Below are positions 1 to 64,000 of a stretch of DNA of 64,000 bases, in pieces; position 1 is the stretch's first letter, and every line of letters begins with the position of its first letter. Made by a program: the position numbers and the translations under genes. Source of the stretch: Terriglobia bacterium (GTDB taxonomy: Bacteria; Acidobacteriota; Terriglobia; Terriglobales; SCQP01); assembly GCA_021323595.1 (NCBI GenBank), contig JAJPKR010000056.1, positions 1 through 64,000 of the forward strand. Direction: 5' to 3'. The notes under the pieces are model-generated. The model was not told the DNA's origin. It worked only from the letters and a program-made list of their open reading frames with translations, and ran no database searches.

Positions 1-978
1 CTGTGCGAGGGCTGGCTCGAAGGCTACGTGCTCACCGGCCGCCACGGCATGTTCGTGACCTACGAGGCGTTCGCGATGATCGCCGCCTCGATGATCGTGC
101 AGCACACGAAGTGGCTGGAGGCCGCCGGCCACCTGCCTTGGCGCGCGCCCATCGCCTCCCTCAATCTGCTCCTCACCTCCACCTGCTGGCGCAACGATCA
201 CAACGGCTTCAGTCACCAAGGGCCCGGCCTGATCGACGTCGTGCTGTCGAAGCGCGGCAGCGTCGCCCGCATTTATTTGCCCCCCGACGCCAACTGCCTG
301 CTGTCGGTGGCCGAGCACTGCCTGTGCAGCCGCAGCTACGTCAACCTGATCGTCATCGACAAGCAGCCGCAGTTGCAGTGGCTCGACGCCGCGGCCGCCG
401 CCGAACATTGCCGCTTGGGCGCTTCCACCTGGTCCTGGGCGGGCAGCGAGCGCGGCCAGGACGACCCCGATCTCGTGCTCGCCTGCGCCGGCGACATCCC
501 CACGCTCGAAACCGTCGCCGCCGCGCAATGGCTGCGCCGCCATGCCCCCGAGCTCCGCTTCCGCCTCGTCAACGTCGTGGACCTGATGACCCTCTTCACC
601 CCCGACGCCCATCCGCACGGCATGGCGCCGGAGCGCTTCCGCGAGCTCTTCACCGCCGCGCAGCCGGTGATCTTCGCCTTCCACGGCTACCGCCGCGCCG
701 TGCACGAGATCGTCCACGGCCGGCCCAATGCCGATCGTTTTCACGTGCGCGGCTTCATCGAACAAGGCACCACGACCACGCCCTTCGACATGGTGGCGCT
801 GAACGAAATGAGCCGGTTCCACCTCGCCGCCGAAGCGCTGCGGCGCGCCATGCCGGCGGGCGCGCGGCGCGACGAGCTCATCGGCCTTTGCGACGCGGCG
901 CTGCGCGAGGCCGCCGCCTACGCGCGCGAGCACTTCGAGGATCCGCCGGCGATTCGCGACTGGACCTGGACCGCTTAG
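1..978 (+). CDS. Phosphoketolase C-terminal part (truncated by window edge)
   Basis: Open frame from base 1: LCEGWLEGYVLTGRHGMFVTYEAFAMIAASMIVQHTKWLE...; typical XFP/phosphoketolase C-terminal motifs (GRHGMFVTYEAF, HDHNGFSHQGPG-like RNDHNGFSHQGPGLID, GFIEQGTTTTPFDM). Confidence 0.93.
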   Translation: MCEGWLEGYVLTGRHGMFVTYEAFAMIAASMIVQHTKWLEAAGHLPWRAPIASLNLLLTSTCWRNDHNGFSHQGPGLIDVVLSKRGSVARIYLPPDANCLLSVAEHCLCSRSYVNLIVIDKQPQLQWLDAAAAAEHCRLGASTWSWAGSERGQDDPDLVLACAGDIPTLETVAAAQWLRRHAPELRFRLVNVVDLMTLFTPDAHPHGMAPERFRELFTAAQPVIFAFHGYRRAVHEIVHGRPNADRFHVRGFIEQGTTTTPFDMVALNEMSRFHLAAEALRRAMPAGARRDELIGLCDAALREAAAYAREHFEDPPAIRDWTWTA

Positions 979-1131
979 CACCCGGCGCGCCGGAGACGTC
1001 GCCGCGCCCGCCCTCGCCGCGGGTGGCCGGGCGCAAGGCGCCGAGATCGCGCGCCGCTCAGCTTCCGCGCCCCGCCGCGCTCGCCCCGGCCGGTGCCGGC
1101 GGCGACAGCGCGCGCCATCGTGGAATTGCCG

Positions 1132-1752
1132 TTACGCGGCTTCGCGCGTGGGCCGCGGCGCGATCGTCGGCTCGCGTCCCGCAGCGCGCACGCCGACGCC
1201 CGCACGATAGACCAAGTCGCCGCCCAGCCGCGCCGAGGCGATCGCCAATGCAAAACCCGCGACCCCGGCCAGGCGCCCCTTGCCGCGTCCGCGCCGCGCG
1301 AACGAGGCCGCCATCAAGCCCACGCCGGCGAGATTCATCAAGCCGTGCGCCAGCCCCACGCGCCGCTCTTCCCCGCTCAGTTGCGACCAATCCGCCAGTC
1401 CCGCCGCCGCCGCGCCCAGCGCGCCCAGCAGCCCGACGCCGATCGCGCCGCGCGCCGCCGAATCCCACTCGTTTTTGCGCGTGAGCCGGTGCAGCACGTC
1501 GAAAGCCGCCGCCGTCGTCCACGCGCCCAGCGGCACGTCGGTGAGCATCACGTGCAGGGGATGGCCGAGCGGCTGCCCGTGCAGAAATCCTTCGATGCGG
1601 TCGCGCCTCGGCCCCAGGCTCTCGAGGCCTCGCCGCACGGCGGTTTGCAAACGATCGGCGATCGGCTCCAGCCAGCGCTGGCGAGCGGCCGCGGAGGCAA
1701 GGGGAATGGGCATGGCGACGTTGGATGCCGCCGCGGGCTCAAGGGCTTCCAC
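1132..1752 (-). CDS. DUF2231-like membrane protein
   Basis: GHPLHVMLTDVPLGAWTTAAAFDVL followed by several hydrophobic segments, as in DUF2231 proteins. Confidence 0.7.
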   Translation of the reverse strand: MEALEPAAASNVAMPIPLASAAARQRWLEPIADRLQTAVRRGLESLGPRRDRIEGFLHGQPLGHPLHVMLTDVPLGAWTTAAAFDVLHRLTRKNEWDSAARGAIGVGLLGALGAAAAGLADWSQLSGEERRVGLAHGLMNLAGVGLMAASFARRGRGKGRLAGVAGFALAIASARLGGDLVYRAGVGVRAAGREPTIAPRPTREAA

Positions 1753-1918
1753 CAGCCCCAGGCGAGGTGGAAGAGTTGGACTTTAGCCTGGCGTAGCCAG
1801 CCCATCGAACCTCAGGGGCTTGAGTCCCGGCTTCCGGCGTCCCGCCGCCACCGCCCGCCGGCGTCCCGCCGCCGAACCGAGCCAAGCTCCGCCCTCCACC
1901 GCCCTAAGCCTCGGGCGC

Positions 1919-2332
1919 TTACTGGCTGAAGACTTCCTTGACCGTCGGTTTCAGCAGGTAACGGACGATGAGGAAATAAACGGCCACCGTGGCCGCGCGC
2001 AGCGCGACCAGCACCGGCACGAAATGAAAGAGCTGCGCCACCAGCATCAGCGCGCCCGTGATCAGCCCAAAGATGCAGAAGATCAGCATCAGCAGCCGGC
2101 CCCAGTCCTTCAGCCGCCACAGCCCGACGCCCATGATCAAGGCCAGCACGGCCGACGTCGCGATCATGAGCCACAGGCCGCCTGCGCCCATTTGGCCGAG
2201 GACGCGCTGCGTCACCGCCGCGCGCAGCACGGTGGCGCCCCGCGCCAAAAACGCCGCGCCCGCGCCCACCATGACCGCAGCCACGACGAAGTTGAGCACG
2301 GCCAAAATGGTGACCCCTAATGGCCGCTCCAT
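1919..2332 (-). CDS. Small multi-pass membrane protein
   Basis: Internal start MERPLGVTILAVLNFVVAAVMVGAG...; four hydrophobic segments. Longer ORF start at 2464 looks spurious. Confidence 0.65.
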   Translation of the reverse strand: MERPLGVTILAVLNFVVAAVMVGAGAAFLARGATVLRAAVTQRVLGQMGAGGLWLMIATSAVLALIMGVGLWRLKDWGRLLMLIFCIFGLITGALMLVAQLFHFVPVLVALRAATVAVYFLIVRYLLKPTVKEVFSQ

Positions 2333-2551
2333 GAATTCATGGTACCCTGCTCCCCCCTGCATCACGAGACCCGAACGCGGCGTGCGTGGGGCAGGCGCTC
2401 CTGCGTCCGCGCGGCAGCCATTCTTGCCAACCCGGGACCCGCGCGTCGTCCATGGGGCAGACATTTCTGCCTGCCAGCCTGGGACCGGCGCCGGCTCGCC
2501 CAGCTATGTCTTGTAGTGAGTAACGATGGCTAAGTGAGGTATGATGCCCGC

Positions 2552-3586
2552 ATGAAGCGTGCGCTGATCCTGCTGCTGGTGGTCGGTGTCGCATGCGGGG
2601 CGGCCGCGCAGGCGCCCTCGCCCTATGATTCGGCGCTCGCCGCCGCGCGCGCCGCCATGGCCCAGCAGCGCTACAACGAGGCGCGCAAGGAATACAGCCG
2701 CGCCGCCAAGCTGCCCGGCGCCGACGTCCTCGTCTGCGAGATGGGCATGGCCGATGCCGACGGCATGCAGGGCTCCTTCGGACGTGGCCAGAAGGAATGC
2801 ACGGCGGCGCTGCGGCTGGCAACGTCGCCGGCGCAGCGCTCGGCAGTGCTCGCGCTGGCCGGCGCCCTGGACCTCAAGCAAGCGGCCGCGGAACAATGGC
2901 GCGACGCGTTTTCGAAACATATCCCCGGCTTGCTCGCCGCCGCCGACTCGAACCTGCGCGCCGCGCTGGCGCTGGCTCCCGGCGATCCCGTCTTGCACTT
3001 CGATCTGGCGACGGCGCTGCTGCGCGAGGGCCGGCTTGCCCAGGCCGATGCGCAAGCGCAGGCCTGCCTGCGCCTCGCCCCGCAGGGACCGATGAGCGCT
3101 CTGGCGCGCGGTTACCTGACCGATCCCGACCTGGGCCTCGCCAACCGCGCGCCGGATTTTCACGCCGTGTTGAGCGATGGCACGCAGCTGTCGCTGCAAA
3201 CGCTGGCGGGCAAGGTCGTGCTCTTGGACTTTTGGGGAAGCTGGTGCCCGCCCTGCCGCGAGTCGGTCTCGACGCTCCAGGCCGTCTGGCATCACTTCGC
3301 GAACCAGCCCGGCTTTGTGCTGCTGAGCGTGGATTCCCACGAGAGCCGGGCGGCCGGCGCCGGCTTCGCCGCCGCGCACAAGATGACCTGGCCGCAATAT
3401 TGGGACGGTGATGGCCAAGTCCAGCGGGCTTTCGGCGTGTACGCATATCCGACGTTCATTCTGCTCGACAGCCACGGCGTGATGCGCGGGCGCTGGGCGG
3501 GCGAGAGTATAAGCACCGGCGCCGTGCTCGAGTACCGCATTAAGGACTGGCTCGCCCGCGCGCCCGCGCCCAGCCGCAACCGCTAA
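2552..3586 (+). CDS. Secreted TPR plus TlpA/ResA-like thioredoxin-fold protein
   Basis: Signal peptide MKRALILLLVVGVACGAAAQA; C-terminal VVLLDFWGSWCPPCRESVSTLQ with WCPPC active site. Confidence 0.85.
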   Translation: MKRALILLLVVGVACGAAAQAPSPYDSALAAARAAMAQQRYNEARKEYSRAAKLPGADVLVCEMGMADADGMQGSFGRGQKECTAALRLATSPAQRSAVLALAGALDLKQAAAEQWRDAFSKHIPGLLAAADSNLRAALALAPGDPVLHFDLATALLREGRLAQADAQAQACLRLAPQGPMSALARGYLTDPDLGLANRAPDFHAVLSDGTQLSLQTLAGKVVLLDFWGSWCPPCRESVSTLQAVWHHFANQPGFVLLSVDSHESRAAGAGFAAAHKMTWPQYWDGDGQVQRAFGVYAYPTFILLDSHGVMRGRWAGESISTGAVLEYRIKDWLARAPAPSRNR

Positions 3587-3595
3587 CCACATTGC

Positions 3596-3624
3596 TTGAC
3601 ACAAACGGACGGCCGGAATATAAG
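3596..3624 (+). promoter_or_regulatory. Sigma70-type promoter: TTGACA - 17 bp - TATAAG
   Basis: TTGACA at 3596-3601, 17-bp spacer 3602-3618, TATAAG at 3619-3624; followed by AAGGAGGTG at 3631-3639 and ATG at 3644. Confidence 0.8.
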
Positions 3625-3643
3625 GCAACCAAGGAGGTGTGCA

Positions 3644-4360
3644 ATGCTGGCTCTTCGACGTGCGCTTGGGCTGGCGCTATGCGTGGTTTTTTCCGCCTGG
3701 ATTCTCGCTGCTCAGACCTCATCCGCCCCGGCCGGGCGGACCCAGTTAGGGGCTGATTGCAACTGCAGCGGATACGGCATTAGCGGACCGTGCAGTTGCA
3801 ATTGCCAGGGACCGGGCTGCACTTGCATTTGCAGCACCGGCGACGGCTGCAATTGCAATTCAGCCGCTCCGGCTTTGATTACCCTGCCGGCCGGAACGTC
3901 GGTTCAATCCGCCGCCGATCAGCTGTCGAATATCACGATTCAAACCCCGCGGGTGATAGTCCTCGCAGGCGCAGATCAATTCGTACCTTCTGAAATTCGA
4001 ACTACCTTCTGGCAGGCCGTCGCGCTCTTGACCCAGCTCCCAGGCGTGAAGCTCGGCATTCCTGCTCCGAACCCTGACCTGTTCACGCGCATGGCGGCGA
4101 ACCCCTCGCTCTTCGTGCGTATGGGAAATTCAGTGGTGCTCGTGCGCCATCCAGTCTCGCCCGGCGCCATCCACGTCTGCATCCACCGTGCCGCGACCCT
4201 CGCGGAAGTCCTGGACACCCTCAGCGAGGAGACCGGCCGGGCCTTTGCCGTCAGCGGCACGCCGGTGCCGCAATTTCCGCTGCAGATTCAAGGAACTCTC
4301 CCGGAGGTGCTCGAAAAGTTGTCGGCGGCCACCGGCGCCAGGATCACGCTGGCTGAGTAA
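3644..4360 (+). CDS. Secreted Cys-rich (CxC) protein with STN-like C-terminal repeats
   Basis: Signal peptide MLALRRALGLALCVVFSAWILAAQ; CNCSGYGISGPCSCNCQGPGCTCICSTGDGCNC (10 Cys in about 34 aa); C-terminal TLAEVLDTLSEETGRAFAV.. and TLPEVLEKLSAATGARITL resemble STN-type modules. Confidence 0.8.
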   Translation: MLALRRALGLALCVVFSAWILAAQTSSAPAGRTQLGADCNCSGYGISGPCSCNCQGPGCTCICSTGDGCNCNSAAPALITLPAGTSVQSAADQLSNITIQTPRVIVLAGADQFVPSEIRTTFWQAVALLTQLPGVKLGIPAPNPDLFTRMAANPSLFVRMGNSVVLVRHPVSPGAIHVCIHRAATLAEVLDTLSEETGRAFAVSGTPVPQFPLQIQGTLPEVLEKLSAATGARITLAE

Positions 4361-4572
4361 ACTGCGCGCCCCCTTGCACGCGCCATCGCCTCCCTGCGCG
4401 GCGGCCAACGCCTGCGCGTCGTGGCGACTCCGCGCGGCCGGTCGCCGCGGCAGCGTGAAGCAACCCTGCCTTCGCCGGGGAAAATGCCCTCCGCTCTTTT
4501 CGACGCAAACCGGGCCGCTACCCGCGAGCGCCTCCATGCGGTCTATCTCTTTGGGGCCCGGCGGCAGTTGTC

Positions 4573-5973
4573 TTGATCGTGCATCTTGCCACGAACGGCA
4601 ATCTCGGCTTCCACACCGACGAGCTCTACTATCTCGATTGCGGCTGCCACCCTGCGCTCGGCTACGTCGACTTTCCGCCGATCGTGGCGCTGCTTGCGCG
4701 GTTAGAGACTGCTCTCCTGGGAGCTACCCCATGGGCTCTCCGCGTGCTTCCCACCCTGCTCGGCGCGTTCATGGTGGTGCTGTCGGGTGTGTACGTGCGG
4801 GTCTTGGGCGGCTCGCTTCGCCTGCAAGCTCTCGCCCTGGCGATCGCGGTGACGGCGCCTTATTTCCTGGGCGCCAACTGGGTCTACCATACGGTCACGT
4901 TCGATGAGGTGACCTGGATGGTCGCCTTCTATTGCCTCTTGCGCCTGGTGCTGGAGCGCCGGCCCAGGCACTGGATCTATTTAGGCATTTCGCTCGGCGT
5001 CGGCCTTGAAGTCAAGTACACGATCGCAGCGCTGGCGGCCGCCATCGCCATCGCCATCCTGGCGACTCCCTCACTGCGTTCCGAACTGCGAACGCGATAT
5101 CCGTGGATCGCGGCAGCCGTCGCGCTGCTGATCCGGGCGCCGAACCTGGCGTGGCAGGTGCAGAAAGGCTTTCCGTCGCTTATTTACACCGCCCATCACC
5201 AGGGCTCCGGCGGCGGCTTCGGCCCGAACCTGCTCCTAATCGTGGTCTATCTTTTCTTCCTGCTCCCGCTCTGGGTGGCGGGCTTGGTGTCGCTGTTCCG
5301 CAGCGCCACGCTGCGGCCCATCGGGATCGCTTGCCTTCTCCCGCTCATCCTTTTCCTCTTCGTGGGCAAATCCTATTACGCCGTCGGCACTGTTCCGATC
5401 GCTCTCGCTCAGGGGCTCATGGCGATCGGCCGCGCCCGGCGGCCGCGGCTGCGCCTGGGTTACAGGGTCGCGGTCGCGGCTGCCTGCGTGCTCCAGTTGC
5501 TCACGTTCGCGCAGCTCACGCTTCCCATCACCCCGCCTGGGCGGATCCTCGGCCTCGACGCCAAGAATGAGCTCTTCGCGGACAGTGTCGGATGGAAGAG
5601 CATTTCTCACCAAGTCCAGTCGATCTACCGCAACCTGCCCAGCTCCAAGCGCACGGGAACGATCATGATTTCGGCCTTTTACCGCATCCCGCGAGCGCTG
5701 CAGATCTACGGCGACAAGAAGTCGCTCCCTCTAGTCGTCAGCCCCCAGTTAAGCGATTGGTACTGGCTGCCTGGGAACGTGGCGGCGACCAAGGCGCTGA
5801 TGTTGGGTTACGAACCGTCCGACGTCGCCTGGATGTTCTCGTCCGCGACTCTTGTCGGGCGCCTGACGGTCCCCTTCGGCGTGCATGGACTGGAGCAGGG
5901 CGCGCCGGTCACTTTCTGCGTGCTCAAGGCCCCGCTCCAGCAGGAGTGGCGCGGCCTCCGCAACATCTCTTAA
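4573..5973 (+). CDS. Glycosyltransferase family 39/ArnT-like membrane protein
   Basis: HTDELYYLDCGCHPALGYVDFPPIVALLARL, typical PMT_2/GT39 N-terminal loop, followed by multiple TM segments. Non-ATG start; N-terminus uncertain. Confidence 0.8.
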   Translation: MIVHLATNGNLGFHTDELYYLDCGCHPALGYVDFPPIVALLARLETALLGATPWALRVLPTLLGAFMVVLSGVYVRVLGGSLRLQALALAIAVTAPYFLGANWVYHTVTFDEVTWMVAFYCLLRLVLERRPRHWIYLGISLGVGLEVKYTIAALAAAIAIAILATPSLRSELRTRYPWIAAAVALLIRAPNLAWQVQKGFPSLIYTAHHQGSGGGFGPNLLLIVVYLFFLLPLWVAGLVSLFRSATLRPIGIACLLPLILFLFVGKSYYAVGTVPIALAQGLMAIGRARRPRLRLGYRVAVAAACVLQLLTFAQLTLPITPPGRILGLDAKNELFADSVGWKSISHQVQSIYRNLPSSKRTGTIMISAFYRIPRALQIYGDKKSLPLVVSPQLSDWYWLPGNVAATKALMLGYEPSDVAWMFSSATLVGRLTVPFGVHGLEQGAPVTFCVLKAPLQQEWRGLRNIS

Positions 5974-6049
5974 ATCGTCCAGGACTCCGGGGAAAGCGCA
6001 TTCCCCGCAAGCCCCGCCGGCGGCCCTGCCGACGAATCTCATGCACGAC

Positions 6050-6235
6050 GACTGTGGTCCGCCCGCAAGCGCGACCCGCGCCACACGCCAGAGGTACGGG
6101 GCCATCGCGGCCGCCGTCGCAACCGCGGAGCGCCCAGCCCGCAGGCTGCGGTTGCGCGGACCGCATCACCTCCAACCTCTATTGCCAAGCCGAGGCGGCG
6201 GCAGTTCCCGCTTGGCGTCGGCTTCCCGCGCGATG
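6050..6235 (+). pseudogene. 5' remnant of an arsM-like gene, frameshifted
   Basis: TRATRQRYGAIAAAVATAE in one frame then QPAGCGCADRITSNLYCQAEAAAVP in another; matches the N-terminus of the intact arsM at 48862 (TRATIRQKYGAIAAAVAS..QPAGCGCADPITSNLYSEAEAAAVP). Confidence 0.8.
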
Positions 6236-6529
6236 GCGTCCTAGCCGAGGCGAACCGCCTCAGACAGACGGTAGCAGCCGGCCCGGACAGGAAGGGGCAC
6301 AAAATGGGGCACACTCTTTCGTCTCGTCGGGCGGCGAAGAAGGGTTCTTACTGCCCACGGGACCGGAGAATACAATTGCCATACATTTTCAGTAAACTGG
6401 GGATCGCCAGCGTAAGTCCCGGGAGGACTCGTCTGCGGAATGCAGGCACCGGTGAGGCCCCGGGGCGCTGGCACTTCTTCCCTACCGCCCTCTCAGCATC
6501 CGCGTTTCAATCCTCGCGCCGGCGCGCGC

Positions 6530-6766
6530 TTAAGGCTCCTTGTAGCCGAATGTGAAGCTCTCGACAGTGCGCCCGAGCCATCGGACCATCGCCAGCATGC
6601 CATCGACTTCCATCCGCCCGGCAAGTCTGGTGCGTGTGAGCGTGGGGACACTCACTCCGATTTCCTTTGCCACTTGCGACCACGACATGCCACGAGTGCG
6701 CCGCTGTTGGTCGAGGGCTTCGTAGAGAGCTGCAGCGTTGAAACGACCGGGCGATTTGGGTCGCAT
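6530..6766 (-). CDS. XRE/HTH-type small regulator
   Basis: MRPKSPGRFNAAALYEALDQQRRTRGMSWSQVAKEIGVSVPTLTRTRLAGRMEVDGMLAMVRWLGRTVESF; classic HTH_3 layout. Confidence 0.75.
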   Translation of the reverse strand: MRPKSPGRFNAAALYEALDQQRRTRGMSWSQVAKEIGVSVPTLTRTRLAGRMEVDGMLAMVRWLGRTVESFTFGYKEP

Positions 6767-7146
6767 CTCGAAAGGGTACACTGTCCCGCCAACCAGTCCA
6801 AGACCGGCCGCGACTGCGGTAGCGCTAAGGCTCAGGACAGCCGGCGGTCGCAAGAAGCTAAGAACCGTCTTCATGTCATAACAATATAGCGATTGGTCCC
6901 CAGTTGATGCGAACAGACGCAATTAGGCGAGTCGCACTGCTCCCCTTGCTGCGCGCGGCGTTGACTGGCCCGCTTTCCCAGGCGCGCAAGGCTCTTAAGA
7001 CCTTCCCCAGCATCGCCGATCCGGGAACTGATCGGATCCTTCTTTTCGCCGGGATCGCTCCTCCCGCGGCCTCCCCTCAAACTGCCCACATGTGCTAGTG
7101 CGCATTCTGCGTGCTGCCCGCCGGCGCGGCGCGGCGCGTGAAGGCC

Positions 7147-7335
7147 ATGACTCGCGCCAAGAATTCGAGCGTCAGCCGCGTGCTCGCCTCCCTGGCGGAG
7201 GACGGACTCCGCCATGCGGGACGGCAACGCCAACCTTTCATGGAGCTGGCGGAACGGTTCCGCGAGGCCGCCGACCCGGGTGAAGTTCAGAGCCTTGGCG
7301 AGGAACCGGGACGCGCGGTCTTCGGCCGCCGCTGA
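7147..7335 (+). CDS. Small conserved-looking hypothetical protein
   Basis: MTRAKNSSVSRVLASLAEDGLRHAGRQRQPFMELAERFREAADPGEVQSLGEEPGRAVFGRR; helical small ORF with clean stop. Confidence 0.45.
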   Translation: MTRAKNSSVSRVLASLAEDGLRHAGRQRQPFMELAERFREAADPGEVQSLGEEPGRAVFGRR

Positions 7336-7455
7336 TGCCCCTCATTGAAAGCTGGGAGCGCTCCCCGGCACCCCTGCGCCGGCACTTGATCGAACCCAAC
7401 GGGCGCCGTCCTTGAATCAGCTTCGGCCCATCTAGCTAAAGCCGATGCACGGCGC

Positions 7456-8169
7456 TTAGGAGTGATCACCAACCAGATCGCAGTTTCCCTGCAGCGTAAC
7501 GGGCTCCCGCGCCAGCGCGAACTGCGCCCTGCACGCGTCATATCGCGGCCACAACGCTTCGACTTCTTGCCTCGCCCACTTTGTGAGGCTTCGGTCCGGG
7601 TCGACACGCCTGAGGATATTCAGATAGAAGCGCTTTCCCTCAAACGATACCGGCCAGGACGGCTTGAGATCGTTGAAATCGTCAGCCGTCTGCAGTGCCC
7701 TCGTGAACAAGTAGGCCAGCATCGGACTCTTCCAGCGCGGGTCTTCGCCGTTGGCCCGGTCTGGGGCCCATTGGGATAGGGTGCGCTCTGCACGGTCGAA
7801 AAGCCCGTCCGTGAAGCGATCGTAGTCTTCCTTCAGGTCGCAGATAGCGCGCCACAGCCCTCCGAAATGACACTCCAATTCATTGCGAAGCGGGTGCCCA
7901 AAATCGAACCTGGCAGGAGCGCCCAGTCTGTCAGAATCGCTCTGCTCTCGATACTTCAAAGCTGGGATTCCCTCGAACACATCCCCCCAGAAGACCCGGA
8001 ACGCACCCTCAAGCTCCGCGAGCGCCCCCACCTGCAACTTTCGCAGGTGCTCGCGGCGGACCACCTCACGGCTCTGGCGCACAGTTGCACGCAGCGCAGC
8101 CCAAGAGGTCCAAGCGAGCACCACCGTCGCAATGACGGTCACAATCGACAGAGCGATGTCGGTACGCAC
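7456..8169 (-). CDS. Hypothetical protein with one N-terminal TM segment
   Basis: MRTDIALSIVTVIATVVLAWTSWAALRATVRQS..., 237 aa, protein-like composition, lower GC than neighbours. Confidence 0.65.
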   Translation of the reverse strand: MRTDIALSIVTVIATVVLAWTSWAALRATVRQSREVVRREHLRKLQVGALAELEGAFRVFWGDVFEGIPALKYREQSDSDRLGAPARFDFGHPLRNELECHFGGLWRAICDLKEDYDRFTDGLFDRAERTLSQWAPDRANGEDPRWKSPMLAYLFTRALQTADDFNDLKPSWPVSFEGKRFYLNILRRVDPDRSLTKWARQEVEALWPRYDACRAQFALAREPVTLQGNCDLVGDHS

Positions 8170-8469
8170 CTTAGTTCTCCGGGTTGATCAATCAATCTCC
8201 GCAGTCACAAGCTTACATTGGGCAAGCGGCGACAGCCATTGCTGCCCGCGTCGCCGCCAAACATTCTTAACTTCGTCCTGCCGGAGAACTGGATCTGGCG
8301 TCCGGCGCGGTTCCTGTGCCCCGACACAGAGGCGCGAGGGGGACCCGCTACACAATTGTGCGACAATACCCCAGGCGATGCTCGAACCGGTAAGCACCCC
8401 CGCTCGACGCAGCGCTCGCGGTGGCGATGGCGATTGTGTTCGCCGCTCCTATGGCGTCACGGCCGCGCG

Positions 8470-8580
8470 CGCACCTGCAAGCTCGGCCCTTGCGCGCTGC
8501 AGCAAGAGGCGAAATGGATCGAGAGGCGCCGCCGCCTCGCCGCGGGCCTTCCCGACCTGGGCAGCCGCGCCGAGCAATGA
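8470..8580 (+). pseudogene. C-terminal remnant of an ArsR-family regulator
   Basis: GRARTCKLGPCALQQEAKWIERRRRLAAGLPDLGSRAEQ* matches the usual ArsR C-terminal tail found upstream of AHSA1/SRPBCC genes; no HTH precedes it in any frame. Confidence 0.6.
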
Positions 8581-8599
8581 AAACAGGAGGAGACGACCC

Positions 8600-9127
8600 A
8601 TGGACATAACCGGCGAAAACAATGCCGGCGCGGCGAAGAACGAAACACTCGTCGAACGCGCGTCCGATCGTGAGCTCGTCGTCACCCGCACCTTCGCCGG
8701 TCCGGCGCACGCCGTCTTCAGCGCCTGGACCAAACCCGAGCTGCTCCAGCGCTGGTGGGTGCCGAAATCGTGCGGCATCTCCTTCGTCTCGTGCGAGGCC
8801 GATGCCCGTACCGGCGGAACGTATCGCTTCGTCTTCAACCACCCCGCCGCCCCAACGCCGATGACGTTCTTCGGCCGCTATCTCGAGGTCGCCCCACCCA
8901 AGCGCCTCGTCTGGACCAACGACGAAGGCGAGCAGCCCGGACCCATCACTACGGTGACCTTCGAGGAAAGGGGCGCCCAGACGCTCCTCGTCATGCGCGA
9001 TCTCTATCCTTCGAAAAAGGCCCTCGATGACGCCATCGCCTCCGGGAGCGCCACTGGGGCGAGCGAGCAGTTCGAGCAGTTGGACCGGCTTCTCGCCGCT
9101 CAGGAACCGGCCGCGCCCCGGCCCTGA
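8600..9127 (+). CDS. SRPBCC/AHSA1-family protein
   Basis: ELVVTRTFAGPAHAVFSAWTKPELLQRWWVPKSC...GGTYRFVF..PMTFFGRYLEVAPPKRLVWTND; canonical AHSA1 motifs; RBS aggagg upstream. Confidence 0.92.
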   Translation: MDITGENNAGAAKNETLVERASDRELVVTRTFAGPAHAVFSAWTKPELLQRWWVPKSCGISFVSCEADARTGGTYRFVFNHPAAPTPMTFFGRYLEVAPPKRLVWTNDEGEQPGPITTVTFEERGAQTLLVMRDLYPSKKALDDAIASGSATGASEQFEQLDRLLAAQEPAAPRP

Positions 9128-9241
9128 ATCCGCCCACCTCGGCACGGCCGCCCGGGCAAAGCTGTTCCCAACTGTCCCCAAGCCGCTCCCAGCCCGGCGA
9201 GCACGGAAGCATTGACGCAGCGGCCCCGCGGCTGAGCATGG

Positions 9242-9315
9242 CGCGCCCTGAGAGATTCGAACTCCCGACCTTCTGGTTCGTAGCCAGACGCTCTATCCAA
9301 CTGAGCTAAGGGCGC
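9242..9315 (-). tRNA. tRNA-Arg(ACG)
   Basis: Reverse complement gcgcccttagctcagttggatagagcgtctggctacgaaccagaaggtcgggagttcgaatctctcagggcgcg; full cloverleaf, anticodon loop CTACGAA. Confidence 0.96.
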
Positions 9316-9551
9316 GGATGGCGGGGAAACCGCGCTCGCCGCCGCGGGCGAATGCTCGTTTCATTCTAGCGCAGGTCGGCGGCCGCGCCCCCCCGCGCGG
9401 TTCCCGCCGCACAGGAATCCGCCCCGCCAACGCTCGTGGCGATACCGCCCCACACCTGCCCTTGCCGCGCGGGCAGGTCACCCTCATCCCCAGCCTCCGC
9501 GCCGCGGGTCCTCCAGCGCCGGCTGAACTCCGGTCAAAATCCCCCTCGGCG

Positions 9552-10295
9552 CTAGTTCCTCAAAAGCAAAAGGCTTGACGCGCCCCTCGCGCCGGGCTTG
9601 CACCTCCTCGCCCCGGCACGCTGAGTCGAAGGGCCGGCCAGGACCAGTGCCGTGGTGCAGCACACGCATCCGGTCCCGTTGCAGCACGCGTAATATCCAG
9701 TCTGGCAGGTCACCGAACAATCCGCTTGCGGCTCCGGCGCCGACGAGCACTGCGATGATCCCTGTCCCCCCGATGCGCACGCCCCGCTGCACTCGGCGAC
9801 CGGCGTTGAGGCTTTGATAAACGCCGCGCTGGTCCTGGGCGCAGTCGGATCGTCCGGCTTCCACTCATAGTGCGCGATTCCGACCGGCCGCTCGACGATC
9901 ACACCAGGCGGCGTCGGGCCCGCGTACACATCCCGCACCTCGAACAGGATGGGCTGGCCGTCTTTGGGAACCACCAGTACCGACAGCGGCGCGGGACTGC
10001 CGGGCCCCTGGGTCCAGTCCACTCGGGCCGGCCCCATCAGCCGAAACGCCGACGGTAAAGGCTTCGCGTATTGCGCCCGGAATGCGCCCGCCAGAGGCAG
10101 GCCTGGATGCCGCGGCGCAAGCGTTATGAAGACCCACTGCCGCTTCGCGCTCGTTGCAACGACGACGTTACCGGAGATGCTAAGCGTGCGCGCTGGCACG
10201 ATGGAATCAGGCGGGGTCGCTGCCTGCACGGATCCGGGCAAGGAGAAAAGGTAGGCTGCCGCTACGGCAACTCCGAAAAACCTGAGTTTGGGCAT
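9552..10295 (-). CDS. Secreted protein with Cys-rich C-terminal region
   Basis: Signal peptide MPKLRFFGVAVAAAYLFSLPGSVQA; CSGACASGGQGSSQCSSAPEPQADCSVTCQTGYYACCNGTGCVCC; RBS AAAGGAGGG before ATG. Confidence 0.8.
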   Translation of the reverse strand: MPKLRFFGVAVAAAYLFSLPGSVQAATPPDSIVPARTLSISGNVVVATSAKRQWVFITLAPRHPGLPLAGAFRAQYAKPLPSAFRLMGPARVDWTQGPGSPAPLSVLVVPKDGQPILFEVRDVYAGPTPPGVIVERPVGIAHYEWKPDDPTAPRTSAAFIKASTPVAECSGACASGGQGSSQCSSAPEPQADCSVTCQTGYYACCNGTGCVCCTTALVLAGPSTQRAGARRCKPGARGASSLLLLRN

Positions 10296-10317
10296 GTGGC
10301 CCTCCTTTCATGCGCGA

Positions 10318-10346
10318 ATCATAGGCACCGCTTGCCGGGAGGGCAA
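10318..10346 (-). promoter_or_regulatory. Sigma70-like promoter TTGCCC - 17 bp - TATGAT
   Basis: Minus strand TTGCCC (10346-10341), 17-bp spacer, TATGAT (10323-10318), upstream of the gene starting at 10295. Confidence 0.5.
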
Positions 10347-10495
10347 TACAGCGCTTTCCCGATCCACGTCCGCCCGCTCGGAGGCCGCCGTGAATCCGAC
10401 CGTGGGCCAGGCATCCCTGCCTGTCCGATCGAAAGGGATCGGGAGCCAAGGCGAAGCCCCCCCTTCACGCCGAAACGCCTTTTTCAACGGCCCGC

Positions 10496-11632
10496 TCAGT
10501 GGGCGGCGGCGCCGGGGCCGGTCGGCTGCTGCGGGATGGGCGTCGGCGCGGGCGGAAACGGCGCGGGCGATCCCGGCATGCCGGGCATGGGGCTGCCGGG
10601 CTGCGGCGGCATGACGCCGGCGCCGCCCATGCCGCGGCGGTCGGCGGCGGGATCGTAGACGAACACCCAGTCGCTCGGGCGGTCCTGCCCGCGAAACGCG
10701 TGCACCGCCGGCTTGTCGTTGCGGCTCGCGACGCCGATGATCGGCGCGCCGATCAGCTCGCCGGTGCGCTTGGCGGCGGCGGGCGTAAAAATGAAGTACC
10801 CGACGACGTCGCCGTCGAGCGGCGGCAGCGCCCCCAGCGCCAGCGGCGGCAAGCCGATCCCGCCGGCGCCGCCCACCGGGACGCCGCCAGCGCCGGGCCC
10901 GCCGGGCGTGATCCCGCCGCTCATCCCGCTGCTCGGGCCGCCGCCGAAAGGTCCCGCCGCGCCGCCGCCGGCCCCGGGCGTGATCCCGCCGCTCATCCCG
11001 CTGCCCGGGCTGCCGCTGAAAAGTCCCGCCACGCCGCCGCCCAGGCCGCCCGCCGCCCCGCCGCCCACGCCGGGCATCGCTCCGGGCACCGCGCCGGGCA
11101 TCGCTCCCCCCATCCCGCCGCCGATCGGGTTCTGCCCGAAACCGCCGCCGGGCGCCGCCGGCGCTGCCGGTGCGTTGCCGCCCGGCGCGTTCGGCTGCAT
11201 CAAATCCTCGAGCCCCGTGCCCTGCTGCGCGCCCGGCGGCCGCGGCACTTCGATATCGCCGGGGTGCACGAACCGCCATTTGCCGTCCTTGCTGAGCGGA
11301 TCGGGCCAGGCGCGCCGCAAATAGTGCTGGTTGTCGGTCTCTTCGAGTTGGTCCAGATTCGGCGGATAGGTGCCGAACTTGTGATAGTACCGGCGGATGC
11401 CCATCACGTATTCGCGGGCATAGTCAATCTCGGTCTGCTCGCGTTCGCGCCGGATCTCGGTCGTCCAGGATGGCACCGCCGCCGCGATCGCCAGCGCCAG
11501 CAGGCTGAATAGCAGCAGGATGACGAGCAGCGCATAGCCCGCCTGCTCGGCGGCGCGGGCCGGGCCGCGGCGGCCGCCGGTGCGGGCGCGGCCACGGCGC
11601 GCAGGCGGGCCCGGAATGGCGGCAGCGGGCAC
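10496..11632 (-). CDS. GspG-like pseudopilin with long Gly/Pro-rich insertion
   Basis: AGYALLVILLLFSLLALAIAAAVPSWTTEIRREREQTEIDYAREYVMGIRRYYHKFGTYPPNLDQLEET..RRAWPDPLSKDGKW; then Gly/Pro-rich repeats. Confidence 0.8.
   Translation of the reverse strand: MPAAAIPGPPARRGRARTGGRRGPARAAEQAGYALLVILLLFSLLALAIAAAVPSWTTEIRREREQTEIDYAREYVMGIRRYYHKFGTYPPNLDQLEETDNQHYLRRAWPDPLSKDGKWRFVHPGDIEVPRPPGAQQGTGLEDLMQPNAPGGNAPAAPAAPGGGFGQNPIGGGMGGAMPGAVPGAMPGVGGGAAGGLGGGVAGLFSGSPGSGMSGGITPGAGGGAAGPFGGGPSSGMSGGITPGGPGAGGVPVGGAGGIGLPPLALGALPPLDGDVVGYFIFTPAAAKRTGELIGAPIIGVASRNDKPAVHAFRGQDRPSDWVFVYDPAADRRGMGGAGVMPPQPGSPMPGMPGSPAPFPPAPTPIPQQPTGPGAAAH
10904..11047. repeat. Two tandem copies of a 72-bp unit inside the pseudopilin-like gene
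   Basis: gggcgtgatcccgccgctcatcccgctg.. begins at 10904 and again at 10976; encodes repeated SGMSGGITPG segments. Confidence 0.75.
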
Positions 11633-11635
11633 GGT

Positions 11636-12217
11636 TCAACCGACGATGAGGGGCAGCGCCTCGGTGCGCTGGTCCGCGGTGTCCTCGACCGTCACCGAAG
11701 CTTTGTCGATGCGCACGATGCGGTAGCGGTGCGCCACCAGCTCGCCCTGGCTGACCAGGTAAATGTCGTCGCCCATCTGCAGGAAGATCCGCTTGGCGCC
11801 GCCCTCCACGGCATAGCCGTAGAACTTCAAGGGCAGCGGCGGCGGCGGCGCCGGTCCCGCCGGCTGCGCCGGCACCGCGCCGCCGTTGGCTCCCGAAGCC
11901 CCGCCCGCGCGCGCCGGATCGCCGGGCGCCGGCGCCACCGGCGCGGGCTGGAAGAGATTGCGCAGCGCGCCGCCATAGCGAATGGCGCGCACGCGCGCCA
12001 GATAGTCGAGATGCAAGCCGGGGTCGGGCTCGGCCAGCAGCTTGTGCACCGCCGCGTCTTGGCCGGCGCCGGCCGCCGCGGTGAAGCGCGGCAGCAGCGC
12101 GCCGCGGTCCTGGGTCTCGTTCCAGATCACGAATCCGGCGGCAACCAGCAGCACCGCCAGCGCCGCGATCTTCACGCCGCGCCGCTGCTCGCCCCGCGCC
12201 AGTGCCGGCTCGCTCAT
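11636..12217 (-). CDS. PilP/GspC-like bitopic protein of the pilus/secretion cluster
   Basis: N-terminal TM (GVKIAALAVLLVAAGFVIW), Pro/Gly linker, then PLKFYGYAVEGGAKRIFLQMGDDIYLVSQGELVAHRYRIVRIDKASVTVED. Confidence 0.65.
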   Translation of the reverse strand: MSEPALARGEQRRGVKIAALAVLLVAAGFVIWNETQDRGALLPRFTAAAGAGQDAAVHKLLAEPDPGLHLDYLARVRAIRYGGALRNLFQPAPVAPAPGDPARAGGASGANGGAVPAQPAGPAPPPPLPLKFYGYAVEGGAKRIFLQMGDDIYLVSQGELVAHRYRIVRIDKASVTVEDTADQRTEALPLIVG

Positions 12218-12807
12218 GCCGTCGGTCCCTTCTTCGGCGCCGCCGCGCCCGGCGGCGCCTGCTCGTAGGCCTCGATCAGGATGCCCAGCGATAATCCGCC
12301 GCTCTGCGTCTGCCGCTCGGAGCCCAGATCCACCTCATTGACGATCATGAAAAGCGGCGACCGCTCGACGCCGTTGATGAAGCGGACCAGCGCCCCGTAA
12401 TCGCCGCTGACCGAAACCTCCACCCGCACCGGCAGCAGATCGAAATCCGCCTGCCGCCCCGGCTGGAACGTGATCGCGCCCGTGCGCACGCCGGCGCGCT
12501 GGGCGATGCTTTGCAGCTCTTGCAGCCAGCGGTAGTCGGCGTCGCGCTGCCGCGGCATGCCCGCCAGCACCTGCTGCGCCTGGGCGCGGCTGGCGAGCAG
12601 ATGCTGCTCCACCCGCCGCAGCGCGGCCAGCTGCGCGTGCAGCGTCGCCGAGCGCGCCGCCACCGCCGCCAGATGCGCTTCCGCGCGCACCCGCGACGGG
12701 CTCCACGGCGAAACCAGCAGGCCCCACAGGATCAGATCGAGCGCCGCGCACACCAGCAGCGCGCGCTGCAGCGCCGGCCGCAAGGGACGATTGCCGCCGC
12801 GCTTCAT
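12214..12807 (-). CDS. PilO-like protein
   Basis: N-terminal TM, coiled coil, then FQPGRQADFDLLPVRVEVSVSGDYGALVRFINGVERSPLFMIVNEVDL, typical PilO; 4-bp overlap with next gene. Confidence 0.8.
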   Translation of the reverse strand: MKRGGNRPLRPALQRALLVCAALDLILWGLLVSPWSPSRVRAEAHLAAVAARSATLHAQLAALRRVEQHLLASRAQAQQVLAGMPRQRDADYRWLQELQSIAQRAGVRTGAITFQPGRQADFDLLPVRVEVSVSGDYGALVRFINGVERSPLFMIVNEVDLGSERQTQSGGLSLGILIEAYEQAPPGAAAPKKGPTA

Positions 12808-13454
12808 CGCGCCCTCCCTGCCGCCGCCGCCGGATTCGCCGCCGCGCCGCTGGCGCCGAAATAGCTGGCCGGGCCCAGCTGCGGATGATACTGCGTGGTG
12901 ATTTGCAGCCGCACCGGCGCTCCCGGCGTCTGCGCCTGCCCCTCCCGGTCGGCCACCGCGCGCACTTGCGGCGCGGCGAAGTCGGCGGCGTCCTCGAGCT
13001 TTTGCACGAAGGGCAAGGCGGCGGGAATGCTGGGCGCGGCGATGGTGATCGTGACCTCGTTCTGGATGTCCTGCCCGCCGCGGCTGGGGCCGATCGAGAG
13101 CAGTTGCACCTCCGCCGGCATCAGCGCCTCCAACCGCTCGAACAGGCGCGTCCAGGAGACGGCCTTGCGGTCGATGAGCTCGTTCAGGTGGCGCGCGCGA
13201 TCCCATTGATCGCGCATGCCCGGCCGCTCCAGCGCGCTCACCAGCGCCGCGCGCTGCGCCGCCAGCGCCGGCAGCTCGGCTTCCACCGCGGCGCTGCGGC
13301 GGCGCACGGCGGCGGCGGCCTGCCAGTTGACGGTGATGTCCACCGCCAGCACCAGCAGCACCGCGAACGCCAGCGCGAAGAGCCCGCCCCAGACGATCCA
13401 AACGCGGCGGCGGTTCTCGCGCGCTTGCAGGGCGAGATTGGCGGTGAACCTCAC
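12804..13454 (-). CDS. PilN-like protein
   Basis: MRFTANLALQARENRRRVWIVWGGLFALAFAVLLVLAVD.. plus coiled coil; located between pilM-like and pilO-like genes. Confidence 0.8.
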   Translation of the reverse strand: MRFTANLALQARENRRRVWIVWGGLFALAFAVLLVLAVDITVNWQAAAAVRRRSAAVEAELPALAAQRAALVSALERPGMRDQWDRARHLNELIDRKAVSWTRLFERLEALMPAEVQLLSIGPSRGGQDIQNEVTITIAAPSIPAALPFVQKLEDAADFAAPQVRAVADREGQAQTPGAPVRLQITTQYHPQLGPASYFGASGAAANPAAAAGRAR

Positions 13455-14416
13455 TGCCCGCCCTCCGCCAAGGCGCCGGCCACCGCGAGAAAGCGCTCGC
13501 CGTCCTCCGCCTCGGCCAGCAGCGAGCCCGGCCAGGCGGGCGCGGCGGCGACCTCGGCCCAGTCGCAGTCGCGGCGCAGGCGCTCGAGCAGCTCCGCCGG
13601 CACGCCGAAGCCGGCGATGCGCGGGCGCGAGCCCGCCGCCTCGCCGCGGCCCTCGTAGAAATCGCGGAAGTAGGCCGCCGACGGATATAAGTCTTCGTAG
13701 GCCAGCGCCGGCGCCGCCGGCAGCACCCGGAACAGTCGCGGCGCCTCCTCCCAGGCGAAGGCGCTGGTCAGCGCCCCGCCCTCATGCCGCAGCAGCAGCG
13801 TCCCGTGCCCCAGCTCCCGCGCCGCCATCAGCGCCGCCAAGCCGGCGGGCAGCACCCGCGCCGCGCGCGCCCCCGCCGCCTCCAAGGCCGCCTCGTATTC
13901 CTCCACCCGCGCCCGCGCCGCCACCACCGCCAGCACCGCGCGCTCCCCGCCGCCCTCCACCACCTCCGCCGCCAGCACCGCGCTCTCCGGATCGAAGGGC
14001 AGCGTCTTGCGCAGGCGAAAGCGCACCAGCGCCGCCAGATCCTCGGCGCGCCGCGGAATCTCCTCGAACTCCAGCACCATCACCCGCGCCGCCAGATCGG
14101 GCAGCAGCAGCACCACCTCCCGGCCCATGCCGCCCACGCGCTCCAGCGCTTGCCGCAGCGCCGCCGTCAGCGCCGCCGCGTCGCGCACGTTGGGCTCGGC
14201 GGCGGCGGCCGCCACCGCGCCCGCCGGCAGCGGCGCCAGCGCCGTCTGCGCCAGCCGCGGCGCCCCGCGCTCGCCCGGCCGCACCCGCGCCGCCAGCACC
14301 GCGTCGCCGCCGATCTCCACCGCCACCCGCGGCGGCGGCGAGTCCAGCCAGCGCGCCAGCGGCGCGCGCCGCCGGCCGGCGGCGGCAGTCGAACGGGTTG
14401 GCCAGGCAAATCCCAT
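13451..14416 (-). CDS. PilM-like actin-fold protein
   Basis: VAVEIGGDAVLAARV..., EVVLLLPDLAARVMVLEFEEIPRRAEDLAALVRFRLRKTLPFDPESAVLA; typical PilM signature. Confidence 0.85.
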   Translation of the reverse strand: MGFAWPTRSTAAAGRRRAPLARWLDSPPPRVAVEIGGDAVLAARVRPGERGAPRLAQTALAPLPAGAVAAAAAEPNVRDAAALTAALRQALERVGGMGREVVLLLPDLAARVMVLEFEEIPRRAEDLAALVRFRLRKTLPFDPESAVLAAEVVEGGGERAVLAVVAARARVEEYEAALEAAGARAARVLPAGLAALMAARELGHGTLLLRHEGGALTSAFAWEEAPRLFRVLPAAPALAYEDLYPSAAYFRDFYEGRGEAAGSRPRIAGFGVPAELLERLRRDCDWAEVAAAPAWPGSLLAEAEDGERFLAVAGALAEGGQ

Positions 14417-14425
14417 CGTTTCCGC

Positions 14426-16080
<1,655 letters not shown>

Positions 16081-16084
<4 letters not shown>

Positions 16085-17286
16085 CCCCGGATGCGCGATC
16101 CCAGCGAGAAGATCGGCAGATACAGCGAGATCAGCACCAGCGCCACGATGCCGCCCACCACGATCAGGATCGCGGGCTCGAGCAGCGACAACAGCGTCGT
16201 CAGCGCCGTGCTCAAGTCCTCATCATAGAACTCCGCCACGCTCGCCAGCATTTGCGGCAGCGCGCCCGTGCCCTCGCCCACCTCCACCATCTCCACCGCC
16301 AGCCCCGGCAGGACGTTGTGCTTCGCCAGCGTCTCCGAGAGCGCCTGGCCCTCGCGCACCTGCTGCGTCGCCTTCCCCAGCCCGTGGCGCAAGCGCGCGC
16401 TGCGCAGCGCCGAGCGCGCCGTCTCCATCGCCGGCACCAGCGGAATCCCGCCCTGCAGCAGCGTGCCCAGCGTGCGCGCCAGCATCGCCGCTTGGTACTT
16501 CCACCACAGATCGCCTACCACCGGCAGCCGCAGGAACAGCGCGTCCAGCCGCTGGCCGAATCCGGTCCGCTGCGCCAGCAGCGAGAGCCCGGCGATCACC
16601 GCGATCAGGCCCAGCACGAACGCCCAAAAGTAATGCCGCGCGCCCTCCCCGATGTTCAGCATCGCCACCGTCAGCGGCGGCAAGTCCGCGTTGAGCGAGC
16701 TGTAGAGCTGGCCGAAGCGCGGCACCACGAAGGTGACCAGGAAGGTCAAAACCACCAGCACCAGCACCAGCAGGAAGCACGGATAGATCAGCGAGCTGAC
16801 CAGCTTCCGCCGCACCGACTGCGCCAGCCGCTGGTACTGCGTGTAGCGCGAGAGCACCTCCTCGAGATTGCCGCTGCGCTCGCCGGCCATCAGCGTCGTC
16901 GTGTAAATCTCGGGGATGTTGGGCTGGCGGCGGAACGCCTCCGAAAGCAGATCGCCGCCGCGCACCCGCTCGAGCACTGCGCTCAGCAGCTGGTGCAGTT
17001 TGGCGTCGCGCGCCCGCTTCACCAGCAGCTCGAGCGCCCGCAGGATCGGCAAGCCGGCGTGGATCAGCGTGATGAATTGCTGGTTGAAGGTGAGAAAAAC
17101 GTCGTTGCGCACCCGCGCCCGGCGGCGGCGCCAGCCGTCCAGAATCCCCGACTCCGCGCGCACCGAATAGACCAGGTAGCCCTGCTGCATCAGCCGCTCG
17201 CGCAGCTCCTTTTCCGAAGCCGCGCTCTCGCGCTGTTCCAGCACGTGGCCGCGCTCGTTGAGGGCTCTGACGCTGAACTGGGGCAC
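16081..17286 (-). CDS. GspF/PilC-type inner membrane platform protein
   Basis: GTG start, VPQFSVRALNERGHVLEQ..LTFNQQFITLIHAGLPILRALELLVKRA..; two T2SSF domains. Longer ORF start at 17634 rejected. Confidence 0.93.
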
Positions 17287-17797
17287 GCGGAAAATCCTTG
17301 CCAGCCGCCGGGGGGCGCGGCAGCGGCGCCAACTACGAAGAGAGTAGCTTGATTTTAACATCTCCGCCCGGAATGGATCGTGCATGCCGTGGTGCCTTCG
17401 CTTCCCTGATCTCCGGCCCGTGTTCCCTGTCCCCGCTGCCCATGCCCGTGATCCATCGCCGTTCTGCCGTCCGCCCTCCATCGGCCCCCCCATCCGTCCG
17501 CTCTCCGCGCTCCGCGCGAAGACGCCGCTCCGCGCTCCCCGATCCCCGGCCCCGCTTCCCGCACCGGGCAACTCTGGCGCTGGAAGCTGAATCCTACTTA
17601 AGGCGCAACCTTTAATATGCAGCGCTTTCTCCACGTTTCGGGACCTGTCCTTCCGACCAGGAGACCATTTTCAGAGCTTGAGCAGGACCTCGAGAGAGCC
17701 AGTAAAATACAGACAGAGAACGACTTATTCGTTTGGTCCGGCAAGACTCTGGAAAGGGCTGGTCTCCTCCCCATTCGGGGGGAATAGCCGTGCAGCG

Positions 17798-20380
17798 CTA
17801 CTCGATTTCGATCTCGAGCGGCTGGCCGGGGGTGAAGAGCGCGGGCGCCAGAGTCACCTGGTCGCGTCCCAGCACGCCCGCGGAAGCGCGGCGCAGCGGC
17901 CGCCGGTCGGGCGGATGGATATGAACGACAATCTCGGCCGGCGGCGCGGAGGCAACTTCGATGCGCACGCGCCAGCGCGGGCGCCCGCCGCCGCCAGTCG
18001 CGAGCGCTTGCGTCCGCCAGGCGATCGGGCCGAAGCGCGTCGGGCAGTTGCGCCCGGCGATGGTCTCTCCGGCCTCGAACCAATGCTTCGGCGCCGCTTT
18101 CTGCAGATGCACCCGGCCCGGCCGATCCGGCCGGTCGTGCTCCTCCCAGCACAGCAGCCAGCGCAGCCCCATCGCCGGCTGCAGCGTGCTGTTGACAACC
18201 GCCGACCAGGCGTACGGGCTGCCTTCGCCCGGGTAGTTGCCGGGCAGCAGGGCGTCCTCGGGCGCGTAGCGGCTGCCCGAGTCCATGGCGTAGCAGAGAT
18301 TGCCGTAGAGCGCCATGAGAAAGGGACGGTAATCGGCTTGGCGGATGCGGCCGGCCAAGGTGCCGTGCTCCATGAAGTTGGAGGTGCGGGGATAATCGCC
18401 GTCGAGGTTCATGCCCAGCATCTGCTGGCCGGCCAGCGCGCGATGGCGGAAATGGCCGTCGTCGAGCGCCGCGTCGCCCCAGTCGGCGGTCCACCAATCC
18501 ATCATGTAGCGATGGTTCTCGTAGCTCGAGAGCTCGTCAGGCGCGCGGCGCGTGTCGTCGGGCGTGAACGGCGTGATCCCCGCCTGCGCCATCGCCGCAT
18601 CGCGCGCGGCGAGCGTCTGCGCCAGCGAGCGTTCGAGGGCCGCGCGCAGCGCGGCGGCGGTGGCGGCGATCTGCCGGCTCTCGGCGGCGAGGGCGGCGTC
18701 GCCGTGCTCGCGCGCCGCCAGCGCCAAGCAGCGCGCATGCTCGGTCAAGCCGCGCCACGCCCAGGCGGCGTTCTGGTAATAGTAAGGATGCGACTCGGGC
18801 GTGTCGTCGTTGGGATCGCCGTTGTCGGCCTCCGGCGAGCCCCAGATCAAGCCGTAGCGCCGATCGGAGGCGGCGAAGCGCCGGCGCGAATCCTCGAAGC
18901 GCGCGATCAGTTGCCCCGCCATGCGCCGCAGCACCGGCAGCCGCCGCGCAAGCGCCGCGAAGTCCCGCGTGTAGTCGTAGGCGCGCGCCGAGTTTTCGAG
19001 AAAGACGCCGAGATCGAGCGGGGCTTCCACCTGGTCTTGCGTGTTGTAAACGAAGTCGCCGTTCGGCAGCACGTAGTGGTGCAAGTAATGCTCGAAGTAT
19101 GGGTCGGCAGCCGCCGTCAATCCCCACACTTGCTGCGCCCACACGAACTCATAGTGCGCCACCGGAAAGAGCGCGTGGCTGCGCTCGGGAATCTTGGTGT
19201 AGGCGCCTTCGCCGATCTGATAGGTCGGCTCGAGCCCGCGATAGCTGCACCGGCTGAGGACGATGCCGGCGCGCGCGGCGTTCGCCAGCCATTCGTCGGG
19301 AATCTCCGCCTGCATGCCGGCGGCGAAGAATTCGCGCCAGTGATTCCAGATGCCCACCAGCGCGGTGAAGAAGGCGCCGGCATCGCCGTTCCAGTAACGC
19401 TCGACGAAACGGCCCGGCGCGCGCGCCGGCGCGGTGTTGCTGTCGCCGGCGGGAATCACCGCCGCCGCGCCGGCCGGCAGTTGCGCGCGAATGCGGGCGA
19501 TGGGGCGGCTCTCGGCGCCGGGCGGCAGCACCATCATCACCTCGTAGCCCGTCTGATAGCGCGGGTTCCAGACGCCGATGTCGGCGGCGGGCAGATAGCC
19601 GCCCAGCAGCGTGCGCTTGCTGTAGCCGGGCGTGTAGTCGTACAGGTATTCCGAGGGCAGGAAGCGGCCCGGCTCGAAGAGGCGTCCGGTCATGTCCGGC
19701 GCCCAAAGCGCTTGCGGATCGCGGCCGAATTGGCGCGAGCGGCCGTCGGCCTCGAGCCACAGCGAGCCCAGCGGGCCGGCCTGCTCGTTGGCCACCAGCG
19801 TCCAGCCGATCAGCTCGGCGCCGAGCGCGGCGACGTTTTCGTAGCACGGGTCTTCTTCCGAGCCCAAAATGTAATCGCTGGCCAGGTCGGGACCGGGCCG
19901 GTAGCGCTCCGGCCGCTCCAGGCGGATGTGCGGCGTCTGCGTGGGGCGCGGGCGGATGTTCGCCAGCTCGCCGATGTACTTGGGAATCCGCGCGATCTCG
20001 CCGTCGGCGGTGACGTAGGCGATCACGCCGCGATGCGCGGCGTGCTTTTCGAAGACGGCGGTGGCGATGCCGTTCAGCCAGCCGAGCACGGCGGCCAGTT
20101 GCCAGCCGTCGCTGCTCTCGCCCACCGCCAGCCGCCGCCCGTTGGCGAGCGTGACCGTATCATCGCCAACCGCGCGCACCGCCGGCGCCTGCGCCAGCGC
20201 TTCCCTTTCGCCCGGCAGCCAAAGCGTCTGTTCGTTGGCGATGCGGCCGGGCCGGTAGACCCCGCGCGGAATGCGGCCGCTCGGCGCGGGGCCGCCCGCA
20301 CCGGCGGCTTGCGCCCAGGCGGCGGCGCGCGCCGCGATCGGCGCCGCCGCCGCCGCCCGCAGGAACGCTCGCCGTTTCAT
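17798..20380 (-). CDS. Tat-type secreted six-hairpin (alpha/alpha6) glycosidase-like protein
   Basis: MKRRAFLRAAAAAPIAARAAAWAQA Tat-like leader; GLIWGSPEADNGDPNDDTPESHPYYYQNAAWAWRGL and ENHRYMMDWWTADWGDAALDDG hairpin-glycosidase-type motifs. Confidence 0.75.
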   Translation of the reverse strand: MKRRAFLRAAAAAPIAARAAAWAQAAGAGGPAPSGRIPRGVYRPGRIANEQTLWLPGEREALAQAPAVRAVGDDTVTLANGRRLAVGESSDGWQLAAVLGWLNGIATAVFEKHAAHRGVIAYVTADGEIARIPKYIGELANIRPRPTQTPHIRLERPERYRPGPDLASDYILGSEEDPCYENVAALGAELIGWTLVANEQAGPLGSLWLEADGRSRQFGRDPQALWAPDMTGRLFEPGRFLPSEYLYDYTPGYSKRTLLGGYLPAADIGVWNPRYQTGYEVMMVLPPGAESRPIARIRAQLPAGAAAVIPAGDSNTAPARAPGRFVERYWNGDAGAFFTALVGIWNHWREFFAAGMQAEIPDEWLANAARAGIVLSRCSYRGLEPTYQIGEGAYTKIPERSHALFPVAHYEFVWAQQVWGLTAAADPYFEHYLHHYVLPNGDFVYNTQDQVEAPLDLGVFLENSARAYDYTRDFAALARRLPVLRRMAGQLIARFEDSRRRFAASDRRYGLIWGSPEADNGDPNDDTPESHPYYYQNAAWAWRGLTEHARCLALAAREHGDAALAAESRQIAATAAALRAALERSLAQTLAARDAAMAQAGITPFTPDDTRRAPDELSSYENHRYMMDWWTADWGDAALDDGHFRHRALAGQQMLGMNLDGDYPRTSNFMEHGTLAGRIRQADYRPFLMALYGNLCYAMDSGSRYAPEDALLPGNYPGEGSPYAWSAVVNSTLQPAMGLRWLLCWEEHDRPDRPGRVHLQKAAPKHWFEAGETIAGRNCPTRFGPIAWRTQALATGGGGRPRWRVRIEVASAPPAEIVVHIHPPDRRPLRRASAGVLGRDQVTLAPALFTPGQPLEIEIE

Positions 20381-22815
20381 GCCTCTCCTCCTTCGGCCGC
20401 GCGCCCGCGCGCGAGCACGAGCTGCAAGCGCTGGCGGTTGGCGCAGCGGCAGGCGAAGCGCGCGCCCTCCACCGTGGCGCCGGCGAGCGGGGCGCCCGCG
20501 GCGTCGAGCACTTGGCGGCAGCGCGTGGCCCCGTGCCATTCCCCGGCGGCGTCCAGCCGCCCGGCATCGCGAAAACGATAATGCACGCTCAGTCGGTCGC
20601 CGCCAAAAAGCAGGTTGCGCACCGCGTATTCGCGTCCGGGCAGGGCGACCGCGGCGGGAAAATTGGGCGCCAGCCACAGCCGGTCCGCGGCGTCGGCTTC
20701 GCGAAAGCCGGCGAGATTGCGCAGGATATGCGCGGGCAGCACTGCGCCCCAGCCGTAGCCCTCGCCGCCGGTCGCGCCGTGGATGCCCCACATCTCGCAG
20801 CTCACGCCCGGCCAGCCGAGATGGCGGCCGTCGGGCGCGGCCGCCTGGCGGCGATCCATCGAGGTGTAGATGCGGTCGGCGATGTCGTTTACCACGTCGG
20901 CGCGCAGCTCGTCTTCTTCGGCCCGCCACAGCGATTCCAAGTACGGCAGCACGAACGACGACCACTCGAGGTAATAGTGCGGATGGTCGCGGTACCAGCG
21001 CAGCAGCGGCTTCATCGCCGCGATCTGCGCCGGCCGCGCCACGCCGAGAAAGATCGGCGCGCATTGGCCGATCTCGCGCTGGCCGGGCGGCGGCACGATC
21101 GTGCGGCCGGCGCGCGTATCGAAGTCTTGGAACCAGTCGCGCCCGTTCCAAAGCTGCTGCGTGAACGCGGCGTAGCGGGCGGCCAGCCGCCGCCACGCCG
21201 GGCGGCCGCCGCCGTCGCCGGCGGGTTCGGCCCACTCCGCCAAAAGCCCGGCGGCGTGCGCCATGGCGGCCTGCAGTTCGACGATGCGGATGAACTCGAT
21301 GCCTTCGGCGCCGGTCGGCTGCTTGATTTGAAAGCGCGAGGAGGCATCCATGCCCGTCTCCCAACTGCACTTTCCGACGATGAAGCCGGCGGCGTCGGTG
21401 CGATGCGCCAGCGTCCAGCGGACGAAGGCGGCGAGATACGGGTACAGCGCCCGCTGCCAGGCGCGGCCGCCGCCCCGCCTTGCCATCGAGCCGATGCAGA
21501 AGAACGGATAGCACCAGGCGATCGAGGTGCCGCATTCGCTGCCGTCGGCGGCGACCATGTTCATGACGCCGCTCTCGCGCATGCAGGGCACGTTGGGCTC
21601 GATCGCATCTTCGAACTGCCCGAGCACCACCGCCTGCGCCGCCGCCGGGTCGGCGTGGCTGAGCGCCCACATGTCCAGCGAGGTCTCCGCGAGCACGTTG
21701 CGCGGCGCTTGAATTTGCATCGCATCCCAGGGATGGCGGTAGGCGCCGAGCGGGCGGCGCACCATCATGCGCAGCGTCTCGAAGTCATAGACCCAGCCGC
21801 GCCGCCAATGCGCCGGCCAATCGCCCTCGAGCCGCGGCGCGCGCGCCCAAAACCCGTCGTCCTCGGCGCGCTTGGCGGCCTCGGCGGCGGGCGCGGCGGG
21901 CGCGGCGGCGCGCCAGACGCGCGCGGTGGCGCGGCGATTCGCGCCGCGGCTGAGCCAAATCCAGGTCTCGGCGGCCGCTCCGGGAGCGAGCGCCAGCGGG
22001 TAGCGCAGCGCCGCGCGCATCGGCTGCGGGTCGTAGGAGGCCGCGGTGGCGGCGAGCGCGGCCGGAGCCGCCGCGGGTGCGGCGGGCGCCGCCAGCCAGG
22101 CGCGCAGCGCCGCGCCGTCGGCGCCCAGCCAATGCCCCGCGCTGGCGCGGTCGGCGCCGAGGCGGCAGTAGGTGCCGGCGGCGAACGAGCGGATCCACAC
22201 GGCGTCCCCGCCGCCGCCGGCCGCGGGATCGTGGCCGGCGCTCAAGCCGTCGCGTCCCCACCAATCGGCGGCGCCGTGCTGGAAGTCCGCGACGGCCAGC
22301 ACCTCCAGCGTCTTGGCGGAGCCGGCGCGGTTGCGCAGCCGCACTCGCGCCGCGAGCGTGTCTTCGCCGACTTGCAGGAACGTCGCCTGCGCGGCGCAAT
22401 CCCCGGCCGTGAAGGCATAGGTGAAGAGCAAATGGCTGTGGTGCGGCGCCGTCAGTTGGTCGGGGGCGAAGTCCTCGCTGTCGAAGAAGAGCCGGCCGTC
22501 GAGCACGAAGCCGAGCCGCAGCAAGGCCTGGTAAATCGCGTCGTGCTGAAAATCGAAATAGCCGCCCGGGCCGGCGGGATAGTAAAAGCCGAAGCCGATC
22601 GCCGGCGCCGAGCGCAGGTTGCCGCTGCGATGCAGGTCCCAGGTGTGAAAGGGATTGTCGAGATAGCCGAAGGGCGTGTACGCATCCTCGGGCCAGGCGC
22701 CGGCGGGCGCGGGCGTGGGCGCGAGCCGCCGCCGAATCGGCCGCGCGAGGGCCGGCAGCACCGCACCGGCCGCCAGGCGGCGGCCGAACTCGCGGCGATT
22801 GAAGATCCAAGACAC
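20377..22815 (-). CDS. Tat-type secreted six-hairpin glycosidase-like protein
   Basis: GTG start, MSWIFNRREFGRRLAAGAVL Tat-like leader; FIVGKCSWETGMDASSRF, LPYLESLWRAEEDELRADVVNDIADRIY; overlaps next gene by 4 bp. Confidence 0.75.
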   Translation of the reverse strand: MSWIFNRREFGRRLAAGAVLPALARPIRRRLAPTPAPAGAWPEDAYTPFGYLDNPFHTWDLHRSGNLRSAPAIGFGFYYPAGPGGYFDFQHDAIYQALLRLGFVLDGRLFFDSEDFAPDQLTAPHHSHLLFTYAFTAGDCAAQATFLQVGEDTLAARVRLRNRAGSAKTLEVLAVADFQHGAADWWGRDGLSAGHDPAAGGGGDAVWIRSFAAGTYCRLGADRASAGHWLGADGAALRAWLAAPAAPAAAPAALAATAASYDPQPMRAALRYPLALAPGAAAETWIWLSRGANRRATARVWRAAAPAAPAAEAAKRAEDDGFWARAPRLEGDWPAHWRRGWVYDFETLRMMVRRPLGAYRHPWDAMQIQAPRNVLAETSLDMWALSHADPAAAQAVVLGQFEDAIEPNVPCMRESGVMNMVAADGSECGTSIAWCYPFFCIGSMARRGGGRAWQRALYPYLAAFVRWTLAHRTDAAGFIVGKCSWETGMDASSRFQIKQPTGAEGIEFIRIVELQAAMAHAAGLLAEWAEPAGDGGGRPAWRRLAARYAAFTQQLWNGRDWFQDFDTRAGRTIVPPPGQREIGQCAPIFLGVARPAQIAAMKPLLRWYRDHPHYYLEWSSFVLPYLESLWRAEEDELRADVVNDIADRIYTSMDRRQAAAPDGRHLGWPGVSCEMWGIHGATGGEGYGWGAVLPAHILRNLAGFREADAADRLWLAPNFPAAVALPGREYAVRNLLFGGDRLSVHYRFRDAGRLDAAGEWHGATRCRQVLDAAGAPLAGATVEGARFACRCANRQRLQLVLARGRAAEGGEA

Positions 22816-22822
22816 GAGGAAG

Positions 22823-22863
22823 AAGCAACGTAGCCGCAGCCGCCCGTCCCTGTCAATGCCGCG
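22823..22863. repeat. 41-bp direct repeat, copy 1
   Basis: aagcaacgtagccgcagccgcccgtccctgtcaatgccgcg, identical to 23431-23471. Confidence 0.95.
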
Positions 22864-22947
22864 CGGGCAGGCTGGCCGCCGTGCGCGGCGCGAAGCCCGT
22901 TTGCGGCGCCAAGGGATTTGTGACTTGCGGTTGAGATAAGAGAAGCT

Positions 22948-23409
22948 CTAGTGCCCCGCACACTCTTGGTCGTCGACGCTGAGGACGCTATCGAATGTGA
23001 GAAAAACGCGCTCGACCGCCGCCCCCGGGCAGGCGGTCCTGACGATCGCCGAAGCGCGGCACAATTCGCTGCCATGGTGCGCCGCTTCGCGTGCGCGGTC
23101 GCCGTCGAATGCCGCCAGGCCTCCGTAGGTGCCGCAGTCGGCATGGCTCATCAGGATGACGCGGCCCGCCCGATGCAATTGGATCGCGAGCCGCACCTGT
23201 TCCATCACGAAGGCGCGGTCAAACTCGGTGCGAGGAGACGAAAGGGCTAGGCCGCCGCCGGCAACGATCACCATGTCGGGATGCACGAGGGCGTTCCGCC
23301 GCAAGAACTCGCTGGTAACGGGCCGAATGCGGGCATCGAAGCAGCAGACCGCAACCGCGTCTGCCGTGTACCGCTGCGCGCTGGACTCGAAATCGAAAAG
23401 TTTTCTCAT
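22948..23409 (-). CDS. Beta-carbonic-anhydrase-like protein
   Basis: MRKLFDFESSAQRYTADAVAVCCFDARIRPVTSEFL...ILMSHADCGTYGG; CxDxR and HxxC zinc-ligand motifs. Confidence 0.65.
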   Translation of the reverse strand: MRKLFDFESSAQRYTADAVAVCCFDARIRPVTSEFLRRNALVHPDMVIVAGGGLALSSPRTEFDRAFVMEQVRLAIQLHRAGRVILMSHADCGTYGGLAAFDGDRAREAAHHGSELCRASAIVRTACPGAAVERVFLTFDSVLSVDDQECAGH

Positions 23410-23430
23410 GGCCGTTTTCCGATGCGGAAA

Positions 23431-23471
23431 AAGCAACGTAGCCGCAGCCGCCCGTCCCTGTCAATGCCGCG
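23431..23471. repeat. 41-bp direct repeat, copy 2
   Basis: Identical to 22823-22863. Confidence 0.95.
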
Positions 23472-23514
23472 GGGGAAAAATGGCGGACGGGAGCGGCGCG
23501 GAGGCCGCGCGCGG

Positions 23515-25974
23515 CTACTCGGCGCGGAGGGCGGTGGCGGGATCGACGCGCGCGGCGCGCCGCGCCGGCAGGTAGCTGGCGAGCAGCGCCGTCAGGCCCA
23601 AGCACAGCGCCGCCGCCGCATACGCCGTGGGATCGGTCGCCTTCACGCCATACAACTGCGAGGCCATCAGCCGGGTCGCGGCCAAGGCCGCCGCCAAGCC
23701 GCAGGCCCCGCCGATCGCGGCCAGCAGCAATCCTTGGCCGAGCAGCATCCCCACCAGCGCGCGCGGCTCGGCGCCCAGCGCCATGCGGATGCCGATCTCG
23801 CGCCGCCGCTGCAGCACGGAATAGGCGAGCACGCCGTAGAGCCCGATCATGCCTAACAGCAGCGCCATCGCGCCGGCGATGGCCAGCATGGCCAGCGTGA
23901 ACGAAGTTCGCGCCAGCGAGCGCCGATAATAAACCTGGAGCGTGTCCACGCTCGCCAGCGGCAGGTTGGCGTCCAGCGACCACACCGCCCGCCGCACCTC
24001 GTGCAAGAACGCCTGCGAGCCGGCGCGCGGGGTGCGCAGAACGAACGCCACCGAGCGCTGCGCCAGCAGCGGCGTGCTCTCGAGCCGCGCGGTCAGCAGC
24101 GGCCAATAAGCGGCCGACGGCGCCTTCTGGTCCACGCCGTCGTAGCGCACATCGCCGGCGACGCCGACGATTTCGCGCCAGTCGTCGAGCGTGCCCACGC
24201 GAATGCGTTTGCCCAGCGCCTGCGCCGGCCCGCCCCAGTATTCGCGGGCGAAATTCGCCGAGATGATCGCGACTGGCGTCTCGCCGTAGAGTTCCTGCCA
24301 CGTGAAATCGCGGCCCGCCACGATGGGAATTCCCAAGGCATGAAAATAGCCCGGCGAGATGTAGTTGAAGCGGCGCAGCGGGGGAATCGCGCCCGCCGCG
24401 TACGTCTTGTCGGCGGCAAAGACCGGATCCTGGCTGTAGTTATTGGTCAGCGGCAGCTCGGTGCCCATCGCGGCCGATTCCACACCGGGAATCGTCTCGA
24501 GCTTGGCGAGGATGGCCTGCTCCTTGTGGATGACCGCGACGTCGTCATGGGTATCGGATTCGGGAATGAACACCCGGAAAGTCTGGACGTCTTTGGGCTG
24601 GGCGAATCCGAGCGGCACGTCGCTGAGCGCGCGAAAGGTGCGGATCATCAGCGCCGAAGCCGCCAGCAGCACGAAGGCCAGCCCGACTTGCACCGCGACC
24701 AGCGTATTGCGCAGGCGATGGCGCCTGCGGCTCTCGCTCGTGCCGCGGCCGCCCTCGCGCAGGCCGGTGCCGGTGCGGGCGCCGGAGTAGCGCAGCGCCG
24801 GCGCGGCGCCAAAAACGAAGCCGCAAAAGACCGCCGCCGCCAGGCAGAACCCCAGTACGGCGCCGTTCAAGCCGATTTCTTCCAGCCGCGGCAGTCCGCT
24901 CGGCGCCGCCGCCACCAGCGCGCGCAGCCCGAAATAGGCGATGCCCAACCCCAGCACGCCGCCCAGCAGCCCGATCACTAAGCTCTCCAGCCATAGCTCG
25001 GCGGCGATGCGGCTGCGGCTGGAGCCGAGCGCGGCGCGAATGGCCAATTCCTGCTGGCGTCCTTCGGCGCGCACCAGCAAGAGGTTGGCCACGTTGGCGC
25101 AGGCGACCAGCAGCACCAACCCCAAGCTGGCCATCAAAATCCACAGCAGTTGCCCGACGTTGCCCACCACGTCGCGCTGCAACGGCCGCAGGTTGGGGCC
25201 GATCTTGGCGTTCTCGAACAGCTCTTTGCTGAACCCGGGCGGCGCGGGAAAGCTGCGCAGCACGATCGGCCACATCTGCGCCACGTCGGCATTGGCCGCC
25301 GCCAGCGTCACGCCCGGACGCAGCCGCGCGAAGCCTTGATAGCTGAAGTTGCCCAAGTGCGCGCGGCTGCGATCGAATTGCAGCGGCAGGAAGAGCGCCG
25401 TGTCGCTCATGTCGAGAAAGCGGAAGCGGCGCGGCAGGATGCCGATGATCTGGCGGGGCTTGCCATCCACGATCAAGGTCCTGCCGAGCACGCCGGGGTC
25501 GCCGCCGAACTTGCGTTGCCAGTAGCCGTAGCTCAGCACGACGGTGCCCGGCGCCTGCGGCTGATCGTCTTGGCGGGTAAAGACGCGCCCGATCAGGGTC
25601 CGCGCGCCCAGGATCGGCAGCGCGCCGTCGGTGACGTCGAGGGCGGAAACCTGCTCCGGCGTTCCCTGCCCGGTCACGCTCACCGAATCGCCGGTGTAGA
25701 GCGCGAGGTCTTGGAAGCTGTGATTTTGCTCGCGGAAAACGAAATAATTCGACGGCGACATGTTGAGATCGACGATGCCGACCCCGGGCGCCGTCTGCCA
25801 CACTCCGACCAACTGCTCGGGATGCGGATACGGCAGCGGCTTCAAGACCACGTTTTCGACGACGCTGAACACCGCCGTGTTCGCGCCGATGCCGATGCCG
25901 AGCGTGAGCAGGGTGACAACCGTGAAGAGCGGCGCGCGCCCCAGCCGCCGCGCGATCAGGCGTAGTTCTTTCAT
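23515..25974 (-). CDS. ADOP-type ABC transporter permease (MacB/FtsX, acidobacterial family)
   Basis: MKELRLIARRLGRAPLFTVVTLLTLGIGIGANTAVFSVVENVVLKPLPYPHPEQLVGVWQTAP...; C-terminal EIGIRMALGAEPRALVGMLLGQG. Confidence 0.95.
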   Translation of the reverse strand: MKELRLIARRLGRAPLFTVVTLLTLGIGIGANTAVFSVVENVVLKPLPYPHPEQLVGVWQTAPGVGIVDLNMSPSNYFVFREQNHSFQDLALYTGDSVSVTGQGTPEQVSALDVTDGALPILGARTLIGRVFTRQDDQPQAPGTVVLSYGYWQRKFGGDPGVLGRTLIVDGKPRQIIGILPRRFRFLDMSDTALFLPLQFDRSRAHLGNFSYQGFARLRPGVTLAAANADVAQMWPIVLRSFPAPPGFSKELFENAKIGPNLRPLQRDVVGNVGQLLWILMASLGLVLLVACANVANLLLVRAEGRQQELAIRAALGSSRSRIAAELWLESLVIGLLGGVLGLGIAYFGLRALVAAAPSGLPRLEEIGLNGAVLGFCLAAAVFCGFVFGAAPALRYSGARTGTGLREGGRGTSESRRRHRLRNTLVAVQVGLAFVLLAASALMIRTFRALSDVPLGFAQPKDVQTFRVFIPESDTHDDVAVIHKEQAILAKLETIPGVESAAMGTELPLTNNYSQDPVFAADKTYAAGAIPPLRRFNYISPGYFHALGIPIVAGRDFTWQELYGETPVAIISANFAREYWGGPAQALGKRIRVGTLDDWREIVGVAGDVRYDGVDQKAPSAAYWPLLTARLESTPLLAQRSVAFVLRTPRAGSQAFLHEVRRAVWSLDANLPLASVDTLQVYYRRSLARTSFTLAMLAIAGAMALLLGMIGLYGVLAYSVLQRRREIGIRMALGAEPRALVGMLLGQGLLLAAIGGACGLAAALAATRLMASQLYGVKATDPTAYAAAALCLGLTALLASYLPARRAARVDPATALRAE

Positions 25975-26095
25975 ACCGGTCTCATCCCCCAGTGCAGGCG
26001 CTCAAGGGAGAGTACGACCGGACGCGCAATTTGTTCCGAATCGAATGGCGCATCGGGTTCCCGGCCAAGCTGGCGCGGCAACGGCACGGCGAATT

Positions 26096-26299
26096 TCAGT
26101 GCGGGTTCAGCAGGTAGAGCACCCAGCCGGCGAGGAAGGTGCCGGCGAGGAAATAGACGAAGCACATCACGCCGTAGCGAATCTGCTCGCGCAACTCTTC
26201 CCGCAGGGTAATGGCGAAGACGACGGAGGCGAAGAGCGAAAACAGGATCACTGCGGTGAAATGCGACAGCACGAGCGCCGCCGCCGCCGCGAGCGTCAC
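26096..26299 (-). CDS. Small two-TM membrane protein
   Basis: MTLAAAAALVLSHFTAVILFSLFASVVFAITLREELREQIRYGVMCFVYFLAGTFLAGWVLYLLNPH; overlaps upstream gene by 4 bp. Confidence 0.7.
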   Translation of the reverse strand: MTLAAAAALVLSHFTAVILFSLFASVVFAITLREELREQIRYGVMCFVYFLAGTFLAGWVLYLLNPH

Positions 26300-26727
26300 C
26301 GCTTCCTCCCGAGCGCGACATCGCGCACGTCGGCCGCCGCCAGAATATTCAGCAGGCCGGCGGAGATCATGAAGGCCGAGCCGTAATCGCCCATCGCCAG
26401 AAATTTATCGCCCAAGCCGCCCCCCGCGATGCGCGTGCCGAAATACAGCAGGCCGCTGCACAAATCCCCCACCCAACCCAGGATATCGAGCAGGTTGGCG
26501 GTGTTGAAGCCGAAGAGCGAGCCTTGCAGCGCCAAGCCCACGAAAAACATGCCGGCGACGCAGGCCAGCACCAGCCCGCCGCGAACCCATTTGCGCAGCA
26601 GAAAAAAGCCCAGGCCCGGCACCAGCCAGGACCCAACCACCAGCCAGTTGGCGCGGTTCTCCGTCGTCAGCGGCTCCGCTACGGGCGTTGCGGTGGGGGT
26701 TTCGGAGGTGGCCATGGCGCGGCTCAA
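26296..26727 (-). CDS. Multi-pass membrane protein (DUF6677-like)
   Basis: NWLVVGSWLVPGLGFFLLRKWVRGGLVLACVAGMFFVGLALQGS... Confidence 0.65.
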   Translation of the reverse strand: MSRAMATSETPTATPVAEPLTTENRANWLVVGSWLVPGLGFFLLRKWVRGGLVLACVAGMFFVGLALQGSLFGFNTANLLDILGWVGDLCSGLLYFGTRIAGGGLGDKFLAMGDYGSAFMISAGLLNILAAADVRDVALGRKR

Positions 26728-26877
26728 GGGTACGGCTCGCCTTCTAGTGTCGCATGGTCGCGAGGCGGCGGGCAGGGGCAGTTAGCCGGGGCGCCAAGCC
26801 CCCGCCGGGCGGCTCCGCGCGGCGGGCCGCGATGAACGTGCGCGCGGCTGCCGTGCTACCGCCGCCCCGCCGCGGCG

Positions 26878-28047
26878 TCAAATCCGCACGAATTCGTTCT
26901 GCACCGGCCCGGTGACCTCGGCCCTGCCCTCGCCCACGTACACGTTCACCTCCAAGCGAATGCCGAAGCTCTCGGTGTAAACGCCGGGTTCGATGGAAAA
27001 ACAGGTGTGCGGCAGAATCTCGCGCTCGTCGCGCGTCTCGTAGTTATCCATGTTGGCGCCGTTGGCATGCACGCTCTCGCCGATCGAGTGGCCGGTGCGG
27101 TGGACGAATTTGTCGCCCATGCCGGCGCTGGCGATGGTGCCCCGCGCCACTTGATCCACCTCCCAGCCGTGGATCGTTTGTCCGGCGGCGATGGCGCTCT
27201 GGACGAAGTCGATGGTCTGGTCGCGGGCGTCGCGCACCAGCGCGAAGGCGCGCCGCACCGCTTCCGGCGCGCGATCGGCGGCCAGCCCCATCCAGGTCAC
27301 GTCGTAATAGACGGCGCGCGGCGTGCGCGCCTTGGCCCACACGTCGAAGAGCACCAGATCGCCTTCCCCGATCGGCGCCGCCCGGCCCGGCCGCGGCTCG
27401 TAATGCGGATCGCCCGCGTGCGCGTTGGCGGCGACGATGGGCGGCTCGTTGACCAGCAAGCCGCCCTGCTCCAGGCGCTGCGTCAGAAAGTCCTGGATCT
27501 CGCTCTCGCTCGGCCGCTGCCCGAGGCTCAGGCGCCGGCGAATCTCGCGAAAGCCGGCCTGGATCGCCTCATCCACCACGGCGCCGGCGACGCGATGGCT
27601 CTCGAGCTGCGCCGCGGTCCAGACCGCCTCGAAGCGCGCCACCAGATCGGCCGAGCTCGCCACCTCCACGCCGAAGCTGCGCAGCAGCTCCACCGTGCCG
27701 GCATCCACCAGCGAAATCGTGGGCAGCATGTTGTCGGGGGAATATTGCATCGCCAGCCGCCGGCAGCCGGCCACGAGGTCGCGCACTCCCGCGCGGTTCT
27801 CTTCCCACGAAGAGTAAACGCGCTTGCCGCCGGGCAGGGTGTCGAGATGGCCGGCTTCGATGCGGTGCACGAGTTTGCGCGGCTCCCCCTGCGCGGGAAT
27901 CAAGTAGTACCAGCGGCGTGTCGCCAGCAGATCGGCGGGGAGGCCCAGCAGCCGGTAGGCGATGGCATCGCGATGGTGATGGTCGTAGAACAGCCAGGCG
28001 TCGAAGTTGCGCGCGCGCAGCTCGGCTTGTATGGCGGCCAGGTCCAT
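26878..28047 (-). CDS. M24-family metallopeptidase (Xaa-Pro aminopeptidase-like)
   Basis: VLFDVWAKARTPRAVYYDVTWMG, HRTGHSIGESVHANGANMDNYETRDEREILPHTCFSIEPGVY. Confidence 0.92.
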   Translation of the reverse strand: MDLAAIQAELRARNFDAWLFYDHHHRDAIAYRLLGLPADLLATRRWYYLIPAQGEPRKLVHRIEAGHLDTLPGGKRVYSSWEENRAGVRDLVAGCRRLAMQYSPDNMLPTISLVDAGTVELLRSFGVEVASSADLVARFEAVWTAAQLESHRVAGAVVDEAIQAGFREIRRRLSLGQRPSESEIQDFLTQRLEQGGLLVNEPPIVAANAHAGDPHYEPRPGRAAPIGEGDLVLFDVWAKARTPRAVYYDVTWMGLAADRAPEAVRRAFALVRDARDQTIDFVQSAIAAGQTIHGWEVDQVARGTIASAGMGDKFVHRTGHSIGESVHANGANMDNYETRDEREILPHTCFSIEPGVYTESFGIRLEVNVYVGEGRAEVTGPVQNEFVRI

Positions 28048-28340
28048 GCGGCCATTATGCACACGCGGCGCGCGCCGCCCGGCGGCGCAGGTCTGCCGCG
28101 GCGCCGCCGCCCGGCGGCGGTTGGCGGCGGCATGGCCGGGGCGCCCTGCCGCCATCGCCGCCCAGGCAACGCGGTGCCATACGGCTGCACGATCTATGCA
28201 GCTCATGGCGCATAATGAACCCGGACGCCGCCTGCCCTCGCTGCCTTCCTTGCAAGGCCGCGGGCGGCCGGCCGGCGGCCGCCCGGCGCCGCGGCCGCGA
28301 TCGGGCATGCGACGACCAAAACAAAAACGGCTCTGCGGCG

Positions 28341-29999
28341 ATGACCTCGACGCCACTTCATCCTAGCCGGCTCGCCACCGCCCCCGCCGCGCAGCTTTGG
28401 CTCGGCTGGCGCGAATGCCTGGAGCTGGGCGCGGTCGCGGGGCTGCTGCTGGCGCTGTGCTTCCCCGCCGTCGATTGGGACTGGCTGTGCTGGGTCGCGC
28501 TCGTGCCGCTGCTGCTGCTCTGCCTGCGCGCGGCTTCTTCGCGGCGCGCGCTGGCCGGCGGCTATTTGGCCGGCGTGATCTTTTTCGGCGCCACCTGCCC
28601 CTGGATTTATCACGCCGTCCACTACTACGGCGGCGTGCCCGCGCCGCTCGCGGCCTTCATCCTCGGCCTCTTCGTGCTGCTGATGGGCGCCTTCTTCGCC
28701 CTGTTCGGCTGGCTTGGCTTCCATCTCGCCCGCCGCGTGCCGGTGCCCTGGCTCACCTTGCCGGCCCTGTGGATGGCGATCGAATGGCTGCGCACCTATA
28801 TTCCCTTCGGCGGCTTTCCCTGGAACCTGATCGGCTACGCCGGCGTGGATCATGCCGGTTTCATGCTCTCGGCGACCGTCGGCGGCGTCTATGCCGCCGG
28901 GTTCTTGATCGCGCTCGAGAACGCCTTCTTGGCCTGGATCATCGCCGACCTGGCGCTCGCCCGCCGCACCCTCTACCGCACCGCGCTGCTCTGGCCGTTC
29001 ATCGTTTGGGCCGTCGTGGTCGGCTTCGCGTCGTTCCCCTACGACCCGCCGACGATGGTGCCGGCCAATTTGCGCGCGGTTCTGGTGCAGCCCAACGCCT
29101 CCGTGGACGCGGCCTGGACCGGCGCTTCCCTCCAAGCCTATTGGACCGAGCTGGCGCGCATCTCCCAGCCCGCGCCCGCGCCGGCAGCGGCGCCGCCGCT
29201 GATCCTCTGGCCGGAGGAGCCGGCGCCGCTCGACTACGCCGCCGAACCGGGCTTGCGGCAAGAGCTGGCGGACCTGGCGCGGGCGAGCGGCGGCGAGATC
29301 TTGATCGGCGAATCGACGCTGCTCGATCCCGCCGCCCCGCTCGGCGCGCAGCGCCCGGTCAACGCCGCCCAGTTGGTCTTGCCCGACGGCACACCCGGCG
29401 CGCGCTACGACAAGATTCACCTCGTGCCCTTCGGCGAATACGTGCCCCTGCCCTCCTGGATGCAGCGGCTCGGCGGCATTCGCAAGCTGCTCGTCCAAGC
29501 CGGCGACTTCGTTCCCGGTCACGAAGCCGTGCTCTTCCGCTATGGCGCCGCTCCGGCCGCCGCCGACGCGCGCTTCGCCGCGCTGATCTGCTACGAGTCG
29601 ATTTTTCCGCAGCTCGCCCGCCGCGAGGTCGCCCGCGGCGCGCAATGGCTGGTGAACTTATCCGACGACGGCTGGTACGGGCGCTCCTCCGCCCGCCCGC
29701 AAGGCTTGGAGATGGCCCGCATGCGCGCCATCGAAAACCGGCGCTGGCTGCTGCGCGACACCAACAACGGCATCACCGCGATCATCGACCCGTATGGCCG
29801 CGTCGTCGCCCGATTGCCGCTCGACCGCCGCGCCGTGCTGCGCGGCAATTTTGCGGCCCGCACCGGCACGACCTTTTATACGCGCCATGGCGACTGGCTG
29901 CCGCTCGCCGGTACAATATTCCTGATCGTGATTTGCGGCGCCGCCGGCGTCGCTCGCCGGCGGCGGCCGCGAGCCCCGGAGCCCGTCCGTTTCGTCTAA
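28341..29999 (+). CDS. lnt: Apolipoprotein N-acyltransferase
   Basis: YIPFGGFPWNLIGYAG, ILWPEEPAP, YDKIHLVPFGEYVPLPSWM, ALICYESIFPQLARREVARGAQWLVNLSDDGWYG, nitrilase-fold Lnt motifs with N-terminal TMs. Confidence 0.95.
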   Translation: MTSTPLHPSRLATAPAAQLWLGWRECLELGAVAGLLLALCFPAVDWDWLCWVALVPLLLLCLRAASSRRALAGGYLAGVIFFGATCPWIYHAVHYYGGVPAPLAAFILGLFVLLMGAFFALFGWLGFHLARRVPVPWLTLPALWMAIEWLRTYIPFGGFPWNLIGYAGVDHAGFMLSATVGGVYAAGFLIALENAFLAWIIADLALARRTLYRTALLWPFIVWAVVVGFASFPYDPPTMVPANLRAVLVQPNASVDAAWTGASLQAYWTELARISQPAPAPAAAPPLILWPEEPAPLDYAAEPGLRQELADLARASGGEILIGESTLLDPAAPLGAQRPVNAAQLVLPDGTPGARYDKIHLVPFGEYVPLPSWMQRLGGIRKLLVQAGDFVPGHEAVLFRYGAAPAAADARFAALICYESIFPQLARREVARGAQWLVNLSDDGWYGRSSARPQGLEMARMRAIENRRWLLRDTNNGITAIIDPYGRVVARLPLDRRAVLRGNFAARTGTTFYTRHGDWLPLAGTIFLIVICGAAGVARRRRPRAPEPVRFV

Positions 30000-30004
30000 T
30001 AGAT

Positions 30005-31157
30005 ATGAACGAGACCCGCACTCCCGTCCGCGCCCTGCTCGACGACCAAGAGCGCGAGTTCCAAGCCCTTCGCGCCCAAGCCCACGATATCCGGGTGTAT
30101 CTTTGACGCCCCGCGCCTAGCCGAGCAACTCGCCGCCTTCGACCGCCAGATCGCCCAGCCCGATTTCTGGGCCAAGCCCGAGCAGTCGCTTGCCGTCACC
30201 CGCGCTCGCAAGCGCGTCGAAGAGCTCTTGGATGACGACCGCCAGCTCGCGCGCGCAGTCGAGGACCTGGCCACCCTCCTCGAACTCGGCCGCGAAGGCG
30301 AGGACGTGGCGGGCGATCTCGCCGCCGGCCTGGCGCAATTGCGCGCGCGGCTGGAGGCCATCGAAACCAAGACCCTGCTCAATGGCGAGAATGACGCGCT
30401 CAACGCCATCGTGACGATCCATCCCGGCGCCGGCGGCACCGAAAGCCAAGACTGGGCCGAGATGCTCCTGCGCATGTATATCCGCTGGGCCGAGCGGCAC
30501 GGCTTTTCCGTGACCGTCAACGACCGGCAAGAGGGCGAAGAAGCGGGCATCAAGTCCGCCACCGTGACCATCTCCGGCGAGTACGCCTACGGCTTGCTGC
30601 AATCGGAGATCGGCGTGCACCGGCTGGTGCGCATCTCGCCCTTCGATCAGGCCAAGCGCCGCCATACCTCCTTCGCCAGCGTCTTCGTCAGCCCGGAAAT
30701 TGACGATCGCATCGAGATCAACATCCGCCCCGAGGATCTGCGCATCGATACGTTCCGCGCCGGAGGCCGCGGCGGCCAGCACGTGAACATGACCGACTCC
30801 GCGGTGCGCATCGTCCATCTGCCCACCAACATCGTCGTGCAGTGCCAGAACGAGCGGTCGCAGCACAAGAACCGCGACATGGCCATGAAGATCTTGCGCT
30901 CGCGCCTCTACGAGCACGAATTGGAGAAAAAGCGCGCCGAAGCCGACAAGATCGAAGCCACCAAGCTCGACATCGACTTCGGCAGCCAGATTCGCTCGTA
31001 CGTCTTGCAGCCCTATCAGATGGTCAAGGACACGCGCACCAAGACCGAGATCGGCGACGTCTCGCGCGTGCTCGATGGCGATCTCGACCCGCTGATCCGC
31101 GCCTTCTTGATCGCCAAACGCCGCGGTCAGAACGGCGGCGCGCCCGCGCCGGCCTAG
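30005..31157 (+). CDS. prfB: Peptide chain release factor 2, programmed +1 frameshift
   Basis: First part MNETRTPVRALLDDQEREFQALRAQAHDIRVYL ends at in-frame TGA 30104-30106 in gtgtatCTTTGAc; +1 frame continues DAPRLAEQLAAFDRQIAQPDFW..HPGAGGTESQDWAEML..RAGGRGGQHVN. Confidence 0.96.
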
Positions 31158-31289
31158 CCGCCGCCGCCGGCCGGCCCGCCACGCCGGGAGAACGCCCGCT
31201 GCCCCCGGCTCCTCGCGCGGCGCCGGGAACGGGCGGCGCGCCGCGGCACTGGCATAATCGAGCGACGCCGCTCCCGCGTCGCGATCCCT

Positions 31290-32551
31290 TGGCCCCCGCC
31301 GCCCCAGTTCCCGCACCCGCCGCACCCGCCGGGCGTGGCGCGCCCACCGCCGTCGAATGGACGGCATTCGCGGCGGCGATCGCCGCCTTTTTCGCGCTCG
31401 GGCTGCGCATCGGCGCCCGCAGCGTGGACTTCCCCGTCTATTGCCACGCCGTGCTGGCCTGGCGCGCGCACGGGCCGATCTACGGCCCGCACAGCGGGCT
31501 GGGCTGGCCGATGTACTACCGTTACCCGCCGGTATTCCTGCTGTTCTTCTTTCCCTTCGCGCTGCTGCCGGTCGCCGCCGCCGCGGCGATCTGGCTGGCG
31601 GGCAAGGCCGCGGCGTTGCTGGCCTTCGCGCGCGCCTTCGGCCGCGAATTCGGCTGGCCGCGCGCGCTCGCGCCCTCGCCTGCCTGGCTGGCGGCGATCT
31701 TGCTGCTTGCGCCCTATCTGGTGCTGGAATTCCGCTATGGCAACGTGGAGTTCTATATCGTCGCGCTCTGCGCCGCCGCCTTGCTGCTCGCGCCCCGGCG
31801 TCCGGCCCTTGCCGGCGCTCTGCTCGGGCTGGCAATCGCCGTCAAGGTCTGGCCGCTGTTTTTCGTTCCCTACTGGCTCGCGACCCGGCGCCGGCGGCCG
31901 GCCGCCGTGGCGATTGCGGTCGCGCTGCTGCTGACGCTGGCCCCTGCCCTCGTCTTCGGCTGGGCCGGCAACCTGCACCTTCTCGGCCAGTGGGCGGCGC
32001 AAGAATCCACGACGGCGCTGCACGCCGGCACCATCTGGTTCCCGAACCAGTCGCTGCGCGGGGTTCTGACGCGCGCCCTGCCGTTCTCCGATCCCGCCAT
32101 CACGCGGCTTTGGCTGCCGCTCGACTTGGCCGCCTACCTCGCCTTTCTGGGATTCGCGCGCTCGCGGCGAGAACCCGCCGCCGCGCCCACGAGCGTGGCC
32201 GCGGCCTTTTGCCTGCTGCCGATCTTGGCCCCGTTCACGCACGTCAAGGACCTGGTGGTGTTGCTCTGGCCCGCGCTCACTCTCGGCTGGCTGTTCGCCC
32301 GCCGGACGGCTGCGTCCGCTGCGGTCCGCGGCTTGTGCTCGTCGGCGGCGATCCTGGCCGGCGCGATCCCGCTCGTCCCCGGCGGCCGCGCCCAGCACTG
32401 GCTGCAACTCAAGGGCGCCGATTTCGTGGTGCTTTGTTTGCTCGCCGCCGGGCTGCTGCGGGCGATGAGCGGCGGCGGCAGCGGCGCGCAAGCACGCCCG
32501 AATCGCCAAATGCCGGACGCCGGATTGCCGCCGGCCGAAGCGGAGCGCTAG
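31290..32551 (+). CDS. GT87/DUF2029-like membrane glycosyltransferase (start approximate)
   Basis: SVDFPVYCHAVLAWRAHGPIYG..WPMYYRYPPVFLLFFFPFALL..GNVEFYIVALCAAALL; multiple TMs. Confidence 0.78.
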
Positions 32552-32847
32552 GCGCCGCATCGCTTCGTCGTCTCGTCGGCGCTCGTTCCGCGCCGTCCCC
32601 GCGCTCCCCGCTCGCTCGGGCCCTCTCGCCGGGCCGCGCTCGGCTCGGCTCCCACGCCGCCCGCGAGTCCCAGCTCGGGCCGGGACCTCGGCGGCCGGTG
32701 CAGATCTGGCGCCGCCGGGTGGCGGTCGGCGTGCGCCGGAAGCGCCGGCTCTGCCATCCTTTAGATTGACGCCGGCTTGGGTTAACGTTGAAAATGTACT
32801 TTTAAGTCAAGATTCATCCGCCCCATGCCGGGAACCCTGACCACCTC

Positions 32848-34152
32848 ATGCTCGAACAATTTGTAATCACTCTCCGCGAGGGCATCGAAGCGGCGCTGAT
32901 CGTCGCCATCGCGCTGATTTACCTGCGCAAGATCGAGCGCAGCGATCTCAACCGTGTGGTTTACGCCGCGCTCGCGGCGGCGCTGCTGGTCAGCCTGGGC
33001 GGCGCCATCGTCCTGGCCCGGCTGCACATTTACGAGGATGACCGCATGGAGGGCTGGCTGATGCTGGTGGCCGCGATCTTCGTCGCCACCATGGTCTATT
33101 GGATGGACCGCACCGCCAAGCACCTGCGCCGCGAGATCGAGGAGAAGCTCGGGCAGTTGCTCGACGCCTCGGTCCTGGGCCTGTTCTTCTTCATCTTTTT
33201 CATGGTTCTGCGCGAGGGCATGGAGACGGTGCTGATTCTCTCCGCCGTGTCGCTCAGCACCAGTTCCCTGCTCGCCTGGTTCGGCGGCGTGCTGGGATTG
33301 GCGCTGGCGGTGCTATTCGCCATCGCCTTCATCAAGGGCAGCGTGCGCGTGAATCTAGGGCGCTTCTTCCGGATTACCAGCGTCATCTTGATCTTCATCG
33401 CCGCCCAGCTCCTGGTCACCGGCGTCCACGAACTTTCCGAAGCCGGCGTGCTGCCCTCGTCGCGGCAAGAGATGGCGCTGGTGGGGCCGATCGTGCGCAA
33501 CGATTTCTTCTTCTTCATCGTGATTCTCGGCCTGGCGGGAATCCTGCTGCTGCGCGAGAAACACGCCGCCGCGGCCGCCGCGCGTTCGCGCGTGGCCGTC
33601 GCGGTCGCCGCCGGCGGCGGCGGCGGGGGCGAAGGCGCGCCGCCGCTTTCGCCGGCGCAGCGCCGCAAACTCGCCTGGAGCGCGCGCCGCGAGCGGCTCT
33701 GGCACGGATTGGCCTATGCGACCCTTTTCCTGTGCATGGTCGCGTTTGCCGGCGAATACGTCTATGCGCGCAGCGCGCGCGCCCTCTCGCCCGCCACGCC
33801 GGTCGAGGCGCATGCCGGCCTGGTGACGATTCCTGCGGCCAAGATCAGCGACGGCTACCTGCATCGCTATGAGGCGATCACGCCGGCAGGCGCGGTGCGT
33901 TTCTTTGCCATTCGCCGTCCCGACGGCTCGCTCGCCGTCGCCCTCGATGCCTGCCAGATTTGCGGCGCCAAAGGCTACTATCAGCAGGGCAGCCAAGTGG
34001 TTTGCCGCAACTGCGACTCGCCGATCAACATCGCCTCGATCGGCGCGATCGGCGGCTGCAATCCCGTGCCGCTGGCCTACCAGCTGCGCAACGGCGCAGT
34101 CGAAATCCGCCTGGCGGCGCTGGCGTCGCAGGCCGGGCTGTTCCGAAAATAA
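32848..34152 (+). CDS. FTR1-type iron permease fused to a DUF2318 Fe-S-membrane domain
   Basis: Two RExxE motifs (TLREGIEAALIVA, LREGMETVLIL); C-terminal LDACQICGAKGYYQQGSQVVCRNCDSPINIASIGAIGGCNPVPL. Confidence 0.92.
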   Translation: MLEQFVITLREGIEAALIVAIALIYLRKIERSDLNRVVYAALAAALLVSLGGAIVLARLHIYEDDRMEGWLMLVAAIFVATMVYWMDRTAKHLRREIEEKLGQLLDASVLGLFFFIFFMVLREGMETVLILSAVSLSTSSLLAWFGGVLGLALAVLFAIAFIKGSVRVNLGRFFRITSVILIFIAAQLLVTGVHELSEAGVLPSSRQEMALVGPIVRNDFFFFIVILGLAGILLLREKHAAAAAARSRVAVAVAAGGGGGGEGAPPLSPAQRRKLAWSARRERLWHGLAYATLFLCMVAFAGEYVYARSARALSPATPVEAHAGLVTIPAAKISDGYLHRYEAITPAGAVRFFAIRRPDGSLAVALDACQICGAKGYYQQGSQVVCRNCDSPINIASIGAIGGCNPVPLAYQLRNGAVEIRLAALASQAGLFRK

Positions 34153-34167
34153 GGGAGGAGATCCTGC

Positions 34168-35478
34168 GTGTTCCGGCGCCTTTTGTGGCAAGCGTTCGCG
34201 CGGCAGCGCACTCGCAAAATCCTGGCCCTGACCGCGATCGTCGCCGGCATGACCGTGGTCACCGCCCTGCTTTCGCTGCGCGTGAGCGCCGGCGACGCGC
34301 TCAACCGCGAACTCTCGGCCTATGGCGCCAACATCTTGATTCAGCCCGCCGCCGACACCGTGCCGCTCGACCTCAATGGCGTGGACTTGCGTCCGGCCGG
34401 CGCCGGCGCCTATCTCGCCGAGGCCGACCTGGGCCGCATCAAGCAAGTCTTTTGGGCGAATAACATCACCGCCTTCGCCCCCGAACTCTTCGTGCCCGTC
34501 ACCGTGGCCGTCGCCGGCGGCGCCGCCGTCCCGGCGACGCTCGAAGGCACCTATTTCGACCGCGCGATCGCCATTCCCGGGCACGCGCATCCGTTCCGCA
34601 CCGGCCTGGAGCGCTTGGAACCGGCCTGGAGCGTGACCGGCCGCTGGCCCAGCGATCCCGCGCCGCAGCCGGATTCGGCGGCGCCGCTCGAGGCGCTCGC
34701 CGGCACGACGCTGGCAGCGCGGCTGGGCTTGCGCGCCGGCGATCGTGTTTTGGCGCGCACCGCGCACGGCTCCGAGGCGCTGGCGATCACCGGCATCGTG
34801 GCCACCGGCGCGGGCCAAGACGACGCCCTGATCGCTCCGCTCGCGGCGGCGCAGGCGCTGGCCGGCGAGCCCGGCAAGGTTCGCGACGTGCTCGTCAGCG
34901 CCATCACCAAGCCCGAGGACGCCTTCGCCCGCCAAGATCCCAACCTGCTGCCGCCCGCCGAGGCCGAGCGCTGGATGTGCTCGCCCTACGCGGTCTCCAT
35001 CGCGCGCGAGCTGCAGGACAACTTCCCCGGCAGCGCCGTCCATCCGGTGCGGCCGGTGGCCGAAACCCAAGGCGTGATCCTGCACAAGCTCGATCTGCTC
35101 ATGCTGCTGATCACCTTGTGCGCGCTCGCCGCCTGCGCCCTGGCGATCGCCAGCGCGATGAGCGCCACGCTGGTCGAGCGGCGCGGCGAGATGGCGCTGA
35201 TGCGCGCGCTCGGCGCGCGCCAGGGCGCGATCAGCGGCTTGTTTTTGGCCGAGGCGGCGGTGCTGGGCCTGATCGGCGGCCTGGCGGGCTTCGCGCTCGG
35301 CGAATGGGCGGCGGCGCGGCTGGCGCGCGGCGTGCTGGAGATGAGCGTGGGCTGGAACTGGATCGTGCTGCCGCTGATCCTCGTGCTGGCCGCCGCCGTG
35401 GTCGCCGCCGGCAGCGCCGCCGCCCTGCGCCGCGCCGCCCGCCTGGAGCCGGCGCTGCTGCTGCGGGGCGAGCTGTAG
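34168..35478 (+). CDS. FtsX/MacB-type ABC permease
   Basis: MFRRLLWQAFARQRTRKILALTAIVAGMTVVTALLSL...; C-terminal LVERRGEMALMRALGARQGAISGLFLAEAAVLGLIGGLAG. Confidence 0.9.
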   Translation: MFRRLLWQAFARQRTRKILALTAIVAGMTVVTALLSLRVSAGDALNRELSAYGANILIQPAADTVPLDLNGVDLRPAGAGAYLAEADLGRIKQVFWANNITAFAPELFVPVTVAVAGGAAVPATLEGTYFDRAIAIPGHAHPFRTGLERLEPAWSVTGRWPSDPAPQPDSAAPLEALAGTTLAARLGLRAGDRVLARTAHGSEALAITGIVATGAGQDDALIAPLAAAQALAGEPGKVRDVLVSAITKPEDAFARQDPNLLPPAEAERWMCSPYAVSIARELQDNFPGSAVHPVRPVAETQGVILHKLDLLMLLITLCALAACALAIASAMSATLVERRGEMALMRALGARQGAISGLFLAEAAVLGLIGGLAGFALGEWAAARLARGVLEMSVGWNWIVLPLILVLAAAVVAAGSAAALRRAARLEPALLLRGEL

Positions 35479-35494
35479 GAGCCGGCGCGCGACG

Positions 35495-36667
35495 ATGAGC
35501 CGGCACCTGCCACCGCGGCTGACGACGGCGCGCTTGGCGCTGGCGGCGCTGACGCGCCGCAAGGCGCGCGTCGGCCTGGCGCTGGTGGCGCTGGGACTTG
35601 GCGCGACGCTGCTGACCGCCCTGCTGACCCTCTATGCCGGCGTGCGCCGCGACCTCAGCGGCGAATTTCGCCGCTTCGGCGCCAATATCGTGGTCACCGC
35701 CGGGGGCGGCGGCGTGCTCCTGCCCGCCGCCGCTCCCGCGCGCGCCGCCCGCGTCCTCGGCCCCGGCGTCAAAGTCGCCGGCCTGCTGGTCGAAGTCGCG
35801 CGCGTGACTGCGGCCCCTGCGCGCCCCGCGCTCGCCCCCGGCGGCGCCCGCGCCGCCGAGCTGGTGGTCGTCGGCGCCGATTGGGACGCCCTGCGCCGCC
35901 TCAACCCCACCTGGACCGTCGCCCCCGCGAGCCCCGCCGCCCTCCGCGCCGGCGGCGCCTGGATCGGCGCGCGCGCGGCCCGCGCCTTGGCCCTCCCCGC
36001 CGTCGGCACGATCACCGCCCGGCTGCGCGGCCGCGCGCACACCTGGCCGATCGCGGGCACCGTCGCCAGCGGCGCCGCCGAAGACAACCAGATCTTCGTG
36101 CCGCTCGCCGACTTGCAGGCGCTGGCCGATGAGCCCGGCATCTCGACCCTCGAAGCCGGCGTCAGCGGCGGCCCGGAAGCGATCACCGCCGCCCTCGCCG
36201 CCCTCCGCCGGGCCTTGCCCGGCGCCGTCGTCAGCCCGGTGCGGCCGATCGCCGCCACCGAGGGCCGCATTCTGCTGCGCACCCATGCGCTGCTGGTCGC
36301 GACCACCCTGCTGATCTTGCTGACGCTCGGCCTCGGCCTCGCCGCGGCGCTGGCCAGCGCCGCCCTGGAGCGCCGCCGGGAATTCGGGCTTATGCGCGCG
36401 CTCGGCGCCCGCGTCGCCGGCGTCTTCGCCCTCTTCGCCCTGGAAGCGCTGGCGCTGGGGCTGGCGGCGGCGCTGGCCGGCTTCGTGCTCGGCGGCGGCA
36501 TCGCCGCCGGGATCGCCGCTGCCGTCTTCGGCGTGCCCCTCGCTCCCGGCGCGCGCATCTTCGCGGTCACGCTGCTGGCCACCCTGGCGCTCGCCGCCCT
36601 TGCCGCGCTCGTCCCCTGGCCGGTGGTGCGCCGCGCCGCGCCCGCTACAATTTTGAAGGGAGAGTAA
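35495..36667 (+). CDS. FtsX/MacB-type ABC permease
   Basis: LAALTRRKARVGLALVALGLGATLLTALLTLYAGVRRDL...; ERRREFGLMRALGARVAGVFALFALEALALGLAAALAGF. Confidence 0.9.
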   Translation: MSRHLPPRLTTARLALAALTRRKARVGLALVALGLGATLLTALLTLYAGVRRDLSGEFRRFGANIVVTAGGGGVLLPAAAPARAARVLGPGVKVAGLLVEVARVTAAPARPALAPGGARAAELVVVGADWDALRRLNPTWTVAPASPAALRAGGAWIGARAARALALPAVGTITARLRGRAHTWPIAGTVASGAAEDNQIFVPLADLQALADEPGISTLEAGVSGGPEAITAALAALRRALPGAVVSPVRPIAATEGRILLRTHALLVATTLLILLTLGLGLAAALASAALERRREFGLMRALGARVAGVFALFALEALALGLAAALAGFVLGGGIAAGIAAAVFGVPLAPGARIFAVTLLATLALAALAALVPWPVVRRAAPATILKGE

Positions 36668-36680
36668 GCGCCGCGCCGCC

Positions 36681-37808
36681 ATGGTCGCCATTGACCTGCA
36701 AAACGTCAGCAAACGCTACCCCGGCGGCGGCCGCGGCGTGCTCGCGCTCGATTCGGTCGCCCTCAGCGTCGAAGCCGGCGAATGGCTGGCGGTGATGGGG
36801 CCCTCCGGCTCCGGCAAGACCACGCTCGTGCACCTCGTCGGCGGCCTCGAGCGCCCCACCAGCGGCAGCTTGATCGTCGCCGGCGCCGACCTCGCCGCCC
36901 TGTCACCCCGCGAGTTGGCGCGCTTTCGCGCCGAAACCATCGGCTTCGTCTTCCAGCAGTTCCATCTGGTGCCCTATCTGACCGCGCTCGAAAACGTCAT
37001 GCTGGCGCAGTACTTCCATAGCCTGGCCGATGCCGCCGAGGCGGAGGCGGCGCTGGCCGCCGTCGGGCTGGCCGACCGCGCCCGCCACCTGCCCGCGCAG
37101 CTCTCCGGCGGCGAGCAGCAGCGGGTGGTGCTGGCGCGCGCGCTGATCAACGATCCGGCCATCCTGCTCGCCGACGAGCCCACCGGCAATCTCGACGAAG
37201 ACAACGAGCTGCGCGTGCTCGAGCTGCTGCGCCGCGCCCATGCCGCCGGCAAGACCATCGTCATGGTCACCCACGATCCCACCGTCGCCAGCCTCGCCGA
37301 CCGGCGCGTGCAGTTGCATCACGGCCGCATCACCGACATCAGTTGGCTCACCGCCGGCCAGGACGAACAGTGGGACGAGATCCTCGAACAGCTCTGGATC
37401 TTGCGCGAGAACCACGAGCCCGCCATCGCCGAGAACATTCGCGTCGCCGGCCCGCTGCCGCTCGCGAACGCGCTCGACTCCATGCGCCAAGCCGGCCTGA
37501 TCGCGCCCAACGGACTCGGCTGGCGGCTGGCGCCCGAAGGCGAGCGCCGCGCCAGCGACATCATCCGCCGCCATCGCCTGGCCGAACTGCTCTTCTCCGA
37601 CACCCTGGAGTTACACGATGAGGCGCAGGTGCAGGCGCAAGCGTGTAAGTTCGAGCACATTCTCAGCCCCGAGGCGACGGCGCGGATCTGCAGCTTTCTC
37701 GGCCACCCGCGCGCCTGCCCGCACGGCAGCCCGATTCCGCTCGGCGAATGTTGCCCGCGGGAAGCCGCGGCCGTCAGTCGTTCGGCTCCGGCCGGCGAAC
37801 GAGATTGA
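36681..37808 (+). CDS. LolD/MacB-like ABC ATPase with C-terminal DtxR/IdeR-like regulator module
   Basis: [55 protein letters not shown]; then [114 protein letters not shown]. Confidence 0.9.
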
Positions 37809-37959
37809 CCGGGTGCTTGGGCCGCTCCGCTTGGCGGCGGCGCTTCGCTTGCCGGTCGGCGACTCGCGTCGCCGGCGGGGATCCCACTTGCCGGCGCGCG
37901 CGCCGCTTGACCTCGCTCACTTTCTTGTACTCTGGCTTACGCCTTCGCCTGCGATTCAT
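37774..37959 (-). CDS. Small highly basic protein
   Basis: [61 protein letters not shown]. Confidence 0.5.
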   Translation of the reverse strand: MNRRRRRKPEYKKVSEVKRRARRQVGSPPATRVADRQAKRRRQAERPKHPVNLVRRPEPND

Positions 37960-38019
37960 CTGATAACCTGAAAAGACCGGTCGCGCAAGCAATCTTTGCC
38001 CTGGCTCGATCGTAACAGC

Positions 38020-39195
38020 ATGGTGAAAGGGAAGCGGTCAAGTCGGCGCCGCGGGGCGCATGGGGGAGTGTGGGCAGGCGCGGCGCTAGTTGCCGCGGCG
38101 CTGGCGCTGGTCGGCTGTGGCAAGGGCACCAACGCCGCCAACGCCGCCGGCGCGGGCGCGATGCGCGCCATGCCGGTCGCGGTCACGACGCTGGCGGCGC
38201 GGCCGGTGGAGCAAAGCTCGCGCTATGTCGCGACGCTCAAGTCGCGGCGCTCGGCCACCATCTACTCCCAAGTCTCCGGCTACATCCGCCGCATCGCCGT
38301 GCGCTCCGGCGATCTCGTGCGGCCCGGCCAGCTCTTGATGCTGGTGGATCCGCTCAAGCAGCAAGCCACCGTCGGCAGCCAAATCAGCGCCCGCGACGCG
38401 CAAGCCGCCACCGTGGCCTACGACTTGCAGCAGTTGCGGCGCCAGGAAGCCCTCTACGAAGCGCAGGTCGCCAGCCGCCAGGACCTCGACCAGGCGCGCG
38501 CCACCTATCAGGCGGCCAAGGCGCAGCTCGACGCGCTCGACGCGCAGGTCAAGGAGCAGCAGGTCCAGCTCGCCTATTACCACATCGCCGCGCCCATGGA
38601 GGGCATCGTCGGCGACATCCCCGTGCACGTCGGCGACCTCGTGCAGGACACCACGCCGCTGACGACGGTGGATCAGCCCGGGCCGCTGCAAGTCTACGTG
38701 TACGTGCCGGTCGAGCAAGCGCCCCGGCTGAAGCCGGGCCTGCCGGTGAAGCTGCTCGACGCCGACGACAACGTGGTCGCGCAGAGCCGCATCAACTTCA
38801 TCTCCCCGCAGGTGGATAGCGCCACGCAAACGGTGCTGGTCAAGGCCGATGTCTCCGACGACCGGGGGCGGCTGCGCAATTTGCAGTTCGTGACCGCCGA
38901 GATCGTCTGGGGCGTCGAGTCCCGCATCACGGTGCCCGTGCTCGACGTGCAGCGCCTCAACGGCATGATCTTCGCCTTTCTGGCCGAGCCGCGCGGCAAC
39001 GGCTTCGCCGCGGCGCAGGTGCCGATCCAAGTCGGGCCGATCGTGGGCAACGATTACGTCGTGCTTTCCGGCCTCAAGCCCGGCGACAAGCTGATCACCT
39101 CGGGGCTGCAGTTCCTGGTCCACGGCATGCCGGTGCTGCCGATGACCGGGCCGCCGGGCGGCGCGGGCGCGCCGGGCGGCGGCGCGCGGCGCTAG
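38020..39195 (+). CDS. RND efflux periplasmic adaptor (lipoprotein)
   Basis: Lipobox-like ALALVGCGKG; SQVSGYIRRIAVRSGDLVRPGQLLMLVDP, coiled-coil, IAAPMEGIVGDIPVHVGDLV. Confidence 0.93.
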   Translation: MVKGKRSSRRRGAHGGVWAGAALVAAALALVGCGKGTNAANAAGAGAMRAMPVAVTTLAARPVEQSSRYVATLKSRRSATIYSQVSGYIRRIAVRSGDLVRPGQLLMLVDPLKQQATVGSQISARDAQAATVAYDLQQLRRQEALYEAQVASRQDLDQARATYQAAKAQLDALDAQVKEQQVQLAYYHIAAPMEGIVGDIPVHVGDLVQDTTPLTTVDQPGPLQVYVYVPVEQAPRLKPGLPVKLLDADDNVVAQSRINFISPQVDSATQTVLVKADVSDDRGRLRNLQFVTAEIVWGVESRITVPVLDVQRLNGMIFAFLAEPRGNGFAAAQVPIQVGPIVGNDYVVLSGLKPGDKLITSGLQFLVHGMPVLPMTGPPGGAGAPGGGARR

Positions 39196-39206
39196 CGGGC
39201 GGCCTC

Positions 39207-42200
39207 ATGTTCGTTGACTTCTTCATCCGCCGGCCGATCTTCGCCAGCGTCTGCGCGCTGATCATCATCCTGGCGGGCGCGGTTTCGATCCCCACGCTGC
39301 CGGTCGCGCAGTACCCCAACCTCGCGCCGCCCACCGTCAACGTCACCGCCAACTTCATCGGCGCTAGCGCGCAAGAGGTGGAGTCCGCCGTCACCCTGCC
39401 GCTCGAGGAGGCGATCAACGGCGCCGAGGGCCTGCAATACATCACCTCCAGCAGCTCCAACTCCGGCATGGCGCAGATCACCTGCACCTTCGACGTCACC
39501 CGCGACATCGACCTCGCCGCCGTGGACGTGCAGAACCGCATCAGCACCGTCACCGGCCTGCTGCCGCCGGTGGTGCAGCAGACCGGCGTGACCGTGACCA
39601 AGGCCAACACCGGCTTTCTCGAGGTGCTGGGCTTCTACTCCGACCACAACCAATACAGCAATCTCTTCATTAGCAACTACGTGGACGTGTACGTCACCGA
39701 CGCGCTCAAGCGCGTGCCCGGCGTCGCCAACGTCGTCGTCTTCGGCCAGCGCACCTACGCCATGCGCATTTGGCTCGACCCCCTGCGCCTGGCCGGCCGC
39801 GGCCTCACCGCCAGCGACGTCATCGCCGCCTTGCAGGAGCAAAACGTCGAAATCGCCGCCGGCGCCGTCGGCCAGCCGCCCGCGCCCAGCGGCCAGGCCT
39901 ACCAGTTCAGCGTCCGCGCCGCCGGCCGGCTCACCGATCCCGCGCAGTTCGACAACATCGTCCTCAAAACCGACCGGAACGGCACCATCGTCAAGCTCAG
40001 CGACGTCGGCTACGCGCAATTGGGCGCCGAAAACTACGGCTCGAACCTCGAATACAACGGGGTTCCCACCGTCGGCCTGGCCATCCAGCAGCTGTCCACG
40101 GCCAACGCCATGGACGTCGCCCAGGGCGTCAACGCCACCCTGGCGCAGCTCGCGCCCCGCTTCCCGCCCGGCCTCCACTACATCACCGCGGTGGATAGCA
40201 CCGAGGTCGTCCGCGAATCCATGCGCGACGTGCTGATCACGCTGCTCGAGGCGATCATCATCGTCATCGTCGTGATCTTCCTCTTCTTGCAGGATTGGCG
40301 CACCACGCTGATCCCCTCGATCACGATCCCCGTGGCGCTGATCGGCACCTTCGCCTTCATTCGCCTGTTCAATTTCTCGATCAACACGCTGACCATGTTC
40401 GGCATCGTCTTGGCGACCGGCCTGGTCGTGGATGACGCCATCGTGGTCATCGAGAACGTCGAGCGCCACATCTCCGAGGGCGTCACCGAGCCCCACCGCG
40501 CCGCCTCCATCGCCATGAGCGAGGTGACCAGCGCGGTGATCGCCACCTCGCTGGTGCTGATCGCCGTCTTCGTGCCCGTGGCCCTGTTTCCCGGCACCAC
40601 CGGCATCCTCTTCCGCCAGTTCGCGCTGACCATCGCCTTCTCCATCGCCATCAGCGCCTTCAATGCGCTGACGCTCTCGCCGGCCCTGGCCGCCCTGCTG
40701 CTGCGCGAGCATCACGAGAAGGCGGCGTTCTGGAAGTTCATCCAGGCCGGCATCGAGGGCCTCACGCACGGCTATCGCCGCGTGCTGCACGGCGTGGCGC
40801 GCTGGCGCTGGGTGGCGGCGCTGGCGTTCCTCGGCACGCTCGTGGCCGCCTACTTCGTGTTCCTGGCCGTGCCCCGCGGCTTCATCCCCACCGAGGATCA
40901 GGGCTACATCATCCTCAACATTCAAGCGCCGCCGGGCGCCTCGCTCAGCTATACCGGCGGTGTCGCCAAGCAGGCCATGGCGCTGCTGCGCCGCCAGCCC
41001 GAGGTGCTCGGCGCCTTCGCCGTGACCGGCTTCAGCTTCGCCGGCGGCGGCTCCAACACCGGCCTCGTCTTCGTGCGGCTGAAGCCCTACGGCCAGCGCG
41101 TGGGACCGCAGCACTCCTCCCACGCGCTGGTGGCGCGTCTCCAGCCGCTGCTGTTCGGCATCCCCGGCGCCACCGTCGTCGCCTTCGAGCCGCCGCCCAT
41201 TCCCGGCATCGCCTCCCTTGGCGGCTTCCAGTTCGAAGTGCTCGACCAGAGCAACGCCACGCCCCAGCAGCTCTACGCCGCCGCGCAGGGGCTGATCCGG
41301 GCGGCGCGCAGCGATCCCAAGCTCACCGGCATGTTCAGCGGCTTCACCGCCAACGACCCGCAGATCCAGGTCAATATCGATCGCGACAAGGCGAAGGCGC
41401 TGCAAGTGCCGATCAACGATATCAGCGCCGCCTTGCAGACCTATCTCGGCTCGGCCTACGTCAACCAGTTCGACTTCAACAACCGCTCCTACCGGGTTTA
41501 CGTGCAGGCGGAGGCCCGCTTCCGCGATCGCGCCTCTGACATCAACGAGTTCTATGTCCGCTCCGGCAACGGCCAGATGGTGCCGCTGCGCGATCTGGTG
41601 CAGATCGAAAATACCGCCGCCCCGCAGGTGATCAATCACTACGATCTGTTCCGCTCCGCCGAAATTGACGGCAGCGCCGCCCCCGGCTACAGCAGCGGCC
41701 AGGCGATCTCGGAGATGGAGGCGCTGGCGCGTCGCGTGCTGCCGCAGGGCATGAGCTTCGCCTGGACCGGCTTGGCGCTGCAAGAAATCCAGTCCGGCAG
41801 CAAGGCGCTGCTGCTCTTCGTGCTCGGGTTGCTGGTCGTCTATCTGACGCTCTCGGCGCAATACGAGAGCTGGGTGCTGCCCTTCATCGTCATGCTGGCC
41901 GTGCCGGCTGCGCTGCTGGGCGCGCTCGGCGCGCAGGCGATGCGCGGCTTGCAGGACGACATCTATTGCCAGATCGGCTTGGTCATGCTCATCGGCCTCT
42001 CGACCAAGAACGCGATCCTGATCGTCGAGTTCGCCGAGCAACTGCGCGACCGCGGCCTGAACTTGGTCGAGGCGGCGATCGAAGCCGGCCGCATCCGCCT
42101 GCGGCCGATCTTGATGACCTCGATCGCCTTCATGCTCGGCATCCTGCCCTTGGTCGTGGCCAGCGGCGCCGGTTCCGCGGGACGGCATTCGGTGGGCACG

Positions 42201-42362
42201 GCGGTGTTCGGCGGCATGCTGCTGGCCACGATCCTCAACCTATTCTTTATTCCTGCCCTGTATCTCATTGTGCGCAGTGTCTTTCACGGACGCTCTCACC
42301 GCCACGGCGCGATTCCGCCCGGCGATCCCGAGGCGCCGCTCGCGCCGCAAACCACGCAGTAA
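39207..42362 (+). CDS. RND efflux inner-membrane transporter (HAE1/AcrB family)
   Basis: MFVDFFIRRPIFASVCALIIILAGAVSIPTLPVAQYPNLAPPTVNVTANFIGASAQEVESAVTLPLEEAINGAEGLQYITSSSSNSG; VVDDAIVVIENVERHISEG. Confidence 0.98.
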   Translation: MFVDFFIRRPIFASVCALIIILAGAVSIPTLPVAQYPNLAPPTVNVTANFIGASAQEVESAVTLPLEEAINGAEGLQYITSSSSNSGMAQITCTFDVTRDIDLAAVDVQNRISTVTGLLPPVVQQTGVTVTKANTGFLEVLGFYSDHNQYSNLFISNYVDVYVTDALKRVPGVANVVVFGQRTYAMRIWLDPLRLAGRGLTASDVIAALQEQNVEIAAGAVGQPPAPSGQAYQFSVRAAGRLTDPAQFDNIVLKTDRNGTIVKLSDVGYAQLGAENYGSNLEYNGVPTVGLAIQQLSTANAMDVAQGVNATLAQLAPRFPPGLHYITAVDSTEVVRESMRDVLITLLEAIIIVIVVIFLFLQDWRTTLIPSITIPVALIGTFAFIRLFNFSINTLTMFGIVLATGLVVDDAIVVIENVERHISEGVTEPHRAASIAMSEVTSAVIATSLVLIAVFVPVALFPGTTGILFRQFALTIAFSIAISAFNALTLSPALAALLLREHHEKAAFWKFIQAGIEGLTHGYRRVLHGVARWRWVAALAFLGTLVAAYFVFLAVPRGFIPTEDQGYIILNIQAPPGASLSYTGGVAKQAMALLRRQPEVLGAFAVTGFSFAGGGSNTGLVFVRLKPYGQRVGPQHSSHALVARLQPLLFGIPGATVVAFEPPPIPGIASLGGFQFEVLDQSNATPQQLYAAAQGLIRAARSDPKLTGMFSGFTANDPQIQVNIDRDKAKALQVPINDISAALQTYLGSAYVNQFDFNNRSYRVYVQAEARFRDRASDINEFYVRSGNGQMVPLRDLVQIENTAAPQVINHYDLFRSAEIDGSAAPGYSSGQAISEMEALARRVLPQGMSFAWTGLALQEIQSGSKALLLFVLGLLVVYLTLSAQYESWVLPFIVMLAVPAALLGALGAQAMRGLQDDIYCQIGLVMLIGLSTKNAILIVEFAEQLRDRGLNLVEAAIEAGRIRLRPILMTSIAFMLGILPLVVASGAGSAGRHSVGTAVFGGMLLATILNLFFIPALYLIVRSVFHGRSHRHGAIPPGDPEAPLAPQTTQ

Positions 42363-42372
42363 ACCGGCGCAG

Positions 42373-42418
42373 ATCAGGCTGTCCCCTTTTACTAACCCGT
42401 AAAAGGGGACAGCCTGAT
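42373..42418. terminator. Perfect 20-bp inverted repeat with 6-nt loop (terminator or REP-like palindrome)
   Basis: atcaggctgtccccttttac-taaccc-gtaaaaggggacagcctgat, 11 bp after the RND gene stop. Confidence 0.6.
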
Positions 42419-42545
42419 ATTTGCGGGTTTTGGGCCTGGGTCACGCCCGTGGGCCCGGCATTCCCGCCTGATACGAGCCCGGCCGGGCGTGATGGGCTGC
42501 CGCTCGCGATGTGGCACAATCGTTCGGTTCCCGGCATTCTTCTTC

Positions 42546-43196
42546 ATGCCTGCCCTGCTGCGCGCGATCGTCGAGTCGGCTCTAGTCACGTTCAGCTCCG
42601 TCTTTTTTCTGGTCGATCCCTTCGCCGTGATTCCCATCTTTCTCTCGGTCGCGCCCGCCGATCGCGCCGAGAGCCGCCGCGTCGCGCGCCGTGCCGCCTG
42701 GACCTGCGCGCTGGTGCTCGCCGCGTTCGCGGCCGGCGGCGCCCTAATCTTCCAGCTCTTCAGCATCACTCTGCCCGCCTTCAAGATCGCCGGCGGCATC
42801 ATCTTGATCGGGATCGGCCTGGAGATGCTCCAAGCGCGGCGCTCGGAAACCAAGCAGACGCCGGAAGAAGCCGCCGAAAACGCGCACAAGGAGGACCCGA
42901 GCATCATCCCCCTCGGCATGCCCATGCTCGCCGGCCCGGGCGCCATCGCCGATGTTATGGTGCTGATGGGCGACGCCAAGGGCTGGTGGCATGTTGTGAT
43001 TCTCTTCGCCGCCATCGCCCTGACTTCGTGGCTGGCATACGTGATTCTCGGCGGCGCCGAGCGCCTGGCGCGCACCCTCGGTCAGACCGGCATCCGCATC
43101 ATGACGCGCATCATGGGGCTGATCCTGGTGGCGATCGCCGTGCAGTTCATCATCAACGGATTCGCCGACCTGGGCTGGGTCAAGCGTCTCCACTGA
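42546..43196 (+). CDS. MarC-family membrane protein
   Basis: FFLVDPFAVIPIFLSVAPADRAESRRVARRAAWTCALVL..PLGMPMLAGPGAIADVMVLMG; MarC layout. Confidence 0.92.
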   Translation: MPALLRAIVESALVTFSSVFFLVDPFAVIPIFLSVAPADRAESRRVARRAAWTCALVLAAFAAGGALIFQLFSITLPAFKIAGGIILIGIGLEMLQARRSETKQTPEEAAENAHKEDPSIIPLGMPMLAGPGAIADVMVLMGDAKGWWHVVILFAAIALTSWLAYVILGGAERLARTLGQTGIRIMTRIMGLILVAIAVQFIINGFADLGWVKRLH

Positions 43197-43340
43197 CCCG
43201 CTCAGCCGCGCCCCCGCACGCGAAGCGCCATCGCCCGGTGGAATCGGCCAACCGCAGCCAACGAGAGCATGAGGGGCAGAGGATTCCAAGCTCTGCCCTC
43301 TCCACTGCAGTGCTCACCGTGTCGTCGAGCGAAAGCTCGT

Positions 43341-44267
43341 TCACGGCTGGACTGGAGCGGCTCCGGCAACGCCTTCTCCCTGGGTTACGTAGACCGCCGT
43401 GCCGTCACTGCTAACCGGCGTGGTATCGCCCGAGCCCAGATCTACTGTCAGTACCTGCGACGCGGAAAGAAGTCCGGACTTGTTGGTCCAGGCCTTGATC
43501 CCGACGCTGAAGAGATACGTGCTCCCACCCACCTCCGCTGCCCCATCGTCGTTCCATATTGTGGGTCCGATCTTCGTCGTTGCGCCGGTGGGGTCGACCT
43601 CGTAGAGCGCCGCCGGTATAAGGGCTCTTTCATTTAAGTAGGTTGAATCTTGACGGTTGAGATCGAAGGCGACCTCGTCGTAGGTCACGTAGAGCTTTCC
43701 GTCCACGCCGGTGATGGTTTCGTCGCAGAGAACGATCCAGCTGTTGTTGATAATCGTGAACGGAGCGACTAGATCGGCCGGGACGCCCGTAGGCCCGATC
43801 AGCGTTGCCGCGCCCGTCGCCAAATTGACGGAATAGAGATTCTGCACGCCTCCGCCCACGTTGAAATCGGTGAGGTAGAGACGCCCGTCGACTCCGCCCA
43901 GGCCGAAAGCGTCGGCGCCCAAGCCCGTCGGGCCAATATCGGTAACCTGGCCCGTCGCAGGATTGATTGTGACCAGATCGCCGGCGTTGTTCCCGCCGGT
44001 GACCAAGCTGTATAGGGTGCCGTTCGCCCAAACCAAACCGCCCAGGCTTTCGGGCGTGTTCGGGCCGATTTGGCGAAACACGCCGTTGGAAAGGTTCACC
44101 GTGCCGAACTCGCCGCTAAATGTGACGACGTATACGTGGGCCGCGGTCCCCGCCGCCCGAGCGCCCGGAACCAAAGCAAGAGAAGCCGTCAGCGCGGCTG
44201 CAGCCAATACCGGTAGCACGGTCAATCTCGACATCCATACAGACCGTGGAATAAGAGTGAATTTCAT
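43341..44267 (-). CDS. Secreted beta-propeller-like repeat protein
   Basis: Signal peptide ending VPGARA; repeats DLVTINPATGQVTDIGPTG, NLYSVNLATGAATLIGPTGV, ALYEVDPTGATTKIGPT; RBS aaaggaggcgac. Confidence 0.75.
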   Translation of the reverse strand: MKFTLIPRSVWMSRLTVLPVLAAAALTASLALVPGARAAGTAAHVYVVTFSGEFGTVNLSNGVFRQIGPNTPESLGGLVWANGTLYSLVTGGNNAGDLVTINPATGQVTDIGPTGLGADAFGLGGVDGRLYLTDFNVGGGVQNLYSVNLATGAATLIGPTGVPADLVAPFTIINNSWIVLCDETITGVDGKLYVTYDEVAFDLNRQDSTYLNERALIPAALYEVDPTGATTKIGPTIWNDDGAAEVGGSTYLFSVGIKAWTNKSGLLSASQVLTVDLGSGDTTPVSSDGTAVYVTQGEGVAGAAPVQP

Positions 44268-44478
44268 GTCGCCTCCTTTGCGAGTACATGGGCGCGCCCG
44301 TGGCGCGCGACGCGGCCTTCCGCATTCGGACCCGTAGGCTCGCACGCGCTTTCCAGGAAACGCCCTGTCCAGATAGGCGCAAACGACCGGTGAAACGTAT
44401 CAACCGCGCGCCATGGCGTAGTCGCCGCGGAATGATCTATAATCCCTGCGATTCCGATCCCCCCAGAAAGGGCGCCGA

Positions 44479-45093
44479 TTGCGGCGAATTCGGGTGAAAA
44501 CGTCTCCTGAAGGGCAGCTCAGCGTCTTGCTCCAAGCCTGGAGCAATGGAGACGAAAGTGCTCTGGACAAGCTGACGCCGATCGTTTATGCGGAACTGCA
44601 CCGCTTGGCCAGCCATTACATGCGCGCCGAGCGCAGCGGGCACAGTCTGCAGACGACCGCGCTGGTGAACGAGGCGTATTTGCGGCTTGCGGGTTGCAAG
44701 CGCATGCGCTGGGAGAACCGGACCCATTTCTTCGCCGTTTCCGCGCAGCTGATGCGGCGCATCCTAGTGGATCATGCCCGGCGCCACAATCTCAAACGCG
44801 GTGCTGGGATCGCGCATGTCTCGCTGGATGGCACCGCTGTCGTGGGCGGGGACCGCCGGGAAGACTTCGTGGCGCTCGATGACGCCCTGCAAGCGCTCGC
44901 CCGCATCGACCCCCGAAAAGCCCGCGTGGTGGAACTCCGCTTCTTTGGCGGGCTCAACGCCGAGGAAACGGCCGAAGTGCTCAAAGTATCGCGGATCACT
45001 GTGATGCGCGACTGGAGGACCGCGCGCGCCTGGCTGCATCGCGAGTTGACGCTCGGAGCACCGAATGGATCCGAAACGATGGAAACGGATTGA
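44479..45093 (+). CDS. ECF-type RNA polymerase sigma factor
   Basis: [57 protein letters not shown]..; [40 protein letters not shown]. Non-ATG start (44479 or 44494). Confidence 0.93.
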
Positions 45094-48000
45094 GGATCTG
45101 CTGCAAGCGGCGCTGCGGCTGCCGCCCGATCAGCAACAGGCGTTCTTGAGGCGGGCTTGCGGAGGCGACTCAGCGCTGGAAACCGAAGTTCGCTCCTTGC
45201 TCGCGTCCGATGAAAAAGCGGGGACTTTCCTGCAACGACCCGCAATCGAAGTAGCCGCGCGCCAGGCCGCGCTCGCCGGCGATTCGACGCCGGACCCGAA
45301 CCCGCGCACGGTTGAAGGACAGACCCTCGCGCATTACCGGGTTCTCGGCAAGCTCGGTGGCGGCGGCATGGGCGTGGTGTACAAAGCCAAAGATACCGAC
45401 CTCGGCCGTTTTGTGGCCCTCAAGTTCCTCCCAGACGATCTCGCCGGCGACTCGCAGGCGCTCGAGCGTTTTCGTCGCGAAGCGCGCGCCGCGTCCGCCC
45501 TCAACCATCCGAACATCTGCACCATCCACGAAATCGCTCAACATGGGGATCGCCTTTTCATCGCCATGGAGTATCTCGACGGAACCACGCTCAAACGCCG
45601 GATCCTGGGACGCCCGCTCGAAACCAGCGAGCTGCTGCACTTCGCCATCGAAGTTGCCGACGCCTTGGAGGCAGCCCACTCGCAAGGAATCATTCACCGC
45701 GACATCAAACCGGAGAACATCTTCATCACCCATCGCAACCACGCCAAGATCCTCGATTTTGGGCTGGCCAAGATAACGCCGCTGCCCAACCTCGCGGGCG
45801 GAGTCCGGCAATCGGAGGCGCCTACCGTATCGGTCGAAGAGCAATTGACGGCATCGGGAGTGGCCATCGGCACCGTCGACTATATGTCGCCCGAGCAGAT
45901 CGAGGCCAAACAGCTCGACGCGCGCACGGATTTGTTTTCGTTCGGCTCTGTTCTCTACGAGATGGCCACGGGCGTGCCTCCCTTCCACGGAGACACCACC
46001 GCCAGGAGCTTCGACGCCATATTGAATCGCGCGCCTGTGGACCCCGTGCGATTGAATCCCCGCGTTTCGCCGGAGCTCGAACGGATCATCGGCAAGTGTC
46101 TGGAGAAGGACCGCAACCTGCGGTACCAGTCCGCTTCGGAAATTCGAGCCGACTTGCAGCGCCTTAAACGCGACACCGATTCCGGACGCGGGGCTGCGAC
46201 ACCGGCAAAGGCGCATCATGCTCGAACCGGCAGCCCGTTGCCCTGGGCGGCCGGCGTCGGTCTGGCGGTTGCTTTGGCGGGCGCCGGCTGGTTCCTGTTC
46301 CCTCGCAAGGCCCCGGCCTTGACCGACAAGGACACCATTGTTCTCTCCGACTTCACCAACACGACCGGGGACTCGGTTTTTGATGGCACCCTGCGCGAGG
46401 GACTTTCCGTCCAGCTCGATCAGTCGCCTTTCTTGAGCGTGATTTCGGATCAGCGGATCGGACAGGCTTTGCAGTTGATGGATCGAAAGCCGGATGCGAA
46501 GCTCACGCCCGAGGTCGCGCGCGAAATCTGCCAGCGCACCGGGAGTGCGGCCGACCTGGAAGGCTGGATCGCGCAGATTGGCACGCGGTACCTGCTGACG
46601 CTGAAGGCCGTCAACTGCCCTAGCGGCGAGACCCTGGCGAGCGCGGAGGCTCAGGCGAGCGACAAAAGTCACGTGCTCGACGCTCTGGCAAAGACGGCTT
46701 CCGACATTCGCAACCGGCTGGGCGAGTCGATCGGCACGGTTCAAAAATTTAATACTCCCCTTGAGCAAGCCACGACGCCGTCGCTCGAGGCCCTCAAAGC
46801 CTTCACCCTGGGCCTCCGGCTTGACACCACGACCGGGGGCGACGCGGGAATTCCGTTTTTTGAGCGCGCGATCAAACTGGATCCGAAATTCGCGCTCGCC
46901 TACGCCTGGTTGGCCATCGAATCCACCGATGTCGGAGAATCCGGCAACGCCGCGAGCTACGCCCGAAAGGCCTACGAATTGCGCGGCCAAACCAGCGACT
47001 CGGAGAAGTATTTCATCTCCGCTGTCTTCCAAAAGGAGGCCACAGGGAACTTCGAAGCGGCTGAACAAGCCTGCAAGCTGTGGATTCAGGCCTATCCCCG
47101 CGCGGAGATGCCGCATATTTACTTGTCGGCGGCCATTTATCCGGCCCTTGGAGACTATGAGCAGGCGGCTGCGGAAGGCAGAGAAGCCGTGCGCCTCAAT
47201 CCAGACAGTGCCTTCGCCTATCAATTCCTCATGTTCGACGACATTGCCTTGGGCCATCTCGATGACGCGAGGGCCGCGTATCAGCAGGCTCTCGAACGAA
47301 AACTAAGCAGCCCTTTCTACTTTGCGGGCCTCTACGAGATCGCTTTTCTGCGCAACGATGCAGCGGGGATGGCGCGGCAGGTTGCACAGTCGGTGGGCAA
47401 GATGGAAGTCGAGGATAAGCTTCTGGCCTTGGAAGGCGATACCGCCGCATACCGCGGCCAGCTCAGGAAGGCGCGGCAGTTTTCCCGCCAGGCCATGGAA
47501 TCCGCCGAACGGTCGGGAAGAAAGGAAGCCGCTGCGACGTACGCCGCCATGTCGGCTCTGCGCGAAGCGTTGTTCGGCAACGCCGGCGAAGCGCGACGCC
47601 TGGCCGCTGCGGCCATGAAGGACCCGGAAGGCCACGATGAGCCCTACGGCGCCGCGCTCGCGCTCGCATACGCCGGCGGCGGCGAGCAAGCGCAAACCCT
47701 CGCCGGCGACTTGAACAAGAGATTCCCGGACGACACGCTCGTACAGTTCAATTACCTGCCGACGCTCCGCGCCGAACTGGCACTCAGCCGGAGAAATGCT
47801 TCTGGGGCCCTTGAGGATCTCCAGCCCGCCGCGCGCTATGAGCTCGGGCACACGACGTACAATTTTCCCCATTGGACCGCCATGTATCCCGTCTACGTCC
47901 GCGGCGAAGCTTATCTAGCTGCGCATCGCGGCGCAGAAGCCGCCGCCGAGTTCCAGAAAATCCTCGACCATCGCGGCATCGTGGTGAACGAACCCATCGG

Positions 48001-48160
48001 CGCGCTCGCCCATCTGAGCCTGGCTCGCGCTTACGGCTTGCAGGGTGACACAGCCAAAGCTCGCGCCGCCTATCAGGACTTTTTCGCGCTGTGGAAGAAC
48101 GCCGACCCTGACATCCCCGTCCTGGTGCAAGCCAGGGCTGAATACGGAAGGCTGCGATGA
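45065..48160 (+). CDS. Ser/Thr protein kinase with TPR-rich C-terminal domain
   Basis: [62 protein letters not shown]-terminal TPR-like repeats; overlaps sigma gene. Confidence 0.96.
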
Positions 48161-48324
48161 GAGGAGCGGTCTTATCCAGGTCCCGATTTCGGACTTGGCG
48201 TTAGCGGCGCGTTTCGCTGGTTCCGTTCGCTGCCGGCCTGGGCTGGTCCAGCGCCTCCGCTGACCCGCCGTTTTCATCGCGCCGTGTTCCGGGGCCGCTC
48301 CGGGCTGCCGCCTTTCCGGCGCCT

Positions 48325-48783
48325 TCAACCGCGCTCGTCTCGCCCGCTCGCCGTTGGACCGCCCAAACCCGCCGCCGCCGCGGGCCCGCGCGCCGCGTCT
48401 GCCGGGGAGGGGCGAAGGGCATCTTCGCCGCGCCTGCGCGCCAAGCGGCCGCCGGTCCGCCGCTGCAGGCGGGTGGCGTCGCGGCGCGCCTGCGGACGGC
48501 GCCCGGCTTCCCGGATCATCGCCTCCACCAGCACCGCCAGCGCCGGATCGCGCGGGCTTCCCAGGCGGTAATAGATCCACAGCCCCTGGCGGCGCCCCCG
48601 CACCAGCCCGCGGCGGCGCAGGTAAGCCAAGTGCCGCGAGGCCCTGGGCTGCGGAACTTGCAGGCTTTCGTGAATGTCGCACACGCACACCTCGCCCGCC
48701 GCCAAGAGCGCCAAAATGCGCAGCCGGGTCGGGTCGGCCAGCGCCGCCAGCACCGCCGCGAACTCGCTCAAGCCTGGCTCCAT
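48325..48783 (-). CDS. arsR: ArsR-family metalloregulator
   Basis: LADPTRLRILALLAAGEVCVCDIHESLQVPQPRASRHLAYLRRRGLVRGRRQGLWIYYRL; VCVCD metal-site motif. Confidence 0.9.
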   Translation of the reverse strand: MEPGLSEFAAVLAALADPTRLRILALLAAGEVCVCDIHESLQVPQPRASRHLAYLRRRGLVRGRRQGLWIYYRLGSPRDPALAVLVEAMIREAGRRPQARRDATRLQRRTGGRLARRRGEDALRPSPADAARGPAAAAGLGGPTASGRDERG

Positions 48784-48805
48784 ATATTTGGCTTGACAAA
48801 TATAT
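48782..48805. promoter_or_regulatory. Probable ArsR operator: perfect 9-bp inverted repeat, 6-bp spacer
   Basis: atatatttg-gcttga-caaatatat between divergent arsR and arsM; overlaps a TTGACA (48794-48799). Confidence 0.75.
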
Positions 48806-48861
48806 CACGCCCGCTATACGCTCGATCTGTATTCGTCCAGGCGAATATCGGAGGTCTGCCC

Positions 48862-49674
48862 ATGAGCGCGACGCGCGCCACCATACGCCAAAAGTACGGA
48901 GCCATCGCCGCCGCCGTCGCGAGCGACGGTTCCCAGCCCGCCGGCTGCGGCTGCGCCGATCCCATCACCTCCAACCTCTATTCCGAGGCCGAGGCGGCGG
49001 CGGTGCCCGGGGCGGCGCGCGCGGCTTCCCTCGGCTGCGGCAACCCCACCGCGCTGGCCGCGCTCCAGCCCGGCGAAGTCGTGCTCGACCTGGGCTCGGG
49101 CGGCGGCATGGACGTGCTGCTCTCCGCCCGTCGCGTCGGCCCGGGCGGCAAGGCCTATGGCCTGGACATGACCGGCGAGATGCTGGCGCTGGCGCGCGAG
49201 AACCAGCGGCGCGCCGGCCTCGCCAACGTCGAGTTTCTCCAGGGCACGATCGAGGCGATCCCCCTGCCCGACGCCTCGGTGGATGTCGTGATCTCGAACT
49301 GCGTGATCAATCTCTCGAGCGACAAGGATGCCGTCTTGCGCGAAGCCTTTCGCGTGCTCAAGCCGGGCGGCCGTTTGGCCGTCTCCGACGTGGTGACGCG
49401 GGGCGCGGTGCCCGGAGAGCTGCGGCGCAGCGTCGAGCTCTGGATCGGCTGCGTCGCCGGCGCGCTGGAAGAAAACGACTACCTGGCCAAGCTCGCCGCC
49501 GCCGGCTTTGCTGACGCCGCCGTCGAGCCCTGGCGCGTCTATCGCGCCGCCGATGCCGGTGAATTCCTGGCCGCCGCCGGCTTCGATGCGGACCGCGTCG
49601 CGCCGCTCGTGGATGGCAAGTTCGCCAGCGCCTTCATTCGCGCGCGCAAGCCCGCCGCCGCGCCCGCCGCCTGA
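48862..49674 (+). CDS. arsM: Arsenite S-adenosylmethionine methyltransferase
   Basis: IRQKYGAIAAAV..GCGCADPITSNLY..LGCGNPTALAALQPGEVVLDLGSGGGMDVLLSARRVGPGGKAYGLDMTGEML..VISNCVINLSSDKDAVLREAFRVLKPGGRLAVSDVV. Confidence 0.96.
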   Translation: MSATRATIRQKYGAIAAAVASDGSQPAGCGCADPITSNLYSEAEAAAVPGAARAASLGCGNPTALAALQPGEVVLDLGSGGGMDVLLSARRVGPGGKAYGLDMTGEMLALARENQRRAGLANVEFLQGTIEAIPLPDASVDVVISNCVINLSSDKDAVLREAFRVLKPGGRLAVSDVVTRGAVPGELRRSVELWIGCVAGALEENDYLAKLAAAGFADAAVEPWRVYRAADAGEFLAAAGFDADRVAPLVDGKFASAFIRARKPAAAPAA

Positions 49675-49909
49675 CCGCCGCGCCGCCGCCTTTGCGCCGC
49701 CGCCGCGCTCCGCCGCCCGCGATCTTTCAGCGCCGGTTGCGGCGCGCCTTGCCGCAGTCGCCGCGCCCGCAGCCGTGCGCCGCCATCACCCGCCCGGCGC
49801 CCGGTGGCCATCTCGAAGCCGCCAAAACTGGATATTGCCGCGGCAAGAGTTCGGCGGCATCGTGGAGCCCAATGTCGCGCCAAAACGCGACCTCCTGATC
49901 GCTAAGTAG

Positions 49910-50779
49910 ATGGAAACCTCCATCTCACCTCCTCCGGAAGCTGTTCCGATCCGGGGCGCGGCCGGTGCTCCTCTCAGCGCCGGCCGCGCCATCTTTTCCC
50001 TGGCCGTGATCGCGCTCGGCGTGCTCACGCTCGTGGTCGTGTCCCTTCCCGGCGCTGGGGGCGGCTTCGGTCCGCAGGCTCGCTGGTTGCCCGTGATCCC
50101 CTGGCTGCCCCGCGCCCATCCCCTCCTCGCTTACCTATTCGGCACGGCGCTCGTAGCCTGCGGCGTTGCCATGCTCTACGCTTGCACCCGCCGCCGCGGC
50201 GCTTACGTTTTCGGGGCTCTCTTCCTGCTCTGCGCGCTCATTTTGGACCTGCCGCAGTATTGGCATTACCCCGCCAGTGTCCCCGCCCGCACCGGTTTAT
50301 TCGAACCCCTGGCGCTGGCGGCGCTGGCGGCGCTGCTGCCGAGCCCCGCCATCCCTTCCCTGCTCGAGCGCGCCGCCCGCTATCTGCTCGCCCTCTGCCT
50401 GGTGGTATTCGGGGTGGATCACTTTCTGGCGCTTGCGCCCATCGCCTCGCTGGTCCCGGCGTGGCTGCCGGCGCATGCCTTCTGGGTGGTCCTGTTCGGT
50501 CTGGTGTTCATCGCCGCCGGGGTCAGCATCGCCTCGGGCTTCCTGTTGCCCTGGGGCGCCGGCGGCGCTGGATGCATGTTCGCCCTCTGGGTCGTCACGC
50601 TGCATCTTCCCCGGGTGTTGGGGCTCTACCCGCATGTGCGGCCTCACAACCCGGACGAGTGGTCGAGTCTGTTGATTGCCGTGGCCCTGTGGGGAGGGTT
50701 ATGGGCGCTCGCCGCCGCCCGCGCCCCGGAAGCGGGCGGACGCGCCGCCCTCCGCGCACCCGCGCACCAAAGCGCCTGA
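49910..50779 (+). CDS. Multi-pass membrane protein (DoxX-like)
   Basis: Seven to eight hydrophobic segments; FGVDHFLALAPIASLVPAWLPAHAFWVVLFGLVFIAAGVSIASG. Confidence 0.75.
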   Translation: METSISPPPEAVPIRGAAGAPLSAGRAIFSLAVIALGVLTLVVVSLPGAGGGFGPQARWLPVIPWLPRAHPLLAYLFGTALVACGVAMLYACTRRRGAYVFGALFLLCALILDLPQYWHYPASVPARTGLFEPLALAALAALLPSPAIPSLLERAARYLLALCLVVFGVDHFLALAPIASLVPAWLPAHAFWVVLFGLVFIAAGVSIASGFLLPWGAGGAGCMFALWVVTLHLPRVLGLYPHVRPHNPDEWSSLLIAVALWGGLWALAAARAPEAGGRAALRAPAHQSA

Positions 50780-51032
50780 GCGCCTGATCATCGCCGCGGC
50801 GGTTCCCGCGCGCCCGGCGGCGATGAATGCCTTGCGCCTCGCTCCCGCCGCGCCCATGCCAGCCCACGCGCCGCAGCTCCCCAAATGCGCCGTGCGCCGG
50901 AGCGAAGCCGGCATGCGCGCCGGGTCCGCGCCCGCGATCTCCCCGCGGGAAGTTAGCCTGCCGAAGGCGCGGCTCGCGGGCGTCCCGGGCGCGCCTATCG
51001 CACCGGCGCGCGAACGGCGGCGCGGCCCGACA

Positions 51033-51317
51033 CTATTTCGATAGGGCGTCGCGATTGGCTTTGGCCCAAGCGCTGTCGCAGGCGACCGCCTTCATGGGCG
51101 GACCGCCCTGCGTGCCGCAGGCGCACGGCCCCGGCGTCTTCGCCTCGGTCATGCAGGCGCAGGAACGAACCCCGAGGCAACTGCACACATACACCGTGCT
51201 CTTTTTCTTGGCTTTAGGCTTGCCTTTTCCCGCGACGCCGCCGAAGGCTAGGAACGGCGCCAAGAGCAGCACCAAGGCGGCAAGTTGCCACCGCGACAAT
51301 CTCGGATGCGACATCAT
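51033..51317 (-). CDS. Small secreted Cys-rich protein
   Basis: MMSHPRLSRWQLAALVLLLAPFLAFGGVAGKGKPKAKKKSTVYVCSCLGVRSCACMTEAKTPGPCACGTQGGPPMKAVACDSAWAKANRDALSK. Confidence 0.7.
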   Translation of the reverse strand: MMSHPRLSRWQLAALVLLLAPFLAFGGVAGKGKPKAKKKSTVYVCSCLGVRSCACMTEAKTPGPCACGTQGGPPMKAVACDSAWAKANRDALSK

Positions 51318-51543
51318 GGCGCGACAGTAAACCGGCTCACCCGAGCCGGCAATAACCACTTCGCGCGCTTTCGCGCTACCCAGCGGCAAGCGCCGCGCCC
51401 AGGCCCGCGACCTGCGCAACGCCCCGCCCGCCTGCCCGGGCGCGCCTCGACGCCTGTTTCCTCGCGCCCCTTCCTTCGCAAAGTGGCCTGCTCCGGTGGC
51501 CGCGTCGCTAGCCGACGGACATAGCCACTATAATCGTCGTGAC

Positions 51544-53022
51544 ATGCGCACCGCCTCGGACGGCCTGATGCCGGTCGTTGCCGTGCAGCGCGGCGGCCCC
51601 CTGCCGCTGCACCGGCAAATTTGCGACGGCTTGCGCGCCGCGATCTTGCGTCAGGAACTGCGGCCCGGCCAGCGCGTGCCCTCGAGCCGCAGCCTCGCCG
51701 CCGATCTGGGCGTTTCGCGCATTCCCGTGCTGGATGCCTACGCGCAATTGCTGGCCGAGGGCTATTTCGAGGCGCGCGCCGGCGCCGGCACCTTCGTCTC
51801 CAGCACCTTGCCCGAGATCACCGGCGCCTATGGCGCCCCGCTCGCCCCGCCGCCGCCCGCCCGCCGGCGCCTGGCGCGCCGCGCCACGCTCGTCCCCAAC
51901 TACGAACGGGCGCCGTGGCGCATGGGCTGGGGCCCGTTCGGCTTGCATCAGTCCGCGGTGGATCATCTGCCGTTCGCCGTCTGGGGACGGCTGGCGCTGC
52001 GCCACGCCCGCAATCCCCGCGCCGGCGCCCTGCAACAGCTCAATCCCCTCGGCTTGCCGCGCCTGCGCGAAACCTTATGCACCTACCTGCGCACCGCCCG
52101 CGGCGTGCGCTGCGAGCCCGGGCAGATCATGATCGTCGGCGGCTCGCAGCACGGCCTCGATCTCATCGCCCGCGTGCTCTGCGATTCCGGCGCGCCGGTC
52201 TGGATCGAGGAGCCGGGCTATTGGCTCGCCCGCAACGTGTTCTTGGCTTCCGGCTGCCGGCTCGTGCCCGTGCCCGTGGACCAAGAAGGGCTGGATGTCG
52301 CCGCCGGCCTGCGCCTTTGCCCCAAACCGCGCCTGGTGTACGTCACCCCCTCCCACCAGTTCCCGCTCGGCGCCATCATGAGCGCCACCCGCCGCATGCA
52401 GTTGCTGGCCTGGGCGCAGCGCGCCGGTGCTTGGATCGTCGAGGACGACTACGACAGCGAATACTGCTACGGCACCCAGCCGGTGCCGTCGCTGCAAGGC
52501 CTCGACGCCGGCGCGCGCGTGCTCTATGTCGGCACCTTCAGTAAAGTGCTCTTCCCCGCCCTGCGCCTGGGCTACGTCGTGTTTCCCCCCGATTTGCTCG
52601 ACCGCTTCCTGGCCGTGCGCCACGCCATGGACATCTGTCCGCCTTATTTCAATCAAGAAGTCCTGGCCGACTTCATCGCCGACGGCCACTTCGCCCGCCA
52701 CATCCAGCGCATGCGCGCCCGCTATCGCGAACGCCGCGCCACGCTCGTCGCCGCCTTGCGCGCGGCCTTCGGCGATCGCATCGAGCTGCACGGCGCCGAA
52801 ACCGGCCTGCATCTGCCCGTGACCTTCGCCGCCGCCCGCGGGTTCGACGACGTCGCCCTCGCCACCGCCGCCGCGCAGCAAGGCTTATGGCTGTGGCCGC
52901 TCTCGCCCGCCTCGCTCGGCCGCGCTCGCCGCCAGGGCTTTATCCTCGGCTTCGGCAGCTCCTCGACGCGCGAAATCCCCGCGGCGGTCCAGCAGTTGCA
53001 ACGCCTCCTCGCCTTCGCCTGA
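51544..53022 (+). CDS. MocR/PdxR-type transcriptional regulator (GntR HTH plus aminotransferase domain)
   Basis: LPLHRQICDGLRAAILRQELRPGQRVPSSRSLAADLGVSRIPVLDAYAQLLAEGYFEARAGAGTFVS; IVEDDYDSEYCYGTQPVPSLQGLD..VLYVGTFSKVLFPALRLGY. Confidence 0.96.
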   Translation: MRTASDGLMPVVAVQRGGPLPLHRQICDGLRAAILRQELRPGQRVPSSRSLAADLGVSRIPVLDAYAQLLAEGYFEARAGAGTFVSSTLPEITGAYGAPLAPPPPARRRLARRATLVPNYERAPWRMGWGPFGLHQSAVDHLPFAVWGRLALRHARNPRAGALQQLNPLGLPRLRETLCTYLRTARGVRCEPGQIMIVGGSQHGLDLIARVLCDSGAPVWIEEPGYWLARNVFLASGCRLVPVPVDQEGLDVAAGLRLCPKPRLVYVTPSHQFPLGAIMSATRRMQLLAWAQRAGAWIVEDDYDSEYCYGTQPVPSLQGLDAGARVLYVGTFSKVLFPALRLGYVVFPPDLLDRFLAVRHAMDICPPYFNQEVLADFIADGHFARHIQRMRARYRERRATLVAALRAAFGDRIELHGAETGLHLPVTFAAARGFDDVALATAAAQQGLWLWPLSPASLGRARRQGFILGFGSSSTREIPAAVQQLQRLLAFA

Positions 53023-53141
53023 ACCGCCGCGCCGCCGCCAAACCGAGCGCGGCGCGACCTTCGCGGCAGCCGGCCGGCCGCGCCGCGCGACGGCGTGACG
53101 CGCGCCAAGGCGCGCTTCGCGGCCGTCTGCGCGTAGCGACG

Positions 53142-53227
53142 AACCGAGGCCTCTGTCCGGGAAACTAGGCGGGTACGGCGACTTCGATCTCGGCCTCGCG
53201 CAGAAAGCGCGCGGCCTCTTCCGGCGG
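53142..53227. repeat. Duplicated copy of the galT 3' end and flank
   Basis: aggcgggtacggcgacttcgatctcggcctcgcgcagaaagcgcgcggcctcttccggcgg matches 59886-59970 with few mismatches, same orientation. Confidence 0.9.
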
Positions 53228-53357
53228 CCGCCGGCTTCGATGCGGACCGCGTCGCGCCGCTCGTGGATGGCAAGTTCGCCAGCGCCTTCATTCGCGCGCG
53301 CAAGCCCGCCGCCGCGCCCGCCGCCTGATCGCCGCGCCGCCGCCTTTGCGCCGCCGC
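53227..53357 (+). pseudogene. Duplicated 3' end of arsM and its downstream flank
   Basis: Aligned 130/131 nt by eye to 49573-49703, including the arsM stop codon. Confidence 0.93.
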
Positions 53358-53604
53358 GCCGGCCGCCAGCGGCCCGCCGCGCTGCTTGCTCGCGGCCAAG
53401 CGGGCCAAGCGGTCGGCGTCCGCTGCCCGCGCGATGGCGTCCGGCGGCAAGCGCAACTGACGCTGGCGGCCGGCGAGAAACGGTCCTTTCGCTTGCAGCT
53501 CCTGCCCGATCCCGGCCCGCTCCAGGCGGCGATCCTTCAGCGCTGGTTGCGGCGCGCCTTGCCGCAATAACCGGGCGCGTCGCGCGCGCCTGCCGCCAAG
53601 TGGC

Positions 53605-53819
53605 GGGCGGGGCGATAAGCTTCGCAGGGCTTCGTTCCCCCACCCCAAGGCGCGCCGCTGCGCCTTGGGGTCCCCGGGCGCGCCCCGCTCCGGCGTGACT
53701 AGCTGGCAGGGACGCGCCCCGCGGAATTTCGCGGGTCTTCTCCCGGCGATTCGTTGCGCATTCGCCCTCGATCTCGGCTGGCTGGATTTTCAGTGGTGGA
53801 CCTGGGGGCCGCCGCCATA
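53605..53819. repeat. Long inverted repeat, left arm
   Basis: gggcggggcgataagcttcgcagggcttcgtt...gctggctggattttcagtggtgga; reverse complement of 59649-59868 at about 92% identity (roughly 17 mismatches, one 5-nt indel, counted by eye). Confidence 0.93.
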
Positions 53820-54054
53820 CGCTTCGGGCGCACCGAACGACCCCCGGCAACGGCGCCGTGTCAAGAGGCGGCCCCCAGTCGCCCGACCGATCAAGCGCTT
53901 TCCTTTCGATTCCCCGCCAACCCAGAATCTCCTGCCAGTTGGCCCTGCCCCTATTCATTACAGCCACCCATTCGGGGCTCTTGACAAAGCCAATCTACTA
54001 GAGTAATTCTGCTCCGACAGCCCGGCCCGGGGTGGCGAGAAAGGAGAATCAGCA

Positions 54055-56829
54055 ATGCCCTCCCTACCCCACGATACGAAACGGCTTACCCGTTCGTTGC
54101 TCGCGGCGCTCGCTCTTGCACTTGCCAGCCTCGCGCAAACCGCACTCACCGCCAATACAGGGATCAGTTCCTCGGACACCTACGTTTTGTTCGATCTCTC
54201 CGTCTCGGGCTCGACGACCGTGACTACCTCGTCGCCGATCTACAATGCCGCCACGGGCACGAGCTCTACCACCGTCCCCCTCGCGTGGGCTGCAACCTAC
54301 CACGTTCAGGCCGGCTACGACTCGAGCGGCGCACTGGTGACTGAGATGTGGCCGACCGGGACGCAGCAGGACCCGACCCAAGCCGACGTGAGCGATGTCA
54401 GCATGATCCGCCTGGCCGGCGGTCAGATCTATGTCTTCGATCGGGGAGGCAACCTCCTCCCGCTGACCGCGCCCAACTCTAGCGTTTCGTTTCCCGTGCC
54501 GCTCCAGTACCTCGGCGAAAATCCAGCCGCTTCCGTGCTGGTCGGCATAATCCTCACGAATGTTCAAAATTTCGCCTCCTCGCGGGGCGCAACTGCGTAC
54601 GCACAGCCGGCCGACTGCGCGGGGCCCTGCTCTCCGAGCACTTACCTAGTGTCGGCGCCGATAACGACAGGCAGCGGCGGCACCGTCGGCTACTACTATG
54701 CCGCCTCTGGGAGCAATTACGTTTTGTACCGCGTCAAGTTTGCGCCCAACGAGCCCAACGAGAGCGTGAGCGTGATCTTCAACGTATCGAACGTCACTTG
54801 GTCCGACAACGCCACCGCCGACCAAAACCGTGCCAACGAGGCCAATACCTCCAGCACGCCGCCGGCCGCGACGACCGGCAGCCCGAGCGGCTCCGGCTCT
54901 CTGCCCAGCGGCTCGACCGAAAGCTACAATTTCGGCGGATCACAGGGCCTCGTTCTCCAGCACGGCCTGTGGAGCAGCCCGTCCACGTGGGACCGGATGT
55001 ACCCATGGCTCGCCGACGATTTCCGCCTCGGGACGGTGTTGATCCCGCAACTCCAATGGGCCGACCATCTCGCCGACCAGGCGACCCAGCTCGAGAACGA
55101 TGTACCGTCGTACGGGTTGCCGGCGGCCACCATCCTTATCGGTCACAGCCAGGGCGGCCTGATCTCGCGCTCCGCAGCTCAGTATTTCTCAGGCACGAGC
55201 ACGCCAATGAAGGGCGTGATCACGCTCGACTCGCCGCAACAGGGCGCGCCGCTGGCGGTTACGGGCGTGAGCGCCGCGGCCGCGGGTGTCGGTGAGCTCG
55301 CTAGCGCTCTTTTCGACGATCTGGGCTGTACGCCACAGACCATCAATCAAACCTTTTGCTTCATCGCAACCTTGGCGGGATATACCGATGGCTTTTGGCT
55401 GACATGGGGTGGCCTCTATTCCGCGATTCCCGCGCTGCAGGATCTGGTGCCCGGCAGCAGCTATTTGCAAAGTTTGAACGCGCAGACCGAGAAATTCACT
55501 CAGGTCGGGATCACGAGTGAACCGGACATCCGCTGGATGCCCATGCGCCTGGCCGGCGACTTCCTCTGTGCGCCCGATCAGCCCTGCGGAGGCCGGAACG
55601 TCGCCGTGCTCACCGAATTCCTCTACGATTACGTTCAGATTCTTTACGTAGAAGCCTGGGCTTCTGGCGATCTCCCGGATGCGGACTACTACATGACGAT
55701 CATGAACGACATGAACAACATCGACCTCTTTTGGTACTTCCTGGTTGGTGGCCCGAGCGACGGAATCGTTCCAAACAGCAGCCAATCGTATCCCTACTCC
55801 AGCGCGGCGCAGTACATCATCGCCAACGGGGATTCCCATCTGGGCAATACGCGGAGCGACAAGTCGCGCACGTTCTTGGACTCGGCGCTGCGCGAGCAGT
55901 TCCAGGTACCGACGCAGGCTTCGTGCACCTTCGGCATCGTCGCGAACCCCGCCAGCGTCGGCACTGGCTCGGGGAGCGGTTCCGTGAGTGTCGCCGCCGA
56001 TTCCGGTTGCGGGTGGTCGCTCGTCAGCGACTCTCCATGGCTGACCCTCAGCGCTGATAACGGCAGCTCAAGCGCCAATGTCAATTTCACCTACGCCGCC
56101 AACGTCACCACCGCGCCGCGCCGGGCACATGTGACCGTCTCTAATGGGGTCTCCAGCGCCTCGGCCGAAGTTGATCAGGCCGGGGAATGTACCTACTCGC
56201 TTGGCTACAGCACCGCCTATGAGCCGGACAGTGGCGACTCGTCGGGCCATTGGGACAGCGTGACGACCAGCAACGACGAGTGCGTATGGACGGCCCTGCC
56301 GCAGGCAAGCTGGCTCAGCACCACGAACCAGACGGGCACGGGCAGCGCCGGGTTCTACCTCTTGGCTGCACCGAACAGCAACAGCGCGAACCTCGCCGGT
56401 ACCGTCAACGTGATGGGGCAAACATTGACCGTCTACGAGGGCGGCACGGGCGGCACGTCCAGCAGCGGCAGCCTTACCGTCAGCGGTTACGAGGCCTCGA
56501 CGCAATCGGGTTGCCCGTACCACTGCTATACCGTCTACGAGAGCGAGAACATCTACGTGACGGTCGGGGGCGTGACGGTCGCGGCGGGCGCCAGCAAATA
56601 CGGCAACAGCACGTCTTCGGCCGTTGCCCAGGCACTGGCGAATGCGATCAATGGCGCAGGGGCTGGCATGCCGGTCAGCGCCTCCGTTTCCGGCTCGACC
56701 GTGGCCCTGACCTCGAAGCTGCACGGGGGCGGGACGGACTACAGCATCAGTGTTTCGTACAGCTGGAGCTCGCCTTTCACCACTCCGGATTTCCATGTGT
56801 CGGCCTCAGGCATGAGCGGGGGCAGCTAG
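54055..56829 (+). CDS. Secreted alpha/beta-hydrolase (lipase/PGAP1-like) with BACON-like domains
   Basis: Signal peptide LALALASLAQTALTA; GLVLQHGLWSSPSTWDRMYPWL, ILIGHSQGGLISRSA, GGPSDGIVP, GDSHLG; then CTFGIVANPASVGTGSGSGSVSVAADSGCGWSLVSDSPWLTLS BACON-type repeat. Confidence 0.88.
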   Translation: MPSLPHDTKRLTRSLLAALALALASLAQTALTANTGISSSDTYVLFDLSVSGSTTVTTSSPIYNAATGTSSTTVPLAWAATYHVQAGYDSSGALVTEMWPTGTQQDPTQADVSDVSMIRLAGGQIYVFDRGGNLLPLTAPNSSVSFPVPLQYLGENPAASVLVGIILTNVQNFASSRGATAYAQPADCAGPCSPSTYLVSAPITTGSGGTVGYYYAASGSNYVLYRVKFAPNEPNESVSVIFNVSNVTWSDNATADQNRANEANTSSTPPAATTGSPSGSGSLPSGSTESYNFGGSQGLVLQHGLWSSPSTWDRMYPWLADDFRLGTVLIPQLQWADHLADQATQLENDVPSYGLPAATILIGHSQGGLISRSAAQYFSGTSTPMKGVITLDSPQQGAPLAVTGVSAAAAGVGELASALFDDLGCTPQTINQTFCFIATLAGYTDGFWLTWGGLYSAIPALQDLVPGSSYLQSLNAQTEKFTQVGITSEPDIRWMPMRLAGDFLCAPDQPCGGRNVAVLTEFLYDYVQILYVEAWASGDLPDADYYMTIMNDMNNIDLFWYFLVGGPSDGIVPNSSQSYPYSSAAQYIIANGDSHLGNTRSDKSRTFLDSALREQFQVPTQASCTFGIVANPASVGTGSGSGSVSVAADSGCGWSLVSDSPWLTLSADNGSSSANVNFTYAANVTTAPRRAHVTVSNGVSSASAEVDQAGECTYSLGYSTAYEPDSGDSSGHWDSVTTSNDECVWTALPQASWLSTTNQTGTGSAGFYLLAAPNSNSANLAGTVNVMGQTLTVYEGGTGGTSSSGSLTVSGYEASTQSGCPYHCYTVYESENIYVTVGGVTVAAGASKYGNSTSSAVAQALANAINGAGAGMPVSASVSGSTVALTSKLHGGGTDYSISVSYSWSSPFTTPDFHVSASGMSGGS

Positions 56830-56830
56830 A

Positions 56831-57889
56831 ATGTTCGCGCGCGCTGCGATCCCGCCGACCCGGGCCAACGCACCATACGCGCTGCGCACGGTGTGGCGCA
56901 CCCACGTGAGCGACGGCGGCGTGCCGCCGCAGGGTGTGCCCGCCGGGGATCGCTTGCACTGGTTCGGCGTCGCGGGGCAGGTAACCGCGCTGAATGCCGC
57001 GGGGAAGGTAGCTTGGCGCCAGCCAATTCAGACCGTCCCTCGTTCGCTGCTTCTCGCGAGCGGCAACGTGATTGCGGTCGAAGCGCGCGTGACGGCATGG
57101 AACGAAGCAACGGGCCGAGAGGCCTGGCGGTTCAAGCCGTCCTCCGACGCGTCGCTCGGGGAGGCCACAGTGGCGCGGGGTCGGCTTTACTTCGGCGACC
57201 GGAGCGGAAGCGTCTACGCGCTTCGCGCGGCGGATGGCCGGCTTCTCTGGCACGTGTCAATACGAGGCGCGTCCGGGCCCCGCCTCGTCGCGGGCGTCGC
57301 CGTGGCGGGCGACCGCCTTTACGCTGCCGGGGAAGAGAGCCTAGGCCCGACGAGCGCCCGCGCCTGGCTCTGCGCGCTTGACGCGCTTACCGGCGCCACG
57401 ATCTGGCGCGCGAGCGTGGGCGCGGCCGGCGAACGGCGCGGCTTCGGCGCCGCTCCGAGCGTGACACGGGGACTAGTGCTCGCCGCCGATACGCTGGGTA
57501 ACTCAATCGTTGCCTTCGACCGGCGCGACCGGGAGCGCTGGGTTTTCCGCGGCAAGCATGGCTCCGCCGGCTTCCCCGAGCCGCCGCTGGTCCGAAACGG
57601 AGTAGTACTCGCCGGCTCGGGCGACGGCTTCGTTTATGCCTTGCGCCTCGCGGACGGCCGGCCCGTTTGGCGCCGCCGGCTTGGCGGCTCCGTCCTCGAC
57701 TTCGCCCTTTGCGGTCGCGTTCTCCTCGTCAACGACACCGAGCTTATGGCACTCGATCCCGCCTCCGGCCGGCTCCTCGGCTCCCTCTTTACCAGCGGTG
57801 TCGATTTCCCCAGCTCCGGCATCGCCGTGCACGGCCGGCGCGCTCTGGTGCTGGGGCCCCGCGGCGCCTATGAGGTGGCTTGCCGATGA
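56831..57889 (+). CDS. PQQ-type beta-propeller repeat protein
   Basis: Repeats GRLYFGDRSGSVYALRAADGRLLWHVSI, RAWLCALDALTGATIWRASV, GDGFVYALRLADGRPVWRRRL. Confidence 0.88.
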   Translation: MFARAAIPPTRANAPYALRTVWRTHVSDGGVPPQGVPAGDRLHWFGVAGQVTALNAAGKVAWRQPIQTVPRSLLLASGNVIAVEARVTAWNEATGREAWRFKPSSDASLGEATVARGRLYFGDRSGSVYALRAADGRLLWHVSIRGASGPRLVAGVAVAGDRLYAAGEESLGPTSARAWLCALDALTGATIWRASVGAAGERRGFGAAPSVTRGLVLAADTLGNSIVAFDRRDRERWVFRGKHGSAGFPEPPLVRNGVVLAGSGDGFVYALRLADGRPVWRRRLGGSVLDFALCGRVLLVNDTELMALDPASGRLLGSLFTSGVDFPSSGIAVHGRRALVLGPRGAYEVACR

Positions 57890-59616
57890 GGGCCGTGGCG
57901 GCGTGCCTGGCTGTTGCGCTGATCGCGATCTCGGCCGGCTGCGGCGGCAGCCGGCCGCGCGCAGTACCAGTCATCAGCGATGTGTCTCCGCATTACCTGA
58001 TCGCGGGCACCGGCGGCTTTAACCTACTCGTAGATGTCGCGAACGTTAAGCCGAACGACGTTCTTCTTTGGAACGGAACGCAACTCTCCACCGAGGCCGA
58101 CACCAACGGCACTCCGGGCGACTACGTTGGGCTCTCCGCACCCGTGCCCGCTAGCTACATTGCGCAGGCTGGCGCCGTTCAGATCGCGGTCTTGGATCCC
58201 GACACGGGCGTCAAATCGGCGCCAGTCTCGCTCGGCGTCGATCCGCCGCAGCAGGCCGGCGCCGGGGTGGTCGCGCTCATCAGCGCCGCTCCGGACGGCT
58301 CGCCCGCCGATGGCGACGACAGCGGCTGGCCACCGGCAATTAGCGCCAACGGTCGCTACGTCGGCTTTCAGGACAACGCAGACAACTTGGTCGTCGGCTC
58401 ACGGATCGGACAGCCCGACATTTACCTGCGCGATACCTGCGCCGGCGCTGCACAGCCCTGCACGCCCTCGACGATCCGAATTTCCGTCGCGGCGCGCGGC
58501 GGGCTCGCCGACGCTGGTAGCGAGTCGCCCGCGATTAGCGCGGATGCGCGCTACGTCGCCTTCGCATCCCTGGCAACAAACATCGTGCCAGGCACGAACC
58601 CCGTGGCCGGGCCGCCGTCGCTGGGAGCTGACGTGTTCGTTCGCGACACGTGCGTTGGCGGCCCCCCCGGCTGCGTTCCGCAAACGACTATGCAATCCCC
58701 AGCCAACGGCGACGCCCCCGCCGAGGGGGGCGGCACGCCGTCGCTGAGTGCCGACGGCCGCTTCATCGCGTACTCAGATGGCCAAGTCTTCTGGCGTGAT
58801 ACGTGCTTGGGTGCCGTAACGACCTGCGTGCCAACAACGGCGCTGGCGTCCCCGGCGGTTTCCGGCGGGGCGAGCAACGAAAACGCTTGGTACCCGACTA
58901 TTGCGGTGACGGGGCGCTTCGTGGTTTTCCAGTCGGACTCGACGGACCTGGTCCCCGGTGATGCGAATACCGCGTCCGTCAACGATATCTTCCGGCGCGA
59001 CAACTGTCTAGGCGCGCCACCACCCTGCTCCGCCTCGACCGTGCGGGCGGACCTATCCAACGCCGGCGAACGGGCCGATGCAGGCGCCTTCATTGGCGGC
59101 TCCGCCGTCAGCGCCGACGGCCGCTACGTGGCCTTTCAAATGCAGAGCAACGAGACCGCCATCGCGCCCAACCCAGGCAAGATCGGCATGGTCTACGTTC
59201 GCGACACCTGCACCGGCGCGACCGCGGGCTGCCAGCCGCAGACAGTCCCCATCCCTGTCGGTGTCGATGGCTCGCCGCCCAACGCCGGCAGCGACGACCT
59301 CTCGATGACGCCCGACGGCCGCTTTGTCGCCTACGCCTCGCTTGCGACAAATCTCGTTTATGGCCAGATCGGCCCGGCCGGCAACCAGAAAGACATCTTC
59401 GTGCGCGACACTTGCGCCGGCGCCGCCCCGCCCTGTACGCCCGCCACCGTCTGGGTCTCGGTCGGCCCGCATCAGATGCCGTCACTCGGGGACTGCGACG
59501 ACCCTGCCATCAGCGCCGACGGCCATTATGTGGCGTTTCTCTGCGTTTCCGACAATCTGCTCCCCGGCAGCTACAACGGCCACGCCCAGGTTTATCTCGC
59601 AAAGACAGGCTTTTGA
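57886..59616 (+). CDS. PD40/WD40-like beta-propeller lipoprotein with six RDTC repeats
   Basis: Lipobox LIAISAGCGG; repeated SADGRYVAF.. blades each followed by a [DQM]-[IV]-[YF]-x-RD[TN]C-x-GA-type motif; ATGA overlap with preceding gene. Confidence 0.85.
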   Translation: MRAVAACLAVALIAISAGCGGSRPRAVPVISDVSPHYLIAGTGGFNLLVDVANVKPNDVLLWNGTQLSTEADTNGTPGDYVGLSAPVPASYIAQAGAVQIAVLDPDTGVKSAPVSLGVDPPQQAGAGVVALISAAPDGSPADGDDSGWPPAISANGRYVGFQDNADNLVVGSRIGQPDIYLRDTCAGAAQPCTPSTIRISVAARGGLADAGSESPAISADARYVAFASLATNIVPGTNPVAGPPSLGADVFVRDTCVGGPPGCVPQTTMQSPANGDAPAEGGGTPSLSADGRFIAYSDGQVFWRDTCLGAVTTCVPTTALASPAVSGGASNENAWYPTIAVTGRFVVFQSDSTDLVPGDANTASVNDIFRRDNCLGAPPPCSASTVRADLSNAGERADAGAFIGGSAVSADGRYVAFQMQSNETAIAPNPGKIGMVYVRDTCTGATAGCQPQTVPIPVGVDGSPPNAGSDDLSMTPDGRFVAYASLATNLVYGQIGPAGNQKDIFVRDTCAGAAPPCTPATVWVSVGPHQMPSLGDCDDPAISADGHYVAFLCVSDNLLPGSYNGHAQVYLAKTGF

Positions 59617-59648
59617 CGGGCGGCCCGCGCACAGTTGAGAGTCCGCGC

Positions 59649-59868
59649 TACGGCGGCAGCCCCCGAGTCCACCGCTGTAAATCCAGCCAGCCGAGATCGA
59701 GGGGGAACGCGCAGCGCAGCGAAGCGCCGAGAGAAGGCCCGCGAAATTCCGCAGGGCGCGTCCCTGCCAGCCAGTCACGCCGGAGCGGGGCGAGCCCGGG
59801 GACCCCAAGGCGCAGCAGCGCGCCTTGGGGTGGGAGAACGAAGCCCTGCGAAGCTTATCGCCCCGCCC
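59649..59868. repeat. Long inverted repeat, right arm
   Basis: Reverse complement matches 53605-53819. Confidence 0.93.
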
Positions 59869-59907
59869 ACCGCGCGTGGCGGCGCACCGAGGGCCTGTCT
59901 TGGGAAG

Positions 59908-60930
59908 CTAGGCGGGTACGGCGACTTCGATCTCGGCTTCGCGCAGAAAGCGCGCCGCCTCTTCCGGCGGCGTGGGATTGATATAGAAGCCACTGCCCCA
60001 TTCGAAGCCCGCCACTTTCGTCAGCCGCGGCATGTACTCGATGTGCCAGTGGTAATAGGCGTTGCTGGGCTCTTGCAGCGGCGCGCTTTGCAGCACCAGA
60101 TTGTAGGCCGGATTCTCCAGTACCGAATCGGTCTTGGCGAGCAGCAGCTTGAGCGCCCGCGCCAGGTTCTCGAAGGCGTGCGTGGGCGAGTCCTCGAAGC
60201 GCGATTCATGCTGCTTCGGCACGATCCAAGTCTCGAAGGGAAAGCGCGGCGCGTAGGGCGACAAAGTCACGAAATCGTCGTTCTCCGCGACCACGCGCGT
60301 GCCGGCCTCGAGTTCCTGGCGAATGATGTCGCAATAGATGCAGCGTTCCTTGTAGTCGAAGTGATGCTTCGCGCCGTTGACCTGCTCGCGAATCTCCTTG
60401 GGCACGATCGGCAGGGCGATGAGCTGAGAGTGCGTGTGCTCGAGCGAAGCGCCGGCGGCGAGGCCGTGGTTCTTGAAGACCAGCACGTAGCGGAAGCGGC
60501 GGTCTTTTTTGAGGTCGAGCATGCGGTCGCGAAAGGCCCACAGCACGTCCTCGATGCCCTTCTCCGGCAGCATCGCCAGCGTCTTCGAGTGGTCGGGCGT
60601 CTCGATGATGACCTCGTGCGCGCCGATGCCGTTCATCTTGTCGAACAGCCCTTCGCCTTGGCGATTGAGGTCGCCCTCGATCCCCAGCGCCGGATACTTG
60701 TTCGGCACCACGCGCACCGACCACCCCGGCGTGTTCGGGCCCGAGCCGTTGCTGCGGTATGCCAGTATTTCCGGCGGCGTCTTGCTCTCGTTTCCGGGGC
60801 AGAAAGCGCAGAAGCCGCCGCCCGGATGAGCTTCGGCTTTTTCGCGGGCGAAATCGGAGGGCCGGCGGGCGCGATCGCTGGATATGATCACCCAACGGCC
60901 CGTGATCGGGTCTTTACGCAGTTCAGGCAC
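59908..60930 (-). CDS. galT: Galactose-1-phosphate uridylyltransferase
   Basis: MPELRKDPITGRWVIISSDRARRPSDF..CAFCPGNESKTPPEI..NKYPAL..HEVIIETPDHSKTLA..FKNHGLAAGASLEHTHSQLIALP..YYHWHIEYMPRL. Confidence 0.97.
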   Translation of the reverse strand: MPELRKDPITGRWVIISSDRARRPSDFAREKAEAHPGGGFCAFCPGNESKTPPEILAYRSNGSGPNTPGWSVRVVPNKYPALGIEGDLNRQGEGLFDKMNGIGAHEVIIETPDHSKTLAMLPEKGIEDVLWAFRDRMLDLKKDRRFRYVLVFKNHGLAAGASLEHTHSQLIALPIVPKEIREQVNGAKHHFDYKERCIYCDIIRQELEAGTRVVAENDDFVTLSPYAPRFPFETWIVPKQHESRFEDSPTHAFENLARALKLLLAKTDSVLENPAYNLVLQSAPLQEPSNAYYHWHIEYMPRLTKVAGFEWGSGFYINPTPPEEAARFLREAEIEVAVPA

Positions 60931-60974
60931 GAATCGTTTCGTTCTCCTAATCGGCGCGGCCGCGCGGCGCCCGC

Positions 60975-61484
60975 TCAGTCCGCCGCAAACGCATCCCGAT
61001 GCAACTCGATCTCGGGACGGGGGCCACGCGCATCGTACACCGCCACGACGTCGAAACGTATCGGCCCATCATGACCTATCCGTTGCCGGTAGGCGCGCGC
61101 CAGCCGCTGCAACTGGCGGCGCTTATCCCCATCCACCGCGCCCAGCGCCGAATACTGGCCCCGCCGTTCGCGGCTTTTCACCTCGACAAACGCCAGCGTT
61201 TCGCCTTCGCGGCCGATCAGGTCCAATTCCCCTCCCTGCCGCGGCAGACGATAGTTGCGCGCCACGATAGTATAACCTTCGCGCCGCAAGAACCAGTAGG
61301 CAAGTTCCTCGCCCAAACGGCCCAGTTGATGCTCTGGATTCACCGGCCGCCGGTGCAGGCGCGCCGCCCACGCTTCCAGCCGCAGACGGCATCGCGCGCG
61401 CCAAGGCAGCGGGCGTCCCCGCCCGGTCACCGCGCGCAGTGGATTCAACTCACCCATCGTGCCCGCCCGGCGGCCCGCCATCAT
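60975..61484 (-). CDS. YraN/UPF0102-family protein
   Basis: LGRLGEELAYWFLRREGYTIVARNYRLPRQGGELDLIGREGETLAFVEVKSRERRGQYSALGAVDGDKRRQLQRLARAYR. Confidence 0.93.
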   Translation of the reverse strand: MMAGRRAGTMGELNPLRAVTGRGRPLPWRARCRLRLEAWAARLHRRPVNPEHQLGRLGEELAYWFLRREGYTIVARNYRLPRQGGELDLIGREGETLAFVEVKSRERRGQYSALGAVDGDKRRQLQRLARAYRQRIGHDGPIRFDVVAVYDARGPRPEIELHRDAFAAD

Positions 61485-61554
61485 CCCGGCGCCGGCCGCC
61501 CCGGCCCCGCTCCGCTGCTCCCTGCTCCCGATCGCCGATCCCTGGCAGGATAGA

Positions 61555-62913
61555 TCACGCCGGCAGCTTCCCCGCCGTCTTCTTCTCCTCCTCCGCCAGG
61601 CACGTTTCCAAAATGGAAAGCGCGGTATCCACGTCGCCGCGCGTGCAGATCAGCGGCGGCATGAGCCGGATCGTGTTCGGGCCGCAGCCGAGAATCAGCA
61701 GCCCCCGTCGGAAGGCGGCTTGCACCAGCCGGTTGCGGCTCTCGCCGTTGCGCGTCCGCGATTTCTGATCGGAGACGATCTCGATCCCGAGCATCAGCCC
61801 CAATCCACGCACCTCGCCGACCAGCGAGTAGCGCTGCGGCCAGGCCTTCATCTTTTCCAGCGCGTAGGCGCCCACCTCGGCGGCGTTGCGCACCAAGCCC
61901 CCGGCCAGCAGCTTCAGCGTCGCCTGCGCGGCCGCCAAGCACACCGGGTTGCCGCCGAAGGTCGAGGCGTGGGCGCCGGCGCTCCAATCCATCAGCTCCG
62001 CCCGCGCCAAGGTCACGCCCAGGGGCATGCCGCTCGCAATGCCCTTGGCGCTGGTCACGATATCGGGTTCGACGCCGAAGTGCTCGATCGCCCACATCTT
62101 GCCCGTGCGGCCGCAGCCCGATTGCACCTCGTCCACGACCAGCAAGATGCCGTGCTGCGTGCAAATCTTGCGCAGCTCGCGCAAGAACTCCGCCGGCGGC
62201 ACCACGTAGCCGCCTTCTCCCTGCACCGGCTCCAAGAACAGCGCCGCGACCTCGTTGGCCGGTGTGGTGGTGCGGAACAGCCGGTCCAGGTCTTCCAGGC
62301 ACGCCGCGGTGACGTCGGCGGCGCCGTGCAAGGGATGATAAGGATCGGGATAAGGAATGTGAAAGAAACCGGGCACCAGCGGCGCGAAGCGCGCGCGCTG
62401 CGTGACCTTGCTGCTGGTCAGCGAAAGCGCGCCCATCGTGCGCCCATGGAAGGAGTTGTAGAAGCCGATGATGGACTGCCGCCCGGTGTGATACCGCGCC
62501 AGCTTGATCGCCGCTTCGTTGGCCTCGGCGCCGGAGTTGCCGTAGTAAACGCGGTGCGGCCCCGGCATCGGCGCCACCCGCGACAGCGCCTCGGCCACGG
62601 CCACCATCTGCTCGTAATAAAAATCGGTCCCCGACATGTGAATGAGCTTCGCCGCCTGCGCTTGGATCGCCGCCACCACCTCGGGATGGCAATGCCCGGT
62701 CGAGCAGACCGCGATCCCGGCGCTGAAGTCGAGGAATTCATTGCCGTCCACGTCGGTGACCTTCATGCCGCGGCCCTGCGCGGCCACCAGCGGATAGTCG
62801 CGGGTGTAAGAGGGCGAGATGTACTGGCGATCGCCGGCCAGCACGCGGCGCGCGTTGGGTCCTGGCAGTTCGGTGCGAATGTGGGGCGTGGCTTGCGTCT
62901 CGGTGGAAATCAT
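61555..62913 (-). CDS. Class III PLP-dependent aminotransferase (acetylornithine/4-aminobutyrate type)
   Basis: DVDGNEFLDFSAGIAVCSTGHCHPEVVAAIQAQ..YGNSGAEANEAAIKLAR..FHGRTMGALSLTSSK..LVVDEVQSGCGRTGKMWAIEHFGVEPDIVTSAKGIASGMPLG. Confidence 0.96.
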   Translation of the reverse strand: MISTETQATPHIRTELPGPNARRVLAGDRQYISPSYTRDYPLVAAQGRGMKVTDVDGNEFLDFSAGIAVCSTGHCHPEVVAAIQAQAAKLIHMSGTDFYYEQMVAVAEALSRVAPMPGPHRVYYGNSGAEANEAAIKLARYHTGRQSIIGFYNSFHGRTMGALSLTSSKVTQRARFAPLVPGFFHIPYPDPYHPLHGAADVTAACLEDLDRLFRTTTPANEVAALFLEPVQGEGGYVVPPAEFLRELRKICTQHGILLVVDEVQSGCGRTGKMWAIEHFGVEPDIVTSAKGIASGMPLGVTLARAELMDWSAGAHASTFGGNPVCLAAAQATLKLLAGGLVRNAAEVGAYALEKMKAWPQRYSLVGEVRGLGLMLGIEIVSDQKSRTRNGESRNRLVQAAFRRGLLILGCGPNTIRLMPPLICTRGDVDTALSILETCLAEEEKKTAGKLPA

Positions 62914-63199
62914 GAAAAGTGACCTCGCGGCTCCCGGCACGGATGGGGAGCGGAAAACGTTGGCAATCGAAACGATCTGGGCTGAAAAAGGGACGGCCGC
63001 CGGGTGAGAGTTAGTCCGAGCCGAAAAGGCTCGGTCGCGCCGCCGCCGGGAGCAGGGCGGCTCGCGGTCGTAACGCGAGGGACGGGCCCCGCCGTACCGC
63101 GAGGAAGAAGCCGGACCGCGACGCGGCAGAAGCGCCGAGCCGCCGGCGCTGGTCGCGCCGCTCACGCTCTCCGCGAGTTCGAATGCTCTCCCGCATGCT

Positions 63200-64000
63200 T
63201 CATTTGCGGCGCCAGCGGCTGCCGCCGCCCTTGACGTCTTCGATCGCGATGCCCGCCGCGTCGAGTTCGGCGCGAATCGCATCGGCGCGGCGGAAATCGC
63301 GCCGCCGCCGCGCCTCGTCGCGCTCGCGCAGCCGCGCTTCGATCGTCGCCGGATCCAAGCCTGCGCTTGCTTCCATTTTCTCACGTTCGGCCAGGGTGAG
63401 CACGGCGAAGACTTGATCGAAAAGGTGCAGCAGCTCTTCGCACGCCGTGGCGTTCGCCGCGCGCAGGCGGCCGGCGTCGAGCGCGATGTTGGCCTCGCGC
63501 ACCAATTCGAAGATCGCCGCCAGCGCCTCGGCGGTATTGAGGTTATCCGCCAGCGCCGCGACATAGCCCGCGCGCGCGGCGGTGATCTTCGCCGCCAGCT
63601 CGGCATCTTCTCCGGCCGCCAGCCCTCCCTGCCGCAGCCGGTCGCGCAGGCTCATCAGCCGCTCCACCGCCGCCGCCGCCTGCTGCAAGCCCTCGAGGGT
63701 GAAGTTCAACTGCCGCCGATAGGGGACCGAGGCCAAGAGATAGCGCACGGCGCTGGCCCGATAGCCTTGATCGAGCAGATCGCGCAAGGTGAAGAAATTG
63801 CCGAGCGACTTCGACATCTTCTCGCCGTTGACCAGCAAGAACTCGACATGCATCCAGCCGCGCACGAACGGCCGCCCGGTCACCGCCTCGGCCTGCGCGA
63901 TCTCGTTCTCGTGATGCGGAAAAATCAAGTCGGTGCCGCCGGCGTGCAGATCGAAGCTCTCCCCCAGCAGCGTCATTGACATGACCGAGCACTCGATGTG
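63200..64000 (-). CDS. cysS: Cysteinyl-tRNA synthetase, C-terminal part (truncated by window edge)
   Basis: FDLHAGGTDLIFPHHENEIAQAEAVTGRPFVRGWMHVEFLLVNGEKMSKSLGNFFTLRDLL; HIGH-family KMSKS motif. Confidence 0.97.
   Translation of the reverse strand, partial: HIECSVMSMTLLGESFDLHAGGTDLIFPHHENEIAQAEAVTGRPFVRGWMHVEFLLVNGEKMSKSLGNFFTLRDLLDQGYRASAVRYLLASVPYRRQLNFTLEGLQQAAAAVERLMSLRDRLRQGGLAAGEDAELAAKITAARAGYVAALADNLNTAEALAAIFELVREANIALDAGRLRAANATACEELLHLFDQVFAVLTLAEREKMEASAGLDPATIEARLRERDEARRRRDFRRADAIRAELDAAGIAIEDVKGGGSRWRRK

Follow-up and report, generated by a model that had tools for sequence, protein, structure and literature searches.

A predicted DtxR-type metal-sensing domain fused to the FetD-like ATPase of a putative iron-uptake operon in Acidobacteriota

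What is a domain known from metal-dependent repressors doing at the end of a transporter ATPase? The question is raised by one open reading frame of a Terriglobia bacterium (assembly GCA_021323595.1), located in the window, that is, the whole stretch of 64,000 nucleotides that was analysed (contig JAJPKR010000056.1, positions 1 to 64,000, forward strand). On balance we favour the reading that a Fet ATPase acquired a DtxR-type metal-binding and dimerisation domain as a C-terminal regulatory domain, through which Fe(II) would gate the ATPase, and that this domain is no repressor. The gene and its parts are the following.

36681..37808, + strand: ABC ATPase-sensor gene, 375 residues, FetD-like ATPase with a C-terminal DtxR-type metal sensor (Pfam; fusion kept in other genomes)
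36681..37346, + strand: ABC ATPase part, residues 1-222 (PF00005; alignment; 55% identity to the unfused 231-residue E. coli FetD)
37350..37409, + strand: sensor helix 1, residues 224-243, with E233, E236 and the invariant E243 (AlphaFold2; alignment)
37428..37490, + strand: degenerate helix-turn-helix, with helix 2 a 3-residue stub (250-252) and helix 3 at 261-270 (AlphaFold2; no PF01325)
37500..37529, + strand: wing strands, residues 274-277 and 280-283 (AlphaFold2)
37533..37739, + strand: metal-binding and dimerisation domain, residues 285-353, with H298, E302, C322, E325 and H326 (PF02742; Foldseek to IdeR/DtxR)
37689..37754, + strand: invariant Cys/His set C337, H342, C346, H348, C357 and C358 (alignment)

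Architecture and predicted fold of the fused protein

The frame is open over its 375 codons, with zero internal stops, and a Pfam search of it returns both ABC_tran (PF00005; residues 23-168, E=7.2e-34) and Fe_dep_repr_C (PF02742; residues 285-353, E=1.9e-23, 82.7 bits, the cut-off being 27 bits), which bears out the initial annotation of a complete ABC ATPase running in frame into a DtxR-type metal domain. Residues 1-222 belong by Pfam to the MacB/LolD/FetD type of ABC ATPases, and the catalytic motifs are intact: Walker A, Q-loop, LSGGE, Walker B with E166, and H198 are invariant in an alignment of 55 homologs. One marginal match aside, the C-terminal tail retrieves repressors of the DtxR/IdeR/SloR/MntR type from the PDB sequences (best E=7e-14). 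AlphaFold2 models the tail alone with a mean pLDDT of 88.5 and the whole ATPase-sensor protein with 90.3, and all 50 Foldseek matches listed against the PDB are again DtxR/IdeR/SloR/MntR-type repressors (best E=6.8e-9), superposed typically at 2.1-2.5 Å over about 128 columns, with TM values of 0.75-0.82 for the sensor over two-domain DtxR/IdeR structures. The resemblance to DtxR expected from the initial annotation was thus recovered in the predicted structure, the comparisons with DtxR resting on the PDB sequence search and Foldseek, and the PF02742 score together with the fold match rules out a chance likeness of the tail. In the AlphaFold2 model the first sensor helix begins one residue past the last ABC strand, and a linker between the ATPase and the sensor is therefore predicted to be absent.

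The operon and its assignment to the Fet systems

The fused gene is preceded on the same strand by three genes and a promoter-proximal stretch.

32788..32810, + strand: promoter-proximal stretch where related operons have their Fur box, which is lost here (6 mismatches)
32848..34152, + strand: FTR1 iron permease fused to a periplasmic Cys-rich FtrD/DUF2318 domain (PF03239 E=2.1e-38; PF10080 E=1.2e-29)
34168..35478, + strand: FtsX/MacB-type permease 1, FetB-like (PF02687, PF12704; 38% full-length identity to an E. coli Fet permease)
35495..36667, + strand: FtsX/MacB-type permease 2, FetC-like (PF02687, PF12704; 31% identity to the second E. coli Fet permease)

The order FTR1-FtrD, FtsX, FtsX, ATPase recurs in dozens of related loci and resembles that of the FetMP-FetABCDEF/P19 systems. 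FTR1, FtrD/DUF2318, two FtsX permeases and a MacB/LolD-type ATPase, the hallmark of a Fet system, are all found in this single operon, which by its gene content is a Fet-type (FetABCD) iron-uptake system with the ATPase as its FetD subunit. The initial annotation of an FtsX-class exporter or importer is thereby kept as to class and narrowed to Fet iron uptake, and its view that the motor of a transporter carries a DtxR-type metal-sensor domain is upheld, now within an iron-transport operon. The operon departs from the E. coli plasmid cluster in several respects. The product of 32848..34152 joins in one protein the permease part of FetM (30% identity to the plasmid FTR1) and the FtrD part of FetA (41% over 146 residues to the plasmid FtrD protein), and no thioredoxin was seen in the operon. 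Periplasmic P19/FetP was not found in the genome by PF10634, which makes a complete FetMP system less likely and leaves the FetABCD assignment unaffected. Finally, the sensor of about 150 residues has no counterpart in the E. coli plasmid FetD, whose alignment ends at window residue 216, just short of the sensor.

The fusion travels with the permeases. In the phylum sample described below, the distance between the fused gene and an FtrD gene is 3.2-3.7 kb in 21/21 cases, and genus g2, the only one whose operon is split, keeps both halves. In that genus (L033, L035, L173, L174) the ATPase-sensor gene stands apart from FTR1/FtsX and adjoins a gene for an NADH dehydrogenase subunit. In the window, separate RND efflux genes, a HlyD-type adaptor and an AcrB-type pump, follow downstream at 37996-42362.

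Occurrence of the fusion and nearest relatives

The alignment of the tail was scanned against 84,980 species genomes, yielding 190 confirmed relatives, the best 80 of which are all from Acidobacteriota. The ATPase-sensor frame is continuous, with Walker A and LSGG in the same open reading frame, in 71/80 of these loci, which come from other assemblies; among the remaining nine, two have Walker A, six are ended by contig edges and in one, L070, the gene is interrupted. Sampling 297 Acidobacteriota genomes evenly gave 21 fused loci among the 30 read, spread over several families. A sequencing frameshift joining two separate genes, to which the initial annotation had pointed as a possible refutation, is excluded, since the fusion recurs across numerous assemblies and in several families. 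An iron-uptake motor protein with a built-in DtxR-type sensing half thus appears, from the sequences, to occur in many Acidobacteriota, and in the open-access literature no paper describing an ABC-DtxR fusion within a Fet operon was found. In the phage and plasmid collections the fusion was not noticed among the matches listed, which consisted of ordinary DtxR proteins, stretches lacking annotation and one sensor linked to FeoB. Two loci have unusual arrangements: an interrupted ATPase-sensor gene at L070:7614-8510 and a second ATPase copy at L080:6719-7976.

The sensor-domain tree unites the fused proteins in a single group (support 93/86), placed beside and within proteins that combine the sensor with FeoA. 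The nearest unfused relatives are accordingly judged to be these DtxR-FeoA proteins, encoded beside feoB in most of the cases examined; they stand directly beside it in the Acidobacteriota loci L141, L142, L143, L144, L145, L146 and L157. The FeoB-linked proteins share the metal domain of the fused ones, nine Acidobacteriota members having every invariant Cys and His, and their PF01325 match is absent or weak; they differ in being separate proteins with a FeoA domain, in contrast to the ABC ATPase fusion described here. The three FetD orthologs examined in genus g9 show 61-64% identity over the ATPase and stop without a sensor, and since sensor-less FetD exists there the sensor is regarded as an add-on domain. 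One fusion event with later loss in genus g9 would be the parsimonious reading.

A hybrid metal site and additional cysteines and histidines

The RHRLAE and CxxEH signatures pointed out in the initial annotation are present and contribute H298 and E302, equivalent to DtxR H79 and E83, and C322, E325 and H326, equivalent to C102, E105 and H106. Their conservation in an alignment of 101 fused proteins is nearly complete (H298 in 96, E302 in 101, C322 in 100, E325 in 101 and H326 in 101). The same holds for the carboxylates of sensor helix 1, which the initial annotation had not included: E233 is kept in 96, E236 in 99 and E243 in 101 of these proteins. E233 and E236 occupy the DtxR positions M10 and R13, which we take to be the positions of the MntR ligands D8 and E11. 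At the position of DtxR His98, 91 of the 101 fused proteins have Glu and the window has Gln. Thus, the metal site is a hybrid, DtxR-like in Cys322, MntR-like in E233/E236 and with H98 replaced, and the earlier assignment to the iron type rather than the manganese type is correct in part. Because iron-type and manganese-type features are mixed, the metal cannot be named from sequence; Mn, Co, Ni, Zn or an Fe-S cluster could be bound as alternatives to Fe.

A further set of residues unmentioned in the initial annotation, C337, H342, C346, H348, C357 and C358, is invariant in 101/101 fused proteins and in 9/9 FeoA-type sensors, has no equivalent in DtxR/IdeR and possibly forms a second metal or Fe-S site. 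This set lends itself to two readings other than metal gating of the ATPase. In the first, which we consider rather improbable, the domain is an iron acceptor that takes imported Fe(II) at the membrane and either relays it or links it to the consumption of ATP, thereby supporting transport and not limiting it. A His/Cys-rich insert in the wing of relatives would suit such a role, as would the occurrence of the same module next to FeoB; the ligand set that has been kept is, however, that of a sensor, and the FetD orthologs of g9 are without the domain. In the second, which is unlikely, the invariant cysteines (C337, C346, C357 and C358 in both fused and FeoA-type proteins) bind a cluster, and oxygen or the status of the cluster sets activity or protein stability. 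There is a parallel in FeoC, a winged-helix protein (PMC7762939) whose Fe-S cluster controls the stability of FeoB (PMC10710835), but the mononuclear ligands of the DtxR type are conserved in the fused proteins just as well as the cysteines.

Degeneration of the helix-turn-helix

The domain corresponding to the DNA-binding part of the repressors has fared differently from the metal domain. Whether AlphaFold2 is given the tail or the whole protein, helix 2 shrinks to residues 250-252. PF01325, the N-terminal winged-helix family of DtxR/MntR proteins, does not match the window protein at E<=1 or any of three further fused proteins at E<=0.1, whereas it reaches 39 bits in two classic DtxRs from the same order. 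The winged-helix-like segment of the initial annotation is therefore there as a remnant, in degenerate form, and of the three-family architecture that it proposed ABC_tran and Fe_dep_repr_C are found and the PF01325 family is not matched. When distant fused proteins are compared, the helix-turn-helix region is 22% identical and the metal domain 61%; for a divergent pair of classic DtxRs the figures are 24% and 38%. IdeR contacts bases through S37, P39, T40 and Q43 (PMC8464063), of which the window retains only P39 in an ungapped alignment and the fused consensus none. The net charge of the region is +2.4 in classic DtxRs and -8.6 in most fused Terriglobales, but averages +0.2 in the window's family (-3 in the window itself). 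Charge by itself is a weak argument against DNA binding in a subfamily with a near-neutral helix-turn-helix, and it was dropped as a stand-alone argument there. The helix-turn-helix has thus decayed while the metal ligands stayed. In addition to this collapse, the fused proteins differ from DtxR/IdeR in being attached to an ATPase and in having no FeoA/SH3 domain. The wing insert (HPxxPHxHKxxxNxCH) occurs in most Terriglobales (L007-L012 and most of L036-L110) and is absent in the window's family.

Transcriptional control of the operon

A motif, TTGAAATTGAAATTCATTTTCAA, stands upstream of FTR1 in 44/53 related loci with at most 3 mismatches, while shuffled sequences never come closer to it than 8 mismatches. 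In G020, a relative that contains Fur, the same motif precedes the operon and is found again about 50 bp ahead of fur, for which reason we read it as a Fur box. Within the window's family, G000, G003 and G004 have no such box, and no Fur-family match was obtained in any of the six fusion-bearing genomes (G000, G001, G003, G004, G006 and G008, two of them <90% complete). Neither a separate DtxR nor a Fur copy was found in the host genome, and G000, G003 and G004 have no PF02742 protein, and no recognised protein of the Fur/DtxR type, other than the fused one. The window's family has lost fur and the box yet retains the fusion, which is thus kept with or without Fur, and this independence indicates a role other than repression of the operon. 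As an autorepressor site, the strong conserved motif recovered by a palindrome search before the operon was rejected, being the Fur box, which the window's family does not have. Two groups of loci depart from the common pattern: the promoters of L051, L067 and L109 have a palindrome of the type TTGCAACTNAGTTGCAA upstream of FTR1 in place of the Fur box, and genus g9 (L210, L211, L212), with its sensor-less FetD, has another conserved element, TTGACGACCAAWTTAGTCCKCA, at that place.

These observations bear on a reading in which the iron-loaded sensor, either after cleavage or while still part of the ATPase protein, represses the operon by binding DNA. The direct precedent is YtgC-YtgR of Chlamydia, a metal transporter subunit with a C-terminal DtxR-type domain that gives rise to a repressor, where DNA binding and cleavage have been reported (PMC5599777), and being the sole Fur/DtxR-type sensor in G000, G003 and G004 leaves the fused domain room for a transcriptional role in the Fur-less group. 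YtgC is, however, a permease of another transporter class, whereas here the ATPase carries the sensor; the helix-turn-helix is degenerate both in sequence and in the model, the modelled protein would offer no linker for cleavage, the promoters of the window's family share no inverted repeat that we could find, and most related operons are preceded by a Fur box. Repression by the fused domain is consequently improbable, and the suggestion in the initial annotation that the ATPase moonlights as the repressor of its operon is not sustained, given the degenerate helix-turn-helix and the presence of the related operons' upstream box before fur as well.

Metal gating of the ATPase

If the domain is instead a regulatory one that gates the ATPase, as we favour, the ATPase homodimer would sit under the two FtsX permeases and the two sensors would pair as they do in DtxR, an arrangement that is possible because dimers are the working form of ABC ATPases and the DtxR domain dimerises too. 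Binding of cytoplasmic Fe(II) would shift the arrangement of the sensors and thereby switch ATP hydrolysis. Regulatory domains fused to ATPases are a known mode of control, and in MetN and ModC a substrate-loaded C-terminal domain can stop ATP hydrolysis (PMC10710835). The likeness to the MetN C2 and ModC C-terminal domains lies in a regulatory-type domain placed C-terminally on an ABC ATPase whose catalytic motifs are intact (PMC10710835); folds, ligands and transporter type differ, and regulation of the Fet ATPase would be by analogy. With this precedent, iron-dependent inhibition is the favoured and most likely direction, high iron turning the ATPase off as in trans-inhibition. Such control would be post-translational and would be added to Fur, or would replace it in the window's Fur-less clade. 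A passive remnant serving solely the dimerisation or stability of the ATPase is very improbable, for the near-complete ligand conservation in 101 proteins is unexpected of a scaffold, even if the same domain dimerises DtxR and one fused homolog, L216, has lost its CxxEH ligands. The latter (L216:4758-5726, genome G240) is a distant ATPase-sensor fusion that has kept CPHG.

The fusion suggests that the transporter may measure iron itself, beyond gene regulation alone. Metal gating, if true, would mean that a DtxR domain controls a transporter without DNA. In Campylobacter each of fetA-D is required for normal growth under iron limitation, while what the FetBCD ABC transporter contributes is unknown (PMC10783030); the built-in sensor predicts that the FetD ATPase responds to cytoplasmic metal and so provides a handle on that role. 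Quite possibly, and we propose it tentatively, a DtxR-type module that no longer binds DNA regulates iron transporters directly in two settings, as a FeoA-linked protein next to FeoB and as part of the FetD ATPase. DtxR control would then have an equivalent that acts after translation, and lineages without Fur would retain it as their only recognised iron control of the Fur/DtxR type. Some of the proteins annotated as metal-dependent transcriptional regulators beside feoB may then be partners of the transporter. A sensor-FeoA protein beside feoB on the Pelobacter propionicus plasmid pPRO1 (L178:6004-6663) is annotated as a transcriptional regulator.
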